DNA from: Flavobacterium plurextorum
GTDB lineage: Bacteria; Bacteroidota; Bacteroidia; Flavobacteriales; Flavobacteriaceae
Direction of reading: 5' to 3'
NCBI RefSeq assembly: GCF_002217395.1
Contig: NZ_MUHD01000015.1
Coordinates: 1 to 64,000, forward strand
Length of the DNA stretch: 64,000 nt
Shown: one piece after another, positions 1-64,000 of the stretch
Numbering within the stretch: the first letter of the stretch is position 1
Layout of the letters: every line of letters starts with the position of its first letter
Translations under genes and position numbers: made by a program
Notes under the pieces: generated by a model
Databases searched by the model: none
What the model was told of the DNA's origin: nothing
Seen by the model: the letters and a program-made list of their open reading frames with translations, nothing else

Positions 1-1071
1 ATTAAAACCAACAAAATAATAAAGGACTTTAATAAATATTATACCACTGACGGCTATAATATTTCTGGAAAATCTATTGGAATAAACAGTTCTTTTGCTA
101 AATATTTTGAAATAGAATATGGTTCTAAGAAGAAATTTGCAGTAGAATATTCCCTTCCAAACAAAACTGAAAAAATAACCAAAACGGTTGCAGGGGTTTC
201 TAATGACAGCCGAAAAGAGAATTTCAAAAAACGTCACTCCCTTCCTATTGACAGTCTCCAATATGGAAAAATAAAAAACAAATACTCTTTTCAAGTTATT
301 TCGTCTAACATCTCTTTACTTACCATTAATACTTTTGCAATTGGAAAAAATGCAAAAGATAAAGAACATTTGATTTATAAAAAATACCTTGACAGTTGTT
401 TTCAATACCTTTCTAACAATTCACAAATAAACAATTTAATTGTTGATGTTAGAAATAATGGAGGTGGAACAGATCCGAATGACATCTTGACTTTTTCTTA
501 TCTAACACAAAAGCCATATCGGGAAAATGCTTCCGCTTATGTTAGTTTTCAGGAAATTCCGTTTTCAAATTATTTTGTTTATGACGAAAAAGAGCCTCAA
601 AAACAACTGGAAGAAAAAAATGATTTTGAAGCTGATTTAAAAGAAGAATTTCCGAAACTAGAAGAAGAAAAATATCCTCAAGATGAAAAATTCAATCTTT
701 TATTACAACCTAATATAAACAATTTTAAAGGACAAATCTATTTATTGATCAGCCCCAGAATAGCATCTGCAGGATCACTTTTTGGTTCACTTGTTGCAGG
801 AAACACCAACGCTATAACAATTGGGGAAGAAACAATGGGTGGCTATTTTGGTCATAATGGCCACACTCCTATTGAATATGAGCTTCCTAACACAAAGATC
901 AAAACACAGTTTTCAATTGTAAATTTAGATCAGGATGTTCCTAAAAAACCAAATCAGATTTTTGGAAGAGGAATTATTCCTGATCATGAAGTCCAACAAA
1001 CATACGAAGATTTTATGCAAAACAAGGATACTCAATTTGAATATACTTTAAAATTAATTGATCAGAAATAA
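1..1071 (+). CDS. S41-family (tail-specific-like) peptidase, 5' end outside window
   Basis: The reading frame is open from base 1, so the N-terminus lies outside the window; the TTG at 370 is not a credible start. The visible part shows the S41 peptidase core: a VDVRNNGGG strand-turn (about 442-470) and SPRIASAGS (about 751-777), where the serine after SA is the expected nucleophile, followed by GEETMGG. In this family a Ser-Lys dyad cleaves proteins near their C-termini, usually in the periplasm; Bacteroidota carry many lipoprotein or exported versions. The next gene starts 2 nt after the stop, so the two are probably co-transcribed. The substrate is unknown. Confidence 0.85.
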   Translation: MKTNKIIKDFNKYYTTDGYNISGKSIGINSSFAKYFEIEYGSKKKFAVEYSLPNKTEKITKTVAGVSNDSRKENFKKRHSLPIDSLQYGKIKNKYSFQVISSNISLLTINTFAIGKNAKDKEHLIYKKYLDSCFQYLSNNSQINNLIVDVRNNGGGTDPNDILTFSYLTQKPYRENASAYVSFQEIPFSNYFVYDEKEPQKQLEEKNDFEADLKEEFPKLEEEKYPQDEKFNLLLQPNINNFKGQIYLLISPRIASAGSLFGSLVAGNTNAITIGEETMGGYFGHNGHTPIEYELPNTKIKTQFSIVNLDQDVPKKPNQIFGRGIIPDHEVQQTYEDFMQNKDTQFEYTLKLIDQK

Positions 1072-1073
1072 AC

Positions 1074-1625
1074 ATGGATATTTGGAAAGAATTTGCAAAA
1101 GAAACCAATAGCACTTTTAAAGAAGGCAATTCCTGGCACTCAGATTCTGTTTCAGTTCAATACAAAAACTGGAAAATAGTTTTTGACAATTACACTTTAT
1201 GGTCTGGAAAATATAGCGCGGAAACGACAAGAGTTATTGTCCCTATTTCTTTAAAAGGCGAATTTAAATTTGAAGTTTACAACGAAGGATTTATACGAAA
1301 AGTAGAAAAACTATTTGGAGCACAAGATATAGAAATTGGTTTTCCCGATTTTGACAAAGCTTTTACTATCAAAAGTAATAACGAAGCTAAAATAAAAGCA
1401 TTATTGCGAAACAAAGAAATTAGAGATCTTATTTCGTCACAAAAAGAAGTAAACATACAAATTTGCAATCGAAAAGGCATATGGGAAGAAAAACTTCCAG
1501 AAAATGAATTTGAACTATCCTTTTACGCAGATGGAAAAATCACAAATATTGAAATTCTAAAAAGTATTAACCTTTTATTTAAGACATTACTAGATAAATT
1601 ACATGAAACCAATTCGATTAACTAA
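1074..1625 (+). CDS. Hypothetical protein, 183 aa
   Basis: The ATG lies 2 nt after the upstream peptidase stop, which suggests translational coupling. The product has no signal peptide or membrane segment and should be cytoplasmic. The central stretch, with GFPDFDKAF near residues 88-96, resembles a pattern I associate with DUF3137-like Bacteroidota proteins, but I cannot assign a family firmly. The C-terminus is Leu/Lys-rich and probably helical. An open frame on the opposite strand inside this gene is a shadow. The function is unknown. Confidence 0.7.
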   Translation: MDIWKEFAKETNSTFKEGNSWHSDSVSVQYKNWKIVFDNYTLWSGKYSAETTRVIVPISLKGEFKFEVYNEGFIRKVEKLFGAQDIEIGFPDFDKAFTIKSNNEAKIKALLRNKEIRDLISSQKEVNIQICNRKGIWEEKLPENEFELSFYADGKITNIEILKSINLLFKTLLDKLHETNSIN

Positions 1626-1635
1626 AACTAAAAAA

Positions 1636-2835
1636 ATGCTCCATTTTAAAATATTTCTTTTACTGCTTTTGTCCATAAATATAACTGCTCAAGAAAAAAA
1701 AGAGACCTATCTTTTTTCAGAAGATATTAGTACAAATTTTGAAAAAGATAAAACTTTACCGCGTTTTCAAGTTGCTGCAACCAATTTTTCTATAAGCGGT
1801 TATTACAAACTTGCTCTAGAAACTTGGGACAAACAATTTGAAAACGACTTTTCTAAGAAGAGAACTATTTCAAAAGAAGACAGTATTTATTTTAAAACAT
1901 TTAACCCTGTAAATGCTAAAGAATACATTATTGATCGTTCTAAAAACGAAAGAATCATTCTTATTAATGAAGCACACAACAATTCTAGACATAGAGTTTT
2001 TACAACATCATTATTACAAGATTTATACAATAACGGATATCGTTTTCTGGGACTAGAGGCATTATGGGAAAATTTGAACGATAAAGGATATCCAGTTATA
2101 GAAAGCGGCTTTTATACTAAAGAATCTCAATTTGGAAATTTAATTAAAGAAGCAACAGCTATTGGTTTTACCGTTTTTGGATATGAATCAACCTCAAAGA
2201 CAAGAGATGGCGGAAAAACTAGAGAAATAGAACAAGCAGAAAACATCGTCAAATTAATGAAAGAGAATCCAGATTCTAAATTTCTTATTCATTGTGGATA
2301 TGAACATATCGTTGAAGGAACGCCAGGAATTAAAACATGGGAAAAAGCGATGGCAGGAAGAATTATAGAAATGACCGGAATAAATCCTTTGACAATAGAT
2401 CAGACCAATTATTCAGAAAAAGGAACTCCGATATTAAATTCTCCTTATATTGAAATGGTAAATTTAGATTATCCAGTCATTATGGTAAATAATGAAAATC
2501 AAACATTTAATGGAGATAAAGATAATCCTAAAAAAATTGACTGCTGCATTATACATCCAGTTACTAAATACAAAAATAACAGACCAGACTGGCTGAGCTT
2601 ATCAAATGAAAGAAAAACTGTTATGATTAAAAAGTCAAAAATTAAAGAATATCCTGCTTTAATTATGGCTTATAGAATCAATGAATATGAAAACAATGGA
2701 ATTCCTGCTGATATCATTGAAATTTCAAATCGTGATGAAAAAACAAATTTAATATTGAAAAAAGGTCAGTATAAAATTTTAATCAAAAACAAAAACTATA
2801 AAATAGCCACCGAATTTGAACAATCTGTAAAATAG
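1636..2835 (+). CDS. Exported protein resembling the EreA/ChaN/TraB-like fold
   Basis: I chose the ATG at 1636 because it gives a compact signal peptide (MLHFK, a Leu-rich core, then ITAQ) and avoids overlap with the upstream gene. An ATG at 1603, overlapping by 23 nt, is the alternative. The mature protein (399 aa including signal) contains LINEAHNN, a GLEAL strand, GYES and HCGYEH. This spacing of Glu and His recalls the erythromycin-esterase/ChaN/TraB superfamily, in which these residues form an active or metal site. That assignment is inference; the C-terminal 150 residues look like a separate beta-rich domain. Two DUF5694 proteins near 55-57 kb appear to be distant relatives. Confidence 0.65.
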   Translation: MLHFKIFLLLLLSINITAQEKKETYLFSEDISTNFEKDKTLPRFQVAATNFSISGYYKLALETWDKQFENDFSKKRTISKEDSIYFKTFNPVNAKEYIIDRSKNERIILINEAHNNSRHRVFTTSLLQDLYNNGYRFLGLEALWENLNDKGYPVIESGFYTKESQFGNLIKEATAIGFTVFGYESTSKTRDGGKTREIEQAENIVKLMKENPDSKFLIHCGYEHIVEGTPGIKTWEKAMAGRIIEMTGINPLTIDQTNYSEKGTPILNSPYIEMVNLDYPVIMVNNENQTFNGDKDNPKKIDCCIIHPVTKYKNNRPDWLSLSNERKTVMIKKSKIKEYPALIMAYRINEYENNGIPADIIEISNRDEKTNLILKKGQYKILIKNKNYKIATEFEQSVK

Positions 2836-2963
2836 ACAAACTCTATTCTATCTGAATAAATCAAGCTTATAGCAAAATGAAAATCAGACAACCATTTCTA
2901 AAAATTATGTAACCCTTTTATACGATTCTATTTATAACTTTATTTTCATAAAAAACTCATCTT

Positions 2964-3848
2964 ATGAAAAAGTTATATTATACAACGAATCTATTATTCT
3001 TTTTAATGTTAGTTTTATTAGGAGCGTGCAAGAAAAACGACAAAGTAAACCTAACCGAAAATACTAAACCTAGAAAAAAGATTGAATACAAGAAACCAAA
3101 ATCATCTGTTTCGTTTCAAATTGAAAAAACAAAAGACTGGTTAAAAATCAATGAAGCTGACAGCAGCAAACTTAATATTGTTTATGCATTAAACAGAACG
3201 GATAAAGCTAATTTTAAAAAACTTGATTCTGCTGTTATTCCGTCAGATTTTAGTGGGGATTTGGTTTATTATATGCCATTCCCCTTACATGTTTCTGCTT
3301 TGGAAGAGGTTTCTAAAATCATTCTTTTCTCTTATCCTGCACAAACTTTTGCCGCTTATGAAAATGGCGAATTAGTTTATACCGGACCAACAAATATGGG
3401 AAGAAAAAAAGATCCGACTCCAACGGGATTATTCTTTACGAATTGGAAAGCTGAAAAAACAACAAGTACTTTTAATGACGAATGGGATTTAAAATGGAAT
3501 TTCAATATCGAGAATAAACTAGGCGTTGGTTTTCATGAATACGAACTTCCCGGTTATCCAGCATCACATTCTTGCTTAAGATTATTAGAAAAGGACGCTA
3601 AATATCTCTACAAATTTGCTGATGAATGGATTTTGAAAGACAAGGAAAATGTAAAAGTAAAAGGAACTCCAGTTATAGTTTTTGGAAACTATAATTTTGA
3701 CGGTCCAAAACCTTGGCTGCAATTATCCTCTAACCCTAAAGCTTTAAATATTTCTGAATCTGAAATTGAAAATGAAGCAAAACCATTTATTCCTCAGATT
3801 TTAGAGAATCAAAAATTGAGAGAAGCGGAACAGAATACTTCGCTATAA
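2964..3848 (+). CDS. L,D-transpeptidase (YkuD domain) lipoprotein
   Basis: The N-terminus is a lipoprotein signal with lipobox LLGAC (Cys22), so the protein should sit in the envelope. A YkuD domain follows from about residue 100, ending in SHSCLRL with His202 and nucleophile Cys204, the catalytic signature of L,D-transpeptidases. Members of the family form 3-3 peptidoglycan cross-links or attach proteins to peptidoglycan; some hydrolyse. The gene stands alone, about 130 nt after its upstream neighbour, and ends at a strong bidirectional terminator shared with guaB. The exact reaction (cross-linking versus anchoring) cannot be told from sequence. Confidence 0.88.
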   Translation: MKKLYYTTNLLFFLMLVLLGACKKNDKVNLTENTKPRKKIEYKKPKSSVSFQIEKTKDWLKINEADSSKLNIVYALNRTDKANFKKLDSAVIPSDFSGDLVYYMPFPLHVSALEEVSKIILFSYPAQTFAAYENGELVYTGPTNMGRKKDPTPTGLFFTNWKAEKTTSTFNDEWDLKWNFNIENKLGVGFHEYELPGYPASHSCLRLLEKDAKYLYKFADEWILKDKENVKVKGTPVIVFGNYNFDGPKPWLQLSSNPKALNISESEIENEAKPFIPQILENQKLREAEQNTSL

Positions 3849-3853
3849 AACCA

Positions 3854-3888
3854 AAAAAGGCATAAGAAACTGATTCTTATGCCTTTTT
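3854..3888. terminator. Bidirectional terminator between L,D-transpeptidase and guaB
   Basis: A perfect 15-bp stem (arms 3854-3868 and 3874-3888) with a 5-nt loop. The arms start with A5 and end with T5, so the hairpin can terminate both convergent genes. Confidence 0.9.
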
Positions 3889-3908
3889 GATATTTGAAAA
3901 ACTAAAAA

Positions 3909-5381
3909 TTATCTAGAATAATTTGGAGCTTCTTTTGTAATTGTTACGTTATGCGGGTGACTTTCAGTAATTCCGCTTGAAGTAATTCTAACAAAACGTC
4001 CTGATTCTTGTAAAGTAGGAATATCTTTTGAACCACAGTAACCCATTCCTGCACGAAGACCTCCAATAAACTGAAGCATGCTTTCGTTTAATTCTCCTTT
4101 GTAAGGAACACGACCAACAATTCCTTCTGGAACTAATTTTTTAACATCGTCTTCAACATCTTGAAAATAACGATCTTTTGAACCCGTTTGCATCGCTTCA
4201 ACAGATCCCATTCCGCGGTATGATTTGAATTTTCTTCCTTCAAAAATAATAGTTTCTCCAGGAGATTCTTTTGTTCCTGCTAATAATGAACCTAACATTA
4301 CACAATCAGCACCTGCAGCGATTGCTTTAGGAATATCTCCAGTATAACGAATTCCACCATCAGCAATAACAGGAACTCCAGTTCCTTTAATAGCCGCAGC
4401 AACTTCTAAAACTGCTGAAAATTGAGGAAAACCAACACCTGCAACGATACGTGTAGTACAAATTGAACCTGGTCCAATTCCTACTTTTACACCATCAGCA
4501 CCATTTTCTACTAAATATTTAGCAGCTTCCGGCGTTGCAATGTTTCCAACGATTACATCTATTTGAGGGAATTTTGACTTTACTTCTTTTAAAGTGTTTA
4601 CCACACCTTCTGTATGTCCGTGTGCAGTATCTATAATAATTGCATCTACACCTGCATTTACTAAAGCTTCAGCTCTTTGAACTGCATCTCCAGTAACTCC
4701 AATTGCAGCAGCAACTCTTAAACGACCAAATGAATCTTTATTAGCGATTGGTTTTTGAGTCAGTTTTGTAATATCTCTAAATGTAATTAAACCAACTAAT
4801 TCATTATTAGCATTTACAACTGGCAATTTTTCGATTTTATGCCCTTGTAAAACAACTTCTGCCTGCTCTAATGAAGTTCCTTCGGCAACAGTCACTAAAT
4901 TTTTACTGGTCATTACCTCAGCGATTGGTCTTGCACCATTTTTCTCGAAACGTAAATCACGATTGGTAACAATTCCTTTCAGAATTCTATTTTCGTCAAC
5001 GATTGGAATACCGCCAATTCCAAATTCTTTCATGGCATTTTTTGCATCTGCAATAGTTGAAGTTGTTGGTAATGTTACCGGATCGATAATCATTCCAGCT
5101 TCTGCACGCTTTACTTTTCTAACCTCAGCAGCTTGCTGCTCGATAGTCATGTTTTTATGTAAAACACTAATTCCTCCTTCTTGTGCCATAGCGATTGCCA
5201 TTGCACTTTCGGTAACAGTATCCATAGCAGCAGATACGATTGGAACGTTTAATGTTATGTTTCTTGAGAATTTCGATTTGATACTCACTTCGCGGGGAAG
5301 CACATTCGAGTAGTTAGGTACTAATAATACATCGTCGTAAGTTAAACCTTCGCCGATAATCTTGGAGTTGTGTGCTATCAT
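3909..5381 (-). CDS. guaB: Inosine-5'-monophosphate dehydrogenase
   Basis: Catalyses the NAD-dependent oxidation of IMP to XMP, the committed step of GMP synthesis, in the cytoplasm. The protein is full length (490 aa). It shows the N-terminal barrel segment [10 protein letters not shown], a CBS pair at about residues 97-205, the GSICTTR loop with nucleophile Cys308, and a flap segment ending in GVEAMQ-like residues (GMGSVEAM). The start ATG lies 26 nt downstream of a perfect TATATTTG -7 element. The gene is monocistronic, convergent with the L,D-transpeptidase gene. Confidence 0.98.
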
Positions 5382-5407
5382 GTTGCAATTTCTAGTTGAA
5401 TTGCGTG

Positions 5408-5415
5408 CAAATATA
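5408..5415 (-). promoter_or_regulatory. Predicted -7 element of guaB
   Basis: The minus strand reads TATATTTG, a perfect match to the Bacteroidota -7 consensus TAnnTTTG, 26 nt before the guaB ATG. No clear TTG -33 element is visible. Confidence 0.6.
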
Positions 5416-5552
5416 GTGAATAAATTGGAAACTTGAATACTAACTTATTCATAAATTTACTTTTACAGGAAAATACTTAAAATTTAAAACTCCAAAAACT
5501 AAATTTTAAATTCCAATAAAAGTAAAAATGAGATTCTATTTTTTCTAAGATT

Positions 5553-6950
5553 TTACTCTTTTGAATCTTGAAAAATAAAATTAAAACCGAATTGAAATGC
5601 AATACTATTTGCTTTTGAAACATCTTTATATTCAAAAACATTATCTACAAGAACATACATATTGAGTTTTCCAAGAGTTCCAGAAAGTCCCAAACCGATA
5701 TTTGTATAAGAATATGGATCAACTGTATAAGTTGCTTTTACATCCAATTTATCCGTAATACTGCGTTTGTAAAAAGCGGTTAATGCGACGTAAGGATCTT
5801 TTGGCATTGTCATAGCAAATAATTGCACACCAACAGCATTAAGGTATTTTCGTTCGCTTGAACCTTTGCAATTACAATCTTCATCAGATCTTGTTTCTCC
5901 GAATGAATATTGAATAGAAGAATTAAATTTAACAGGACGCCAAGTTGTATATTTATTATATAGTTTTTCTTCTGGAATAGCTTCTTCAAAATCATCTATA
6001 ATATTACTTGGTTCATTAGTCGCATCAAAACTAGGATTTACTCCATCATACTTATAACTTCCTTTATAAGTTCTGGTTTCAACATCTTTTGATTGTCTAA
6101 TAAAACCAACATCAAGCACACTTGCAGTAAACTGAAGATTATCTTCTATATTATAAGTAAGTCCGGCATCAAATCCTAAACCAAGACTTCCGTTAAAAAA
6201 AGTATTGCGCGCAATATCCTTAGGAATACTGCCATCGTACTCGTCTTTTGTAAATTTTGCTATTCCGGCAGTTTTAAGTTCTAAATTTGATTCAATTATT
6301 TGGGTATACATATTTGTTCCCGTGCCTTGTGCTGTATAAATGTATCCTGAATTTTTGGTTGAAGTTGCGTTGGCACCGCTCGAATAAATTTTAGCGCGTC
6401 CGCCCAAAACGAGTTTTTTGTTTAATTTTTTATGAAAACCAACATGAAAAACAGAAAGTACTTCGGCACGAACATTTATATCGGCTAAATTGAAGGATTT
6501 GCCCATATAATTCTGATTTCCATCAACGGCCAAAATAGCTGCGTCTTTTGGAAAATACATTAAAAAATCAAATTCCTGATAAGCTCCAAATGAAATATAA
6601 GACTTACTTTCCTGTCCTCCTATTCTAAATCCGCCTGAGAATATTTCAAGCTGTTGATTAACTTGTGTTTTATCATTTGCTGATGATTTATTGATAACAT
6701 TTCTGACTTTATCATTAAAATCTACACCGTTGTTGGCAAACAAATCATAAGCAGAAAAACTGCTTGAGCCAACATTTGCAGAAACTCCTGATAAAACGGG
6801 AATCCCAAAATAGAATTTATAAGACACATCAGCACCTGGATTAACGAGGGAAGACTGCGGGATTGATGTAAAGTTGTATAATACTTGTTTGTTCTGAGCG
6901 AAAGATGAAAATTGAAAAATCAAGATTACAATTAAAAGTGTTTTTTTCAT
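5553..6950 (-). CDS. DUF5723 family outer-membrane beta-barrel protein
   Basis: A signal peptide (MKKTLLIVILIFQFSSFAQ) is followed by a long beta-rich protein with alternating aromatic residues and a C-terminal strand ending in FNFIFQ. The opening FTSIPQSSLVNPG and the length of 465 aa fit DUF5723, a Bacteroidota-specific outer-membrane family of unknown role, possibly FadL/OmpA-like barrels. The gene overlaps the preceding lipoprotein gene by 4 nt (ATGA), so the two are translated together. I see no ligand-binding motif and assign no function. Confidence 0.75.
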   Translation of the reverse strand: MKKTLLIVILIFQFSSFAQNKQVLYNFTSIPQSSLVNPGADVSYKFYFGIPVLSGVSANVGSSSFSAYDLFANNGVDFNDKVRNVINKSSANDKTQVNQQLEIFSGGFRIGGQESKSYISFGAYQEFDFLMYFPKDAAILAVDGNQNYMGKSFNLADINVRAEVLSVFHVGFHKKLNKKLVLGGRAKIYSSGANATSTKNSGYIYTAQGTGTNMYTQIIESNLELKTAGIAKFTKDEYDGSIPKDIARNTFFNGSLGLGFDAGLTYNIEDNLQFTASVLDVGFIRQSKDVETRTYKGSYKYDGVNPSFDATNEPSNIIDDFEEAIPEEKLYNKYTTWRPVKFNSSIQYSFGETRSDEDCNCKGSSERKYLNAVGVQLFAMTMPKDPYVALTAFYKRSITDKLDVKATYTVDPYSYTNIGLGLSGTLGKLNMYVLVDNVFEYKDVSKANSIAFQFGFNFIFQDSKE

Positions 6951-7498
6951 TGTATTTTCATATAAACAATTGCACCTGATTTTAGTTTTAAGTTACCTGA
7001 AATGGTTCCTGTTCCTGATCCTGGAACTATACGCACAACAAATGCTATTTTTACAGATTTTTTCAGCCTGACTAATCGTTCTCCTTCAAAAACCTCTGTG
7101 GGATATTTTATAATATTTGAACCTCCGGTATAGGTTGGAACATTTAAAGAAATAGTTTCTAAGGGTGCATTATTAGCATCAAGCAGAATCAAATCAACCT
7201 CAAAACCTCTGTTAATTGTATTTTCGATTTCAAAATTAAACTCCGCTTTCATCAAATTTTCATTGAAGAACTTGTTTTTAAAAACATCAAAATCTTCTAC
7301 AGCTGGAGGAATTGGAAATCCCGAACCATTGTCTTCAATTTGATCTGCCGCAATAGTAAAATAAGCCAGATTAGCAACAAAAGTTGGCTGAAGTACTAGA
7401 TCATCGACTTGATTAAAATCTAAATCACTCGAACAGGAGAGAAATAAAATCGATGAAAACAAAACTATAGAGATTCTATTTATGAAATTTGACTTCAT
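6947..7498 (-). CDS. Hypothetical lipoprotein, partner of the DUF5723 barrel
   Basis: The lipoprotein signal ends in FLSCSS (Cys22). The remaining 160 residues are beta-rich, with a pattern reminiscent of an immunoglobulin-like sandwich, but I recognise no named family. The stop overlaps the DUF5723 start by 4 nt, which implies that the lipoprotein and the barrel work together, perhaps with the lipoprotein as an accessory or plug on the outer membrane. It is the first gene of the two-gene operon. Confidence 0.7.
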   Translation of the reverse strand: MKSNFINRISIVLFSSILFLSCSSDLDFNQVDDLVLQPTFVANLAYFTIAADQIEDNGSGFPIPPAVEDFDVFKNKFFNENLMKAEFNFEIENTINRGFEVDLILLDANNAPLETISLNVPTYTGGSNIIKYPTEVFEGERLVRLKKSVKIAFVVRIVPGSGTGTISGNLKLKSGAIVYMKIQ

Positions 7499-7576
7499 GT
7501 TTGTTTTATATAGGATAAATAAAAACGTCTTTCTTTAATTGGATATTGCCTAATTGCTAAATTATTGTAATCTTTT

Positions 7577-8542
7577 TTAATGAAACTTTCCAAACAATTT
7601 TGACGCTTCGTTATACGCACTTTCAAAGCTTAAGGAATTAAGTCCTGTTGCTTTTTTATTCGCAGTAAAATACGAAACCAATTTTTCGGTTGGCATATTT
7701 CCTGTTAGTTTATCTGTTGCCATCGGACAGCCTCCAAATCCTTGAATTGCACCATCAAAACGTGCACATCCAGCTTTTGCTGCGGCATCAATTTTTTCAA
7801 ACCAGCTATCGGGAGTTGTATGCAAATGCGCTCCAAATTCAATTTTCGGGTATTTCGGAATTAAATTTGAAAAAAGATAGGTAATAACTTCTGGTGTCGA
7901 ACTTCCAACAGTATCTGAAAGTGATAAAATTTTCACTCCCATTCCTGCCAATTTTTCTGTCCATTCAGCCACGATCTCAACATTCCACGGATCTCCATAA
8001 GGATTTCCAAATCCCATTGAAAGATAAGTAACAACCTCTTTCTTTTTTTTATCAGCAATCTCTAGAATTTCTTCAAGAGTTATCAAAGATTCTGCAATGG
8101 TTTTATGAGTATTACGCATTTGGAAATTCTCTGATATCGAAAAAGGAAACCCTAAATACTGAATTGATTCATGTTCTGAAGCCAAAGCTGCTCCTTGTGT
8201 ATTTGCAATTATCGACAAAAGTTTACTTGTAGTTTGAGACAAATCTAGCTGTGCCAAAACCTCGGCAGTATCCTGCATTTGCGGAATAGCTTTAGGCGAT
8301 ACAAAACTTCCAAAATCAATAGTATCAAACCCTACACGAAGTAAAGCCTGAATATAGGTTACTTTATTTTTTGTGGGAATAAATGCTTTAATACCTTGCA
8401 TGGCATCTCGCGGACATTCGATAATCTTGATTTCTTTATTCAAAACGTACTCTTTTGTAATGGCTAAGTTAGTTCCTTTTTTAAAGAAATAAAAATTAAG
8501 TCGTTTTGTATAATTCGTTTTTTTTAACCATATAAGCCTCAT
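7577..8542 (-). CDS. Hydroxymethylglutaryl-CoA lyase
   Basis: A pyruvate carboxylase/HMGL-like TIM barrel: ECPRDAMQG at the start of the barrel, DFGSFVSP, SLSDTVGSS, the metal-binding HLHTTPD and the loop GFGGCPMA with its reactive cysteine. The enzyme cleaves HMG-CoA to acetyl-CoA and acetoacetate, the last step of leucine degradation. The only ATG start at 8542 gives an N-terminal extension of about 35 Lys/Phe-rich residues that the family does not normally have; a TTG near residue 36 is an alternative. The gene faces satD across an array of dyad sites that covers its predicted -7 element. Confidence 0.9.
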   Translation of the reverse strand: MRLIWLKKTNYTKRLNFYFFKKGTNLAITKEYVLNKEIKIIECPRDAMQGIKAFIPTKNKVTYIQALLRVGFDTIDFGSFVSPKAIPQMQDTAEVLAQLDLSQTTSKLLSIIANTQGAALASEHESIQYLGFPFSISENFQMRNTHKTIAESLITLEEILEIADKKKKEVVTYLSMGFGNPYGDPWNVEIVAEWTEKLAGMGVKILSLSDTVGSSTPEVITYLFSNLIPKYPKIEFGAHLHTTPDSWFEKIDAAAKAGCARFDGAIQGFGGCPMATDKLTGNMPTEKLVSYFTANKKATGLNSLSFESAYNEASKLFGKFH

Positions 8543-8570
8543 AAGTCTTATTCCTTTTTTATACCATTAC

Positions 8571-8578
8571 CAAAAATA
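8571..8578 (-). promoter_or_regulatory. Predicted -7 element of HMG-CoA lyase gene
   Basis: The minus strand reads TATTTTTG (TAnnTTTG). It is exactly the 8-bp spacer of the first dyad site, and lies 28 nt before the ATG at 8542. Confidence 0.5.
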
Positions 8579-8655
8579 GTAATAAAACAAAATATTCCTA
8601 AAAAAGGTAATAATCAAATATATTACCAATAAATGTAATATTTAAAAATATTACT

Positions 8656-8663
8656 TATATTTG
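8656..8663 (+). promoter_or_regulatory. Predicted -7 element of satD
   Basis: TATATTTG, a perfect TAnnTTTG match, overlaps the spacer and right half of the fourth dyad. A second TATATTTG at 8690-8697 lies only 5 nt before the ATG and would give a leaderless message. Confidence 0.6.
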
Positions 8664-8702
8664 TAATAGAAATTTTATTATTTTTTAATTATATTTGATG
8701 TT

Positions 8703-9317
8703 ATGACTAGTGTAATTACAGGCGACATAATTGATTCAAGACAGCAGCAATCAAAACATTGGGTTGAGGATTTAAAAGAAATCCTAGCTCAATTTGGCGA
8801 CGCACCAAATCAATGGGAAATTTACAGAGGAGATGAATTTCAAATTGAAGTTAAAAATCCCGAAGAAGCTTTACTTACGGCTATTTTAGTAAAAGCACGT
8901 TTAAGAGCTATAAAGCTGGACGCTCGAATGAGTATTGGTTTTGGCAATAAAACACATAGTGCTGCAAAAATATCCGAAAGTAACGGAACTGCTTTTATAA
9001 ATTCTGGAGAACTTTTTGGAACTTTAAAAAAACAAAAGGTAACACTGGCTTTACGAACTGGCGATAGTATTTTTGACGAAAAGCTGAACTTAATGTTACA
9101 ACTGGCTTTAACCTTCATGGATAATTGGCTGGTACAATCTGCTGAATTTGTAGCAACAGCAATAGAAAACCCTGCTTTATCTCAGGAAGAAATTGGTCAG
9201 AAATTAGGAATTAACCAAGCCGCTGTGAGCCGCAGACAAAAACGTGCTCAATTTGATTTGGTTATGACTTTAGACCGCTATTTTAGAACGCAAATAAAAC
9301 AACTCACAGCTCCATGA
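8703..9317 (+). CDS. SatD-family protein: cyclase/GGDEF-like palm domain plus HTH
   Basis: The C-terminal part (about residues 159-183, LSQEEIGQKLGINQAAVSRRQK) is a helix-turn-helix. The N-terminal 120 residues match SatD-family proteins by pattern. They also look like a class III nucleotidyl-cyclase or GGDEF palm: ITGDIIDS (Asp8) matches the first metal strand, YRGDEFQ (Asp44) matches the GD hairpin, and MSIGFG followed by GTAFINSGELF resembles the closing strand and helix. This fold reading is my inference, and nucleotide chemistry is unproven. The stop overlaps the DUF3307 gene by 4 nt. Autoregulation through the upstream dyads is likely. Confidence 0.8.
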   Translation: MTSVITGDIIDSRQQQSKHWVEDLKEILAQFGDAPNQWEIYRGDEFQIEVKNPEEALLTAILVKARLRAIKLDARMSIGFGNKTHSAAKISESNGTAFINSGELFGTLKKQKVTLALRTGDSIFDEKLNLMLQLALTFMDNWLVQSAEFVATAIENPALSQEEIGQKLGINQAAVSRRQKRAQFDLVMTLDRYFRTQIKQLTAP

Positions 9318-10021
9318 TTTTATTTATAAAACTGTTTTTATCTCATTTATTAGGAGATTTTATATGGCAGCCCAACAAATGGGTCGCTGATAAAGAAACG
9401 AAGAAACATAAAAGCATTTATTTATATCTTCATGTTTTACTGCACGGAATTTTGGCAGCAATTCTAGTTGGAGAAATTAGTTTTATACCTTACGCAGCAT
9501 TCATAGCCATTACCCACGGCTTTATAGATTTTATCAAACTTAATTTTCAGAAGAAGAAAACAAAACGCACTTGGTTTGTTGTAGACCAAATTGCACATAT
9601 TTTGATTCTGATTGCCATCACACTTTTATACCAAAATAAAAATATGATTCATTTTTGGCTTGATGATGAATTTTGGATTTTAGTAACAGGAATTATATTT
9701 ATCACTAAACCGACTTCTATTTTTATTAAAACTATTATCTCTATTTGGAATCCCGAAAGCCAAAACAGTAATCAGGATAACTCACTTGCCAATGCAGGAA
9801 ATTACATTGGCATATTAGAGCGTTTATTTATATTCTGCTTTATCCTTTTAGGACATTTTGAAGCAATTGGATTTTTATTGGCCGCAAAATCTATTTTTAG
9901 ATTCGGAGATTTAAAAGAAGCCAAAGATCGAAAACTTACCGAATATGTCTTGATCGGTACTTTAATCAGTTTTGGAATCGCAATACTTGTTGGACAAGTC
10001 GTTCAGACGTTAATTTTATAA
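9314..10021 (+). CDS. DUF3307 polytopic membrane protein
   Basis: The ATG overlaps the satD stop (ATGA), so the two are coupled. The protein has about six hydrophobic segments. Conserved-looking polar residues lie in or beside the membrane segments: HLLGDF (His11, Asp15), HVLLH (His40, His44), THGFID (His68, Asp72) and DQIAH (Asp91, His95). The ladder suggests a metal site, as in membrane-embedded metal hydrolases, but this is inference. The pairing of DUF3307 with SatD is one I recall from other Bacteroidota. The 3' end overlaps the convergent pyrD by 6 nt. Confidence 0.8.
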
Positions 10022-11050
10022 CTGGCTTAAAACTTTCTTGTTTATTGCTTTTATAAGCGCTGGGCCTTCATAAATAAAACCTGTATACAATTGCACTAAA
10101 CTTGCACCTGCATTTAGTTTTTCGATTGCATCATCTGCAGAATGAATTCCTCCTACTCCAATAATTGGAAACGCTTTATTGCTTTTTTCCGAAAGAAAAC
10201 GAATTACTTCTGTAGAACGTTTTGTTAATGGTTTTCCAGATAAACCTCCCATTTCAGATTGGTTTTGAGATTGTAATCCATCTCTTGAAATAGTAGTATT
10301 TGTAGCAATTACACCCGCAATTTGAGTTGTTTTTACAATATCTATAATATCTAACAATTGCTCATCTGTAAGATCTGGAGCAATTTTTAAAAGAATTGGT
10401 TTTACTTTTTGAGTACTTGTTTTTTGTTTCTCGATATTTCTATCTTGCAACGTCTGCAATAAAGCTGTTAAAGGCTCTTTGTCTTGTAATGCTCTTAGAT
10501 TTGGTGTATTTGGAGAACTTACATTTACCACAAAATAATCAACATGATCAAACAAAGCATCGAAACAAATGATATAATCGTCAACCGCATTTTCATTTGG
10601 TGTCACTTTATTTTTTCCGATATTTCCGCCAATCAAAACTCCTGAATTCTTTTTCAAACGTTCTACAGCTTCAATAACTCCGCCATTATTAAAACCCATT
10701 CGGTTAATAATTGCCTGATCTTCTTTTAAACGGAACAAACGCTTTTTAGGATTTCCTTCTTGACCAACCGGCGTTACAGTTCCAATTTCGATAAAACCAA
10801 AACCAAAATCAGAAAGTTCCTTATATAACTTGGCATCTTTATCAAATCCAGCCGCAAGTCCAACCGGATTTTTGAATTTAATTCCAAAAACTTCTCTTTC
10901 TAAACGAGAATCTTTAACCTCGTAAATAGATTTTATAATTGACGAAACTCCAGGAATTTTTGAAATGAATTTTACAAATGAAAAAGTAAAGTAATGCACT
11001 TCTTCAGGATCAAACCAAAAAAGTATCGGACGGATTATCAATTTATACAT
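10016..11050 (-). CDS. pyrD: Quinone-dependent dihydroorotate dehydrogenase
   Basis: Class 2 enzyme that oxidises dihydroorotate to orotate and passes electrons to quinone at the inner membrane, in pyrimidine synthesis. The N-terminal amphipathic helix segment ([19 protein letters not shown]) is typical of the membrane-associated class. The FMN/substrate segments [29 protein letters not shown] and GVGGI are present. I use the ATG at 11050 (344 aa): a TTG at 11080 would lie inside the predicted -7 element. Full family length. Confidence 0.96.
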
Positions 11051-11077
11051 AAGTGTGTTGTTGTTTTTTTTCGGATG

Positions 11078-11085
11078 CAAATTTA
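11078..11085 (-). promoter_or_regulatory. Predicted -7 element of pyrD
   Basis: The minus strand reads TAAATTTG (TAnnTTTG), 27 nt before the chosen ATG. It overlaps the spurious upstream TTG start and so supports the shorter protein. Confidence 0.5.
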
Positions 11086-11333
11086 AATATTATAGTTTAA
11101 AAAGGTGCTTTTTTACAAAAAACAAATTACAAGAGTTTTCAAATCAATTTTAGCTTAAAAATTTGAACCTTCTTAAAAAACATGAAATACTGAGTCAAAA
11201 TTTACTTTTTTGACGTTGCAAGTTATAAAATGAAACGATTTAAGAGCTTGAAGCAAGCTTGTTTGGAGTATTTATTATTTAATTTTGAGCTATTTACAGC
11301 TTTAGACTAATATTTTATTAATACAGACTTTAA

Positions 11334-11915
11334 ATGTTTTCTACTATAAATCATATTAAGATAACAGTTCTACTGACAACGATTTTTTATTTAGTTAGTT
11401 ACAGCAGTGTTACAGCCCAAGAAAATGAAAAAAAAGTATTTAGTCGGCATCATCAAATAGGAATATCAATCAATCACGCTCATGTTTTTGAAGGTCGTGA
11501 TGATGAAGGAAATCATGAAGTCCTAAATCTGCCTGCATGGGGAGTTGATTACACGTATCAGTTTCATGAAAAATGGGCAATTGGTCTTCACACCGATTTT
11601 ATTATTGAAAAATTTAAAGTCGAAAAAACATACGCAAGCGGTGATGATAAAGAAACTGTCGAACGCAGTTATCCAATCGCTCCCGCAGTTATGGGAATCT
11701 ATAAACCTAGCGAATCATGGAGTATTCTTTTAGGATTTGGAGGAGAATTTTCAAAAGAAGAAAACTTCTTTTTGACGCGAGCTGGAGTAGAATATGGTTA
11801 TGAACTTCCAAAAGATTGGGAAATATTTGGAACTTTCAGCTATGACTTAAAATGGAATGCATATGACAGTTGGGGAATTGGTTTAGGAATTGCAAAAAAC
11901 TTTGGGGGAAAATAG
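11334..11915 (+). CDS. Small outer-membrane beta-barrel protein
   Basis: A signal peptide ends near VTAQ (about residue 29). The mature protein (about 165 aa) has alternating strands with aromatic girdle residues (GVDYTYQF, GLHTDFI, GVEYGYEL, GIGLGIAKNF), the pattern of an 8-stranded OmpW/OmpX-like barrel. I recognise no specific family. The gene is followed after 43 nt by a porin and then by DUF6515 and FGE genes on the same strand, so they may form one envelope-related transcription unit. Confidence 0.65.
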   Translation: MFSTINHIKITVLLTTIFYLVSYSSVTAQENEKKVFSRHHQIGISINHAHVFEGRDDEGNHEVLNLPAWGVDYTYQFHEKWAIGLHTDFIIEKFKVEKTYASGDDKETVERSYPIAPAVMGIYKPSESWSILLGFGGEFSKEENFFLTRAGVEYGYELPKDWEIFGTFSYDLKWNAYDSWGIGLGIAKNFGGK

Positions 11916-11958
11916 GCGTATTTAAGTAACTAATAAATTACACAAACATTCTAAGCAT

Positions 11959-13185
11959 ATGCATAACGAAAACATTTTAATTCGCATATCGAATACTCTT
12001 CTTCTCAGCTTAGTACTATTATTTAGTTTACATAGTTCAGCGCAGCAAGTGAAAGAAAAAGATACCACCAAACTAATTAATGTTCGTTATGGAAATAAAG
12101 GAATAGAATTACAAACCAAAGACAACAAATTTCTATTTCAATTGCAAAGCCGGTTTCAATTTCGATTTTCCACTCCAAACGATACTGATCCTTTAACTTA
12201 TGATGATTACAGCCAAGATAAAAAAACTACTTTCAAGATAAACCGCGCCAGACTAAAAGTTGGCGGTCATGCTTTTGAACCTTGGCTAAAATACTATTGG
12301 GAATACGAACTCAGTCAATCCAACTTATTAGATTTCAGGTTAATGATTGAAAAATGGGAATGGTTGAGTTTTAAAGTAGGACAATGGAAGGTAGAATATA
12401 CTAGGGAACGTTTTATAAGCAGCGGCGAACAGCAAACTGTAGAGCGATCATTGATCAATAGGCCTTTTACTGTAGACAGACAAATGGGAGTTGAAGTTAA
12501 TGGTCACCTTAAAGGAGCAGGAATTGCCGATTTTAATTACTGGGCAGCTGCTTTGACAGGAACTGGTAGAGGAAATACCAGTAATGACGATAATAATTTA
12601 ATGTATTTTGGACGCGCTCAATGGAACTTTTTAGGACGATTTCTTGAATTTGAAGGCAGTGATCTAGAATTTCACGAAAAGCCTACTCCAATTATTGCTT
12701 TCTCAGCCTTAACAAACCGAAGCCCATATACCCGATTTTCACAATCTGGCGGAGGCTCTTTAGATGGTTATGAAAACGGTGCACCTGGTCAATATCGAGT
12801 AAATCAATGGAATCTGGAAACTGCTTTTATGTATCGCGGTTTTTCTTGGCAAAGCGAATGGCATACCAAAGAAATTATTGACAAGCTGAATAATAATGAC
12901 ACAACAACTTTAAAAGGATACTACGTTCAGGCTGGTTATTTTTTTCATAATGTATTTAATTGGTGGCCGCAACACTTGGAAATGGCAGGAAGACATGCTG
13001 CCTATCGCCCTGACAACAGCATAAGACAAAATCTGCAAGACGAAACAACTATTGCTTTTAATTGGTTTTTTAAAGGACATAAAAACAAACTTACCTCAGA
13101 GGTTTCCTATTTTAGCTTTCAAGACAAAACACTGCCTTTAGAGCAAGGCTGGCGTTTTAGAATACAATGGGATATTTCTTTGTAG
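11959..13185 (+). CDS. OprP-like porin family protein
   Basis: A signal peptide ending in HSSAQ is followed by a 16-18-stranded barrel pattern of about 385 residues: FLFQLQSRFQFRF, INRARLKVGGH, YWEYELSQSN and WLSFKVGQWKVEY are typical openings of the OprO/OprP phosphate-selective porin family. The C-terminus ends in a closing strand, WRFRIQWDISL. Such proteins form outer-membrane channels for anions, but selectivity cannot be read here. The neighbouring FGE suggests sulfated-compound metabolism, which is only context. Confidence 0.75.
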   Translation: MHNENILIRISNTLLLSLVLLFSLHSSAQQVKEKDTTKLINVRYGNKGIELQTKDNKFLFQLQSRFQFRFSTPNDTDPLTYDDYSQDKKTTFKINRARLKVGGHAFEPWLKYYWEYELSQSNLLDFRLMIEKWEWLSFKVGQWKVEYTRERFISSGEQQTVERSLINRPFTVDRQMGVEVNGHLKGAGIADFNYWAAALTGTGRGNTSNDDNNLMYFGRAQWNFLGRFLEFEGSDLEFHEKPTPIIAFSALTNRSPYTRFSQSGGGSLDGYENGAPGQYRVNQWNLETAFMYRGFSWQSEWHTKEIIDKLNNNDTTTLKGYYVQAGYFFHNVFNWWPQHLEMAGRHAAYRPDNSIRQNLQDETTIAFNWFFKGHKNKLTSEVSYFSFQDKTLPLEQGWRFRIQWDISL

Positions 13186-13294
13186 AATTTAAATTTTTAA
13201 TCTAAAAATGATATTGCAAAACTCAAAATATTCGATTTAATATTCTATACAAATTATATTTTTTAATAACTTTAACCAACATAAAAATCTGAAA

Positions 13295-14254
13295 ATGAAA
13301 AACTTAACTAAAACTCTAAAAAAAGGTGCATTACTATTTTTAGCTGGATCATTTTTTTTGATTTCAATCGATAGTACAGCACAGCGTCGAGGCGGAGGCG
13401 GTGCACACAGACCTGCCGGCGGAATGCAGAGAGGCGGCGGTGCTATACAAAACAGACCTGCAACTCAAGCGAGACCAGCAGTAAACAGACCTGGCGCCAA
13501 TAATTCGGGTACTAAAATAAACAGACCTTCCAACTCTTCCAACTCAAAAATTGGAGGAAGAACTACAACCAACAATAGAAATTCAAATACGGTAAATAGA
13601 AATAAAACAGGAAATAGAAATACCAATATCAGCGGTAACACTGTTAATCGAAACAGAAACAATGTAAACATTAATGTAAATAACAGTGTTCACGTTCGCA
13701 ACAACCGTAATACTGTGGTTAGACCTGGCGTTAGACCTTATGCACGTCCGCCTTATGTATATGGCGGATATCGATACAATTGTTATCACCCTTATTTCCC
13801 TCGTCCGTATACACCTTTTTATTGGGGACCAGTTTGGCATCCTTGGGGATTCTTCGTAGCAACACTAGCCGTTACAGCAATTGTAGTGAGCGTAGAAAAT
13901 GAAAAATACCATTATGATCAAGGTGTTTGGTACACTTCTTCAAATGGAGGTTATACTGCTGTTCCTGCCCCAGTTGGAGGTACCGTAAACAACATTCCGA
14001 GTGGAGCCGAAACAGTCAATACAGGAACCGTCAATAACTATTATTACGGAGGAACGTATTACGAAAAAGACGGAAGTAACTATAAAGTAGTTGCTCCAAC
14101 TGCTGGAACTGTAGTAGACAAACTGCCAGAAGGTGGTGAAGAAGTAACTATTGGAGATGTAAAATATGTAAAATTTGGTGAAACCTATTATCAACCAGTT
14201 CAAGTTGACGGAAAAGATAAATATGAAGTAGTTCAGGTTGAAAAAGAGAATTAA
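13295..14254 (+). CDS. DUF6515 family exported protein, low-complexity N-terminus
   Basis: A signal peptide (ISIDSTAQ) precedes about 110 residues rich in Gly, Arg, Asn and Pro, including repeated RGGG, NRP and NRN units. A YNCYHPYFPRPY segment and one hydrophobic segment (FFVATLAVTAIVVSV, about residues 187-201) follow. The C-terminal half carries repeated modules with YYYGGTYYEKDG and VKFGETYYQPV, each preceded by a GGTVNNIP/GTVVDKLP-type loop, typical of DUF6515. Function is unknown; surface or periplasmic location is likely. It sits 97 nt upstream of the FGE gene on the same strand. Confidence 0.75.
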   Translation: MKNLTKTLKKGALLFLAGSFFLISIDSTAQRRGGGGAHRPAGGMQRGGGAIQNRPATQARPAVNRPGANNSGTKINRPSNSSNSKIGGRTTTNNRNSNTVNRNKTGNRNTNISGNTVNRNRNNVNINVNNSVHVRNNRNTVVRPGVRPYARPPYVYGGYRYNCYHPYFPRPYTPFYWGPVWHPWGFFVATLAVTAIVVSVENEKYHYDQGVWYTSSNGGYTAVPAPVGGTVNNIPSGAETVNTGTVNNYYYGGTYYEKDGSNYKVVAPTAGTVVDKLPEGGEEVTIGDVKYVKFGETYYQPVQVDGKDKYEVVQVEKEN

Positions 14255-14351
14255 TTTTTTAAATTCTACTAATTCAGTATACTATTAAAAATTATTTTAT
14301 TTACTTTTATACCTATCTATTAACAACCATTATCAGCTTAAAATTTTTACA

Positions 14352-15488
14352 ATGAAAAATAAAACCTACTGGATATTTGCCGTGCTGACTATCTCTATTA
14401 TTTCAATTGCTTATGGTTATACCAAATTAATATTACCTAAGCAAAATATGGCAGTAATGGATTGTGCCGAAACACCCGATAAATCAATAGCTTCTGTCTT
14501 TACACCAACTGTTGAAAATAAAAATAAGCCTTCAGGAAAAGCTCCAAAAGGAATGGTTTGGATTCCGGGCGGTGAATTTTCAATGGGAAGCAATGTCGAG
14601 GACGAAAGTTTATGCAGCATAAAAGGTGTTACAAAAGATGCCGCTCCAGTACATAGAGTTTATGTTGATGGCTATTATATGGACGAAACAGAAGTTACGA
14701 ACGAACAATATGCTGAGTTTGTAAAAGCTACAGGATATGTAACTGTTGCTGAACAAAAACCTACCAAAGAAGAATTTCCAACCGCTGCTGAAGAAGACTT
14801 AGTAACTGGTTCTGTAGTATTCAGCCCTACTCCTGCTGCAGTAAATTTGAACAATTTTTTGCAATGGTGGGCATATATTCCTGAAACGGACTGGAAACAT
14901 CCTCTTGGACCTCAAAGCTCTATACAAGGAAAAGAAAAATATCCGGTTGTACATATTACTTATGAAGATGCTGCTGCTTACGCAAAATGGGCTGGAAAAA
15001 GACTCCCAACTGAAGCTGAATGGGAATTTGCTGCAAGAGGTGGCAAAACAGGAGAAATTTACGCTTGGGGAAATGTTTTGAAACCAAAAGGAAAATTTCA
15101 AGCCAATATTTACCAAGGTAATTTTCCAATTAAAGACGGAGATACAGGCGAAGACGGCTTTAAAGGAATTGCTCCAGTAAAACAATATGCTCCAAACTCT
15201 TACGGACTTTACGATGTTGCTGGAAATGTTTGGGAATGGACAAGCGATTGGTACAGCGTAGATTACTACAAATCTTTAAGTGAAAGCGGAAAAGTTGCTA
15301 AAAACCCGCAAGGACCTGATGCTTACAATGATCCTGCAGATCCAAGCCAAATAAAACGCGTGCATCGAGGCGGTTCATTTTTATGTACAGATAAGTATTG
15401 CACAAGATACATGGTTGGAACTAGAGGAAAAGGAGAAATAAGATCTGCGGCCAATCATCTTGGTTTTAGATGCGTTAAAAGTATATAA
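14352..15488 (+). CDS. Membrane-anchored formylglycine-generating enzyme (SUMF1 family)
   Basis: An N-terminal hydrophobic segment (about residues 7-28) acts as signal or anchor, placing the domain outside the cytoplasm. The FGE domain runs from MVWIPGGEFSMGS (about 68) to the C-terminus and contains KRLPTEAEWEFAARGG, GEDGFKG, VWEWTSDW and LGFRC. Cys345 and Cys350 in LCTDKYC match the Cys-X4-Cys copper pair of true FGEs, which oxidise a sulfatase cysteine to formylglycine with O2. Many SUMF1-domain proteins lack this pair, so real FGE activity is plausible. No sulfatase gene is in the window. A strong terminator follows. Confidence 0.88.
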   Translation: MKNKTYWIFAVLTISIISIAYGYTKLILPKQNMAVMDCAETPDKSIASVFTPTVENKNKPSGKAPKGMVWIPGGEFSMGSNVEDESLCSIKGVTKDAAPVHRVYVDGYYMDETEVTNEQYAEFVKATGYVTVAEQKPTKEEFPTAAEEDLVTGSVVFSPTPAAVNLNNFLQWWAYIPETDWKHPLGPQSSIQGKEKYPVVHITYEDAAAYAKWAGKRLPTEAEWEFAARGGKTGEIYAWGNVLKPKGKFQANIYQGNFPIKDGDTGEDGFKGIAPVKQYAPNSYGLYDVAGNVWEWTSDWYSVDYYKSLSESGKVAKNPQGPDAYNDPADPSQIKRVHRGGSFLCTDKYCTRYMVGTRGKGEIRSAANHLGFRCVKSI

Positions 15489-15505
15489 AAGAATAAATCA
15501 TATCA

Positions 15506-15539
15506 AAAAAAAGGATTCTGAAAACAGAATCCTTTTTTT
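15506..15539 (+). terminator. Terminator after the FGE gene
   Basis: A perfect 15-bp stem with arms 15506-15520 and 15525-15539, an AAAA loop and a T7 tail. Its A-rich left flank would also allow termination from the other side. Confidence 0.88.
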
Positions 15540-15584
15540 GTTTTTAGCGACAACTTACTAAAGATATCTGCTGAAAAAATTACT

Positions 15585-15592
15585 TATATTTG
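15585..15592 (+). promoter_or_regulatory. Predicted -7 element of pepT
   Basis: TATATTTG, a perfect TAnnTTTG match, 16 nt before the ATG at 15609, giving a very short leader. Confidence 0.55.
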
Positions 15593-15608
15593 CTAAAAAT
15601 TAAAAAAA

Positions 15609-16883
15609 ATGCAACACATCATAGATCGTTTTATCAGTTATGTAACAATTGATACCGAATCAGATCCGAATTCGAAAACTACTCCAAGTACAGAAAAACA
15701 ATGGAATCTTGCTAATAAATTAGTTGAAGAACTAAAAACTATAGGCCTAACAGATATTACAATTGACGACAAAGCTTATATCATGGCGACTCTGCGAAGT
15801 AATGTTGATCATGAAGTACCGACTATTGGATTTGTTTCTCATTTTGATACGTCTCCAGACTTTAGCGGTGCAAATGTAAAACCACAAATTGTAAAGAATT
15901 ATGATGGTAAAGATATTATTCTGAATGCTGAAAAAAACATCATTTTATCTCCTGATTATTTCAAAGATTTATTGCAATATAAAGGTCAAACTATCATTAC
16001 AACTGACGGAACTACTTTGTTGGGTGCCGATGATAAGGCTGGAATTACAGAGATCGTTTCTGCAATGGAATACTTAATTCAGCATCCAGAAATTAAACAC
16101 GGGAAAATTAGAATTGGTTTTACTCCTGATGAAGAAATTGGACGCGGCGCACATCATTTTGATGTTGAAAAATTTGGTGCTCAATGGGCGTACACAATGG
16201 ATGGAAGTCAAATTGGCGAATTAGAATATGAAAATTTTAATGCTGCTGGTGCAAAAATTACTTTCAAAGGAAAAAGCGTTCACCCAGGATATGCCAAAGG
16301 AAAAATGATAAACTCAATGTTGATCGCAAATGATTTTATCAATGAACTTCCTAAAGGCGAAACTCCGCAGGAAACAAAAGGCTACGAAGGCTTTTTTCAT
16401 GTTCATCATATAAAAGGTAACATTGAAGAAACAGTTTTAGAATTGATTATACGCGACCATAACAAGAAAAAATTCGAAAAACGTAAAGAGTTAATCGCAA
16501 AAATTGCCAAAAAATTCAACAAAAAGTTTGCGAAGAAATTTGGTGAAGATATTGTAATTGCTGAAGTAAAAGATCAATATTACAATATGAAAGAAAAGGT
16601 GCTTCCTGTTAAACATATTGTAGATATTGCCGAAAAAGCAATGCGAGAACTAGACATTAAACCAATCATAAAGCCTATTCGAGGCGGAACTGATGGATCT
16701 CAATTATCTTTCATGGGATTACCTTGCCCAAATATATTTGCGGGAGGGCATAATTTTCACGGAAAGTACGAATATGTTCCTGCTGAAAGCATACAAAAGG
16801 CAACAGATGTAATTGTAAAAATTGCTGAACTTACAGCAATTCCTGGAATTTTTGAAGCAACCGAAAAACCTAAAAAGAAATAA
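15609..16883 (+). CDS. pepT: Peptidase T (tripeptidase)
   Basis: A zinc-dependent M20 aminotripeptidase that removes N-terminal residues from tripeptides in the cytoplasm. The metal and catalytic motifs are SHFDTS (His78, Asp80), [16 protein letters not shown] and, near the end, [13 protein letters not shown] and GGHNFHG. The dimerisation segment [18 protein letters not shown] is also characteristic. At 424 aa the length is normal for PepT. A Lys-rich loop occurs near residues 290-315. The next gene begins 3 nt after the stop. Confidence 0.96.
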
Positions 16884-16886
16884 TAA

Positions 16887-17474
16887 TTGGAACCTAATTC
16901 TGATAAAAAACACGTTTGGGACAAAGTCAATTATTGGCAGGAAGAATTACTTTTCCTTAAGTCAATTATTGATAAAACTGAACTGGTTGAAACTATAAAA
17001 TGGGGCGGACCTATTTATGTTTACAACAAAAAAAATGTTATTGGAATTGGAGGTTTTAAAAATTACTTCGCTATTTGGTTTCTGAACGGAGTTTTTCTAA
17101 AAGATGAAAAAAAGAGACTTATCAATGCTCAGGAAGATAAAACAAAATCTATGCGCCAATGGCGTTTTACTTCAAAAGAAGAAGTAAACGAAAAAGAAGT
17201 TTTAGAATATATCTTAGAAGCTATTGAAAATGAAAAGCAGGGCAAAATTATTAAACCTTCAAAAAAAGAAATGATAGTTTCAGAACTGTTGGAAAAAGAA
17301 ATGATCCAAAATCCAGCTTTAGCCACAGCTTTTCAAAAATTCAGTCCATACAAACAGTATGAGTTTTTAGAATATATTGAAACCGCTAAACAAGAGAAAA
17401 CGAAGCTTACCAGAATCGAAAAAGTGATTCCGATGATATTAGCAAATGTTGGACTGAATGATAAATACAGGTAG
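16887..17474 (+). CDS. YdeI/OmpD-associated family protein (DUF1801-like), TTG start
   Basis: An in-frame TAA at 16884 lies directly before the TTG at 16887, and no ATG or GTG occurs until far into the conserved region, so translation must start at this TTG. The N-terminal domain (ELVETIKWGGPIYVY, FKNYFAIWFLNGVFLKD, about residues 25-70) is the DUF1801/YdhG-like fold. The C-terminal part (FQKFSPYKQYEFLEYIETAKQEKTK) matches the bacteriocin-protection/YdeI tail. The gene lies 3 nt after pepT and is likely co-transcribed. The biochemical role is unknown. Confidence 0.85.
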   Translation: MEPNSDKKHVWDKVNYWQEELLFLKSIIDKTELVETIKWGGPIYVYNKKNVIGIGGFKNYFAIWFLNGVFLKDEKKRLINAQEDKTKSMRQWRFTSKEEVNEKEVLEYILEAIENEKQGKIIKPSKKEMIVSELLEKEMIQNPALATAFQKFSPYKQYEFLEYIETAKQEKTKLTRIEKVIPMILANVGLNDKYR

Positions 17475-17517
17475 TATTTAAAAATTCCACGTTACATTAA
17501 ACCTTTGCCAAAGTTTT

Positions 17518-17545
17518 AAACCTTGACAAAGGTTTTCTTTTTTTG
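17518..17545 (+). terminator. Terminator after pepT-YdeI unit
   Basis: A stem AAACCTT/AAGGTTT (17518-17524, 17529-17535) with a GACA loop is followed by a T-rich tract. A partial upstream copy (AAACCTTTG at 17499) could pair instead. Confidence 0.65.
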
Positions 17546-17763
17546 TCATTTCGAGGAACGAGAAATCTTCGTAAGAAACTCTACAATGATTGAGGAAATT
17601 GATTGAGGAGCTACCTACAGAGATCCCTCGTTCCTCGGGATGACAATATTGAGTCGATTTCTATAGAGTTCCTGTTGTAATTTCTCTTCATAAGCAGCTC
17701 TACAAAGATTAACGATTTTGTTTGCGGAGTTTCATACGAAGATTTCTCGTTCCTCGAAATGAC
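17545..17763. repeat. Dispersed palindromic repeat, 29-bp perfect inverted arms
   Basis: The arms at 17545-17573 and 17735-17763 are exact reverse complements (29 bp), opening with GTCATTTCGAGGAACGAG. A further GAAACTC/GAGTTTC pairing follows after one mismatch. A third partial arm (CTCGTTCCTC then GGGATGACA) lies at about 17627-17645. The same GTCATTTCG arm family recurs at 33250, 33361 and 33675. Short open frames across it are artefacts. Together with the flanking terminators, this fills the gap 17475-17846. Confidence 0.8.
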
Positions 17764-17791
17764 AAAATTGTGTTGAATTTTGTCACAAAAA

Positions 17792-17826
17792 AAAATCCCA
17801 AACTCCATTGAGGAATTTGGGATTTT
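17792..17826 (-). terminator. Terminator of the yajC transcript
   Basis: An 11-bp perfect stem (17792-17802 with 17816-17826). On the minus strand it is followed by a T-run, 21 nt past the yajC stop. Confidence 0.85.
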
Positions 17827-17846
17827 CGATATTGTAATTTAAAAAA

Positions 17847-18122
17847 TTAAGCTTTTTTATTCAAAGCAGCACTCATTTCCATAGAAATAGCTGAACGCTC
17901 TATTTTTAATTTTCCAGACATTGTTTCGATAATAACTGAAGTTTCAGCAAGTTCAACAACTTTACCGTGGAAACCGCTTTTTGTAATTATTTTGTCACCT
18001 ACTTTTAGGCTGCTTTCAAATTCTTTTTCGTTTTTTGCTCTTTTTTGCTGTGGTCTGATCATGAAGAAATAGATTACCACAAACATTAATAGAAATGGCG
18101 CAAATTGAGTTAATTGTCCCAT
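17847..18122 (-). CDS. yajC: Preprotein translocase accessory subunit YajC
   Basis: One N-terminal membrane segment (FAPFLLMFVVIYFFMIRPQQKR) is followed by a small soluble domain with LKVGDKIITKSGFHGKVVEL, the YajC signature. The length, 91 aa, is typical. It associates with SecDF at the inner membrane and supports protein export. It lies 67 nt downstream of nusB on the same strand, an arrangement I recall in Bacteroidota, and ends at a clear terminator. Confidence 0.95.
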   Translation of the reverse strand: MGQLTQFAPFLLMFVVIYFFMIRPQQKRAKNEKEFESSLKVGDKIITKSGFHGKVVELAETSVIIETMSGKLKIERSAISMEMSAALNKKA

Positions 18123-18189
18123 AATTGAAATTCTGTTTTTGATTTATATTAATACTTTCTTTTGGAATTTATAAACTGGAATTACCCTT

Positions 18190-19134
18190 TTACATTAGTC
18201 CTCTTCCAACTTTAACCATTTTTTTATTGGCTGTAAGTTCCTTAACAAGATTATCTAAAATTCCGTTGATAAAAATACTACTTTTTGGTGTAGAATACTC
18301 TTTTGCAATTTCTAAATATTCGTTAAGAGTTACTTTTACTGGAATTGAAGGAAATTTCAAGAATTCGCAAATTGCCATTTTTAAGATAATAGTATCAATT
18401 TCGGCAATCCTTTCACTGTCCCAATTTGGCGTTTTATCATCGTATTCTTTTGCCAAAACAGATTCGTTTAAAACTGTTCTTCTAAATAAATCTTTCGCAA
18501 AATCCTTATCCTCAACATCTTTATACAATTTAGGAACTCTAAAATCGTCTGGATCTTCAGTCTTAATTGCTTTCAATTGTTTAATGATATGTGTATTTAC
18601 AACCGGAATATCATCAACCCAAGTTAATTTATCGTCTTCAAGATATTCGTATAATTTATCATTTGGAACAATAACTTCAGCAAACAAATCAGCAATAAAC
18701 TGTTTGTCTTCCTCAAAAGTATTAACATTGTTGCTCATGTATTTTTTATACAAATCGCTTGCTTTAATATCATTTAAAAGTAAAATGATATAATCGTCAT
18801 TTAAAGTCCAGTTGTTGATTTTACGATTTTCTAAAGCGATACTTAGAGAATTGCTCTCGGCAAGAAGTTGAAAAATTTTGTTTTTGATAAATTTTTCATT
18901 CGGATTACGTTCTGCAGCAGTTGCAAGATGTTTTTTGCTTGAAAGATGTAAAAAAACAGATTCTTTTTTGCAAATTTCAATCAATGAAGAAAGCATTATA
19001 AGATATAAATCCTGAATATTATCAATGCTGTAGAAAAGAAACTTCTCTTCTTTTTCCATATTATCAGAACCGCTTTGATGCATTGCATAAATGGACTGCA
19101 TTACTTTAACGCGTATGTGTCTTCTATTTACCAC
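18190..19134 (-). CDS. nusB: Transcription antitermination factor NusB, long form, GTG start
   Basis: The N-terminus NRRHIRVKVMQSIYAMHQ and the C-terminal half with AEIDTIILKMAICEFL, PVKVTLNEYLEIAKEYS and FINGILDNL are the NusB signature. The protein binds boxA RNA with NusE in antitermination of rRNA operons. At 314 aa it is about twice the usual size; the extra roughly 150 residues lie between the N- and C-terminal signature parts, as is common in Bacteroidota. The start is GTG at 19134: no ATG lies upstream in frame near it and the family motif begins right after. Confidence 0.93.
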   Translation of the reverse strand: MVNRRHIRVKVMQSIYAMHQSGSDNMEKEEKFLFYSIDNIQDLYLIMLSSLIEICKKESVFLHLSSKKHLATAAERNPNEKFIKNKIFQLLAESNSLSIALENRKINNWTLNDDYIILLLNDIKASDLYKKYMSNNVNTFEEDKQFIADLFAEVIVPNDKLYEYLEDDKLTWVDDIPVVNTHIIKQLKAIKTEDPDDFRVPKLYKDVEDKDFAKDLFRRTVLNESVLAKEYDDKTPNWDSERIAEIDTIILKMAICEFLKFPSIPVKVTLNEYLEIAKEYSTPKSSIFINGILDNLVKELTANKKMVKVGRGLM

Positions 19135-19162
19135 CTTGTAAGAACATTTAAAAATTAGTCTG

Positions 19163-19170
19163 CAAAATTA
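19163..19170 (-). promoter_or_regulatory. Predicted -7 element of nusB-yajC
   Basis: The minus strand reads TAATTTTG (TAnnTTTG), 28 nt before the GTG start. Confidence 0.45.
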
Positions 19171-19312
19171 GGAATTTCAATCCTTATATTAAAATTTATT
19201 CGCAAAAAAGTAATGGTTTTAGCGGTCAGTTTTCAGAATTTACTGGTCAGTCTCCGTTTATAGTGATCAGTAATCCGTATTTTAGTAGTCAGTCTAAGTA
19301 TACAGGTAAAAA

Positions 19313-19349
19313 AAATCTCAGTCTACAGAAAAACTGTAAACTGAGACTT
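19313..19349 (-). terminator. Terminator of the leucine-dehydrogenase-like gene
   Basis: A 16-bp stem with two wobble or mismatched positions (19313-19328 with 19334-19349) and a 5-nt A loop. On the minus strand it is followed by a T8 tract. The rest of the gap 19171-19396 holds loosely repeated GGTCAG/GATCAG units and a GAACACTGAACACT 14-mer at 19381-19394 that recurs at 23681. Confidence 0.8.
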
Positions 19350-19396
19350 ACTAATATATTTTCTAAACACTATAAAAAGTGAACACTGAACACTAA

Positions 19397-20503
19397 TTAT
19401 TTCTTAGCGTTTTCAATTTTTCTTGCATCAATACGATTTTGAGCAATCGTAAGCGCAGCTTTATGAGTAGTCATTCCGTTTTTCACAGCATAATCGATAA
19501 TCTCTAAAGTAGTATTATAGATATTCTCGGTTTTAGCCATGATTTCTGCTTTACCATAATGCTCTAATTCAGCATAAACATTGATAATTCCACCAGCATT
19601 GATCAAGAAATCTGGAGCGTATAAAATTCCTCTTTCTTGTAATCTTGCACCGTGAACATTCTCGTCTGCCAATTGGTTGTTTGCAGCACCAGCAATAACT
19701 TTAGCTTTAATTTTGTTAACTGTATTATCGTTAATAGTTGCTCCCATTGCACATGGTGCATAAATATCAACATCTGCAGTATATAAATCCTCGCCAGTAT
19801 AAATTGTCGCATTGTATTTTGAAGCAACCTGATATAATTTTTCTTCGTTAATATCAGTAATTGTAACCTGTGCTCCTTCTTTAGTTAAATACTCAACCAA
19901 AGTTTCACCCACGTGTCCAATTCCTTGAACTAAAACTTTTTTACCATCTAAAACATCAGAACCAAATTGGCTTTTTGCAGCCGCTTTCATTCCTAAATAA
20001 ACACCGTAAGCTGTTACAGGAGAAGGATTTCCAGAACCACCTCTTTCTTCAGAGATTCCAGTTACGTAAGGAGTTACATCTCTTACAGTATCCATATCTT
20101 TAGTTTCCATTCCAACATCTTCAGCAGTAATATATCTTCCGCTTAAAGAGTGAACAAACTCACCAAACTTGCGCATTAACTCAGGTGTTTTTTGCGTTTT
20201 AGCATCACCAATAATTACTGCTTTACCACCTCCGATATTCAAACCGGTGATAGCTGATTTATAAGTCATACCTCTTGAAAGACGCAAAACATCGTTTAAC
20301 GCTTCCCATTCAGTATTGTAATTCCACATTCTAGTACCACCTAAAGCTGGACCCATAACCGAATTATGAATACCAATAATTGCTTTTAAACCTGTATCTT
20401 TGTCATTGCAAAATACAATTTGTTCGTGATCGTCAAAAGATAATTGACCAAAAACAGGATCCATTTTTTGAAGTTCCTTTCCAGTTGCGAAAGCTGCATC
20501 CAT
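19397..20503 (-). CDS. Glu/Leu/Phe/Val dehydrogenase (leucine-dehydrogenase-like)
   Basis: An NAD-dependent amino-acid dehydrogenase that deaminates a branched-chain or related amino acid to its 2-oxo acid. The catalytic lysines lie in GMTYKSA (Lys82) and GGGKAV (Lys94), the TAEDVGM segment follows, and the Rossmann turn is VQGIGHVGE. The conserved GAANNQL and NAGGIINVY close the domain. The length of 368 aa and the GPALGGTRMW segment fit the leucine/valine branch better than glutamate dehydrogenase. The first 13 residues are less conserved, so Met14 could be the real start. Monocistronic, with its own promoter and terminator. Confidence 0.92.
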   Translation of the reverse strand: MDAAFATGKELQKMDPVFGQLSFDDHEQIVFCNDKDTGLKAIIGIHNSVMGPALGGTRMWNYNTEWEALNDVLRLSRGMTYKSAITGLNIGGGKAVIIGDAKTQKTPELMRKFGEFVHSLSGRYITAEDVGMETKDMDTVRDVTPYVTGISEERGGSGNPSPVTAYGVYLGMKAAAKSQFGSDVLDGKKVLVQGIGHVGETLVEYLTKEGAQVTITDINEEKLYQVASKYNATIYTGEDLYTADVDIYAPCAMGATINDNTVNKIKAKVIAGAANNQLADENVHGARLQERGILYAPDFLINAGGIINVYAELEHYGKAEIMAKTENIYNTTLEIIDYAVKNGMTTHKAALTIAQNRIDARKIENAKK

Positions 20504-20552
20504 AGCGCTAGTATTAATTAGTTAAAATTATGAATTTGTCAAAAAGACTTCT

Positions 20553-20560
20553 CAAACTTA
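20553..20560 (-). promoter_or_regulatory. Predicted -7 element of the leucine-dehydrogenase-like gene
   Basis: The minus strand reads TAAGTTTG (TAnnTTTG), 49 nt before the ATG at 20503. Confidence 0.45.
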
Positions 20561-20706
20561 AACAAAAAATACACTTGTGCTAATTTTTTATCTATATAAT
20601 AACAATTACACAATATATTATTTCTGATTTAATTACATTTTATTATAATTTTAATTAAGAATAATTCATAAAATTAAATCAATTCAATATTGAATCTCTT
20701 AAAAAA

Positions 20707-22485
20707 ATGAAAGAATTAAGCTATTTAAATAAATATTTCATTAAATACAAATACAGTTTCTCCTTAGGTATTTTAATCACCATAATCGCACAAATATTTT
20801 TCTTATTTACTCCAAAACTGGTCAGTAAGTGTTTTGACGTGATTGAGCGCTTTCTAAAATTATCCGAAGCAGACAAAAATTCAACAATAATTATCGATTT
20901 TTACCAGCGTGAATTAATCCATAACGCACTCTTAATCACGGCAAGTGCCATCGTTGGAGGATTTTTAACCTTTTTAATGCGCCAGACTTTAATAGTAATG
21001 TCCCGTCATATTGAGTTTGATTTAAAAAATGAGGTTTTTAAACAATACGAAAATCTTTCTCAAAATTTCTACAAGCAAAACCGCACCGGAGATTTAATGA
21101 ACAGAATTAGTGAAGATGTATCAAAAGTTCGTATGTATGTAGGACCTGCGGTTATGTATACCATTAATACTTTTATTCGTTTTGCGATTGTTATACTATA
21201 TATGTATAATGTCTCGCCGTTACTTACTTTATATACCATTTTACCTTTACCAATTTTATCGTATTGCATTTTTAAACTAAGTTCTGAAATCAATAAGCGA
21301 AGCACAACCTTTCAACAATACTTATCAAAAGTTTCGAGTTTTTCGCAGGAAATATTCTCTGGAATTAGAGTTATAAAAGCGTATTCTTTAGAAAATCAAC
21401 ATCAAAACAACATGATTGATCTTGCCGAAGAAAGCAAACGTAAAAGCTTAAGTCTCGCAAGAGTTCAATCATTATTTGGTCCTTTAATGATTGCCCTGAT
21501 CGGAATCAGTAATTTAGTTGTGATTTATTTTGGAGGCGTAATGTATATCAACGGAACAATTCCGAATATTGGAACTATTGCTGAATTTATATTGTATGTA
21601 AATATGCTTACATGGCCTGTTGCTTCATTAGGATGGGTTTCATCTATGGTTCAGGAAGCCGAAGCGTCTCAAAAGCGTCTAAATGAATTTTTGAAAATCG
21701 AACCAGAAATCAAAAACAACAATCCAAACTCATCAGACATTCAAGGTTCAATTGCTTTTGAAAATGTAAGTTATACTTATGCAGATACTAACATTGAAGC
21801 TTTAAAAAATGTCACTTTTACCGTAAAAAAAGGAGAAACATTAGCCATTTTAGGAAAAACTGGTTCTGGAAAATCGACTATCTTATCTTTAATATCGCGA
21901 TTATACGATGTTAATGACGGAAGAATAACGATTGACGGAAATGAAATCAGTACGCTAAACTTAAATGATTTGCGAAATAATATTGGAATTGTTCCTCAAG
22001 ATGCATTCTTGTTTTCGGACACAATTAAGAATAACATCAAATTTGGCAATCAAAATGCAACAGATGAAGAAGTAATTGAAGCCGCAAAAAGTGCCGTTGT
22101 ACATGATAATATTGCCGCTTTCAACAAGCAATACGACACTGTTTTAGGCGAAAGAGGGATCACACTTTCTGGCGGACAAAAACAGCGTGTATCGATTGCG
22201 AGGGCAATTATAAAAAATCCAGCAATTTTACTTTTTGATGATTGTTTATCTGCGGTAGATACCGAAACAGAAGAAACTATCCTAAATAACCTTTTCGAAA
22301 TTTGTAAAGATAAAACTACAATAATAGTCAGTCATCGAGTTTCCTCAGCAAAGAATGCCGATAAGATTATAATTTTAGAAGATGGTAAAATCATTCAACA
22401 AGGCTCTCATAATCAATTAATAAATCAGGAAGGCTATTATTCCTCGTTATATTTAAAACAACTTTCGGAAAAAGAATTACTTTAA
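20707..22485 (+). CDS. ABC exporter half-transporter with degenerate catalytic residue
   Basis: A fused membrane domain (six helices, residues about 18-310) and ATPase domain of the MsbA/MdlA type, sitting in the inner membrane. Walker A is GKTGSGKST (383-391), the signature LSGGQKQR (487-494), Walker B ILLFD (507-511) and the H-loop His545. The residue after Walker B is Asp512 instead of the catalytic Glu, as in one subunit of heterodimeric exporters such as MdlA or TM287. No partner half is adjacent. The substrate is unknown. No clear -7 element is seen in the AT-rich upstream region. Confidence 0.93.
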   Translation: MKELSYLNKYFIKYKYSFSLGILITIIAQIFFLFTPKLVSKCFDVIERFLKLSEADKNSTIIIDFYQRELIHNALLITASAIVGGFLTFLMRQTLIVMSRHIEFDLKNEVFKQYENLSQNFYKQNRTGDLMNRISEDVSKVRMYVGPAVMYTINTFIRFAIVILYMYNVSPLLTLYTILPLPILSYCIFKLSSEINKRSTTFQQYLSKVSSFSQEIFSGIRVIKAYSLENQHQNNMIDLAEESKRKSLSLARVQSLFGPLMIALIGISNLVVIYFGGVMYINGTIPNIGTIAEFILYVNMLTWPVASLGWVSSMVQEAEASQKRLNEFLKIEPEIKNNNPNSSDIQGSIAFENVSYTYADTNIEALKNVTFTVKKGETLAILGKTGSGKSTILSLISRLYDVNDGRITIDGNEISTLNLNDLRNNIGIVPQDAFLFSDTIKNNIKFGNQNATDEEVIEAAKSAVVHDNIAAFNKQYDTVLGERGITLSGGQKQRVSIARAIIKNPAILLFDDCLSAVDTETEETILNNLFEICKDKTTIIVSHRVSSAKNADKIIILEDGKIIQQGSHNQLINQEGYYSSLYLKQLSEKELL

Positions 22486-22539
22486 TTGTTGCGTAATAGA
22501 TAATTTTTTATGATTTTTGAGTACTATTAATTCCAAAAA

Positions 22540-22923
22540 ATGATAGAACGTATTATGAGAGAAAATGACATGTTAGAAAAAGAAGAGATTTTTTCTAAAG
22601 TATTACGAGCAGGAAGAAGAACTTATTTCTTTGATGTGAGAGCTACTAAAGCTGACGATTATTATATCACAATTACTGAGAGTAAAAAATTTACTGAAGA
22701 AGATGGTTCTTTTCATTTTAAAAAACACAAAATTTATTTATACAAAGAAGATTTTAGTGCTTTTGCCGAAATATTAGAAGAAATGACTTCATACGTTTTG
22801 AACCACAAAGGCGAAGAAGTAATTTCTGAAAGACATCAAAAAGATTTTAAAAAAGAATACAGTTCTGATAAACCTGAAGGACAAAGATCTAGCTTTACAG
22901 ATATCGATTTTGACGATATTTAG
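22540..22923 (+). CDS. PUR-family DNA/RNA-binding protein (DUF3276)
   Basis: The segments VLRAGRRTYFFDVRATKADDYYITITESKKF and FKKHKIYLYKEDF are the PUR repeat found in Bacteroidota and Borrelia nucleic-acid-binding proteins. A Glu/Asp-rich tail (FTDIDFDDI) follows. At 127 aa it is full length. ATG codons at 22540, 22555 and 22570 are all possible; homologues I recall begin at MRENDM (22555). It probably binds single-stranded nucleic acid in the cytoplasm. It ends at a strong terminator. Confidence 0.9.
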   Translation: MIERIMRENDMLEKEEIFSKVLRAGRRTYFFDVRATKADDYYITITESKKFTEEDGSFHFKKHKIYLYKEDFSAFAEILEEMTSYVLNHKGEEVISERHQKDFKKEYSSDKPEGQRSSFTDIDFDDI

Positions 22924-22949
22924 TCCTATTATAACTTTTTAAAAAGTAC

Positions 22950-22984
22950 AAGTCCAAAATGCTAACCATTTTGGACTTTTTTTA
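22950..22984 (+). terminator. Terminator after the PUR-family gene
   Basis: A 12-bp perfect stem (22950-22961 with 22967-22978), a 5-nt loop and a T-run. Confidence 0.87.
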
Positions 22985-23070
22985 TATATTTAAACTCTAT
23001 AAGTTTAGTCGAGATAAAACTAGGTCTAAACTTTTAAACTAACCATTTTAATATATAAAAATTCCAAGAA

Positions 23071-23619
23071 ATGGAAATACAACTATTAATATTACCTGGC
23101 CTAGGAAACTCTGGCGACAAACATTGGCAGACCTTTTGGCATGAGAAATTTAAAAATTCTATTCGTTTAGTTCAAGATAATTGGGATGAGCCCGTTCGCG
23201 AAGATTGGATTTCTCGCTTAAACGAGCAAGTTTCTAAACTTGACAAACCAACTATTTTGGTCGCCCACAGTTTAGCCGTTTCTTTAGTATTGCATTGGGC
23301 AGAAACAAACAACAATAAAAATATTGCCGGAGCATTACTGGTTGCTCCTGCCGATGTCGATTCACCCGAACACACTCCTGATGTTATTAGAAATTTTTCG
23401 CCAATGCCGCTTTATAAATTACCATTTCCGTCGATAGTTGTAGCCAGTGAAAACGATCCTTACTCTTTGTTTGAAAGAAAGCAGTATTTTGCTGAAAAAT
23501 GGGGTAGTGATTTTGTAAATATTGGCAGACAAGGCCACATTAACTCAGATTCTGATTTAAAATATTGGGAAGAAGGACAAGCGATTTTGCAAAAGCTGAT
23601 ATCGAATATTAATAAGTAA
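23071..23619 (+). CDS. RBBP9/YdeN-family serine hydrolase
   Basis: A small alpha/beta hydrolase: oxyanion segment LPGLGNSGDKHWQTFW, nucleophile elbow AHSLA (Ser near residue 67), acid in ASENDPY and His in GHINSDS. The length of 182 aa and the missing cap domain match the RBBP9/YdeN family, whose members act as esterases or aminopeptidase-like serine hydrolases in the cytoplasm; the natural substrate is unknown. It converges on csaA across a long palindrome. Confidence 0.9.
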   Translation: MEIQLLILPGLGNSGDKHWQTFWHEKFKNSIRLVQDNWDEPVREDWISRLNEQVSKLDKPTILVAHSLAVSLVLHWAETNNNKNIAGALLVAPADVDSPEHTPDVIRNFSPMPLYKLPFPSIVVASENDPYSLFERKQYFAEKWGSDFVNIGRQGHINSDSDLKYWEEGQAILQKLISNINK

Positions 23620-23620
23620 T

Positions 23621-23688
23621 CAGTGTTCAGGTTTTTAGTATTCAGTTTTAGATAAGTAAATAATTGAACACTAAAAACCTGAACACTG
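23621..23688. terminator. Large palindrome between convergent genes
   Basis: Arms 23621-23639 and 23670-23688 are perfect 19-bp reverse complements (CAGTGTTCAGGTTTTTAGT) with a 30-nt loop. It sits between the hydrolase stop and the csaA stop and probably terminates both. The right arm carries a GAACACTGAACACT repeat also present at 19381. Confidence 0.65.
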
Positions 23689-23692
23689 AACA

Positions 23693-24028
23693 CTATCCTA
23701 TACGAAGTCCATTTTCAATCTTAAAATCGGGGGCTAATAAAATAACATCTCCCTCCTCGCCTACTGCACCAAGCACAAGACATTCGCTCATAAATTTCCC
23801 TATTTGTTTTTTAGGAAAGTTTACAACCGCTACAATTTGTCTGTTTAGTAAATCTTCTTTTTGGTAGCGTTTTGTAATTTGTGCAGATGATTTTCTAATG
23901 CCAATTTCTGACCCAAAATCTATAGTCAATTGAAAGGCAGGTTTTCTCGCTTCAGGAAAATCATTTACCTCCACGATAGTTCCAACTCTCATATCTGTTC
24001 TTTCAAATTCATTCCAGGTTAAATCCAT
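23693..24028 (-). CDS. csaA: CsaA-type tRNA-binding/chaperone-like protein
   Basis: A 111-aa free-standing tRNA-binding OB-fold: FERTDMRVGTIVEV at the start, then FPEARKPAFQLTIDFG and a C-terminal LVLGA...GDVILLAPD segment, all characteristic of CsaA. Family members bind tRNA and have been linked to export of secretory proteins in Bacillus. The length is typical. No partner gene is adjacent; its upstream region contains a short hairpin that may belong to the divergent thioredoxin gene. Confidence 0.92.
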   Translation of the reverse strand: MDLTWNEFERTDMRVGTIVEVNDFPEARKPAFQLTIDFGSEIGIRKSSAQITKRYQKEDLLNRQIVAVVNFPKKQIGKFMSECLVLGAVGEEGDVILLAPDFKIENGLRIG

Positions 24029-24099
24029 TTTTTGATTTTTGATTATTTACAAACCTATAAATTTTGTCCCTAATATCATTATTTCTGCAATCTATTTTT

Positions 24100-24132
24100 T
24101 AGAGCTGTCTTTACTCTTAAAAAGCAGCTCTA
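24100..24132. other. Hairpin in the csaA/thioredoxin intergenic region
   Basis: Inverted repeat TAGAGCTG/CAGCTCTA (24100-24107, 24125-24132) with a 17-nt loop, upstream of the thioredoxin-family gene. It could be a leader element or a protein-binding dyad; nothing decides. Confidence 0.35.
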
Positions 24133-24203
24133 GAAGAATTATTCTTGTGCTCTTTTTTTTACAGAAATTAAAAGCTATTTTTGAGAACTAATTTTCTATA
24201 AAA

Positions 24204-24758
24204 ATGGCACGAACTCCTTCAAATATGATTCCTTTGGGAACAATTGCTCCCAATTTTTATCTAAAAGATACCAATTCTAATAATGAATACTCTTTTGAAG
24301 ATTTGAAAGGATCAAAAGGAACTCTTGTTATTTTTATGTGCAATCATTGCCCATTTGTTCTTCATGTCATCAAAGAAATTGTAATGATTGCAAATGATTA
24401 CCGCGTTCAAGGACTTGGCGTAATAGCCATTTCAAGCAATGATATTGAAAAGTATCCTGAAGATTCGCCAGAGATGATGACTGAATTTGCTTTTAAAAAT
24501 AAAATTGATTTTCCCTACCTATTTGATGAAACTCAAGAAATTGCAAAAGCTTATAATGCCGCCTGCACTCCTGACTTTTACTTATTCGACAGTCAAGATC
24601 GATTATTTTACAGAGGTCAGCTTGATGATTCAAGACCCGGAAACGGAATTCCGTTAAGCGGAAGCGATTTAAGAAGTGCCATTGATGCCTTAATTTACAA
24701 TCGTACCTTAAATGCAATTCAAAAGCCAAGTATAGGCTGCAATATCAAATGGAAATAA
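24204..24758 (+). CDS. Thioredoxin-fold (AhpC/TSA-like) protein
   Basis: A 184-aa cytoplasmic thioredoxin fold with the redox motif CNHC (Cys46, Cys49) in FMCNHCPFV, then AISSND, the cis-Pro segment ACTPDFYLFD, and RGQLDDSRP. Other proteins of this CNHCPFV subgroup in Bacteroidota are annotated as thioredoxin family or alkyl hydroperoxide reductase-like. A thiol reductase or peroxiredoxin role is likely; the partner is unknown. No signal peptide is seen. Confidence 0.85.
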   Translation: MARTPSNMIPLGTIAPNFYLKDTNSNNEYSFEDLKGSKGTLVIFMCNHCPFVLHVIKEIVMIANDYRVQGLGVIAISSNDIEKYPEDSPEMMTEFAFKNKIDFPYLFDETQEIAKAYNAACTPDFYLFDSQDRLFYRGQLDDSRPGNGIPLSGSDLRSAIDALIYNRTLNAIQKPSIGCNIKWK

Positions 24759-24786
24759 AGAGTGTACACCTTTAAAAAAGTTTACC

Positions 24787-24794
24787 TATCTTTG
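24787..24794 (+). promoter_or_regulatory. Predicted -7 element driving the 24.8-kb small RNA
   Basis: TATCTTTG (TAnnTTTG) with no open reading frame close downstream. The next gene starts 380 nt further on. Confidence 0.5.
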
Positions 24795-24800
24795 CACTAT

Positions 24801-24898
24801 CTAATAAACAAATCCTCATTTTGAGCACTATAACAATATTTACAGTTTACCTGTTGTTGTCTTCTTTAAGAAGAGAACTGTCTGGTGCTGTTTTTATT
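24801..24898 (+). ncRNA. Candidate structured small RNA
   Basis: Downstream of a TATCTTTG element, three nested stems can form: AGCAC/GTGCT (24824-24828, 24885-24889), ACAGTT/AACTGT (24842-24847, 24876-24881) and TCTTC/GAAGA (24860-24864, 24870-24874). They are separated by large internal loops, and a T-rich run at 24891-24898 follows. Promoter, rod-like fold and U-tract make a transcript of about 100 nt plausible. The rod with a wide bubble recalls 6S RNA, but I cannot match a family. Confidence 0.45.
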
Positions 24899-24926
24899 TC
24901 ACATAGTAAGGCCTTTATTAATTAGG

Positions 24927-24962
24927 CCTCCGTCTATTCCAATTTCTTCTTTCAGGCGGAGG
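24927..24962. other. Hairpin downstream of the small-RNA candidate
   Basis: CCTCCGTCT (24927-24935) pairs with AGGCGGAGG (24954-24962), 9 bp with one G-U, loop 18 nt. It is preceded by two AGGCCT hexamers that can also pair. It may be a second terminator for the small RNA. The rest of the gap to 25174 is AT-rich with nothing recognisable. Confidence 0.4.
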
Positions 24963-25174
24963 ATTTTACCACATTTTAATATTTATTTTTATTTGAAGGA
25001 GTAACTTCTCTCAAATAATTTTTTGCTTTTTTTAATCAAACAATCCCAAAACATCAATTGTACAAAATCTACAATTTGATTTTTTTTGAGTTAAAAAAAA
25101 ACTAATCAGCCTGAAAGAACAAATTTGAAATACAAAACACAAACGTTTAAATTATAACAATAAAATATAGATAT

Positions 25175-25570
25175 ATGAAACCAACACCCACATTCTGTAA
25201 AACAGATTATCAATTTTTAAGAGAATTGATATTAAAAAGCAAAAATTCAACAAATACTAAAGAAGCAAATCAGCTTTCGCAAGAATTAGATCGTGCAGTT
25301 ATCAGCAAAGAAAGCGAGCTGGATAGTTCTGTTATCCGAATTAACTCTTTTGTAACAATTGAAGATGTAAAGGCGAATAAACAAATGAAAATTCAAATCG
25401 TTTTACCTTCATCTGCAGACGTAAAACAATCTAAAATTTCGATTCTTGCACCATTAAGCGTTGCTATCATCGGATTTAAGGAAAATGACGAAGTCGATTG
25501 GGAATTACCTGCTGGTATAAAGACTTTAAAAATAATAGCAGTAGACAATACGGCTGTACATAATTTATAA
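25175..25570 (+). CDS. GreA/GreB-type C-terminal domain protein (Rnk-like)
   Basis: A 131-aa protein: a short helical N-terminal part with LSQELDRAVI, then the FKBP-like Gre C-terminal domain with VIRINSFVTIED, KISILAPLSVAIIGFKENDEVDWELPAGIKTLKI. The order and length match Rnk-type proteins, which resemble transcript-cleavage factors but lack the long coiled coil and bind RNA polymerase without cleavage activity. The role here, probably modulation of RNA polymerase, is inferred from family. It ends at a terminator. Confidence 0.87.
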   Translation: MKPTPTFCKTDYQFLRELILKSKNSTNTKEANQLSQELDRAVISKESELDSSVIRINSFVTIEDVKANKQMKIQIVLPSSADVKQSKISILAPLSVAIIGFKENDEVDWELPAGIKTLKIIAVDNTAVHNL

Positions 25571-25576
25571 CTTTTT

Positions 25577-25609
25577 AAACACCTCATTCTGTGACGGTGT
25601 TTTTTTTAT
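25577..25609 (+). terminator. Terminator after the Rnk-like gene
   Basis: Stem AAACACC/GGTGTTT (25577-25583, 25596-25602), inner TCA/TGA pairing, followed by a T-run. Confidence 0.8.
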
Positions 25610-25681
25610 ATCTATCCATAAACAAAAAAACTATTCAATAGACTTACTGAATAGTTTTAATTATCATTTCTTAAAAGCAAA

Positions 25682-25993
25682 TTATAACTGCGAATGAATA
25701 TAATTTGTTATTGATGCCATTTTCACATCGTCTAACTTTGCTTTCTTCTGCATACGCACCAAAATTGGCTTCCAATCTTCTTTCGTAAAATCTTTTGGTT
25801 CGTACAATTTGTGACATTTTGCACAACTATTATCATACAAATTTTTACCCTCTGCCAATTCAGGAGTTAATTCGGCTTTTACCGTTTTAGAAGCTGGAGC
25901 AGAAGTTTCTGCTGTTGCAGCGGTTGTTTTTTTTGTACCGCACGACGCTAAAAGTAACGTTACAACTGCTAAAGTTAGAATTTTTGTTTTCAT
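25682..25993 (-). CDS. Small c-type cytochrome lipoprotein
   Basis: A lipoprotein signal with lipobox LLASC (Cys18), an Ala/Thr/Lys linker, and a single haem-binding motif CAKCH (Cys57, Cys60, His61) followed by LYEPKDFTKEDWKP. At 103 aa it is a mini-cytochrome anchored in the envelope and probably carries electrons between respiratory components. The sixth haem ligand may be one of the methionines near residues 82-92. Its partner is unknown; it stands alone. Confidence 0.88.
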   Translation of the reverse strand: MKTKILTLAVVTLLLASCGTKKTTAATAETSAPASKTVKAELTPELAEGKNLYDNSCAKCHKLYEPKDFTKEDWKPILVRMQKKAKLDDVKMASITNYIHSQL

Positions 25994-26026
25994 TGCCTTG
26001 ATTTATTTTTAAGTAAATATAAAAAA

Positions 26027-26054
26027 AATCCCATTCGACAAGGCGAATGGGATT
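26027..26054 (-). terminator. Terminator of the cyclophilin-FKBP gene
   Basis: Perfect 11-bp stem (26027-26037, 26044-26054). The minus-strand T-run lies on the far side, 35 nt past the stop. Confidence 0.85.
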
Positions 26055-26088
26055 CTATTTAAAATCAATTTAAACTTTATCAGTTTTA

Positions 26089-27021
26089 TTATTTTACGTC
26101 CATTAATTCAACGTCAAAAATCAAAGTTGCGTTTGGCGGAATTACTCCTCCTGCACCTGATGGTCCGTAAGCTAAATCAGAAGGAATTACAAAACGAGCT
26201 TTGTCTCCAACTTGTAATAAAGCAATACCTTCATCCCATCCTTCAATAACTTGACCTTGACCTAATCTAAATTCGATTGGTTTTTTACGTGGGTAAGATG
26301 AATCAAAAACTTTTCCGTTTTCTAAAGATCCTTCGTAGTGAACAGAAACTGTTTTACCTGCTTCTGCTTGTTTACCGTCACCTTTTTGAATCATTTTGTA
26401 ACGTAAACCGCTTTCTGTTTTATCAAAACCTGCTGCTAATTGTTCCATTTTTGCTTCAGATTCTGCTTTTAAAGCTGCTTCACGTTTCAAACGAGCACCT
26501 TTTAAACCAATAAAAGCTTCGATTGCATTCCATTTTTGAGCCTCTTCACCAACTCTAATAATTTCTAAAGTTTCAAGAGCATCACCTTGAGCAACAGCAT
26601 CAACTACATCTTGTCCTTCAACAACATAACCAAAAACACTGTGTTTTCCATCTAACCAAGGAGTTGGAACGTGTGTGATAAAAAACTGAGAACCGTTACT
26701 TCCTGGACCAGAATTTGCCATAGACAAAACTCCTGGACGATCGTGTTTTAAACTAGATACAAATTCATCATCAAATTTATAACCTGGATCTCCAGTTCCA
26801 GTTCCTTTTGGACATCCACCTTGAATCATGAAATCAGGAATTACTCTATGAAAGTTTAATCCGTCATAAAATTTTTGTCCTTGAGGTTTTACTTTATTCT
26901 CCATATTTCCTTCTGCAAGAGCTACAAAATTCCCTACGGTTCCTGGTGTTAAATCGTGTGTAAGTTTTACTAAAATCGAACCTTTACTAGTATTGAATTT
27001 AGCGTATATTCCGTTTTCCAT
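26089..27021 (-). CDS. Dual-family peptidylprolyl isomerase (cyclophilin-FKBP fusion)
   Basis: The cyclophilin domain (residues 1-157) contains [13 protein letters not shown] with catalytic Arg59, [12 protein letters not shown] and [11 protein letters not shown] charged helical linker (about 160-200) leads to an FKBP domain (203-310) with [20 protein letters not shown] and [12 protein letters not shown]. Both halves keep their active-site signatures, so two isomerase activities in one cytoplasmic chain are likely. I recall that this cyclophilin-first order was described for Flavobacterium (CFBP). No signal peptide is present. Confidence 0.95.
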
Positions 27022-27044
27022 TGTTGTTATTTTTAATTTGACTG

Positions 27045-27052
27045 CAAATTTA
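27045..27052 (-). promoter_or_regulatory. Predicted -7 element of the cyclophilin-FKBP gene
   Basis: The minus strand reads TAAATTTG (TAnnTTTG), 23 nt before the ATG. Confidence 0.5.
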
Positions 27053-27089
27053 CAAATTAATTTTTTATCAATTTGCGCTTTCTATTTTT

Positions 27090-28262
27090 TTAGACCCGAC
27101 GTTTCTGCTTTGATTTATAAGTAAGTCCGTAAACGGCTAATGCTAATAATGACAACACCATACAGCCAATTGCTACGGCATGCCATCCGCCTAATTTCCA
27201 CAACAATAATCCGTATGCAGATCCTGCCGCGGTTCCTAAAAAGCTAAATGACATAAATACGGTATTTAACCTGTTTCTGGCTTCAGGTAATAGAGAATAA
27301 ACTCTCGTTTGGTTTGAAATATGCACTCCTTGAATTCCAATATCAATAAACACAATTCCAATCGCAATTCCGATTACACTTTCAATAGAAAAATAGAAAA
27401 TCAAAAAGCTTATTAAAATCAGTAAACAACCGTAACCAACTGCAATTCTGGAATTTCCTTTGTCTCCAATTTTTCCAACCAAAGGCGCCGCCAATGCTCC
27501 AGAAGCACCAACAATACCAAATAAACCAATTGTTGCGCTATTAAAATGAAATGGTTCACCAGAAAGCAATAAAACCATAGTAGTCCAGAATGCACCAAAC
27601 TGAGCAAAGCTAAAAACATTAATCATCGTAGCTTCACGCAATACAGGCTGTGTTTTTATAAGTGTAAACAAAGATTTTAACAATTCGCCATAAGTACCTT
27701 TAAACTGAGGTTTATTAACCGGAAATTTACTTTGGATCAGGAAAAAGATCAAAAGACAAATTCCCGCTGCAATATAAAACATGGATCTCCAACCTAAAAT
27801 CTGACCAATAAAACCACTTAAAGTCCTAGAGAGAAGAATTCCAACTAAGAGACCGCTCATAATGGTTCCAATTACTTTTCCTCTTTGTTCAGGAGTGCTC
27901 AGCGAGGCTGCCAAAGGCAAAATAAGCTGTGGTACAATTGATGTAATCCCAATTAATAAAGAAGCAATTTGCAGAACCAAAAAGCTTTTGGCTGCAGCAG
28001 CAATAAGCAATGCTATTACAGAGGCAAAAGTGGTTATTAAAATTTGCTTTTTACGTTCTAGTTTATCCCCTAGCGGCACCATAAAAAACAACCCAATAGC
28101 ATAACCTGCCTGAGTTAAATAAGTTATAGTTCCTGCACTGGCTTCTGGAATTTTAAATTCGTTGGCAATTAAAACAATTAAAGGCTGGCAGTAATAAAGA
28201 TTTGCAACGATAAGACCAGTGCAAACTGCCATAAAAAGGACATTCGTTTTAGATAAATTCAT
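27090..28262 (-). CDS. Major facilitator superfamily transporter
   Basis: Twelve hydrophobic segments in 390 aa. The loop between helices 2 and 3 carries PLGDKLERKKQI, the MFS signature G-x-x-x-D-R/K-x-G/E-R-K-K. The N-terminus (CTGLIVANLYYCQPLI) is typical of the YnfM/drug-efflux branch seen in many Bacteroidota. It is an inner-membrane carrier, probably an exporter driven by the proton gradient; the substrate is unknown. The C-terminus is basic (KSKQKRRV). The gene is monocistronic. Confidence 0.92.
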   Translation of the reverse strand: MNLSKTNVLFMAVCTGLIVANLYYCQPLIVLIANEFKIPEASAGTITYLTQAGYAIGLFFMVPLGDKLERKKQILITTFASVIALLIAAAAKSFLVLQIASLLIGITSIVPQLILPLAASLSTPEQRGKVIGTIMSGLLVGILLSRTLSGFIGQILGWRSMFYIAAGICLLIFFLIQSKFPVNKPQFKGTYGELLKSLFTLIKTQPVLREATMINVFSFAQFGAFWTTMVLLLSGEPFHFNSATIGLFGIVGASGALAAPLVGKIGDKGNSRIAVGYGCLLILISFLIFYFSIESVIGIAIGIVFIDIGIQGVHISNQTRVYSLLPEARNRLNTVFMSFSFLGTAAGSAYGLLLWKLGGWHAVAIGCMVLSLLALAVYGLTYKSKQKRRV

Positions 28263-28266
28263 TTTG

Positions 28267-28274
28267 CAAAAATA
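28267..28274 (-). promoter_or_regulatory. Predicted -7 element of the MFS gene
   Basis: The minus strand reads TATTTTTG (TAnnTTTG), only 4 nt before the ATG at 28262, so a leaderless or near-leaderless message is possible. Confidence 0.4.
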
Positions 28275-28377
28275 CTATTCTAATTGGAACCAAAACTTTA
28301 AAAAAAATATAAAATTTCTAAAGTCTCCATTAAAACCAAGCCTTTTTATACCAATTATGCAGTATTTGAAAACTTTT

Positions 28378-28722
28378 TTATTTCATAAAATCTTCGCGCA
28401 TTGGGCTAAAAACATCGGTTAGAAGACCACTTTCTAAGCAAACAACACCATGAACAGCATGAGGCGGAATATAAAAACTATCTCCTTCTTTCAAAGTTTC
28501 TGTTACGCCGCTTATCGTAACATCAAATTTACCGCTTGAAACGTAAGTAACCTGAGAATGATAATGTTCATGCAAAACACCAATTCCTCCTTTTTCAAAA
28601 TGTACATTAACAAGCATAACGCGATCATCAAAAGCTAATATTTTACGTTTGATTCCTTCGCCTACAACTTCCCATTCTATTTCATCTCCTTTAATAAACT
28701 CTTTACTTGTTCCGAAACTCAT
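28378..28722 (-). CDS. Cupin-domain protein (KdgF-like)
   Basis: A single small cupin barrel of 114 aa. Cupin motif 1 is HEHYHSQVTYVSSGKFDV (metal ligands His-X-His plus Glu/Gln), motif 2 is PPHAVHGV. The length and SFYIPPHAVHG pattern resemble KdgF, which helps linearise unsaturated uronates from pectin or alginate, but no polysaccharide-lyase genes are nearby, so the substrate is open. Last gene of a three-gene unit (spacing 12 nt) with the archaemetzincin and TIM-barrel genes. Confidence 0.82.
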   Translation of the reverse strand: MSFGTSKEFIKGDEIEWEVVGEGIKRKILAFDDRVMLVNVHFEKGGIGVLHEHYHSQVTYVSSGKFDVTISGVTETLKEGDSFYIPPHAVHGVVCLESGLLTDVFSPMREDFMK

Positions 28723-28734
28723 ATTATTTAATTT

Positions 28735-29640
28735 TTATTGAATGCTTTTAAGGTCTTTTTTTGTTACCTGTAATCCTTCAGCTAAATTGTTGTCCTTAAA
28801 ATATTTTTCTAATTCTTTTAACCTTTTTACATTATCATACTTAAAACCCGAATATAATTTTCTTTGACAGAGAGAACATAATCTAATAGAATGTCTGTCT
28901 GTTTCTACCATACTATTGGTTCCATTCATGACGCAATTTACTTCAATACAATGATGCAAACCAAACATATGTCCAATCTCATGCGAACAAATTTTCAGCA
29001 ATCGATCTAAACATAAATTAAAATCAGCTTCTTTCTGCATTCTGTAAATAGAACTTACTGCAATTTTATCTCTGTAAGATGCCAGCCCAAAAACATAATT
29101 CCATTCTGGTTTTGGATACAAATCCTTTTCAGTTATTGCCATTAATGCAATTCTTTTATCAGGACTTTCTTCTTTTAAAACATCTGTCAAAATATATCCT
29201 GCTAAAAATTGTTCTTGTCCAACATCTCCAATTCGTCTGGCATGATTTGGAATAATATCATTTGAAGCATTTTCTAAAACCTTGGTTTCAAGCTGAAAGA
29301 ATATTTGCAAATATTGACGAACCAATTCAATCTGTTTTAATTGTGAAGAATTAAATTGTCCAATTGGTTTCAAATAGATAATATCTTCTTCTTTTGTTGG
29401 GACAACATGTTTAGTCCGAACAAATTGCTCAAAACTTTGCCCTTTCTCTTTATGAGAAAACAACCAATCGCCAAAAACTGGTTCCCCAAGCTTAACATCA
29501 TTAACTTTAATATCTAAAAAATAAGGTTGAGGAGGTAAAATTTGCTGCGAATTTAACTGTGCTTTTGAATTATTTTCTTCTTTCTTATTTGAATGACAAG
29601 AACAAAAAAATACAAACACCAACAAAACAAGTTTCTTCAT
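28735..29640 (-). CDS. Archaemetzincin-type zinc metalloprotease, lipoprotein
   Basis: The catalytic motif is complete: His220-Glu221-x-x-His224-x-x-Gly227-x-x-His230, immediately followed by Cys231, Cys236, Met238 and a CSLC pair (Cys255, Cys258), the archaemetzincin signature with its second zinc site. The N-terminal signal ends in FFCSC, compatible with lipidation at Cys15, so the enzyme should be extracytoplasmic. Family substrates are poorly known. It is the middle gene of a three-gene unit (14 nt after the TIM-barrel gene, 12 nt before the cupin). Confidence 0.92.
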   Translation of the reverse strand: MKKLVLLVFVFFCSCHSNKKEENNSKAQLNSQQILPPQPYFLDIKVNDVKLGEPVFGDWLFSHKEKGQSFEQFVRTKHVVPTKEEDIIYLKPIGQFNSSQLKQIELVRQYLQIFFQLETKVLENASNDIIPNHARRIGDVGQEQFLAGYILTDVLKEESPDKRIALMAITEKDLYPKPEWNYVFGLASYRDKIAVSSIYRMQKEADFNLCLDRLLKICSHEIGHMFGLHHCIEVNCVMNGTNSMVETDRHSIRLCSLCQRKLYSGFKYDNVKRLKELEKYFKDNNLAEGLQVTKKDLKSIQ

Positions 29641-29654
29641 AAATTACTACTTAT

Positions 29655-30530
29655 TCAGATTAAGTTTTTTGAAATGAAATCATAACTGGTTTTAATCGAA
29701 TCAATAGCATTTGGAATATAATTGTTCTCCTGCTCCACAAAAAAACACATCATTCCTGATATTTTTCGCTGCTTGAAAAAAGATTTAAAATCAATAGATC
29801 CAGAGCCTATTTCAGAATTCAAGCTCTGGTTTTCTTTATCCATATCTTTTACATGCCACATTTTAAATCGCCACGGATTTGCAGCAAACAATTCAAGAGG
29901 ATTGTTGCCTGAACGAACAACCCAGTATAAATCTAACTCAAAAAACACTAAATCTTTCTCTGTTTCTTTTAACAAAATCTCATAACCTGTAGTGCCGTTT
30001 TCTAATTTTTGAAACTCAAAATCGTGATTATGATAGGCAAATTTCAATCCTTCGTCTTTACACATTTTGGCAGCTTCATTCAAACGTACAGCAATCTTTT
30101 TATAATCTTCACTATTTTTTCTATACGCTTCATCAATCCATGGAACAGTTAAAAAATCGCTTTTTAAAGTTTTTGCCGCTTTTATAGCAGCAATCAATTC
30201 TTCTTTATTTCCATCATAGAGAAAACTCCCTAAATTATAATGTCCGCTTACGACTTTCAAATCATTTTCATCCAAAATCTTTTTAAATTCTGAAGGCGAC
30301 AATCCCCAAAACTGATCTTTGATTGAAAATCCGTAAGTTTCTACAATTGAATAACCTGAATCTGATATTTTCTTTAAAGTCGATTTTACGTCTTTTGGAA
30401 GTTCCTCTCGCAATGTATATAATTGCAAGCCTATTTCTTTTTTCTCCATGCTAAATGCTAATGACGGCAAAGCCAAAACTGCGGCTCCTGCCAAACTGCT
30501 GTTTATTATAAATTTTCTTCTTGTTACCAT
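29655..30530 (-). CDS. Tat-exported sugar phosphate isomerase/epimerase-like TIM barrel
   Basis: The N-terminus MVTRRKFIINSS has a twin-arginine motif and a hydrophobic core ending in LAFS, so export in a folded state is likely. The body is an AP-endonuclease-2-type TIM barrel: GLQLYTLRE, ETYGF, AYHNHDFEF, ELDLYWV and HVKDMD supply the usual metal ligands. Relatives act as sugar isomerases/epimerases; the true substrate is unknown. First gene of the three-gene unit with the archaemetzincin and the cupin. Confidence 0.88.
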   Translation of the reverse strand: MVTRRKFIINSSLAGAAVLALPSLAFSMEKKEIGLQLYTLREELPKDVKSTLKKISDSGYSIVETYGFSIKDQFWGLSPSEFKKILDENDLKVVSGHYNLGSFLYDGNKEELIAAIKAAKTLKSDFLTVPWIDEAYRKNSEDYKKIAVRLNEAAKMCKDEGLKFAYHNHDFEFQKLENGTTGYEILLKETEKDLVFFELDLYWVVRSGNNPLELFAANPWRFKMWHVKDMDKENQSLNSEIGSGSIDFKSFFKQRKISGMMCFFVEQENNYIPNAIDSIKTSYDFISKNLI

Positions 30531-30556
30531 CTTTACAAAAAAAGTAAAACTTAAAA

Positions 30557-30640
30557 TTATACAAACTGATTTTCAAAATCACGAATAAAACTATGAAGAG
30601 CAATCGCAGTCTCTTTGTACATAATTTCCTCTTGTCTCAT
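30557..30640 (-). CDS. Possible 27-aa small ORF or gene remnant
   Basis: On the minus strand an ATG at 30640 opens 27 codons (MRQEEIMYKETAIALHSFIR and on), ending TAA at 30557, directly after the NTF2-like gene (17 nt spacing from its stop). Composition looks protein-like (amphipathic helix), and an in-frame TAG closes it upstream at 30646. It could be a real small protein, a gene remnant, or chance. Confidence 0.2.
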   Translation of the reverse strand: MRQEEIMYKETAIALHSFIRDFENQFV

Positions 30641-30660
30641 AAATTTTTCATTACGCTATT

Positions 30661-31122
30661 TTACTTTGAATCTTCTTCTTCAAAGTTATCGAAATAAGTA
30701 AAATCTTTTGTAATCATTCCATTTTCGATTGTAAAAATAGTACAGATAGGCAGTTCAAATTTTGAATTATCCGGCGCAGTACCACTTGAAATAAATTCAA
30801 CAATTATATGTTTCTCTCCTGACGGATATATTTGCACAATACTGTCTTTTAAATCTGGAAAAACTTCATTTAAACCTGCATATTTCTCCTCGATTTGTTT
30901 CCGAGTCTGCTTTACAATTCCCTGCCCTAATGAAGGATCCTTAAAATCGGCTGTTTCAGTATACATTTCAGCCATTTTTTTCCAATTATGACTATTGAAA
31001 TATTCAAAATATTGCTTTACTACTTTTTCGTTTTTTGTGGTATCCATTGTTTTTGACTGGTTTTGGTTATTACAAGAAGCAAGTACAAAAATTGCAGCTA
31101 GTATTGTTATTCCTTTTTTCAT
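30661..31122 (-). CDS. NTF2-like/SnoaL-like lipoprotein
   Basis: The lipoprotein signal ends in VLASC (Cys17). The remaining part is an NTF2-like cone: VKQYFEYFNSHNWKKMAEMYTETADFKDPSLG is typical of the SnoaL-like polyketide-cyclase/nuclear-transport-factor-2 group. No catalytic residues can be assigned, and such proteins may bind small molecules in the envelope. At 153 aa it is complete. The stop is followed closely by a possible 27-aa ORF. Confidence 0.8.
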   Translation of the reverse strand: MKKGITILAAIFVLASCNNQNQSKTMDTTKNEKVVKQYFEYFNSHNWKKMAEMYTETADFKDPSLGQGIVKQTRKQIEEKYAGLNEVFPDLKDSIVQIYPSGEKHIIVEFISSGTAPDNSKFELPICTIFTIENGMITKDFTYFDNFEEEDSK

Positions 31123-31251
31123 CTGTTATTGTTTTTTAAGCTTTAATAAAAGTAATTAAATTTAACAATAATTCACTTAAAGAAACAACAAAAAACAATC
31201 TTATCTTATTGATTGTAAATAACTAAACAAAAAAAAGATCAGCCATTAAAG

Positions 31252-31578
31252 TTAATCCGCAATAACTATTTGCTGCGGTGGATAATTCTGCTTTTCGTTT
31301 TTATACGAATACACTTTTCCTTCAAAATCAATGTATATATAGGTATAATTCCAATAACTTGGCCCGGCAATTCTTTGCTTAGCATTGTTAGAGTTTTTAT
31401 AAACTTGATCTGCATAAACCAATATCTGTCCTTGAGCGTTGTTAATAGTCCGAATAGGAAATCCCCAGCTTTTAATAAGATTGTGTCTCGTTTTGCCAGT
31501 CAAACCATCTAATGTATTTTTTGAGCTTGAGCAAGAAGTTAAAATTACAATTATAAGTAACAATGTGATTTTTTTCAT
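31252..31578 (-). CDS. Small lipoprotein, hypothetical
   Basis: The lipoprotein signal ends in ILTSC (Cys16). The mature protein of about 92 residues contains LTGKTRHNLIKSWGFPIRTI and YTYIYIDFEGKVYSYK, a pattern resembling small BamE/SmpA-like lipoproteins in which a helix-loop precedes three strands. That similarity is weak and inferential. It stands alone with about 230 nt of AT-rich sequence before trmD, which is divergent. Confidence 0.7.
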   Translation of the reverse strand: MKKITLLLIIVILTSCSSSKNTLDGLTGKTRHNLIKSWGFPIRTINNAQGQILVYADQVYKNSNNAKQRIAGPSYWNYTYIYIDFEGKVYSYKNEKQNYPPQQIVIAD

Positions 31579-31774
31579 GTTTATTTATTTTGTCTTATTG
31601 CTATAGGTACATCATTTTAAAAGTAGGCTTTAATCCAAAAAAATAAATAAACCTAAGATCATCAATTGATTAAATAAACATTAACTCGTACGGTTCTTAA
31701 TGGTCAAATATTTCAATTTAACAGGTATAAATGTTTCAGATATTAAATCATTAAAACTTCAAATATTAACTTTG

Positions 31775-31782
31775 TATCTTTG
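31775..31782 (+). promoter_or_regulatory. Predicted -7 element of trmD
   Basis: TATCTTTG (TAnnTTTG), 23 nt before the ATG at 31806. Confidence 0.6.
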
Positions 31783-31805
31783 CAGCAAACTTTTGAAGAA
31801 AAACA

Positions 31806-32480
31806 ATGCGAATTGACATTATAACGATTTTGCCGGAATTATTAAGAAGCCCGTTTGAGGCATCGATTATGAAACGTGCTATTGATAAGGGTTTAGTAGA
31901 AGTGCACTTTCATAATTTACGTGACTATACAACCAATAAACAAAAAAGTGTTGATGATTACCCTTTTGGCGGAGGCGCTGGAATGGTAATGACTGTACAG
32001 CCAATCGATGATTGCATCACGCACTTAAAAAGTGAACGTGAATACGATGAAATCATTTATATGTCGCCTGACGGTGAAACGTTAAACCAGAAAATGGCCA
32101 ACAAAATGTCTATGTATGAAAATATTATCATTTTATGCGGACATTATAAAGGTGTTGATCAGCGTGTAAGAGATCATTTTATTACTAAAGAAATTTCTAT
32201 TGGTGATTATGTTTTATCTGGCGGTGAATTAGGCGCTTTGGTTTTATCTGATGCATTAATTCGATTAATTCCAGGAGTTTTGAGTGATGAAACCTCAGCG
32301 TTGACAGACAGCTTTCAGGACAATTTACTTTCAGGACCTATATATACAAGACCTGCTGATTATAAAGGATGGAAAGTTCCAGAAGTTTTAACGAGCGGAC
32401 ACTTTGCTAAAATTGATAAATGGCGCGAAGATATGGCTTACGAACATACTAAAAACAGAAGACCTGATTTACTGGAATAG
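31806..32480 (+). CDS. trmD: tRNA (guanine-N1-)-methyltransferase
   Basis: A SPOUT-class enzyme that methylates G37 of tRNAs with the anticodon-adjacent GG context and prevents frameshifting. The trefoil-knot signatures [22 protein letters not shown] and [11 protein letters not shown] are all present. At 224 aa it has normal length. In many bacteria trmD is next to rplS; here rplS follows after about 200 nt with its own promoter, so the two may be separately controlled. Confidence 0.97.
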
Positions 32481-32596
32481 TCTTAAAATACGCAAGTCAG
32501 CATATTCATTTTTAGAACATTACAGCTTTACAGACTTCAACTTTATATCTTAAAAAATAATTCACAATTTATAATTCATAATTTATAATTATTTTC

Positions 32597-32604
32597 TACA
32601 TTTG
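32597..32604 (+). promoter_or_regulatory. Predicted -7 element of rplS
   Basis: TACATTTG (TAnnTTTG), 73 nt before the rplS ATG, leaving a leader of about 65 nt. Confidence 0.6.
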
Positions 32605-32610
32605 CACCCG

Positions 32611-32660
32611 AATTGGACTAACCTCTGGCGAGATCCGTGAATGTTACTCTAAATAAAACT
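32611..32660 (+). promoter_or_regulatory. Candidate ribosomal-protein leader of rplS
   Basis: Between the promoter and rplS lies a G+C-richer block in AT-rich surroundings. GGA (32615-32617) can pair with TCC (32634-32636), enclosing CTC-TGGC-GAG (32623-32632). Ribosomal-protein genes often carry such autoregulatory leaders, and L19 leaders are known from other bacteria. Whether L19 binds here is inference. Confidence 0.4.
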
Positions 32661-32677
32661 ATAATAATAAAATTATC

Positions 32678-33028
32678 ATGGCAGATTTATTAAAATTCGT
32701 TCAAGACGAATTCGTTGCTAGAAAAGATTTCCCTGTATTTGGAGCTGGAGATACTATTACAGTATTCTACGAAATTAAAGAGGGTGAAAAAACAAGAACT
32801 CAGTTTTTTAAAGGAGTTGTTATTCAAAGAAGAGGTTCTGGTAACACAGAAACTTTCACGATTCGTAAAATGTCTGGAGCTATTGGAGTTGAGCGTATCT
32901 TCCCAGTAAACTTACCAGCTTTACAAAAAATCGAAATCAACAAAAAAGGTTCTGTTCGTAGAGCTAGAATTTTCTACTTCAGACAACTTACTGGTAAAAA
33001 AGCTAAGATTAAAGATAAAAGAAGATAA
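32678..33028 (+). CDS. rplS: 50S ribosomal protein L19
   Basis: Full-length L19 (116 aa): FPVFGAGDTITVFYEIKEG, KTRTQFFKGVVIQRRGSG, TFTIRKMS and GVERIFPVNLP are the family signature, with a basic C-terminus (KKAKIKDKRR). It lies at the 30S-50S interface and contributes to intersubunit bridges. Transcribed from its own promoter with a structured leader, and ended by a strong terminator. Confidence 0.98.
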   Translation: MADLLKFVQDEFVARKDFPVFGAGDTITVFYEIKEGEKTRTQFFKGVVIQRRGSGNTETFTIRKMSGAIGVERIFPVNLPALQKIEINKKGSVRRARIFYFRQLTGKKAKIKDKRR

Positions 33029-33050
33029 TCATTTATCTAATTGTTATAAA

Positions 33051-33088
33051 AAACTCGTTTCATATCATTTGAAACGAGTTTTTTTTTG
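33051..33088 (+). terminator. Terminator of rplS
   Basis: Perfect 12-bp stem (33051-33062, 33070-33081), 7-nt loop, followed by T-run. Confidence 0.9.
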
Positions 33089-33115
33089 CGTCCAATTTTT
33101 AAAATACCATAATCT

Positions 33116-33225
33116 TTTTCAGGAGCTAATCCCGCTCCCGAAGCCTCGGGATGTTTCAATCTTTTGCCTTATAAAGAAAAAAGCAAAAGGATTTCCATTT
33201 CTATCGGGGCTAGGGCAATAATTTT
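33116..33225. repeat. Structured intergenic repeat with two hairpins
   Basis: CCCGA/TCGGG (33137-33141, 33146-33150) and CTTTTGC/GCAAAAG (33161-33167, 33183-33189) form two small hairpins, followed by a TCGGGGCTAGGGCA tail. I recall this kind of element as recurring between genes in Flavobacterium genomes, but cannot verify copy number here. Confidence 0.5.
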
Positions 33226-33249
33226 CATAACAATATTTTCTTTTAGTTT

Positions 33250-33278
33250 GTCATTTCGACGAAGGAGAAATCTTCGCA
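33250..33278. repeat. Single GTCATTTCG-type repeat arm
   Basis: GTCATTTCGACGAAGGAG followed by AAATCTTCGC, related to the arms at 17545, 33361 and 33675 but without a facing partner nearby. It probably is a truncated copy. Confidence 0.6.
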
Positions 33279-33335
33279 AGTAGCGCGACAAAAATTGGCG
33301 ACAATATTGAAATTCGCTTTGCGAAAAAACAGATT

Positions 33336-33515
33336 AAAACGGATTTTATCAGCTTAATCTTGTCATTTCGCGCGAAGGGAGAAATCACACTAGAAACTCC
33401 GTTCCTAAAATCGTAAATCTTTGTCGAATCCCGCGTGTGATTTCTCCTTCGTCGAAATGACAAGATTGTGAAAATAATTGTGCTTAATAAACAAAAAGTT
33501 CTTATTCTACGGTTT
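33336..33515. repeat. Palindromic repeat copy A (about 180 bp)
   Basis: Near-perfect inverted arms at 33361-33390 and 33434-33462 surround a core that is identical to copy B at 33648-33830. The left arm carries GCGCGAAGGG, the right arm (read on the other strand) GACGAAGG. Flanks on both sides are also shared with copy B. Short open frames over it are artefacts. Confidence 0.8.
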
Positions 33516-33550
33516 AAGTCAATGTCATTAAGTTAATCTTTTGGAAAATA

Positions 33551-33659
33551 AAATCCGTTTTTATCTGCGTTTTACGAAGTAAATCTGTTTTATCCGCGTC
33601 AAAATTAGACGCTGATTATACTGATTCGCTAAAGCGAAAACGCTGATAAAAACGGATTT
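33551..33659. repeat. Long imperfect hairpin repeat
   Basis: AAATCCGTTTTTATC (33551-33565) is exactly complementary to GATAAAAACGGATTT (33645-33659), and GCGTC/GACGC (33596-33600, 33608-33612) forms the apex. Interior segments also pair in part. Its end overlaps the start of repeat copy B. Confidence 0.65.
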
Positions 33660-33830
33660 TATCAGCTTAATCTTGTCATTTCGACGAAGGAGGAAATCAC
33701 ACCAGAAACTCCGTTCCTAAAATCGTAAATCTTTGTCGAATCCCGCGTGTGATTTCTCCCTTCGCGCGAAATGACAAGATTGTGAAAATAATTGCGCTTA
33801 ATAAACAAAAAGTTCTTAATTCTACGGTTT
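33648..33830. repeat. Palindromic repeat copy B (about 183 bp)
   Basis: Second copy of the 33336 element. The core and flanks keep the same orientation, but the outer arms are exchanged: here the left arm (33674-33702) has GACGAAGGAG and the right arm (33747-33776), read on the other strand, GCGCGAAGGG. Direct-repeat distance to copy A is about 312 bp. Confidence 0.8.
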
Positions 33831-33930
33831 GCGTGAGGGATAGAAGTGGAAAGCCCACAGCCTGACGAAGGAAGTGCGAGGACTTGAAACGGATAGCCCG
33901 GTTCGCCTTTTTCGGCGAACGCGCCCAAAA
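33831..33930. repeat. G+C-rich structured intergenic element
   Basis: A compact G+C-rich block in AT-rich surroundings, containing GGAAAGCCCACAGCCTGACG and GCGAGGACTTG, closed by a perfect hairpin GTTCGCC/GGCGAAC (33901-33907, 33914-33920). I recall similar blocks in several Flavobacterium intergenic regions. It may be a transcribed structured RNA or a mobile palindromic unit. Open frames across it are not credible genes. Confidence 0.5.
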
Positions 33931-33936
33931 TAAAAA

Positions 33937-33963
33937 AAACCGATACTCATAAAGCATCGGTTT
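33937..33963 (-). terminator. Terminator of the XRE regulator gene
   Basis: Stem AAACCGAT/ATCGGTTT (33937-33944, 33956-33963). On the minus strand it is followed by a T8 tract, 24 nt past the stop. Confidence 0.82.
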
Positions 33964-33986
33964 GTATTTAATAAAAAATTGGTTTT

Positions 33987-34400
33987 CTATTTTTTTAATA
34001 GTTTTTCCAAATATTCGATTTTGTCTTTTTCAGCTTGCAGTAAACGCTCGTAAAGCTTTTCTTTTTCCTGATAAGCTTCAATTAATTTGTCTAATGGATT
34101 GAATATACAATTATTATTATGTCCCAAATGACCGTTATTGATACTATTATCGTGAAAAGTATTAAAATAGCTAATCATATTTTCTTCTGAAAAATTTTTA
34201 ATTGCTTCTACACTTACTCCCAAAGCTTTTGCAACTTCTGCAAGTTTTTCATCATCTATTGTCTCACTGTTTTCAATAGCCGATACAGCTTGTTGGTTTG
34301 TTCCTAAAGTCTGCGCCAAAGCTTCTTGCTTCATATCACGAAGTTCACGAATACGGCTTATTTTTCGCCCTATATGATTTGGTTTTGTAAGTGTGCTCAT
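33987..34400 (-). CDS. XRE-family DNA-binding regulator with coiled-coil tail
   Basis: The N-terminal HTH (about residues 10-65) contains ISRIRELRDMKQEALAQTLG, NQQAVSAIE and LAEVAKALGVSVEAI, a classic Cro/C1 domain. After an Asn-rich linker (NNGHLGHNNN) a charged coiled coil follows (KLIEAYQEKEKLYERLLQAE, about 103-137), probably for dimerisation. Targets are unknown. The predicted -7 element ends 5 nt before the ATG, so translation may be leaderless. It stands beside the repeat island, which could be mere proximity. Confidence 0.9.
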   Translation of the reverse strand: MSTLTKPNHIGRKISRIRELRDMKQEALAQTLGTNQQAVSAIENSETIDDEKLAEVAKALGVSVEAIKNFSEENMISYFNTFHDNSINNGHLGHNNNCIFNPLDKLIEAYQEKEKLYERLLQAEKDKIEYLEKLLKK

Positions 34401-34404
34401 AATT

Positions 34405-34412
34405 CAAAGATA
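34405..34412 (-). promoter_or_regulatory. Predicted -7 element of the XRE gene (leaderless)
   Basis: The minus strand reads TATCTTTG (TAnnTTTG) with a TTG 21 nt further upstream (34434-34436). Only AATT lies between the element and the ATG, so the transcript likely starts at or next to the start codon. Confidence 0.55.
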
Positions 34413-37024
<2,612 letters not shown>

Positions 37025-37067
37025 TTTAGACGCACTGCTTTGCTCTGCACATCTATAATAAATACGG

Positions 37068-37099
37068 AAAGGACAACTCATAAGGTTGTCCTTTTTTTA
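37068..37099 (+). terminator. Terminator of icd
   Basis: Perfect 10-bp stem AAAGGACAAC/GTTGTCCTTT (37068-37077, 37085-37094), 7-nt loop, T-run. Confidence 0.9.
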
Positions 37100-37177
37100 T
37101 TCTTAACTAATGTTTAACAAAATTCAGCCTGCTATATTTAGTAAGAATTATTAACTATGTAGTTCAAAACCAAAGCA

Positions 37178-39559
37178 ATGATTACAAAAAAGATTAGTTT
37201 ACTTCTTATCCTTATTTTTACCACATTTGCTTCTTTTTCTCAGGAAAAATTCACACTCAGCGGAACTATAAAAGATTCTAAAAATAACGAAAGTTTAATT
37301 AGTGTAAACGTTTATATTCCTACCTTAAAAATTGGAACAACAACTAATGAATATGGTTTCTATTCTATAACAGCTCCAAGCGGCGAGCATGAAATTGAAA
37401 TTAGTTATTTAGGGTATCAAACCATTCATAAAACTATTATCTTAAATCAAGATACCAAAAATAACTTCTCCATCAGCGAAAGCGGTCAAGAACTTCAAGA
37501 AGTTATCATTAAAGATAATAAAGGAAAAATAAATATTAAGTCGCCAGAAATGAGTGTCAACAAACTCTCTATTTCGACGATTAAAAAAATGCCTGTAGTA
37601 TTGGGTGAAGTCGACGTTATTAAATCCATTTTACTTCTTCCAGGAGTAACTAATGCAGGCGAAGGTGCATCAGGATTTAATGTGCGAGGCGGCGGTGCCG
37701 ATCAAAATTTAATTTTATTAGATGAAGCTACAATCTTTAACTCTTCACACGTATTTGGTTTTTTCTCGGTTTTTAATCCAGATGCGATCAAAGATTTGAA
37801 ATTGTATAAAGGAGGAATACCTGCCAGATTTGGCGGTCGCGCCTCATCTGTTTTAGATATTTACCAGAAAGACGGGAGCAGCAAGAATTTTCATATGAGC
37901 GGCGGAATTGGTTTAATATCCAGCCGACTTCTTTTAGAAGGTCCAATTGTAAAAGACAAAGGTTCTTTTTTAATTGGCGGAAGAGCTTCATACGCCCATT
38001 TATTCTTAAAACTATCCGAGGAAAACAAAGACAACTCCGCTTATTTTTATGATCTAAATGCAAAATTCAGTTATAAATTAAACGACAACAACAGCTTATA
38101 TTTATCTGGATATTTTGGTCGGGATGTTTTCAGCCTTAATAAAAGTTTTACAAATACTTACGGAAACTCTACTTTAAATCTTCGTTGGAATCATTTGTAC
38201 TCTAATAAACTGTTCTCAAATTTATCTTTAATCTACAGTGATTATTATTATGGCCTTGATTTGGATTTTGTTGGTTTCAAATGGGATTCAGGCATCAAAA
38301 ATTATAATATTAAATACGATTTCAAAAACTATATTTCAGATAAATTCAAATTAAATTATGGTTTAAACGGGATTTATTATGATTTTAATCCCGGAACTAT
38401 TAAACCAAGCAATGATACATCTGGGATAAATCCAGATCAACTAGATCGAAAATATGCGTTTGAACCGTCAATTTATATAGATGCTGAAAACCAGCTTTCT
38501 AAAAAAATAACGCTGGCTTACGGATTACGTTACAGTTTGTTTTATCGTTTAGGAGCATCGACCATAAATTATTACGACAATAATAATCCTGTGCTGTTTA
38601 ATACTGACATGCAGATTTACGAAAAAGCAACTCCATCTTCAACAAAATATTTTAGTTCAAATAAAGTAATTCAAGATTACAACAACTTAGAACCTAGACT
38701 TTCTGTTTCTTATCAATTAAATGACGATCAGGCAATAAAAGCAAGTTACAATCGCATGGCGCAATATCTTCAGTTAATTTCGAATACCTCATCTCCTACT
38801 CCGCTGGATGTTTGGATGCCAAGTGATAATTACATTAAACCACAACTTGCTGATCAAGTTGCTTTGGGTTATTTTAGAAACTTTAATAACGGCGTTTATT
38901 CTCTTGAAGTCGAAACTTATTATAAAAAAATCAAAAACAGACTGGATTATATCGATGGTGCTGATTTGATTGCAAATGACGCAATTGAACAAGTGATTCT
39001 AAACGGACAAATGCGTGCTTATGGTTTAGAAATTATGCTGAAGAAAAACGAAGGTAAATTCAACGGATGGATTTCTTATACTTTATCTAAGTCAGAACAG
39101 CAGACACCGGGAAGAACTCCTGAAGAAATAGGCATCAATAACGGAAAATGGTACAGCTCTGCTTATGATAAAACACATAATTTAGCCGTAACATCAGCTT
39201 ACAATTTAAACGATAAATGGTCGTTTGGCGCTAATTTCATTTTACAGTCTGGACAACCTGTAACTTACCCAAACGGTCAATATGAATATTTAGGAATTAC
39301 AGTTCCAAGTTATGGACTTCGAAATAAAGATCGCCTGCCTGCCTATCATCATTTAGATATTTCGGCGACTTTAACTCCAAGAAAAAATAAAGACCGAAAC
39401 TGGAAAGCTGAATGGGTTTTTAGCATATACAATCTATACAACCGCCAAAATGCAGCATCAATCAATTTTAGACAAAATCTAGACACAGGAGTAAATGAAG
39501 CCGTGCAATTGTCAATATTTGGTATGGTTCCCGCTGTTAGTTATAACTTTAAATTTTAA
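37178..39559 (+). CDS. TonB-dependent receptor with N-terminal carboxypeptidase-like domain
   Basis: A signal peptide (TTFASFSQ) is followed by a CarboxypepD-reg-like beta domain (about residues 25-110, TLSGTIKDSKNNESLISVNV, ISYLGYQT). Next come the plug domain with FNVRGGGADQNLILLDEA and GGIPARFGGRASSVLDI, and a 22-strand barrel ending in a C-terminal Phe (YNFKF). It imports a ligand across the outer membrane using TonB energy. The ligand is unknown; iron complexes, small peptides or saccharides are all possible. A DUF4249 lipoprotein gene follows after 39 nt, the usual partner. Confidence 0.95.
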   Translation: MITKKISLLLILIFTTFASFSQEKFTLSGTIKDSKNNESLISVNVYIPTLKIGTTTNEYGFYSITAPSGEHEIEISYLGYQTIHKTIILNQDTKNNFSISESGQELQEVIIKDNKGKINIKSPEMSVNKLSISTIKKMPVVLGEVDVIKSILLLPGVTNAGEGASGFNVRGGGADQNLILLDEATIFNSSHVFGFFSVFNPDAIKDLKLYKGGIPARFGGRASSVLDIYQKDGSSKNFHMSGGIGLISSRLLLEGPIVKDKGSFLIGGRASYAHLFLKLSEENKDNSAYFYDLNAKFSYKLNDNNSLYLSGYFGRDVFSLNKSFTNTYGNSTLNLRWNHLYSNKLFSNLSLIYSDYYYGLDLDFVGFKWDSGIKNYNIKYDFKNYISDKFKLNYGLNGIYYDFNPGTIKPSNDTSGINPDQLDRKYAFEPSIYIDAENQLSKKITLAYGLRYSLFYRLGASTINYYDNNNPVLFNTDMQIYEKATPSSTKYFSSNKVIQDYNNLEPRLSVSYQLNDDQAIKASYNRMAQYLQLISNTSSPTPLDVWMPSDNYIKPQLADQVALGYFRNFNNGVYSLEVETYYKKIKNRLDYIDGADLIANDAIEQVILNGQMRAYGLEIMLKKNEGKFNGWISYTLSKSEQQTPGRTPEEIGINNGKWYSSAYDKTHNLAVTSAYNLNDKWSFGANFILQSGQPVTYPNGQYEYLGITVPSYGLRNKDRLPAYHHLDISATLTPRKNKDRNWKAEWVFSIYNLYNRQNAASINFRQNLDTGVNEAVQLSIFGMVPAVSYNFKF

Positions 39560-39598
39560 AGAAGTTTCATTTCTGTAGAGAAATAATAAAGATACATC

Positions 39599-40426
39599 AT
39601 GAAAAAAATTATTCTATTAATCGTATTATTTACAACGACACTTTTTACAAGTTGTGAAGAAGTTGTAGAAGTTGATTTAGATACTGCACCGCCAAAATTA
39701 GTAATCGAAGCTGCTATCAATTGGGAAAAAGGAACAAAAGGAAATGAACAGACGATAAAATTAACTACAACAACTGGTTATTTTGATAACGTAATTCCGA
39801 CCGTTTCTGGTGCAATTATCAATATAAAAAACAGTCAAAATGAACAGTTTAATTTTATCGAAGTTAAAAAAACCGGTCAATATGTATGTTCAAATTTCAC
39901 GCCTGTAATTGGAGAACAATACACCTTAACCGTAATCAGCAGAGGAAATAGATACATTGGCACTGAAACTTTAAAATCAGTGGCCCCCATAACTCGAATA
40001 GATCAAAATGACAAAGGTGGTTTAACAGGAAAAGATATCGAAATAAAAGCGTTTTATAATGATCCTGGCGATGCAGAGAATTTTTATTTATACAAATATG
40101 TATATTCTAATAAAGTAAAATCAACCTTTTATGTAGATGAGGATAAGTTTTTTAACGGAAATGAATTTTTCAGTCTTTCTAATGATGAAGATTTAAAAGT
40201 TGGAAATGAAATCGAAATAACACATTACGGAATTTCAAAACAATACTTTAATTATATGAGTATTTTAGTCAGCATTGCTGGAAGCAATATTGGAGGTCCA
40301 TTTCAATCTCCTCCTGCAACTGTAAAAGGAAATATTATTAATGTAACCAATAAAGATAATTATCCATTAGGTTATTTCTCTCTTTGCGAAACTTCTAAGG
40401 TTAATTATAAAATAAGTACAAAATAA
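39599..40426 (+). CDS. DUF4249 lipoprotein, partner of the TonB receptor
   Basis: The lipoprotein signal ends in LFTSC (Cys19), and the mature sequence starts EEVVEVDLDTAPPKLVIEAAI, the characteristic opening of DUF4249. The family almost always lies beside a TonB-dependent receptor in Bacteroidota and is thought to be a surface-exposed accessory lipoprotein. The middle holds FYNDPGDAENFYLYKY, another family hallmark. The function beyond ligand uptake support is not known. The next gene starts 2 nt after the stop. Confidence 0.9.
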   Translation: MKKIILLIVLFTTTLFTSCEEVVEVDLDTAPPKLVIEAAINWEKGTKGNEQTIKLTTTTGYFDNVIPTVSGAIINIKNSQNEQFNFIEVKKTGQYVCSNFTPVIGEQYTLTVISRGNRYIGTETLKSVAPITRIDQNDKGGLTGKDIEIKAFYNDPGDAENFYLYKYVYSNKVKSTFYVDEDKFFNGNEFFSLSNDEDLKVGNEIEITHYGISKQYFNYMSILVSIAGSNIGGPFQSPPATVKGNIINVTNKDNYPLGYFSLCETSKVNYKISTK

Positions 40427-40428
40427 AA

Positions 40429-40911
40429 ATGGAAGCACAAATTAAAATCGCAACCGAAAAAAAACTAATTGGCAAATGCATTAAAATGTCGTTTATCGAA
40501 AACCGAACGTTTCAATTATGGAGCAGTTTTATGCCAAAACGCCGTGAAATTAAAAATTCAATTGATTCTAATTTATACTCTTTAGAAGTTTTTTCACCGA
40601 ATCATTTTGACAATTTTGATCCTAACAAAAGTTTTCAAAAATGGGCAGCAGTAGCCGTTACTGATTTTGATGTAATCCCATCAGAAATGGAAACACTTGT
40701 TGTACCAACTGGTTTATATGCCGTTTTTATTCATTACGGCCCAGCAGCTGAAGGACACAAAACCTACCATTCTATTTTTGCAGAATGGCTTCCAAAATCA
40801 GAATATACAATTGACGACAGGCCTCATTTTGCAGTAATGGATCATAAGTACAAAAAAGACGATCCAAACTCGGAAGAGGAAATCTGGATTCCCATAAAAA
40901 ACAGAGACTAA
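40429..40911 (+). CDS. GyrI-like effector-binding domain protein
   Basis: A 160-aa free-standing SOUL/GyrI-like fold: KKLIGKCIKMSF at the start, then KWAAVAVTDFDVIPSEMETLVVPTGLYAVFIHYGP and a C-terminal EIWIPIKNRD, as in AraC effector-binding (BmrR-type) domains. No DNA-binding domain is attached. Such proteins bind small hydrophobic molecules or block gyrase in E. coli; neither role can be asserted. The ATG is 2 nt after the DUF4249 stop, so it may be in the receptor operon. Confidence 0.82.
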   Translation: MEAQIKIATEKKLIGKCIKMSFIENRTFQLWSSFMPKRREIKNSIDSNLYSLEVFSPNHFDNFDPNKSFQKWAAVAVTDFDVIPSEMETLVVPTGLYAVFIHYGPAAEGHKTYHSIFAEWLPKSEYTIDDRPHFAVMDHKYKKDDPNSEEEIWIPIKNRD

Positions 40912-40955
40912 TTTTCAGTACTTCTTTATTATTCTTAATTTTCAACTAAAAAAAC

Positions 40956-41402
40956 ATGCTGGTCGAAACATTAAAATCACTGTTCAATAGAGATTTGAAC
41001 AAATTAAAAGTCGAAATAGAATCTTACCAAAATGAAAATCAGCTTTGGGCAATCGATAAAAACATTTCAAACTCAGGTGGAAATCTCTGCCTCCATTTAA
41101 TTGGCAACATCAACACCTATATTGGTGCCGAAATAGGAAAAACAGGATATGTTAGAAATCGTCCATTAGAATTTTCTCTAAAAGACATTTCAAAATCCGA
41201 ATTAATTTGTAAAATCGACGAAACCATTCTTGTCGTAAACAACACCCTTGATCTTTTAACTGAAGAAGATTTAAACACCATTTATCCGCAGATTGTTTTC
41301 GAAAAAGAAATGACAACAGGATTCTTTTTTGTTCATCTTTCTACACATTTAGCTTATCATCTTGGACAAATTAATTATCATAGACGATTGCTGGATTTAT
41401 AA
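40956..41402 (+). CDS. DinB/DUF1572-family four-helix protein
   Basis: A 148-aa DinB-like four-helix bundle. NSGGNLCLHLIGNINTYIG carries the first His, and HLSTHLAYHLGQINYHRRLL the C-terminal metal-binding His cluster. Family members bind a divalent metal and include thiol-dependent transferases (bacillithiol or mycothiol S-transferases), but many have no known role. Spacing from the previous gene is 44 nt, so co-transcription is plausible. Confidence 0.85.
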   Translation: MLVETLKSLFNRDLNKLKVEIESYQNENQLWAIDKNISNSGGNLCLHLIGNINTYIGAEIGKTGYVRNRPLEFSLKDISKSELICKIDETILVVNNTLDLLTEEDLNTIYPQIVFEKEMTTGFFFVHLSTHLAYHLGQINYHRRLLDL

Positions 41403-41510
41403 TTTTAGATTTTAGATCGTTCGAAAATCTTTTGCAAAAAAAATCAGAAATCTAAAATCAGAAATCTAAAATTGTAACAGTACCTTTGCAACACATTCAA
41501 AAAAAATAAC

Positions 41511-42173
41511 ATGTCATCACACCATATAGTTCGCGACGATCAGGAACCCGCTTTAATAATTGCAAACGGCGCCGCCTGCAACCCTGAATTATTGGGACAA
41601 TTATTAGAATGGTCTCCGCTTGTTATTGTTTTAGACTCAGCAATTGAACGTGTTATAGATTTAGGTATAAAAATCGATGTGCTTTTAGGTGATTTTGATC
41701 GTGGTTTTGATCCCGAAATATATAAAACTTCGCAATATCCTATCGAAATCGTTCATACTCCAGATCAAAATAAAACCGATTTAGAGAAAGCTTTTGATTA
41801 TTTAATAGAAAGAAAAATCCCTGCTGTAAATGTAGTTTGGGCTACTGGAAGACGTGCAGATCATACGATTACCAATCTTACCAATATTGTTCGTTATCGA
41901 AACTTACTTAAAATTGTGATTCTCGACGATCATTCGAAGATATTTTTACTGCCAACAAAATTTGAGAAATGGTATACCGCCAAAACACCTATTTCGTTGA
42001 TTCCAATTGGCGTTGTAAACGGAATTTTTTCTAAAAATCTAAAATACGAATTACAAGACGATACGCTTACAATGGGCTATAGAACTGGAAGCAGTAATTC
42101 TGTAGAAAAAGACGGACTTGTAACTATAACACATCGTGAGGGAGATTTACTTTTAATGGAATGTTTTGATTAG
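41511..42173 (+). CDS. Thiamin pyrophosphokinase-like protein
   Basis: Transfers pyrophosphate from ATP to thiamin in salvage of thiamin diphosphate. The substrate-binding segments are IANGAACNPELLG, VLDSAIERVIDLGIKIDVLLGDFDR, HTPDQNKTDLEKAFDYL and GRRADHTITNL, the TPK signature (GDFDS/R and DQNKTDxxK). The C-terminal part (LIPIGVVNGI, GYRTGSSNSV) forms the beta domain. At 220 aa it is full length. It is followed by a large hairpin that separates it from rlmF. Confidence 0.92.
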   Translation: MSSHHIVRDDQEPALIIANGAACNPELLGQLLEWSPLVIVLDSAIERVIDLGIKIDVLLGDFDRGFDPEIYKTSQYPIEIVHTPDQNKTDLEKAFDYLIERKIPAVNVVWATGRRADHTITNLTNIVRYRNLLKIVILDDHSKIFLLPTKFEKWYTAKTPISLIPIGVVNGIFSKNLKYELQDDTLTMGYRTGSSNSVEKDGLVTITHREGDLLLMECFD

Positions 42174-42240
42174 AAACATTTGAAAATAAAAAGTCTCGGA
42201 GGGACGCAATATTTATAAATCAAAATCTCTTGTTCTAATT

Positions 42241-42291
42241 AAAGCTCCAGCGAGGTGACACACAAAACCTATGTCGCTCTGCTGGAGCTTT
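42241..42291 (+). terminator. Hairpin terminator between TPK and rlmF genes
   Basis: An 11-bp perfect stem (AAAGCTCCAGC, 42241-42251, with 42281-42291) is followed by TTGTTTT. The loop (29 nt) pairs partly (GAG/CTC, CGA). Upstream, AAGTCTCGGAGGGACGCAAT at 42190 resembles another dispersed Flavobacterium repeat. Confidence 0.65.
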
Positions 42292-42362
42292 TGTTTTAAT
42301 TATAAAATAATTGGCAGTAAATATTACGCTCTTCTGAACCTTTCTTTAAAGAAAGGAATACC

Positions 42363-42370
42363 TATCTTTG
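42363..42370 (+). promoter_or_regulatory. Predicted -7 element of rlmF
   Basis: TATCTTTG (TAnnTTTG), 17 nt before the chosen ATG at 42388, downstream of the longer open frame's first ATG. Confidence 0.6.
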
Positions 42371-42387
42371 CACAGAAATCAACAAAA

Positions 42388-43338
42388 ATGAAAGCAGAAA
42401 ACAATTCTCAAAAAGACAATTTACATCCTAGAAACATTCATCGCTCACGCTATGATTTTGATTTGCTTATTTCAAATTGTCCTGAATTAAAAGCTTTTAT
42501 TTCCATAAACAAATTTGGAATTGAAACTATTGATTTCAGCAATCCGCTTGCTGTAAAAACGCTCAACAAAGCTTTACTGCAAACCTATTATGACATTCAA
42601 AACTGGGATATTCCAAAAAATTATCTTTGTCCGCCAATTCCAGGCAGAGCTGATTATATTCATTATATAGCCGATTTATTGGCAGAAACGAATAACGGTC
42701 AAATTCCTGAAGGTAATTCTGTTATGGGACTAGATATCGGAACGGGTGCTAATTTAATCTATCCGATATTAGGAAATTCGATTTACAATTGGAGTTTTGT
42801 TGCAACAGATATTTATAAAACTTCAATCGAAAACTGCAGTAAAATTATCGAAGCAAACCCCAAATTAATTGATGCAATTAGTTTACAGCAACAGACAGAA
42901 TCTCGATTTATCTTTAAAAACATTATCATTCCCGAAGATCGTTTTACATTTACTATGTGTAATCCGCCTTTTCATGCTTCCGCTGAAGAAGCTAATAAAA
43001 GCACCTCTAGAAAAGTATCCAATTTAAACCCGAAAGAGAAGAAAAACACAAATCCTGTATTAAATTTTGGTGGTCAAAATGCTGAATTGTGGTGCAATGG
43101 CGGCGAAATTGGCTTTGTAACTCAAATGATTTACGAAAGTGTAAAATATGCTTCGCAATGCTTATGGTTTACGACATTGGTTTCTAAAAAAGAAAATCTA
43201 TCCTCAATTTACAAAACCTTGAAAAAAGTAAACGCAGTTTCTGTAAAAACCATCGAAATGTCGCAAGGACAAAAAAACAGCCGTATTGTCGCTTGGAGTT
43301 TTTTAAGTAATACGGAACAGCAAAAGTGGACGCTTTAA
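42388..43338 (+). CDS. rlmF: 23S rRNA (adenine(1618)-N6)-methyltransferase
   Basis: An SAM-dependent methyltransferase that modifies A1618 of 23S rRNA. HPRNIHRSRYDF at the start, GLDIGTGANLIYP (SAM site), ATDIY and the catalytic NPPF in MCNPPFHAS match RlmF. The frame is open further upstream, but I start at 42388 (316 aa) because the family opens with HPRNxHxxxYDF and a -7 element lies at 42363. It is monocistronic. Confidence 0.95.
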   Translation: MKAENNSQKDNLHPRNIHRSRYDFDLLISNCPELKAFISINKFGIETIDFSNPLAVKTLNKALLQTYYDIQNWDIPKNYLCPPIPGRADYIHYIADLLAETNNGQIPEGNSVMGLDIGTGANLIYPILGNSIYNWSFVATDIYKTSIENCSKIIEANPKLIDAISLQQQTESRFIFKNIIIPEDRFTFTMCNPPFHASAEEANKSTSRKVSNLNPKEKKNTNPVLNFGGQNAELWCNGGEIGFVTQMIYESVKYASQCLWFTTLVSKKENLSSIYKTLKKVNAVSVKTIEMSQGQKNSRIVAWSFLSNTEQQKWTL

Positions 43339-43419
43339 AATATTGATTTTCAACTTCAAAACCTTGATTTTATAATTTGCTTTTGGTAAGTTTACTATAA
43401 ACTATTCAATATCAAAATC

Positions 43420-43656
43420 ATGGCAGATTATATTGGTTACCTAGCATCATTTTTTATAGTAGGAGGTTTTTTATTGAAAGATCTCAAAAAAATACGTTTA
43501 ATTAACTTTTTCGGATGTATGTGTTTTGTAATATACGGCATCTTTTTAAAAGATTACAGAGACGTTAGTCAATGGCTTTTGCCTGTTATTATTCCCAACG
43601 GAATTTTAGCATTGGTACAAGTTTATCACTTAACTGTGCAAAAAAATAAACCTTAG
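43420..43656 (+). CDS. Small membrane protein, YgjV-like
   Basis: A 78-aa protein with three hydrophobic segments (GYLASFFIVGGFLL, INFFGCMCFVIYGIFL, WLLPVIIPNGILALVQVYHL). The pattern of short loops and the KDLKKIRLIN connector resembles the YgjV/imp family of inner-membrane proteins, cut to the first half. Function unknown. It has good AT-rich upstream sequence with an ATG 82 nt after rlmF. Confidence 0.7.
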   Translation: MADYIGYLASFFIVGGFLLKDLKKIRLINFFGCMCFVIYGIFLKDYRDVSQWLLPVIIPNGILALVQVYHLTVQKNKP

Positions 43657-43738
43657 AATTATGATACTTTAAAACAAAATTCTGATACAGAAACGCTTTT
43701 CCAAAATTGTATCTTTAGCTAAATTGAATTTTATTGCA

Positions 43739-44680
43739 ATGCAAAAATTATACTTCAGATTAGTTCTAATATTGTTAGTAATCACAAGTTGTTCATCCAT
43801 TAAAGAAGCTAAATTTGATGATTATATATTCGAAACCAAAAGCGAAAAGCAATCGTATTTAAATGCATACGACAAAGCATTAAAACTTTGGGATATTCCT
43901 TATACAGAAGAAAATGTAAAAACAAGTTTTGGAACAGCACACGTAATTATCGCGGGACCAAAAAATGGAAAAAGTTTAGTTTTACTTCACGGAATGGACG
44001 CTACCTCAACCATGTGGTATCCTAACATTAAGGCTTTAGCGAAAAATCATAGAATTTATGCGATCGATTTTTTGATGGAACCAGGAAAATCAACTTTAAC
44101 AGCAAAACCGCTTTCTTCAAAAGAAATTGTGATTTGGTACAATGAAATTTTCAGTTTCTATAAATTAAAACAATTTGACATTATTGGAGCATCAAAAGGC
44201 GGATGGATCACAGTATTATTAGCTTCTCAAGAAAAAAAATCAATCGATAAAATAGTATTACTAAGCCCCGCACAGACTTTTAAATTTATAGATAAAGTAA
44301 GAAAAACAAGTTCTGCATTGCTCTTAAAACTTTTTCCAAGTGAAAAAAAATTTAATAAAACACTCGAAACATTTTCAACGCATCCCCAAAACATAAACTC
44401 CAATTACAAAAGGCAGTTTTATTTGGCAAACAAATATGCAAAATCAAATTCCAGTATGCTTAAAATGCGTCCGTTTTCAGACGAAGAATTACAATCAATT
44501 ACAAATCCAGTATTAGTTTTAATTGGAGATCATGACGTTATTAACTCTGAAGAAAGTTTGACACGAGCACAAAAATTTTTAACAAACTGTAAAACGAAAA
44601 CTATTAAAGATGCAGGACATTTTTTATCTATTGACCAAGCGAAAATTACGAACGACGCTGTTATTAATTTTTTAGAATAG
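43739..44680 (+). CDS. Alpha/beta-hydrolase lipoprotein
   Basis: I use the ATG at 43739, which puts a lipoprotein signal with VITSC (Cys18) at the N-terminus; a TTG 15 nt upstream is less likely. The hydrolase fold shows VLLHGMDATSTMW, the nucleophile elbow GASKGGW, the acid in LIGDHDVI and His in AGHFLS. It should act in the periplasm or on the surface as an esterase- or lipase-like enzyme. The substrate is unknown. A TATCTTTA box lies just upstream at 43709. Confidence 0.87.
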   Translation: MQKLYFRLVLILLVITSCSSIKEAKFDDYIFETKSEKQSYLNAYDKALKLWDIPYTEENVKTSFGTAHVIIAGPKNGKSLVLLHGMDATSTMWYPNIKALAKNHRIYAIDFLMEPGKSTLTAKPLSSKEIVIWYNEIFSFYKLKQFDIIGASKGGWITVLLASQEKKSIDKIVLLSPAQTFKFIDKVRKTSSALLLKLFPSEKKFNKTLETFSTHPQNINSNYKRQFYLANKYAKSNSSMLKMRPFSDEELQSITNPVLVLIGDHDVINSEESLTRAQKFLTNCKTKTIKDAGHFLSIDQAKITNDAVINFLE

Positions 44681-44726
44681 AATTCAAACTTTGTATCTTT
44701 ACACAACTAATCTTCATCCATAAAAA

Positions 44727-46718
44727 ATGAATTTCCAAGTAACTTCAGAATATAGTCCAAAAGGAGATCAACCTCAAGCAATTCAAAAATTGTCGCAAGG
44801 TATAATCGACGGCGAAAAATATCAAACTTTATTAGGAGTTACAGGATCTGGTAAAACATTTACGGTAGCTAATGTTATTGAGGAAGTACAGCGTCCAACG
44901 TTGGTTTTGGCGCATAATAAAACTTTGGCTGCGCAATTATATTCAGAGTTTAAACAATTTTTTCCAAATAATGCGGTTGAGTATTTCGTTTCTTATTACG
45001 ACTATTATCAGCCAGAAGCTTTTATGCCTGTTACAGGAGTTTTTATTGAAAAAGATTTATCTATCAATGAAGAGCTTGAAAAAATGCGTTTAAGCACGAC
45101 TTCTTCTTTACTTTCAGGAAGACGTGACGTTTTAGTTGTAGCCTCAGTTTCCTGCTTGTATGGTATTGGAAATCCAGTAGAATTTCAAAAAAATGTGATC
45201 GAAATAACTCGAGATCAAGTTATTTCGAGAACTAAATTACTGCATAGTCTTGTACAAAGTTTATACGCTAGAACTGAAGCCGATTTTAATCCGGGAACTT
45301 TTAGAATTAAAGGCGATACTGTTGAAGTTTATCCCAGCTATGCTGATGATGCATATCGAATTCACTTTTTTGGAGATGAAATTGAAGAAATCGAAGCTTT
45401 TGATCCTAAAACCTCACAGGTTATTGAAAAATTTAAAAGATTAACGATTTATCCCGCCAATATGTTTGTGACTTCTCCTGAGGTTTTGCAAGGAGCAATC
45501 TGGGAAATTCAACAAGATTTAGTAAAACAAGTTGATTATTTCAAAGAAATAGGCAAACATTTAGAAGCAAAACGTCTTGAAGAACGAACTAATTTTGATT
45601 TAGAAATGATTCGCGAATTAGGATACTGTTCTGGAATTGAAAACTATTCGCGTTATCTTGACGGACGTGAGGCTGGAACAAGACCGTTCTGCTTGTTAGA
45701 CTATTTTCCGAGTGATTATTTAATGGTGGTTGATGAAAGCCACGTAACGGTTTCACAGGTTCACGCCATGTATGGAGGCGATCGCAGCCGAAAAGAAAAT
45801 TTGGTTGAATATGGTTTTAGACTGCCTGCCGCAATGGACAACAGACCTTTGAAATTTGAAGAGTTTGAAGCCATGCAAAATCAGGTAATTTACGTTTCGG
45901 CAACACCTGCAGATTATGAATTGCAAAAATCTGATGGAATTTATGTAGAGCAGATTATTCGTCCAACAGGATTATTAGATCCAATTATTGAAGTAAGACC
46001 AAGTTTAAATCAGATCGATGATTTGATTGAAGAAATACAAGTTCGATGTGAACTGGACGAAAGAGTTCTAGTGACAACGCTGACTAAAAGAATGGCTGAG
46101 GAACTAGCTAAATATTTAACTAAAGTAAACATTCGATGCCGTTACATCCATTCTGATGTTGATACTTTAGAACGAATCGAAATCATGCAGGATTTACGAA
46201 AAGGTATTTTTGATGTCTTAATTGGAGTTAACTTGCTTCGTGAGGGTTTAGATTTACCTGAAGTTTCTCTTGTTGCGATTCTCGATGCCGATAAAGAAGG
46301 TTTTTTAAGAAATCACAGATCTTTAACGCAGACTATTGGTCGTGCCGCAAGAAACTTAAATGGAAAAGCGATTATGTATGCTGATAAAATTACCGCAAGC
46401 ATGCAAAGAACAATAGACGAAACTAATTACCGAAGAACTAAACAGATTAATTATAATACTGAGCACGGTATTACACCTCAGGCATTAAACAAAAAAATAG
46501 ACAGCGCTTTTACAAAAAATCCTTTAGTAGAATACGAATTAGGGCATACTTTACCTGTTGCCGCTGAACCTGAAACTGCTTATTTGTCTAAATCTGAGTT
46601 AGAAAAAATGATACGAGAAAAAAGAAAATCAATGGAAAAAGCAGCAAAAGAGCTAGACTTTTTACAAGCTGCCAAACTTCGTGATGATATTAAAAAACTA
46701 CAAGATCAATTAGCTTAA
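44727..46718 (+). CDS. uvrB: UvrABC excinuclease subunit B
   Basis: Nucleotide-excision repair helicase that receives damage from UvrA and recruits UvrC. Walker A is GVTGSGKT (38-45), the DNA-clamping beta-hairpin is YYDYYQPEA, the DEAD-like box is VVDESHV, and the helicase motif VI region QTIGRAARN is intact. The C-terminal UVR/UvrC-binding helix-turn-helix (MEKAAKELDFLQAAKLRD) is present. Full length (663 aa). A TATCTTTA box upstream at 44694 is a near-match to the -7 element. Confidence 0.98.
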   Translation: MNFQVTSEYSPKGDQPQAIQKLSQGIIDGEKYQTLLGVTGSGKTFTVANVIEEVQRPTLVLAHNKTLAAQLYSEFKQFFPNNAVEYFVSYYDYYQPEAFMPVTGVFIEKDLSINEELEKMRLSTTSSLLSGRRDVLVVASVSCLYGIGNPVEFQKNVIEITRDQVISRTKLLHSLVQSLYARTEADFNPGTFRIKGDTVEVYPSYADDAYRIHFFGDEIEEIEAFDPKTSQVIEKFKRLTIYPANMFVTSPEVLQGAIWEIQQDLVKQVDYFKEIGKHLEAKRLEERTNFDLEMIRELGYCSGIENYSRYLDGREAGTRPFCLLDYFPSDYLMVVDESHVTVSQVHAMYGGDRSRKENLVEYGFRLPAAMDNRPLKFEEFEAMQNQVIYVSATPADYELQKSDGIYVEQIIRPTGLLDPIIEVRPSLNQIDDLIEEIQVRCELDERVLVTTLTKRMAEELAKYLTKVNIRCRYIHSDVDTLERIEIMQDLRKGIFDVLIGVNLLREGLDLPEVSLVAILDADKEGFLRNHRSLTQTIGRAARNLNGKAIMYADKITASMQRTIDETNYRRTKQINYNTEHGITPQALNKKIDSAFTKNPLVEYELGHTLPVAAEPETAYLSKSELEKMIREKRKSMEKAAKELDFLQAAKLRDDIKKLQDQLA

Positions 46719-46822
46719 AAAAAAACACAACATATTGATCATCAATTATTTAAAATAATTTCATAAATTTACGCGTCCATAATCTATCTGGAATTTTTTC
46801 TTACTTTTAAACTAGATAAATT

Positions 46823-49006
46823 ATGAACACTAAATTTATTTTTACTACTGCGGCTCTTTGCGGCTCGGTAGTATCGAACTTCGGGCAAATTAAACCACAG
46901 CCCGCCCCAGAAAAAATCGTCGTAGATGAATATTTCGGAGAAAAGATAGAAGATCCTTACCGTTATCTTGAAAATTTAAATGATCCGAATGTGGTTACTT
47001 GGATGAAAGCTAATGCTGATTATGCGCGAGCAAAGCTAAATGAAGTTCCAGAACGCCAAAATCTCTTTAAAAAACTAAAAGAGCTTGATGCAAGAAAAGA
47101 AAGTACTATCTCTGACTTACAAATTACCGAGAATGATCATTATTTCTATCTAAAACGAAATGCCAACGAGGAAAATGGTAAATTGTATCATAGAATTGGC
47201 TATAAAGGAACTGAAAAACTACTTTTTGATCCAGAAACTTATAAAAAAACACCTGGAGTAAATTACAATATAAGCTCGATAACTCCTAATGAAAAAGGAG
47301 ACAAAGTAGCCGTAGAAATAGCTCCAAGCGGTTCTGAAAGTGCTGAATTACTTATTGTAAGCAGTGACGGAAAAGTTTATCCTGAAGTATTCGACAGATG
47401 CTGGTTCAGTACTCCTTCTTGGATGCCTGATGGAAATTCATTTACTTACGGACGATTAAACTCTGCAAATGTTACTGATCCAAACAGATTACTGAACTCT
47501 AAAGTATATTATCACAAATTAGGAGAAGACCCAAACAAAGATGTAGAATTTTTATCGAGTGCAACCAATCCAGAACTTAACATAGGTGCAGAAGAATTTC
47601 CTTTAAATCTCTATCATAAAAATTCGAATAAAAACTATGGTTTGGTTCTTACTGTAGACAATCGAATTAAGTTATACGACACTGATTTAAAAGACAATTT
47701 CAAACCTACAAAATGGATAAGTTTAGTTGACAAGAAAGATGAAGTAACGAATTATAATGTTGATAAAGAGTTTATTTATTACTTGACTTATAAAAATGCT
47801 TCTAATTACAAAATTATCAAAGTTCCCATTTCAGATCCTAACATTGAAAAGGCAGAAACAGTTATTCCTGAACCCAAAAATGGAAATATTACCAATTTTA
47901 CACTTACAAAAGATGGTTTATATTATTCACTTACCGAAAATGGCGTACAGGCAAAAGTATTTTTCTTAGCAAAAGGAAAAAAAGAACCTATTGAATTAAA
48001 ACTTCCTTTTCAAGCAGGTTCAGCTTCATTTTTAACTGTAAATGAAAATAAAAGTGACATCTGGATCACTCTTTCTGGCTGGACTTCTCCAACAAAACGC
48101 TATTTGTATAATCCATCATCAAATACATTTACCTTTCAGCCTATGACAAAACCAATCGAATATCCTGAATTCAAAGATATAGTCTCAAAAGAAATTATGG
48201 TTCCATCTCATGATGGCGTTATGGTTCCAGTTTCTATCATTTACAATAAAAACACCAAATTAAATGGTGATAATCCGATGCTTATGATGGGATATGGTGC
48301 TTATGGAATCTCTATGGAACCGCGATTTAGCTCTAGCTTTACACTGCCCTATTGTACTTATGGCGGTATTTACGTTATTGCTCACGTTAGAGGCGGCGGA
48401 GAACTAGGAGAAGCTTGGCATAAAGCAGGTTTTAAAACTACTAAGCCTAACACATGGAAAGATTTAATTGCGGTTACTGAATATTTAATTAAAGAAAAAT
48501 ACTCTTCGCCAAAAAGAATCGCAATTTGGAGCGCAAGTGCAGGTGGTATATTAATTGGAAGAGCAATTACTGAACGACCTGATTTGTTTGCGGCAGCCAT
48601 TCCAGAAGTAGGTTCATTTAATACAATCCGCTCAGAATTATCTCCAAATGGCCCTGGCAATATTCCTGAATTTGGAACTGTAAAGGATAAAACAGAGTTC
48701 AAAGCGCTGTTAGAAATGGATTCATTTCATCATATTAAAAAAGGAACTGCTTATCCAGCAACATTAATAACGGCAGGAATGAATGATCCTCGTGTAATTG
48801 CTTGGGAACCTGCAAAATTTGCTGCTTCACTTCAAAATGCAAATACTTCCAGCAATCCAATATTATTTTTAACGGACTTTGAATCTGGTCACGGAATGGG
48901 TGACAGTGCTACAAAAAGCATAGAAAAAAATAGTGATTTAATCAGCTTTGCATACACTTATACTGGGCATCCAAAATTTCAACCTTCAAAAAAAATAAAA
49001 CCGTAA
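46823..49006 (+). CDS. Prolyl oligopeptidase (S9A), exported
   Basis: A serine peptidase that cleaves short peptides after proline. A signal-like N-terminus (to about residue 22, NFGQ) suggests periplasmic location. A seven-bladed propeller occupies about residues 80-420. The hydrolase domain has MLMMGYGAYG, HVRGGGELGEAWH, the nucleophile elbow SASAGG (Ser572), the acid in GMNDPRV and His in ESGHGMG. The 727-aa length is typical. One oddity is SASAGG where most members have GGSNGG. Confidence 0.93.
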   Translation: MNTKFIFTTAALCGSVVSNFGQIKPQPAPEKIVVDEYFGEKIEDPYRYLENLNDPNVVTWMKANADYARAKLNEVPERQNLFKKLKELDARKESTISDLQITENDHYFYLKRNANEENGKLYHRIGYKGTEKLLFDPETYKKTPGVNYNISSITPNEKGDKVAVEIAPSGSESAELLIVSSDGKVYPEVFDRCWFSTPSWMPDGNSFTYGRLNSANVTDPNRLLNSKVYYHKLGEDPNKDVEFLSSATNPELNIGAEEFPLNLYHKNSNKNYGLVLTVDNRIKLYDTDLKDNFKPTKWISLVDKKDEVTNYNVDKEFIYYLTYKNASNYKIIKVPISDPNIEKAETVIPEPKNGNITNFTLTKDGLYYSLTENGVQAKVFFLAKGKKEPIELKLPFQAGSASFLTVNENKSDIWITLSGWTSPTKRYLYNPSSNTFTFQPMTKPIEYPEFKDIVSKEIMVPSHDGVMVPVSIIYNKNTKLNGDNPMLMMGYGAYGISMEPRFSSSFTLPYCTYGGIYVIAHVRGGGELGEAWHKAGFKTTKPNTWKDLIAVTEYLIKEKYSSPKRIAIWSASAGGILIGRAITERPDLFAAAIPEVGSFNTIRSELSPNGPGNIPEFGTVKDKTEFKALLEMDSFHHIKKGTAYPATLITAGMNDPRVIAWEPAKFAASLQNANTSSNPILFLTDFESGHGMGDSATKSIEKNSDLISFAYTYTGHPKFQPSKKIKP

Positions 49007-49051
49007 TAAAATAAGATTTTAAAACGGTACATTTTATTCCTTTTTCTTGAC

Positions 49052-49456
49052 CTAATTGTGTTGTTCCTGAAATACTTTGAGCAGCACTTTTGGGTCAATT
49101 AAAGCATTTGGTGCTTTTTCCATAAGATCTAAAACACGTTTTACAGCACCTGGATTTAATCCCATTTCAATTGCAATCTGTTGAATTGCTTTTGCTTCTT
49201 TTTCATGCAGAATGCCGTCGCAATGCATAATCAGTGCCAATCTGTAAAATTGCTGAATACGCTGAAATTCAGACTTTATTACTTTTGCAGTATATTCTTG
49301 ATGAAATAAATCCTGAAAAAGAGCACGATCGATTTTCAGTTCTTGTGCAACCAGCCACAAAAAATCCAACTCGCGTTTATGCAATTGACCATCAACTGTC
49401 GAGAAAGCAATCATTTCTAAAAGTAAACTTCTCTTTTCTTCTTCGGTATTCATCAA
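49052..49456 (-). CDS. TerB-like helical protein
   Basis: A 134-aa all-helical protein. LLEMIAFSTVDGQLHKRELDFL and ALIMHCDGILHEKEAKAIQQIAIEMGL show the duplicated acidic-helix pattern (Asp-Gly, then His-x-x-Glu) of the TerB/DjlA-N family, which may bind a metal. The family is linked to tellurite resistance and stress, but most members in Bacteroidota lack ter genes, as here. ATG at 49456 or 49453 are both possible. Convergent to the peptidase gene. Confidence 0.82.
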   Translation of the reverse strand: MMNTEEEKRSLLLEMIAFSTVDGQLHKRELDFLWLVAQELKIDRALFQDLFHQEYTAKVIKSEFQRIQQFYRLALIMHCDGILHEKEAKAIQQIAIEMGLNPGAVKRVLDLMEKAPNALIDPKVLLKVFQEQHN

Positions 49457-49510
49457 ATTTGTTATTTTTAGCTAAAATATTATATTTAAATCTAAAACAC
49501 AAAAGAACTG

Positions 49511-50308
49511 ATGCTTAGAGGAGTTTTCTTTTTTATTTTTCTCTGTTTTGCAATTGGAAATGCTCAAGAAAGCACCGCTTCAAAAAACATATCAACTTTT
49601 ACAATTGAAGCTCCTCAACTCAAAACCACCAAAAAAATCTGGATTTATTTACCCAAAGACTATTCGGCTTCAGCCAAAAAATACAGCGTTATTTATATGC
49701 ATGACGCTCAGAATTTATTTGATGCTAAAACTTCTTATTCCGGCGAATGGAATGTTGATGAAAAATTAGACAGTCTTAAAGCTCCAGTAATCGTAGTTGG
49801 AATTGAACATGGAAATGAAAAACGCATTAATGAATTAACGCCATACAAAAATGAAAAATACGGCGGCGGAAAAGCAGACGATTATCTTGATTTTATTGTA
49901 AAAACTTTAAAACCTTACATCGACACACATTATAGAACCAAAACCAAAGCAAAAAACACTGCCATAATGGGAAGCTCACTTGGCGGTTTAGTTTCTTATT
50001 ATGCTATTCTAAAATATCCTGAAGTTTTTGGCAAAGCAGGTATTTTTTCGCCTTCATTTTGGTTTTCAAATGATATTTATACTTTAACAGAACAGGCTCC
50101 AAAAAATAAAACCAAAATTTATTTTCTGTGTGGAGATAAAGAAAGTGATGATATGGTAAAAGATTTAAATAAAATGGAACGTTTATTAGAAAAAAACCGC
50201 TGCTATTGCCTGCATCTTACCAAAACAAGAATTGTAAAAGGCGGAGAACACAACGAAAAACTATGGAGAGACAGCTTTGTAAAAGCGGTTCTTTGGCTTG
50301 GTTATTGA
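49511..50308 (+). CDS. Exported esterase (enterochelin-esterase-like alpha/beta hydrolase)
   Basis: A signal peptide ending near GNAQ precedes a COG2819-type esterase domain. KKIWIYLPKDYSASAKKYSVIYMHDAQNLF, EWNVDEKL, MGSSLGGLVSYY (Ser nucleophile) and KGGEHNEKLWR (His) are the family signature. Members hydrolyse esters such as ferric enterobactin-type trilactones, feruloyl esters or unknown compounds; the substrate here is open. The dipeptide-epimerase gene begins 30 nt downstream, so co-transcription is possible. Confidence 0.88.
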   Translation: MLRGVFFFIFLCFAIGNAQESTASKNISTFTIEAPQLKTTKKIWIYLPKDYSASAKKYSVIYMHDAQNLFDAKTSYSGEWNVDEKLDSLKAPVIVVGIEHGNEKRINELTPYKNEKYGGGKADDYLDFIVKTLKPYIDTHYRTKTKAKNTAIMGSSLGGLVSYYAILKYPEVFGKAGIFSPSFWFSNDIYTLTEQAPKNKTKIYFLCGDKESDDMVKDLNKMERLLEKNRCYCLHLTKTRIVKGGEHNEKLWRDSFVKAVLWLGY

Positions 50309-50338
50309 GCAAAATACAACAAAAAAACAGCATAAAAC

Positions 50339-51349
50339 ATGAAACTAATTTTAAAAGAATATAACTTAAAGCTAAAACATACTTTTACTATTTCGAGAGA
50401 ATCTATTGATTTTCAACCTTCATTAATCGTGGAGCTGCAAAGTGATGGTTTATCGGGTTTTGGAGAAGCTACTTCTAATCCGTATTACAAAACGACCGTT
50501 CCAATGATGATGGAAGATTTAGAAAAAATCAGAAATATTATTGAAGGTACAGAAAATGAAACTCCCGAAATATTTTGGTCAAAAATTCATCCGTATTTAA
50601 AAGACGATATGTTTGCACTTTGCGCGTTGGACTTAGCTTACAATGATTTGTATGCACGTAAAAAAGGCAAAAAATTATACGAATTATGGAATTATACGAC
50701 CGAAAGAAATCCAATGACGGATTATACAATCGGGATTGCATCTATTGAAAAAATGGTTTCGAAAATGCAGGAACTTCCGTGGCCAATCTATAAAATTAAA
50801 TTGGGAACTAAAGAAGATATTGCAATCGTAAAAGAGCTTAGAAAACATACGAATGCCGTTTTTAGAATTGATGCGAATTGCGGCTGGGGAGTTGAAGAAA
50901 CAATCAACAATGCTATAGAATTAAAAAAGTTAGGCGTTGAGTTTTTAGAACAGCCTATGAAAGCAGACAATTGGGAAGCACATAGAGAAGTTTTCAAGCA
51001 TTCTGTTTTACCAATTATTGCCGATGAAAGCTGTATTATTGAAGAAGATGTTGCTAAATGTTTTAATCATTTTCACGGCGTGAATGTAAAATTGGTAAAA
51101 TGCGGCGGATTAACTCCGGGAAAACGCATGATTGAAGAAGCTAAAAAACTAGGATTGAGAACTATGGTGGGTTGCATGACCGAATCTACGGTAGGTATTT
51201 CTGCAATCGCGCATTTACTTCCTCAACTTGATTATGTAGATATGGATGGCGCACTGCTTTTAGCAGAAGATATTGCAACTGGTGTAACTATAAAAGATGG
51301 TGTTGTAAGTTATTCTAATCTAAACGGAACTGGTGTTACACTGCTATAA
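50339..51349 (+). CDS. L-Ala-D/L-Glu (dipeptide) epimerase
   Basis: An enolase-superfamily enzyme that inverts the Glu carbon of Ala-Glu, allowing reuse of murein peptides. The acid/base and metal ligands are readable: YKIKLG (Lys-x-Lys), FRIDANCGW (Asp), LEQPM (Glu), IADESC (Asp), KLVKCGG (Lys) and DMDGALLL, the C-terminal segment seen in Ala-Glu epimerases. The length (336 aa) is right. Substrate specificity among dipeptides cannot be fixed from sequence. The PLP enzyme gene starts 3 nt after its stop. Confidence 0.9.
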   Translation: MKLILKEYNLKLKHTFTISRESIDFQPSLIVELQSDGLSGFGEATSNPYYKTTVPMMMEDLEKIRNIIEGTENETPEIFWSKIHPYLKDDMFALCALDLAYNDLYARKKGKKLYELWNYTTERNPMTDYTIGIASIEKMVSKMQELPWPIYKIKLGTKEDIAIVKELRKHTNAVFRIDANCGWGVEETINNAIELKKLGVEFLEQPMKADNWEAHREVFKHSVLPIIADESCIIEEDVAKCFNHFHGVNVKLVKCGGLTPGKRMIEEAKKLGLRTMVGCMTESTVGISAIAHLLPQLDYVDMDGALLLAEDIATGVTIKDGVVSYSNLNGTGVTLL

Positions 51350-51352
51350 AAA

Positions 51353-52375
51353 ATGAAAGTCGAAAAATTTCCTGATCGAGTTATTGAAATTGACCAAGAA
51401 CAGTATTTGTATTTTGGCGGAACTGCTTATTTAGGGCTTCCAACAAATAAAGCTTTTCAGAATCTGGTCGTTAAGAACATTTTAAACTGGGGAACTACTT
51501 ATGGCAGTTCGAGAACTGCAAACATCAAGTTAAGAGCTTATGATGAAGGCGAAACCTTTTTAGCTTCTCATATTAGTTCAGAAAGTGCTGTTACTGTTTC
51601 TTCTGGAATGCTGGCGGGAAAATTGGTTATAGATTTAATAAAGAAACAAACTGACTGTTTTTTTCATTTGAATGATACGCATAATGCAATCCGAATCGAA
51701 AACAGCCTTCCATTATTTGTAAATGAGCAATTAAACGAACGTTTATTAGATTCAAAATGGGAGAAAATAGCGATTCTTACTGATGGAGTTCCTTCGTTTG
51801 AAACTAAACCTGTTGATTTGTCTTTTTTAGAACAAATTCCAAGTCATAAAGAAATTACATTGCTTATTGATGAATCTCATTCTTTTGGAATTTTAGGCAA
51901 AAATGGCTGCGGCATTTATTCTTCAATTCAATATCCTGTTAAAAGAAAAATAATGGTTTCGTCTTTAGGAAAAGCATTTGGATTAACTGGCGGTGTTATT
52001 GCATCTGATTTAAAATTTATCAATGAAATAAAGGAGTTAGAAACTTTTACAAGCGCAGCGGGAATGAATCCTGCTTTTGTGCAAACACTTTCAGATGCGG
52101 CAGAAATCTACACTTTGCAGCACAAAAAACTCTTAGACAATTTAGAATATATCGATTCGATTTTAATTAAAAACAACTATCTCAAATTTGATAAAACTTA
52201 CCCTTTGATTTATCTTTTATCAAATGAATTAGTAGAAAAATTAAACCAGGAAAAAATCGTCATTGCTAGTTTTAAATATACTAAAGATGCTGAACCATTA
52301 AATCGCATAGTAATTACCGCAAACCATTTAAAAGAAGATTTGGATAAATTAGTTCAGGTCTTAAATCATAAATAA
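51353..52375 (+). CDS. PLP-dependent alpha-oxoamine-synthase-like aminotransferase
   Basis: A fold-type I PLP enzyme of the 2-amino-3-ketobutyrate-ligase/8-amino-7-oxononanoate-synthase group. GTTYGSSRTAN near residue 47, VSSGMLAG, the LLIDESHSFG strand (Asp173, His176) and the Schiff-base Lys207 in SSLGKAFG are present. The N-terminus is shorter than in biotin-synthesis homologues (340 versus about 390 aa). It lies 3 nt after the dipeptide epimerase, so the two probably act together, maybe on a peptide-derived amino acid; the product is unknown. Confidence 0.85.
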   Translation: MKVEKFPDRVIEIDQEQYLYFGGTAYLGLPTNKAFQNLVVKNILNWGTTYGSSRTANIKLRAYDEGETFLASHISSESAVTVSSGMLAGKLVIDLIKKQTDCFFHLNDTHNAIRIENSLPLFVNEQLNERLLDSKWEKIAILTDGVPSFETKPVDLSFLEQIPSHKEITLLIDESHSFGILGKNGCGIYSSIQYPVKRKIMVSSLGKAFGLTGGVIASDLKFINEIKELETFTSAAGMNPAFVQTLSDAAEIYTLQHKKLLDNLEYIDSILIKNNYLKFDKTYPLIYLLSNELVEKLNQEKIVIASFKYTKDAEPLNRIVITANHLKEDLDKLVQVLNHK

Positions 52376-52385
52376 AAAATAGGCT

Positions 52386-52449
52386 GCGAATTACAATATT
52401 TCCACTAATTCATTTAAAAAATTTAATTCGGGCAAATATTGTAATTCGC
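52386..52449 (+). terminator. Large palindromic terminator after the epimerase operon
   Basis: Perfect 16-bp arms (52386-52401 and 52434-52449) with a 32-nt loop, followed by GGTCAAAAAAA. A-rich rather than T-rich tail makes termination on the minus strand possible too. The sequence resembles dispersed GAATT-type repeats of Flavobacterium. Confidence 0.5.
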
Positions 52450-52486
52450 GGTCAAAAAAATACTCCAAATCTTTGCTTATAAAACG

Positions 52487-52494
52487 TACCTTTG
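52487..52494 (+). promoter_or_regulatory. Predicted -7 element of the DUF1456 gene
   Basis: TACCTTTG (TAnnTTTG), 13 nt before the ATG at 52508. Confidence 0.55.
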
Positions 52495-52507
52495 TAAAAA
52501 ATAAACA

Positions 52508-52972
52508 ATGACAAATAACGATATACTTAAAAAACTTCGCGTGGCTTTAATGCTCCGTGATGACCAAATAGTTGAAATTTTAGAATTAGTAGATTTTAGA
52601 ATTTCAAAATCAGAATTAGGTGCTTTTTTCAGAGCTGAAGATCATCCAAACTATATGGAATGCGGTGATCAGGTTTTGCGTAATTTCTTAAACGGATTAG
52701 TAATTCATTTGAGAGGAACTAAAGAAAATCCGAAAAACCCAACTGATGTTTTAGCAAAACATAAATCTGAAATTCCAAAGAAAGAAACTTCTAAGGAAAG
52801 ACCAGAATTTAAAGCTTCTCAAAAAGATTCAGAAAAATATAGAGGTGATCAAAGTTCATCAAAGTCAGGTTCATCAGCTGGAAAACCTAAAAAGAAAGCA
52901 TTTCCTAAAGGAAATGGAAAACCATCTGTTGTAGAAAAAGTGGTTTTTAAAAACGGGAAAAATAAGAAATAA
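52508..52972 (+). CDS. DUF1456 (YehS-like) protein with basic disordered tail
   Basis: Two YehS-type repeats of about 30 residues (NDILKKLRVALMLRDDQIVEIL and FFRAEDHPNYMECGDQVLRNFLNGL) are the DUF1456 signature. The C-terminal 65 residues are Lys/Ser/Pro-rich and low in hydrophobics, likely disordered and nucleic-acid-binding. Function is unknown. It is preceded by its own -7 element and followed by a palindromic repeat. Confidence 0.88.
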   Translation: MTNNDILKKLRVALMLRDDQIVEILELVDFRISKSELGAFFRAEDHPNYMECGDQVLRNFLNGLVIHLRGTKENPKNPTDVLAKHKSEIPKKETSKERPEFKASQKDSEKYRGDQSSSKSGSSAGKPKKKAFPKGNGKPSVVEKVVFKNGKNKK

Positions 52973-53023
52973 TTTAACAGCAAAGGGCGCAAGGATCTTT
53001 TGTTATAGATTATGAATATAAAT

Positions 53024-53068
53024 GCAAAGTTCGCAAAGCTTTAATGGATAAAGCTTTGCGAACTTTGC
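53024..53068. repeat. GCAAAGTTCGC palindrome, copy 1
   Basis: A perfect 20-bp inverted repeat (53024-53043 and 53049-53068) with a 5-nt loop. Related copies lie at 55926-55965 and 57072-57119. It sits between the convergent DUF1456 and response-regulator genes and may act as a terminator for both. Confidence 0.8.
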
Positions 53069-53131
53069 GTTTATAAGTGTTTTCTGAAATAAAATCTTAG
53101 CTTCCGACGGCTATCGGGATTGCGGTTAAAA

Positions 53132-53839
53132 TCAAATTTTGTTTTCTTCTATCTTATCAAAAAAAGCATCTTTAAAAGTAGCACCAATTGGCAGTTCTTT
53201 CCCGTTCACAAAAACAGAAAAATTATCCGTAGATTCAATATGATGTAGAGAAATCACATGCGATTTATGAATCTGAATAAAATGATTTTCGGGAAGTGAT
53301 TCGATTACATTTTTTAATGACGAATGTGTAATAATCTGCTGTTTTGAAGTATGAATACAAACGTAATTCTGCAAACTTTCTACATACAAAATATCGTTTA
53401 GAAAAATCTTCTGGAATTTATTCTTTCCATCTGTTTTAATGAATATAAAATCGGGCGTATTATTCTGACTCGAAATAATCGTTTTTGATTCTATATTCAA
53501 CTTTGAAACAGCTTGATAGAAACGTTCAAACGAAATGGGTTTTAATAAATAATCAACTGCATTCAATTCAAAACCTTCCAAGGCAAAGTCTGGATAAGCA
53601 GTTGTAAAAATGACTTTTATATCCTTCGAAATAATTCTAGAAATCTGTAAACCTGTCAATTGAGGCATTTGAATATCTAAAAAAATAACATCAACTGTTT
53701 GTGTATTTAAAAATTCTAAAGCCTTTAATGAATCATTAAAAACTCCCGTTTTTTCAAGGAAATTTACTTTTCCAATATAATTCTCTAGAATACGAGTTGC
53801 CGGCGGTTCATCGTCAACAATAATACATTTAAAAGTCAT
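53132..53839 (-). CDS. LytTR-type response regulator
   Basis: A receiver domain (residues 3-115) with acidic pair DD (9-10), phospho-acceptor Asp55 in FLDIQMP and Lys in LLKPIS. A LytTR DNA-binding domain (about 131-233) follows, containing ILYVESLQNYVCIHTS and HKSHVISL. It activates or represses genes by binding pairs of direct repeats. The histidine kinase gene ends 3 nt before the ATG, so they form a two-component pair. Confidence 0.95.
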   Translation of the reverse strand: MTFKCIIVDDEPPATRILENYIGKVNFLEKTGVFNDSLKALEFLNTQTVDVIFLDIQMPQLTGLQISRIISKDIKVIFTTAYPDFALEGFELNAVDYLLKPISFERFYQAVSKLNIESKTIISSQNNTPDFIFIKTDGKNKFQKIFLNDILYVESLQNYVCIHTSKQQIITHSSLKNVIESLPENHFIQIHKSHVISLHHIESTDNFSVFVNGKELPIGATFKDAFFDKIEENKI

Positions 53840-53842
53840 AAA

Positions 53843-54883
53843 TTATTTTTTTAGCGGTATTTTTAAGTAGGTTTTAAAGGTATTATTTTCTTCTGTTTTT
53901 TCAAGTATAAATTTACCTTTATACATGTACTCTAATCTTTTGGTTAAGTTATCAAAACCAATTCCTGTTGAAGAATAATTCTCGCCTTCAACAGTATAAT
54001 TAAACGTGGAAATCTCTAAAAAATCCTCTTTTATTTTAATGAATATAACTGCTTTTTCCTGCTCGCTATTAAATTTTCCGTGTTTAAAAACATTCTCTAC
54101 AAAATGAATCAAAGCTGATGAAAGAATTTTTTCATTCGAGTACTTTCCTTCAATTGAAAAATCTAGATACAATTGATCTTCAAATCGTTTTTTCTGTAAA
54201 TGAATGTAGTTTTGAATAAACTGAATTTCTTTTGAAAGTACCGCCTCATCTTTTTCTGTTTCTGTAATAACATAGCGCAGTAAATCGGAAAGCACCAAAA
54301 CATCCGAAGCCATTTCATCATCTTTTAAAACCAACTGACTGTAAAAAGAATTCAATGTGTTAAATAAAAAATGTGGACTAACCTGTGCTTTTAACATTTG
54401 AAATTCAGCTTTTTTATTCTCCAAAAGCAATTCCTGATTTTGATGTTGTGTAGTATGATACTGCCAAAACAAAAAAGTCAATGCGCTTAAAATTACAGCC
54501 GGCAATCCGAAGAAAAAATTATCTTTTATGTAATAACCTATTTCTCTGGCTTCTTCATAATAGTTGTGCATTCCAGTAATATTAAACATAACGACTTCTT
54601 GCAAAAAATAGCGAACAGCTGCAAAAAGCAATAGCGAAACTGGAATTGTCAGAATATAAAAAAGTAATTTCTTCCTGTTTAAAAACCATTCACAGAAGTA
54701 GTAAAAGTTGAGGATGTAAATACAAAATATTGCTAACAAATGAGTTGGCGTAATTCCATAACATATTGCTTTGATTACAATTTCTATTTTTTCATCATTA
54801 AGTCCAATATCCCACAAAATGTACGTTAGAAATAATAAAAAGAAAAAGACAATGTGATAGTAAAAAGGGATTCTTGATTTCAT
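53843..54883 (-). CDS. LytS/AlgZ-type sensor histidine kinase
   Basis: Four hydrophobic segments (residues about 10-24, 46-64, 73-95 and 124-141) are followed by a coiled coil and a His-kinase PF06580 domain: QVSPHFLFNTLN with phospho-His171, then NVFKHG (N-box) and GIGFDNLTKRLEYMY (G-box). There is no extracytoplasmic sensor domain, so the stimulus may be within the membrane. Cognate of the LytTR regulator. Divergent from the duplicated DUF5694 genes. Confidence 0.94.
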   Translation of the reverse strand: MKSRIPFYYHIVFFFLLFLTYILWDIGLNDEKIEIVIKAICYGITPTHLLAIFCIYILNFYYFCEWFLNRKKLLFYILTIPVSLLLFAAVRYFLQEVVMFNITGMHNYYEEAREIGYYIKDNFFFGLPAVILSALTFLFWQYHTTQHQNQELLLENKKAEFQMLKAQVSPHFLFNTLNSFYSQLVLKDDEMASDVLVLSDLLRYVITETEKDEAVLSKEIQFIQNYIHLQKKRFEDQLYLDFSIEGKYSNEKILSSALIHFVENVFKHGKFNSEQEKAVIFIKIKEDFLEISTFNYTVEGENYSSTGIGFDNLTKRLEYMYKGKFILEKTEENNTFKTYLKIPLKK

Positions 54884-54968
54884 AGTTTTTGATAATTAAT
54901 TCAAAAATACAACTAAGCCTTAAATAGAAAATTAAATTTATTTGAAACATGCTTTTTTAAGGATCAAA

Positions 54969-54996
54969 TATCAAAAACATTACACGAAATTATTAC
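54969..54996. promoter_or_regulatory. Conserved upstream box of DUF5694 copy 1
   Basis: A 28-bp block starting TATCAAAAACATTACACG is identical to one at 56109-56136 upstream of copy 2. It contains two direct ATTAC units, 13 nt apart, on one DNA face. The neighbouring LytTR regulator binds direct repeats, so this is a candidate site. Confidence 0.4.
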
Positions 54997-55071
54997 GCCA
55001 TAAATCTCGTGTGTTTGTAAAATGAAATCCTACGTTCATCAAAAACAAAAAATAGAATTCAAAAGACAACA

Positions 55072-55079
55072 TACATTTA
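55072..55079 (+). promoter_or_regulatory. Weak -7 element of DUF5694 copy 1
   Basis: TACATTTA; at the same place copy 2 has TACATTTG (56212-56219), a perfect TAnnTTTG. Confidence 0.4.
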
Positions 55080-55103
55080 CCATGAATTTAAAAAATAACA
55101 ATC

Positions 55104-55889
55104 ATGCAAAAAATTATTTTATTACTAGTTCTCATCATATTTAATCTATCATCTGCTCAAACAAAAAAGAAACAAATATTATTATTTGGAAGTTTCCATT
55201 TTGAAAATCCTGGGCTTGATGTTGCTAAAGTAAATACGTTTAATGTAATGTCTGATAAGAGCCAGAAAGAACTCGAAAACATTACCAATAAAATTAAAAA
55301 ATTTGGACCTGATAAAATTTTCGTAGAATGGAATTTTAAAAAACAAGATAAATTAGATAAGTTTTATGCTAAAAATACTGATAGTTTATTAAAAAACGAT
55401 TCAGATGAAATAGTACAAATAGCTTTAAGATCAGCTAAAAAATTAGGGCATAAAAAATTATACGGAATAGATTACAATGATACTGATTTTCCATATGATA
55501 GCTTAGTAAAAGAAATGAAAGCTGCCAATCAATTTGATTTAATCAAGAAGAATGAAGAAACGATAAAACATAATGAAACAGATTTCAATACAAAAATCAC
55601 AAAATATTCGTTGACCCAGTTACTTTTGGATGTTAATACAAAAGATATCAGCTGGTATCTTGAAACAGCTATTAAAGGAGGAAAAACAGATAATTTTGTG
55701 GGTGCTTTTTTAGTTTCAGAATGGTACCGAAGAAATCTTTATATGTATGCTTTAATTGAAAAGTTAACAGAAAGCAAAGACGATAAAATAATGGTTTTAT
55801 TAGGGGCCGGACATACCGCTATAATTAGAGAATTTGTAAAACATAATTCTGAATACGAAATTGTAGAATTATCGACAGTTTTAAAATAG
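55104..55889 (+). CDS. DUF5694 exported protein, copy 1
   Basis: A signal peptide (LIIFNLSSAQ) precedes a 240-aa domain. GSFHF near residue 29, KIFVEWNF and GAGHTAI (near 239) give the Gly-x-x-His / Glu / Gly-x-Gly-His arrangement of the TraB/ChaN/Tiki superfamily, in which these residues bind a metal or haem. DUF5694 itself has no known function. It is about 60% identical by eye to the next gene. The 5' leader and a conserved box are duplicated too. Confidence 0.85.
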   Translation: MQKIILLLVLIIFNLSSAQTKKKQILLFGSFHFENPGLDVAKVNTFNVMSDKSQKELENITNKIKKFGPDKIFVEWNFKKQDKLDKFYAKNTDSLLKNDSDEIVQIALRSAKKLGHKKLYGIDYNDTDFPYDSLVKEMKAANQFDLIKKNEETIKHNETDFNTKITKYSLTQLLLDVNTKDISWYLETAIKGGKTDNFVGAFLVSEWYRRNLYMYALIEKLTESKDDKIMVLLGAGHTAIIREFVKHNSEYEIVELSTVLK

Positions 55890-55925
55890 TGTTTTTCTAA
55901 CCGTAAAACACACCACAACTTATGC

Positions 55926-55965
55926 AAAGTTCGTAAAGTTATATATAAATAGCTTTACGAACTTT
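55926..55965. repeat. GCAAAGTTCGC palindrome, degenerate copy 2
   Basis: AAAGTTCGTAAAG (55926-55938) pairs perfectly with CTTTACGAACTTT (55953-55965). It follows DUF5694 copy 1 as copy 3 follows the second gene. The rest of the 355-bp gap 55890-56244 is the duplicated upstream region (box at 56109-56136, -7 element at 56212-56219). Confidence 0.7.
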
Positions 55966-56108
55966 TCGATTTTATAGAACCTCAGAACTACATACAATTT
56001 ATGTATTTGAATAAAATCATTTTCCAAAAGCAATTCAATTCCATTTTTACAACTAGCCGTTAAATAGAGAATTATATTTATTTAAAAGATACTTTTTTAG
56101 GGATGAAC

Positions 56109-56136
56109 TATCAAAAACATTACACGAAATTATTAC
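56109..56136. promoter_or_regulatory. Conserved upstream box of DUF5694 copy 2
   Basis: Identical over 28 bp with 54969-54996, while flanking bases have diverged, including two spaced ATTAC units. Conservation beyond its surroundings suggests a binding site. Confidence 0.4.
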
Positions 56137-56244
56137 ACTTCTAATTTCATATGTTTATAAAATGAAATCCTATGTTCATCAAAAACAAAAAATATAGGTC
56201 AAAAGGCAGCATACATTTGCAATGAATTTAAACACAAAATCATC

Positions 56245-57042
56245 ATGCAAAAAATTATTTTATTACTAGCCCTTATTACATTTAATCTATCATCTGCTCA
56301 AACAAAAAAGAAACAAATCTTGCTAATTGGAACTTTTCATTTTGCAAATCCAGGAAATGATGTTGCCAAAATAAAAACATTTAATGTTATGTCCGAAAAA
56401 AGTCAAAAAGAGCTTGAAACCATGAGCGACAAAATCAAGAAATTTGGTCCAGATAAAATTTTTGTTGAATGGAGATTCACCAAACAAGCTGAATTAGATA
56501 AGTTTTACAATAAAAACACTGACAGTCTTTTCAAAAAAGATGCAAATGAAATTACTCAATTAGCACTTCGTGCGGCGAAAAAACTAAATCACAAAAAATT
56601 ATACGCAATTGATTATCGCACTCCATTTCCTTACGATAGTTTAATGATGAGTATGGAAAAAGCGGATCAAAAGGATTTGATGGAGAAGACTAAAAAAATG
56701 ATGGAAGAATATCAGAAAGAGCAAAATGAGAAAATTTCAAAAAGCACTTTAACAGAACTTATGCTTTATTTCAATAAAAAAGAAACTGATAAAGATAACT
56801 TACAATGGTACTTAGAAGTAGCAAACAGAACTGGAAAACCAGATGATTTTACGGGAGCTTCTTTAGTTTCAAATTGGTACAAAAGAAACTTATACATGTA
56901 TTCTTTAATCCAAAAACTAACTGAAAGTAAAGATGATAAAATAATGGTTTTAGTAGGCGGTGGTCATGCTGCAATGTTCAGACAGCTTATTGAAAATGAT
57001 CCAACGTTTGAACTTATAGAATTATCGACTGTTTTGAAATAA
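56245..57042 (+). CDS. DUF5694 exported protein, copy 2
   Basis: A paralogue of the upstream gene, with the same signal peptide (ITFNLSSAQ) and end (LIELSTVLK). GTFHF, KIFVEWRF and GGGHAAM again give the superfamily's candidate ligands. It differs by an insertion in the middle (NKKETDKDNLQ). The start-to-start distance of 1141 bp and similar 5' region indicate a tandem duplication. Its -7 element is closer to consensus than in copy 1, so it may be the more expressed copy. Confidence 0.85.
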   Translation: MQKIILLLALITFNLSSAQTKKKQILLIGTFHFANPGNDVAKIKTFNVMSEKSQKELETMSDKIKKFGPDKIFVEWRFTKQAELDKFYNKNTDSLFKKDANEITQLALRAAKKLNHKKLYAIDYRTPFPYDSLMMSMEKADQKDLMEKTKKMMEEYQKEQNEKISKSTLTELMLYFNKKETDKDNLQWYLEVANRTGKPDDFTGASLVSNWYKRNLYMYSLIQKLTESKDDKIMVLVGGGHAAMFRQLIENDPTFELIELSTVLK

Positions 57043-57071
57043 GTTTTTTTTACTAAGGATTGTAAATACAA

Positions 57072-57119
57072 ACGCAAAGTTCGCAAAGCTAAATACATAC
57101 AGCTTTGCGAACTTTGCGT
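57072..57119. repeat. GCAAAGTTCGC palindrome, copy 3
   Basis: Perfect 19-bp arms (57072-57090 and 57101-57119), 10-nt loop. Nearly the same sequence as at 53024. Likely terminates the DUF5694 transcript. Confidence 0.8.
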
Positions 57120-57153
57120 TTATAAAAAGATTGTTTTTTTTATATAGCCCTTG

Positions 57154-57253
57154 GTTGAAACCACGTGGACACAATGCATATCGCAATCTGTATATCACAA
57201 TCTGTATATCACAATCTGTAACATCGTGGAGCATCCTTATAGTTGAAACCACG
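57154..57253. repeat. Direct repeats flanking three 14-bp tandem units
   Basis: GTTGAAACCACG occurs at 57154-57165 and 57242-57253. Between them are three tandem 14-nt units (57177-57190, 57191-57204, 57205-57218; TATATCACAATCTG, the first with two changes). No function is evident. With the copy 3 palindrome and sucC terminator this fills the gap 57043-57412. Confidence 0.65.
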
Positions 57254-57358
57254 AGCTGTATTGAAATACAATCCGTAAAATTTTATTGATTTAGCTTTTC
57301 GTTTATATTTACTATCCCAAATTAAATTCTAAGCGTACTTTAAGGTAAATCCAAAAAA

Positions 57359-57386
57359 AAAATCCATTCCTTTCGGAATGGATTTT
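57359..57386 (-). terminator. Terminator of sucC
   Basis: A perfect 12-bp stem (57359-57370, 57375-57386), TTTC loop. On the minus strand a T-run follows, 27 nt past the stop. Confidence 0.9.
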
Positions 57387-57412
57387 CTATATAAATTGAT
57401 TTCTTATTTTAA

Positions 57413-58606
57413 TTAAGAAAGAGCAGCTTTAACTTGGTCAGCAGCTTCTTGAAATTGAACTGCAGATAAGATTGGCATACCTGAATTGTCAATTAATTCT
57501 TTTGCAATTTCAGCATTTGTTCCTTGCAAACGAACGATGATTGGCACATTGATAGCGTCTCCCATGTTTTTGTAAGCATCAACAACACCTTGAGCAACAC
57601 GGTCACAACGAACGATACCTCCGAAGATGTTAATTAAGATAGCTTTTACGTTTGGATCTTTCAAGATAATTCTGAAAGCTGTTTCAACACGTTTTGCATC
57701 AGCAGTTCCACCAACGTCAAGGAAGTTAGCAGGCTCAAAACCAGCATATTTAATTAAATCCATAGTTGCCATTGCAAGACCAGCTCCGTTCACCATACAT
57801 CCTACAGTACCGTCAAGGTCAACATAGTTTAGACCAACTTCTTTAGCTTCAACTTCGATTGGATTCTCCTCACGGATATCTCTCATTTCAGCATATTTCG
57901 GTTGTCTGTATAAAGCGTTATCGTCGATATTAACTTTAGCATCAACAGCTAAAATTTTGTTATCAGATGTTTTTAAAACTGGGTTGATTTCAAACATTGA
58001 AGCATCAGAACCAATGTAAGCATTGTATAATGAATCGATGAATTTAACCATTTCTTTGAAAGCATTTCCAGAAAGACCTAAGTTAAAGGCAATTCTTCTT
58101 GCTTGGAAACCTTGTAATCCAACAGATGGATCGATTTCTTCAGTAAAGATTAAGTGTGGAGTGTGCTCAGCAACTTCTTCAATATCCATTCCACCTTCAG
58201 TAGAATACATAATCATGTTACGACCTGTACCTCTATTCAATAAAACAGAAACATAAAATTCAGACGTTTCACTTTCACCTGGATAGTAAACATCTTCTGC
58301 AACTAAAACTTTGTTTACTTTTTTACCTTCAGCAGATGTCTGAGGTGTAATTAATTGCATTCCGATGATTTGTCCAGCGATTTCTTCAACTTGTTGCAAG
58401 TTTTTAGCCAACTTAACTCCACCACCTTTTCCACGACCACCTGCGTGAATTTGTGCTTTAATAACATGCCATCCTGTACCAGTTTCGGCAGTTAATTGTT
58501 TTGCAGCAGCTACAGCTTCAACCGCATTGTTAGCCACAATTCCGCGTTGAATGCGTACTCCGTAACTTGCTAAAATTTCTTTTCCTTGATATTCGTGTAT
58601 GTTCAT
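57413..58606 (-). CDS. sucC: Succinyl-CoA synthetase beta subunit (ADP-forming)
   Basis: TCA-cycle enzyme making ATP/GTP from succinyl-CoA, in complex with SucD. The family opening [17 protein letters not shown] fixes the start at 58606 (397 aa); an earlier TTG would add a 20-residue tail over the promoter region. The ATP-grasp domain and the C-terminal CoA-ligase half with LDVGGTADA and [11 protein letters not shown] are intact. sucD is not adjacent in the window. Confidence 0.97.
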
Positions 58607-58654
58607 AATATAGAATTTGTCTGGTTCTGAATTTATTTCAGAATAAAAGTGCGA

Positions 58655-58662
58655 CAAAAGTA
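58655..58662 (-). promoter_or_regulatory. Predicted -7 element of sucC
   Basis: The minus strand reads TACTTTTG (TAnnTTTG), 48 nt before the ATG at 58606. Confidence 0.5.
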
Positions 58663-58996
58663 GCAAAATTCAACTTAATAGTAAAATCTTTTTCAATTAA
58701 AAAACACCTCAAATAGGTATTATAGGATTATTCTTTTTCAAAGCAAACAAATCGTTACCGAAACACTTTGTTAATGTTAACTTAAAATCACTATATCGTT
58801 TGAGATTTAACAAAAAATTCACCGAATTCAGTAGCTCAACGACGATTTTTCTTAATATATTTTAAAGCGCATTGTCATTTTATCATTTCGCAATGGGCAA
58901 TATAACATTATTATCAATTAAGAAGCGTTTTTCTATTATTACAACAAAAATGTAAGTCAATTTATAATTTCAATACATTATGTTTAACGAAATCTT

Positions 58997-59004
58997 TATT
59001 TTTG
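58997..59004 (+). promoter_or_regulatory. Predicted -7 element of gltB
   Basis: TATTTTTG (TAnnTTTG), 17 nt before the ATG at 59022 and downstream of an ATG at 58980, so it supports the shorter start. Confidence 0.55.
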
Positions 59005-59021
59005 TAGAAAAAATATCAAGA

Positions 59022-62000
59022 ATGAAAGTTAAAGAACAAGGGCTTTATTTGCCTGAATTTGAACACGACAATTGTGGTGCAGGATTTATTTGTAATTTGA
59101 ATGGTATTAAATCAAACGATATTATTCACAAAGCATTAGACATCTTAATTAAATTGGAACATCGTGGTGCCGTTAGTTCTGATGGAAGAACTGGAGACGG
59201 AGCAGGGATTTTGTTTGATATCCCTCATGATTTTTTTAAGAAAGTATGTGACTTTGAAATCCCAGAAGCGCGTGAGTATGCAGTAGGAATGGTTTTTTTA
59301 CCAAAAAGCAAAAACCAAGTTTCTTTTTGTATTAATGCATTTGAGGCAACTATTAAAGATCAAAACTTAAAAGTTTTAGGTTGGAGAGATGTGCCAGTTG
59401 ACGTTGAAAATTTAGGGCAGATCGCCGCAGAAAAAGAACCAACAGTTAAACAAGTTTTCGTTTCTAAAAACGGACAAGATTTAACAGAACAAGAATTTAA
59501 TGCAAAACTTTTTGCAGCTAGAAAAATTGCTGAACATGCCGTAAGAGGATCTAAAACTTCTGAAAGCCACATGTTTTATTTTACTAGTTTATCGACAACT
59601 ACTATAATATATAAAGGTCTATTGATGCCGGAAGACATCAGCCGTTATTATATAGATTTGAAAGATCCAGACTTGGTGACTCGTTTAGCGCTTGTACACC
59701 AACGTTTCTCTACAAATACATTCCCTTCTTGGGACTTAGCTCAACCGTTTAGATACATGTGTCATAATGGTGAGATCAACACACTTCGTGGAAACGTAAG
59801 CCGTATGCGTGCTCGTGAAGAGCTTATGCAGAGCAAAGTTTTTGGCGATGATATCAAAAAATTATTCCCAATTATCTTAGAAGGAAAATCAGATTCTGCT
59901 TCTATGGATATGGTGGTTGAACTTTTATTAATGACAGGTCGTTCGCTTCCAGAGGCAATGATGATGGTTGTTCCTGAAGCTTGGGAAAAACACCAAACCA
60001 TGTCTCCAGAAAAAAGAGCTTTCTATGAATACAATGCTTGTATCATGGAACCTTGGGATGGCCCAGCTTCTATCCCGTTTACAGACGGTAACGTAATTGG
60101 TGCTTTACTAGACAGAAACGGATTGCGTCCTTCTCGTTACACACTAACACATAGCGGTTTCGTAATCATGTCATCAGAAATTGGTGTACTAGATATCGAT
60201 CCAGAAGATGTAATTCAGCACGGACGTTTAGAGCCAGGAAAAATGTTCTTGGTTGACATGAACGAAGGTCGTATTATTGAAGACGAAGAAGTAAAAAAAT
60301 CAATCGTTACAAAACGCCCTTACCAAGAATGGTTAGATGCTAACTTACTACCTCTTGCTAAAGTTCCTTATACCAATAACCCTACTCCTGTTGAAAAACT
60401 AGATTTTTTAACAAGACAACGTTTATTTGGTTACACAATTGAAGATTTAAAAACAATCATCAACCCAATGGGAGGTCAAGGAGCTGAAGCAATCAGTTCT
60501 ATGGGTAACGATACACCATTAGCTGTATTGTCAGACCAACCTCAATTGTTATACAACTATTTCAAACAATTATTTGCTCAGGTTACTAACCCGCCTTTGG
60601 ATGGTATTCGTGAAGAAATTATTACTGATATTAGTTTAGCAATTGGTGGTGATTTCAATATTTTCGAAATTGAGTCAAAACAATGTAAAAAACTAAAAAT
60701 CCAAAATCCAGTTATTTCTAATGAGGATTTGGACAAAATAAGAAACATTGATCACGCAGATTTCAAATCGGCTACCATTTCTACTTTATACAAAATAGAA
60801 AAAGGAGTTAACGGTTTAGAACGTGCACTTGAGAAATGTGTTCAGGCAACTTTCAAAGCTGTTTCTGAAGGATGTAATGTTATCATTTTATCAGATAGAG
60901 GCGTAAGTGAAGAATTAGCTCCAATTCCAATGTTATTGGCTTGCTCTTACATTCACCACTCTTTAAACATCTTACAAGTTCGTTCTAAATTCGGAATCAT
61001 AATTGAATCTGCAGAACCTCGTGAACCTCATCATTTTGCTTTATTATTCGGATACGGCGCAAGTGCAATCAATCCGTATATGGTAAACGAAATCATTTAC
61101 GATCAAGTTGCGCAAGGTTTCATTACTGGAGTAAAAGCTGATTATGCGGTTGTAAACTACAACAAAGCGATTGCAAAAGGAATCGTTAAAATCATGAACA
61201 AAATTGGTATCTCTACTTTACATTCATATAGAGCTGCTCAGATTTTCGAGATTTTAGGTTTAAACAAAACATTTACTTCTAAGTACTTCCCTTACACTCC
61301 ATCTAGAATCGAAGGAATTGGTTTAATGGAAGTTGAAAAAGAAGTAAAAAAACGTTTCCAAAAAGCCTTCCCAAATTCAAAAGTAGCAAGTTTGCTTTCT
61401 CTTGAAATTGGAGGTATTTACAGATGGAGACGTGGTGGTGAAAAACACATGTTTAACCCAACCACTATTTCTAAATTACAACAGGCCGTTCGTTTAAACA
61501 GCCCAGAAAGTTATAAAGAATACTCAAATGCCGTTAATGAGCAAAGCTCAAACTTAATGACCATTAGAGGTTTATTTGAATTCAATAATTTGGATCCAAT
61601 TTCTATTGATGAAGTAGAACCTTGGACAGAAATTGTGAAGAAATTCAAAACGGGTGCAATGTCTTATGGATCTATTTCTAGAGAAGCACACGAGAATTTA
61701 GCAATTGCAATGAACAGAATTGGCGGAAAAAGTAACTCTGGAGAAGGTGGAGAAGATCCAAAACGTTTCCAGAAAGAAATTAACGGAGATTCTAGAAATA
61801 GTGCAATCAAACAAGTTGCGTCAGGACGTTTTGGTGTTTCGATCAACTATTTGACAAATGCTAAAGAAATCCAGATTAAAATGGCTCAAGGTGCAAAACC
61901 TGGTGAAGGCGGGCAGTTACCTGGAGAAAAAGTAGTGCCTTGGATTGCCGAAACTAGAAACTCTACTCCTTATGTAGGTTTGATTTCACCTCCTCCTCAC

Positions 62001-63539
62001 CACGATATTTATTCAATTGAAGATTTATCTCAGTTAATTTACGATTTAAAAAATGCGAATCGTGAAGCGCGTGTAAATGTAAAATTAGTTTCTGAAGTTG
62101 GAGTTGGAACTATCGCTGCCGGTGTTGCCAAAGCAAAAGCTGACGTTATCTTGATTTCTGGTTATGACGGAGGAACGGGAGCTGCACCATTAACATCTTT
62201 ACAGCACACAGGTATTCCATGGGAACTTGGTTTAGCTGAAGCACAGCAGACTTTGATCTTAAATGATTTAAGAAGCCGTGTAGTTTTAGAATGTGACGGA
62301 CAATTGAAAACTGGTCGTGACGTTGCAATCGCAGCTTTATTAGGAGCTGAAGAATTTGGTTTTGCAACTGCACCGCTTGTAGCTTCTGGATGTATTATGA
62401 TGAGAGCTTGTCACTTAAATACTTGCCCAGTTGGTATTGCAACTCAGGATCCTGAATTGAGAAAAAATTTCAAAGGAACGCCAGAGCACGTAATCAACTT
62501 CATGTATTTTATTGCTGAAGAATTAAGAGAAATCATGGCACAATTAGGTTTCAGAACCTTAAAAGAAATGGTAGGTCAATCACAAAAATTAAATGTGAAC
62601 AAAGCGATCAAACATTACAAAGCAAATGGTTTAGATTTATCACCAATTCTATACAAACCGGAAAAAGCAAAAACGCAGCCAAATCACAATACAACTACTC
62701 AAGATCACCAACTTGAAAACGTATTAGATTTTGATATTATCAAAGAAGCGATTCCGTCTATTTATAGAAAAGAAAAAACAAGAGTAACCTTTAAAATTAA
62801 AAATACAGACCGTTCTGTAGGTGCGATTTTGAGTAACGAAATCTCAAAAATTTATGGCGCACAAGGATTACCTGATGACACTATTTTAGTTGATTTTGAA
62901 GGTTCTGCCGGACAAAGTTTTGGTGCTTTTGCAACAAACGGATTGTCATTTAAAATTCACGGAAACTGTAATGATTACTTAGGAAAAGGGCTTTCTGGAG
63001 GAAAACTAATTGTAAAAGTCCCTCCTACTGCAACTTTTAAACCAGAAGACAATATCATTATTGGAAACGTTGCCCTTTACGGAGCTATTACCGGAGAGGC
63101 TTATATTAATGGAATGGCCGGAGAGCGTTTCTGTGTTAGAAATTCTGGAGCAACTGCAGTTGTTGAAGGAATTGGAGATCACGGATGCGAATACATGACT
63201 GGTGGTACCGTAGTAGTTTTAGGAAAAACAGGAAGAAACTTCGCAGCTGGTATGAGCGGTGGTGTAGCTTATGTTTACGATCCAAATCAAAAATTCGATT
63301 CGACAGTTTGTAACATGGAAATGGTTGCATTCGATCCGTTGGAAGAAGAGGACGTTACAAAACTAAGAAAACTGATCAAAAATCATTCATTGTACACAAG
63401 CAGTCCATTAGCAAAAAGAATTTTAGCAGACTGGGAAAATCAACAACAGCACTTCGTAAAAGTAATGCCGACAGATTACAAAAAAGCATTAAAACGAATT
63501 GCAGAAGAAAAACAAATAGAAGAATTAATAGCTGATTAA
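59022..63539 (+). CDS. gltB: Glutamate synthase large subunit (NADPH)
   Basis: With GltD it converts glutamine plus 2-oxoglutarate to two glutamates. The start ATG at 59022 (1505 aa) gives [21 protein letters not shown], so the class II amidotransferase nucleophile is Cys18 after a short propeptide. [16 protein letters not shown] and [10 protein letters not shown] are amidotransferase motifs; [13 protein letters not shown] and [10 protein letters not shown] belong to the FMN/synthase barrel; the 3Fe-4S cysteines are in [16 protein letters not shown]; the C-terminal GXGXG helix is complete. gltD follows after 104 nt. Confidence 0.97.
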
Positions 63540-63565
63540 GAGGTTCTGAGCTACAAAGGTGCAGA

Positions 63566-63625
63566 GTTACAAAGGTTGAGTTTTTCAACTCACATTTTAC
63601 AACTCACATTTCACAACTCACAACT
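63566..63625. repeat. Short direct repeats between gltB and gltD
   Basis: CAACTCACATTT occurs in three near-copies in the stretch, following GAGCTACAAAGGTGCAGAG and GTTACAAAGGTTGAG. Low-complexity; nothing else recognised in this 104-nt spacer. Confidence 0.45.
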
Positions 63626-63643
63626 AAATTTAATAAAAATGTC

Positions 63644-64000
63644 ATGGGTAAAATAGGCGGATTTAAAGAATATAACAGAGCCGACGAAAGTAATTTAGCT
63701 GTAGCTGAACGTGTTTCTAACTACAACGAATTTACTATTCCGTTAGCAAAAGATAAAGTAAAAGAACAAGGTTCAAGATGTATGGATTGTGGTATTCCTT
63801 TTTGCCACAGTGGTTGTCCGTTAGGAAATTTAATTCCTGATTTCAACGACATGGTACATCAGGAAGAATGGCAAAGTGCATTAGAGATTTTACAATCTAC
63901 TAATAACTTTCCTGAATTTACAGGACGTTTATGCCCTGCTCCATGCGAAAAAGCATGTGTATTAGGAATTATAAAAGATCCAGTATCAATCGAAAACATC
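63644..64000 (+). CDS. gltD: Glutamate synthase small subunit, 3' end outside window
   Basis: An open frame of 119 codons from the ATG at 63644 runs off the window. [12 protein letters not shown] is the family opening. The cysteine-rich N-terminal segment [18 protein letters not shown] and [13 protein letters not shown] supply 4Fe-4S cluster ligands of the GltD/dihydropyrimidine-dehydrogenase-type domain. The FAD and NADPH domains would follow outside the window. It pairs with GltB just upstream. Confidence 0.95.

Follow-up and report, generated by a model that had tools for sequence, protein, structure and literature searches.

The window analysed here is a stretch of 64,000 nucleotides from Flavobacterium plurextorum (contig NZ_MUHD01000015.1), and the features of interest lie between two genes of its minus strand, an HMG-CoA lyase ORF (7577..8542) and pyrD (10016..11080). 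These neighbours are the two edges of a block made up of an array of short dyads (8565-8668), satD (8703..9317, plus strand) and a gene for a DUF3307 protein (9314..10021, plus strand), a predicted membrane protein that is the constant partner of satD and overlaps it by 4 nt. The HMG-CoA lyase ORF lies outside this module and is probably overlong at its start (8441-8542). In many orthologues the alignment begins no earlier than residue 31-37, alignments to close ones run through stop codons further upstream, and the real start is probably a TTG near 8443; the lyase ORF of another Flavobacterium genome (G103) has a TTG start at the equivalent of about 8443.

Four ATTAC-N8-GTAAT dyads start at 8566, 8594, 8622 and 8650, at a spacing of exactly 28 bp, and together span 8566-8667; the second carries one mismatch (ATTCC for ATTAC). 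A direct check of the sequence bore out this description, which an initial annotation of the same DNA had given. Extended to six bases (TATTAC/GTAATA), the eight half-sites start at 8565, 8579, 8593, 8607, 8621, 8635, 8649 and 8663, a 14-bp step with alternating orientation, and two of them have one mismatch. The units, which have no strand, are dyad 1 (cATTAC-N8-GTAATA, 8565..8584), the most distant from satD; dyad 2 (TATTCC-N8-GTAATA, one mismatch, 8593..8612); and dyads 3 (8621..8640) and 4 (8649..8668), both TATTAC-N8-GTAATA. The 14-bp alternation may be partly accidental, because the Segatella array described below, with TTGATT half-sites, has 12/16-bp spacing.

When the 160-nt intergenic region was resampled 20,000 times under a first-order Markov model, chains of at least two dyads at 28 bp never appeared, in agreement with the earlier claim that such regular spacing is improbable by chance. 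With at most one mismatch allowed, the 64-kb window contains 12 dyad sites against 3.8 expected, and none of 100 shuffles of the window had as many as 12. The whole genome holds 25 exact dyads, compared with 7 matches to the reversed pattern. Three of the 25 are in the array; of the 22 outside it, 21 were read (one on contig C56 was left out), and 16 of these fall within ORFs of at least 90 aa while 5 do not. A global regulon was considered and rejected. Some of the single sites could be real, since exact dyads outnumber reversed-pattern matches. The only place in the genome with two dyads in phase, at up to one mismatch, is this site (3 overlapping matches).

Promoters of F. johnsoniae have the consensus TAHHTTTG with its G at -5, and leaders there average 33 nt, according to the available part of PMC6847099. 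The plus-strand TATATTTG at 8656..8663, within dyad 4, is the likely -7 element of satD and would place the transcription start at about 8668, with a leader of about 35 nt. This box is conserved: among the 59 close relatives counted, 55 have TAnnTTTG inside the last dyad (the other two of the 61 close loci are L130, where no dyad chain was found, and one that was too short). On a numbering inferred with the available part of PMC6847099, dyad 3 lies over the -33 region, at about -47 to -28 relative to the probable satD start, and dyads 3 and 4 together span about -47 to +1, so that SatD sitting there should obstruct RNA polymerase. A minus-strand TATTTTTG is located in dyad 1 of the window; among the 59 relatives, a minus-strand TAnnTTTG was found in the first dyad of one, the window itself. 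Both -7 elements named in the initial annotation are therefore present, but conservation upholds the one for satD and not the one for HMG-CoA lyase. A second conserved TATATTTG (8690..8697, plus strand) lies 13 nt before the satD start codon and 34 bp from the first. All 59 relatives have TAnnTTTG between the last dyad and the start codon, mostly 11-13 nt upstream, and this box may mark a second promoter with a nearly leaderless mRNA or act as a translation signal. The number of dyads in the close relatives ranges from two to six, with three in 19 and four in 35 of the 59.

Linkage of the array to satD and DUF3307

satD is found in 68 of 150 Flavobacterium genomes and DUF3307 in exactly the same 68 (the lists were compared by eye). 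In all 63 loci read out of these 68, DUF3307 lies directly 3' of satD. We searched the 150 genomes for the array, requiring two dyads spaced by 28 bp and allowing no more than one mismatch. It is present in 41, all of them among the 45 with a close satD (at least 59% identity; one such satD is split across two contigs), and absent from the other 105, of which 82 have no satD and 23 a more distant one. The reversed pattern, used as a control, matched in none of the 150. In the four genomes with a close satD and no match, satD is at a contig edge (G044), the letters are ATTCC (G124), or the sites are degenerate (G120 and G073). Among the array matches listed, all adjoin satD except one at a contig end beside HMG-CoA lyase (G114).

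HMG-CoA lyase itself is present in 145 of the 150 genomes, including 79 of the 82 that lack satD. No HMG-CoA lyase was found beside satD in 19 of the 63 Flavobacterium loci (L045-L063); at 14 of them 28 bp remains the best period. At three empty sites (G103, L223; G099, L225; G036, L224) HMG-CoA lyase comes immediately after pyrD, with both genes on one strand, and the stretches fetched there contain no satD match, no DUF3307 match and no array; the lyase of G103 is 93% identical to that of the window. Because of these empty sites, the array, satD and DUF3307 seem to enter and leave the locus as one block of about 1.5 kb.

Pairs of ATTAC/GGAAT-type dyads at 28 bp, with two mismatches each, were seen in two phage-like-looking clusters (L192:2424-2469 in G099 and L193:2427-2472 in G066). 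There is no satD in the fetched stretch of either, and one of the two genomes lacks satD. A phage regulator may use the same 28-bp spacing. We considered whether the stretch beside these pairs was tRNA-like and rejected the idea, as ARAGORN finds no tRNA there.

Period and letters of the arrays

We collected 191 satD loci, including relatives from the class, in which 48 of 395 genomes have satD. After removal of 18 exact duplicates there were 173 distinct upstream regions, and 171 remained once 2 that were too short had been dropped; near duplicates were kept. The relatives are the best 80 of 575, hence close Flavobacterium loci dominate the sample. When 58 lags (12-69) were compared in the 171 regions, lag 28 came out on top in 137 regions and lag 29 in 9; in 132 regions lag 28 scored higher than in any of 200 resamples of that region. 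In control windows from the same loci, which sat at fixed offsets of 700 and 1000 bases and so probably mostly in genes, lag 28 was the best in 5 of 686 and lag 29 in 3 of 686. The initial annotation had proposed looking for phased dyads upstream of satD orthologues; on these counts, and with the array in 41 of the 45 close-satD genomes, both the dyads and their spacing are conserved.

A stacked-dyad finder gave confident arrays in 145 of the 171 regions, 133 at 28 bp and 12 at 29 bp. The finder was offered periods of 27-30 only, the open tests of period being the lags of 12-69 and, for a subset of loci, periods of 20-40. Among the 26 regions with no confident array in the finder, a pattern search still found one at L005, L011, L021 and L027 (genomes G136, G096, G057 and G004), that of L027 lying more than 200 bp further upstream. 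No array was seen at L174, L132, L134 or L160.

The letters of the half-sites vary by locus and include TATTAC, TGTTAC, TATTCC, TATCGT, TATCGG, TATTAGC, TATCTG, ATTGGC, AAATCAAC and others. Within one array they are largely uniform. The six half-site positions are at least 80% identical in 78-91% of the 133 confident 28-bp arrays, compared with 9-27% for the inner four positions and 19-57% for the outer four; arms were flipped by centre of mass for this count, which favours one side.

The 29-bp period belongs to ten distant SatDs and two Flavobacteriaceae loci, L162 and L164 (the others are L176, L177, L179, L183, L185 and L187-L191). The helices of L162 and L164 resemble those of 28-bp relatives, so the shift from 28 to 29 bp may have occurred more than once. 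Upstream of satD in L090 and L177 there are near-identical units of 28 and 29 bp, which suggests that whole array units were recently duplicated.

We also surveyed plasmids, reading 9 of 19 records with a DUF3307 match. A Vibrio lentus plasmid has three TTAGCC..GGCTAA dyads at 28 bp, two Pseudoalteromonas plasmids have GTAACC..AGTTAC dyads at 28 bp, and a Segatella copri plasmid has TTGATT..AATCAA at 28 bp with a partial second dyad. On a Sphingomonas insulae plasmid, two TCAACC..GGTTGA dyads 28 bp apart lie between a satD-like gene and DUF3307; this gene, for which Pfam gives no SatD match, was named on the strength of its position and motifs. Pairs of this kind, with letters of their own, thus extend to some Proteobacteria (Vibrio, Pseudoalteromonas and Sphingomonas). 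In two Salinivibrio records the 28-bp repeats are all direct and were missed by the dyad-pair test, and no 28-bp dyad pair was found at the Fusobacterium vincentii and Pseudomonas fragi plasmid loci. Over the nine plasmid loci the dyad-pair test gave 11 matches in 56,478 positions, 7 of the 11 at satD, and of the 5 loci tested by lag, 2 had their best score at lag 28. Compared with E. coli genomes, the Vibrio pair gave no DNA match.

SatD and its recognition helix

The SatD of the window matches Pfam family PF16264 ("secretion and acid tolerance D" of streptococci) over residues 5-186 (profile positions 4-199 of 211, E 1.1e-6) with 28.9 bits, 0.1 bit under the Pfam cut-off of 29. An N-terminal domain (about residues 1-120) is followed by a helix-turn-helix (HTH) region at 144-202. 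Sigma70_r4, HTH_37 and HTH_24 all match within residues 145-182, each below its curated cut-off. The AlphaFold2 model has a pLDDT of 91.8 and confident helices at 161-168 and 172-181, the latter being the second, or recognition, helix of the HTH.

The N-terminal domain is modelled as a palm fold of the GGDEF or class III nucleotidyl-cyclase type. Its leading structural matches are GTP cyclohydrolase III, GGDEF domains, adenylyl cyclases and the palms of Y-family polymerases, with VIA Z scores of 10.2 (2qv6, model residues 1-122), 9.5 (4zvg, 1-128) and 9.2 (7yz9, 1-189), where best Z scores of 7-8 are common. Foldseek reports a probability of 1.0 for the palm with a best E of 1.9e-3, a remote match. 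Two candidate metal-binding residues, D8 and D44, never vary in either of two alignments (39 of 39 and 53 of 53 sequences); judged from secondary structure, D8 on strand 1 and D44 in the strand 2-3 hairpin occupy seemingly cyclase-equivalent places. A shared fold shows no function. The palm fold and the two invariant residues make a nucleotide a reasonable guess for a signal that SatD may sense. SatD would share with class III cyclases and GGDEF proteins a predicted fold and, at seemingly equivalent places, conserved acidic residues, but it is remote from them (E of at least 1.9e-3), has RGDxFQ in place of the GGDEF signature and carries a fused HTH, and any catalysis is putative.

The DUF3307 model is all helix (pLDDT 84.9). 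By sequence the protein matches a phage family named as a membrane protein (E 4.2e-14), and among the Foldseek matches listed for its structure there was nothing usable (best E 0.41). PADLOC defence models gave no match for the SatD or DUF3307 of the window up to E 1; the Vibrio SatD weakly matched the CARF3, mad1, Csa3 and CasR models. On the Sphingomonas insulae plasmid (L200:2456-5648), DUF3307 adjoins an annotated Pycsar system effector and an adenylate/guanylate cyclase, a hint of a defence neighbourhood. Carriage of SatD by phages was also considered and rejected, as no relative was found in viral contigs or phage records.

The letters of the operators follow the recognition helix. We paired helix and operator in the 145 loci with confident arrays, leaving out the 26 non-confident ones of the 171, and thinned these inferred pairs to 108 representatives. 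With the N-domain controlled for, operator similarity correlates with identity in SatD residues 170-181 (partial r 0.405, permutation p 0.0005); with the helix controlled for instead, the N-domain gives a partial r of -0.017. These are correlations over pairs of related sequences, and the permutation shuffles loci and models no tree. In the same representatives the value is 0.180 for the first HTH helix and 0.110 for the C-terminal helix. When SatD was scanned in ten-residue stretches, with identity over the whole protein controlled for, the highest value fell at 171-180 (0.412), and stretches ending before residue 150 reach at most 0.117. The top single residues are 174 (0.403) and 177 (0.401); residues outside the helix are also correlated, namely 186 (0.336), 143 (0.274), 145 (0.266) and 45 (0.229).

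Particular helices go with particular letters. NQ-AA-SRR is paired with TATTAC in 68 of 76 rows in the register of the finder, the other 8, among them that of the window itself, being out of register there and adding noise. KR-AA-SRR goes with TGTTAC in all three loci with an array; L130 has this same helix, yet the dyad finder shows no dyad chain there. The remaining pairings are NQ-AA-SKR with TATTCC (1 of 1, L043), NS-SGR with TATCGT (9 of 9) and SS-SEA/SER with TATCGG (5 of 5). Other letters also occur with SKR (L091, L092), and the code linking helix and operator is therefore context-dependent. We regard this covariation as strong evidence, at the level of sequence, that SatD itself would be the reader of the array. 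It favours the suggestion of the initial annotation that a dimeric HTH protein, most simply SatD, binds there, as does the occurrence of the array in Flavobacterium only with a close satD.

Covariation of this kind has precedent in the MerR family, where regulator residues that covary with bases of their own site point to contacts (available part of PMC5045206). SatD sites differ from those in that they stand in fixed-period arrays beside the gene and were found without a prior motif.

A proposed mechanism and its alternatives

We consider it highly probable, judging from sequence comparisons, that the array is SatD's own operator and that SatD binds it and represses the satD-DUF3307 operon. 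SatD would be a one-component regulator with an N-terminal palm domain followed by an HTH, and one dyad would be read by two HTHs, each on a six-base half-site with eight bases between. Dimers on adjacent dyads, 28 bp or 2.67 helical turns apart, would be in mutual contact. As 28 bp is 2.67 turns of B-DNA, successive dimers should point about 120 degrees apart, an offset that fits touching neighbours winding round the DNA better than dimers lined up along a single side. In most cases three or four dimers would wind round the DNA in this way and cover the satD promoter. With dyad 4 over the -7 box and dyad 3 over the -33 region, the operon would be switched off, and the membrane partner DUF3307, which may be harmful, would stay at a low level. 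SatD would come off in response to a signal, for which a nucleotide binding to the palm domain is one candidate. We infer repression because the dyads overlap the satD promoter. In S. pyogenes, satD is accessory (178 of 249 genomes), yet it is essential in the transposon studies compared, and no other accessory gene ranks in the top quarter by essentiality score; an acid-stress role of SatD is noted for S. mutans (available part of PMC11323703). By analogy, the accessory-yet-essential pattern would fit a repressor of a harmful partner.

It is unlikely that SatD binds the array but activates the operon or acts both ways, with the upstream dyads contacting RNA polymerase. In 54 of the 59 close relatives the array has three or four dyads and does reach beyond what simple blocking would require, but the gene-proximal dyad lies over the conserved -7 box in 55 of the 59, dyads 3 and 4 cover about -47 to +1, and an essential but accessory satD, as the available part of PMC11323703 describes it, suits a repressor better. 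We give very little credence to a regulator encoded elsewhere, with SatD a mere passenger gene. HTH homology alone is no proof of DNA binding, and the two phage-like regions have a similar two-dyad pair (two mismatches) with no satD in the fetched stretch. A foreign regulator would, however, sit poorly with operator letters that track SatD residues 171-180 and not the N-domain, with an array that occurs only with a close satD among 150 genomes, and with 28-bp pairs in other letters beside satD in a second phylum.

A divergent operator serving both HMG-CoA lyase and satD appears most improbable. The array does lie between the two divergent genes, with the minus-strand box in dyad 1, and the initial annotation had it repress in both directions from a divergent promoter pair. 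That claim found no support: one of the 59 close relatives has the lyase box, the array is in none of the 79 satD-less genomes that have HMG-CoA lyase, and at 19 of 63 loci no lyase gene was found next to satD. Divergent control of the lyase was accordingly rejected as the main function, and the array may have an effect on HMG-CoA lyase in this genome. Hardly credible at all is a neutral tandem repeat that spread by unit duplication and has no binding function; a few arrays do have near-identical 28- or 29-bp units (L090, L177), but duplication would not be expected to leave half-sites more uniform than inner or outer positions, to hold one period in two phyla, or to produce letters that track a protein helix.

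Autorepression by HTH dimers on neighbouring palindromes is already well known. HigA of P. aeruginosa, for example, binds neighbouring palindromes in its own promoter cooperatively as HTH dimers and represses a two-gene operon (available part of PMC6987408). The autorepression from neighbouring palindromes proposed for SatD would be like that of HigA-type type II antitoxins, and the SatD pair is likewise patchy, as far as the available part of that source goes. As in type II toxin-antitoxin systems, satD and DUF3307 form a two-gene operon, neither gene being found without the other in the 150 genomes (68 have both), and as in HTH autoregulators, there is an HTH in SatD and, by its own gene, a dyad operator that covaries with the recognition helix. 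SatD differs from HigA-type antitoxins in its palm or cyclase-fold domain, which to our knowledge is not known from antitoxins, in arrays mostly of three or four dyads at 28 bp in two phyla, and in its partner, a predicted membrane protein of putative toxicity. The available parts of the open-licence literature on the SatD family describe no DNA-binding role, operator or molecular role. As far as our searches of that literature show, the SatD operator, a fixed period with drifting letters, and the attached cyclase-like domain are new.

More speculatively, and less probably than not, SatD-DUF3307 might be a mobile, nucleotide-sensing two-gene module of at least two phyla, in which a cyclase-fold repressor coats its own promoter as a helical array whose 28-bp pitch is set by protein contact, and a change of ligand releases a harmful or defensive membrane effector. 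If this is true, each copy carries its own operator, so the letters of the half-sites are free to change along with the recognition helix. It is an unusual signature for the spacing to persist across two phyla when the letters do not; a lattice would fix the spacing, and the helix the sequence. The array gives SatD a candidate job and a likely target operon, and it predicts which residues read which bases. The SatD family would then be a natural protein-DNA recognition code with more than 100 inferred helix-operator pairs, and these pairs (145, or 108 after thinning) could be used to train or test models of HTH specificity.
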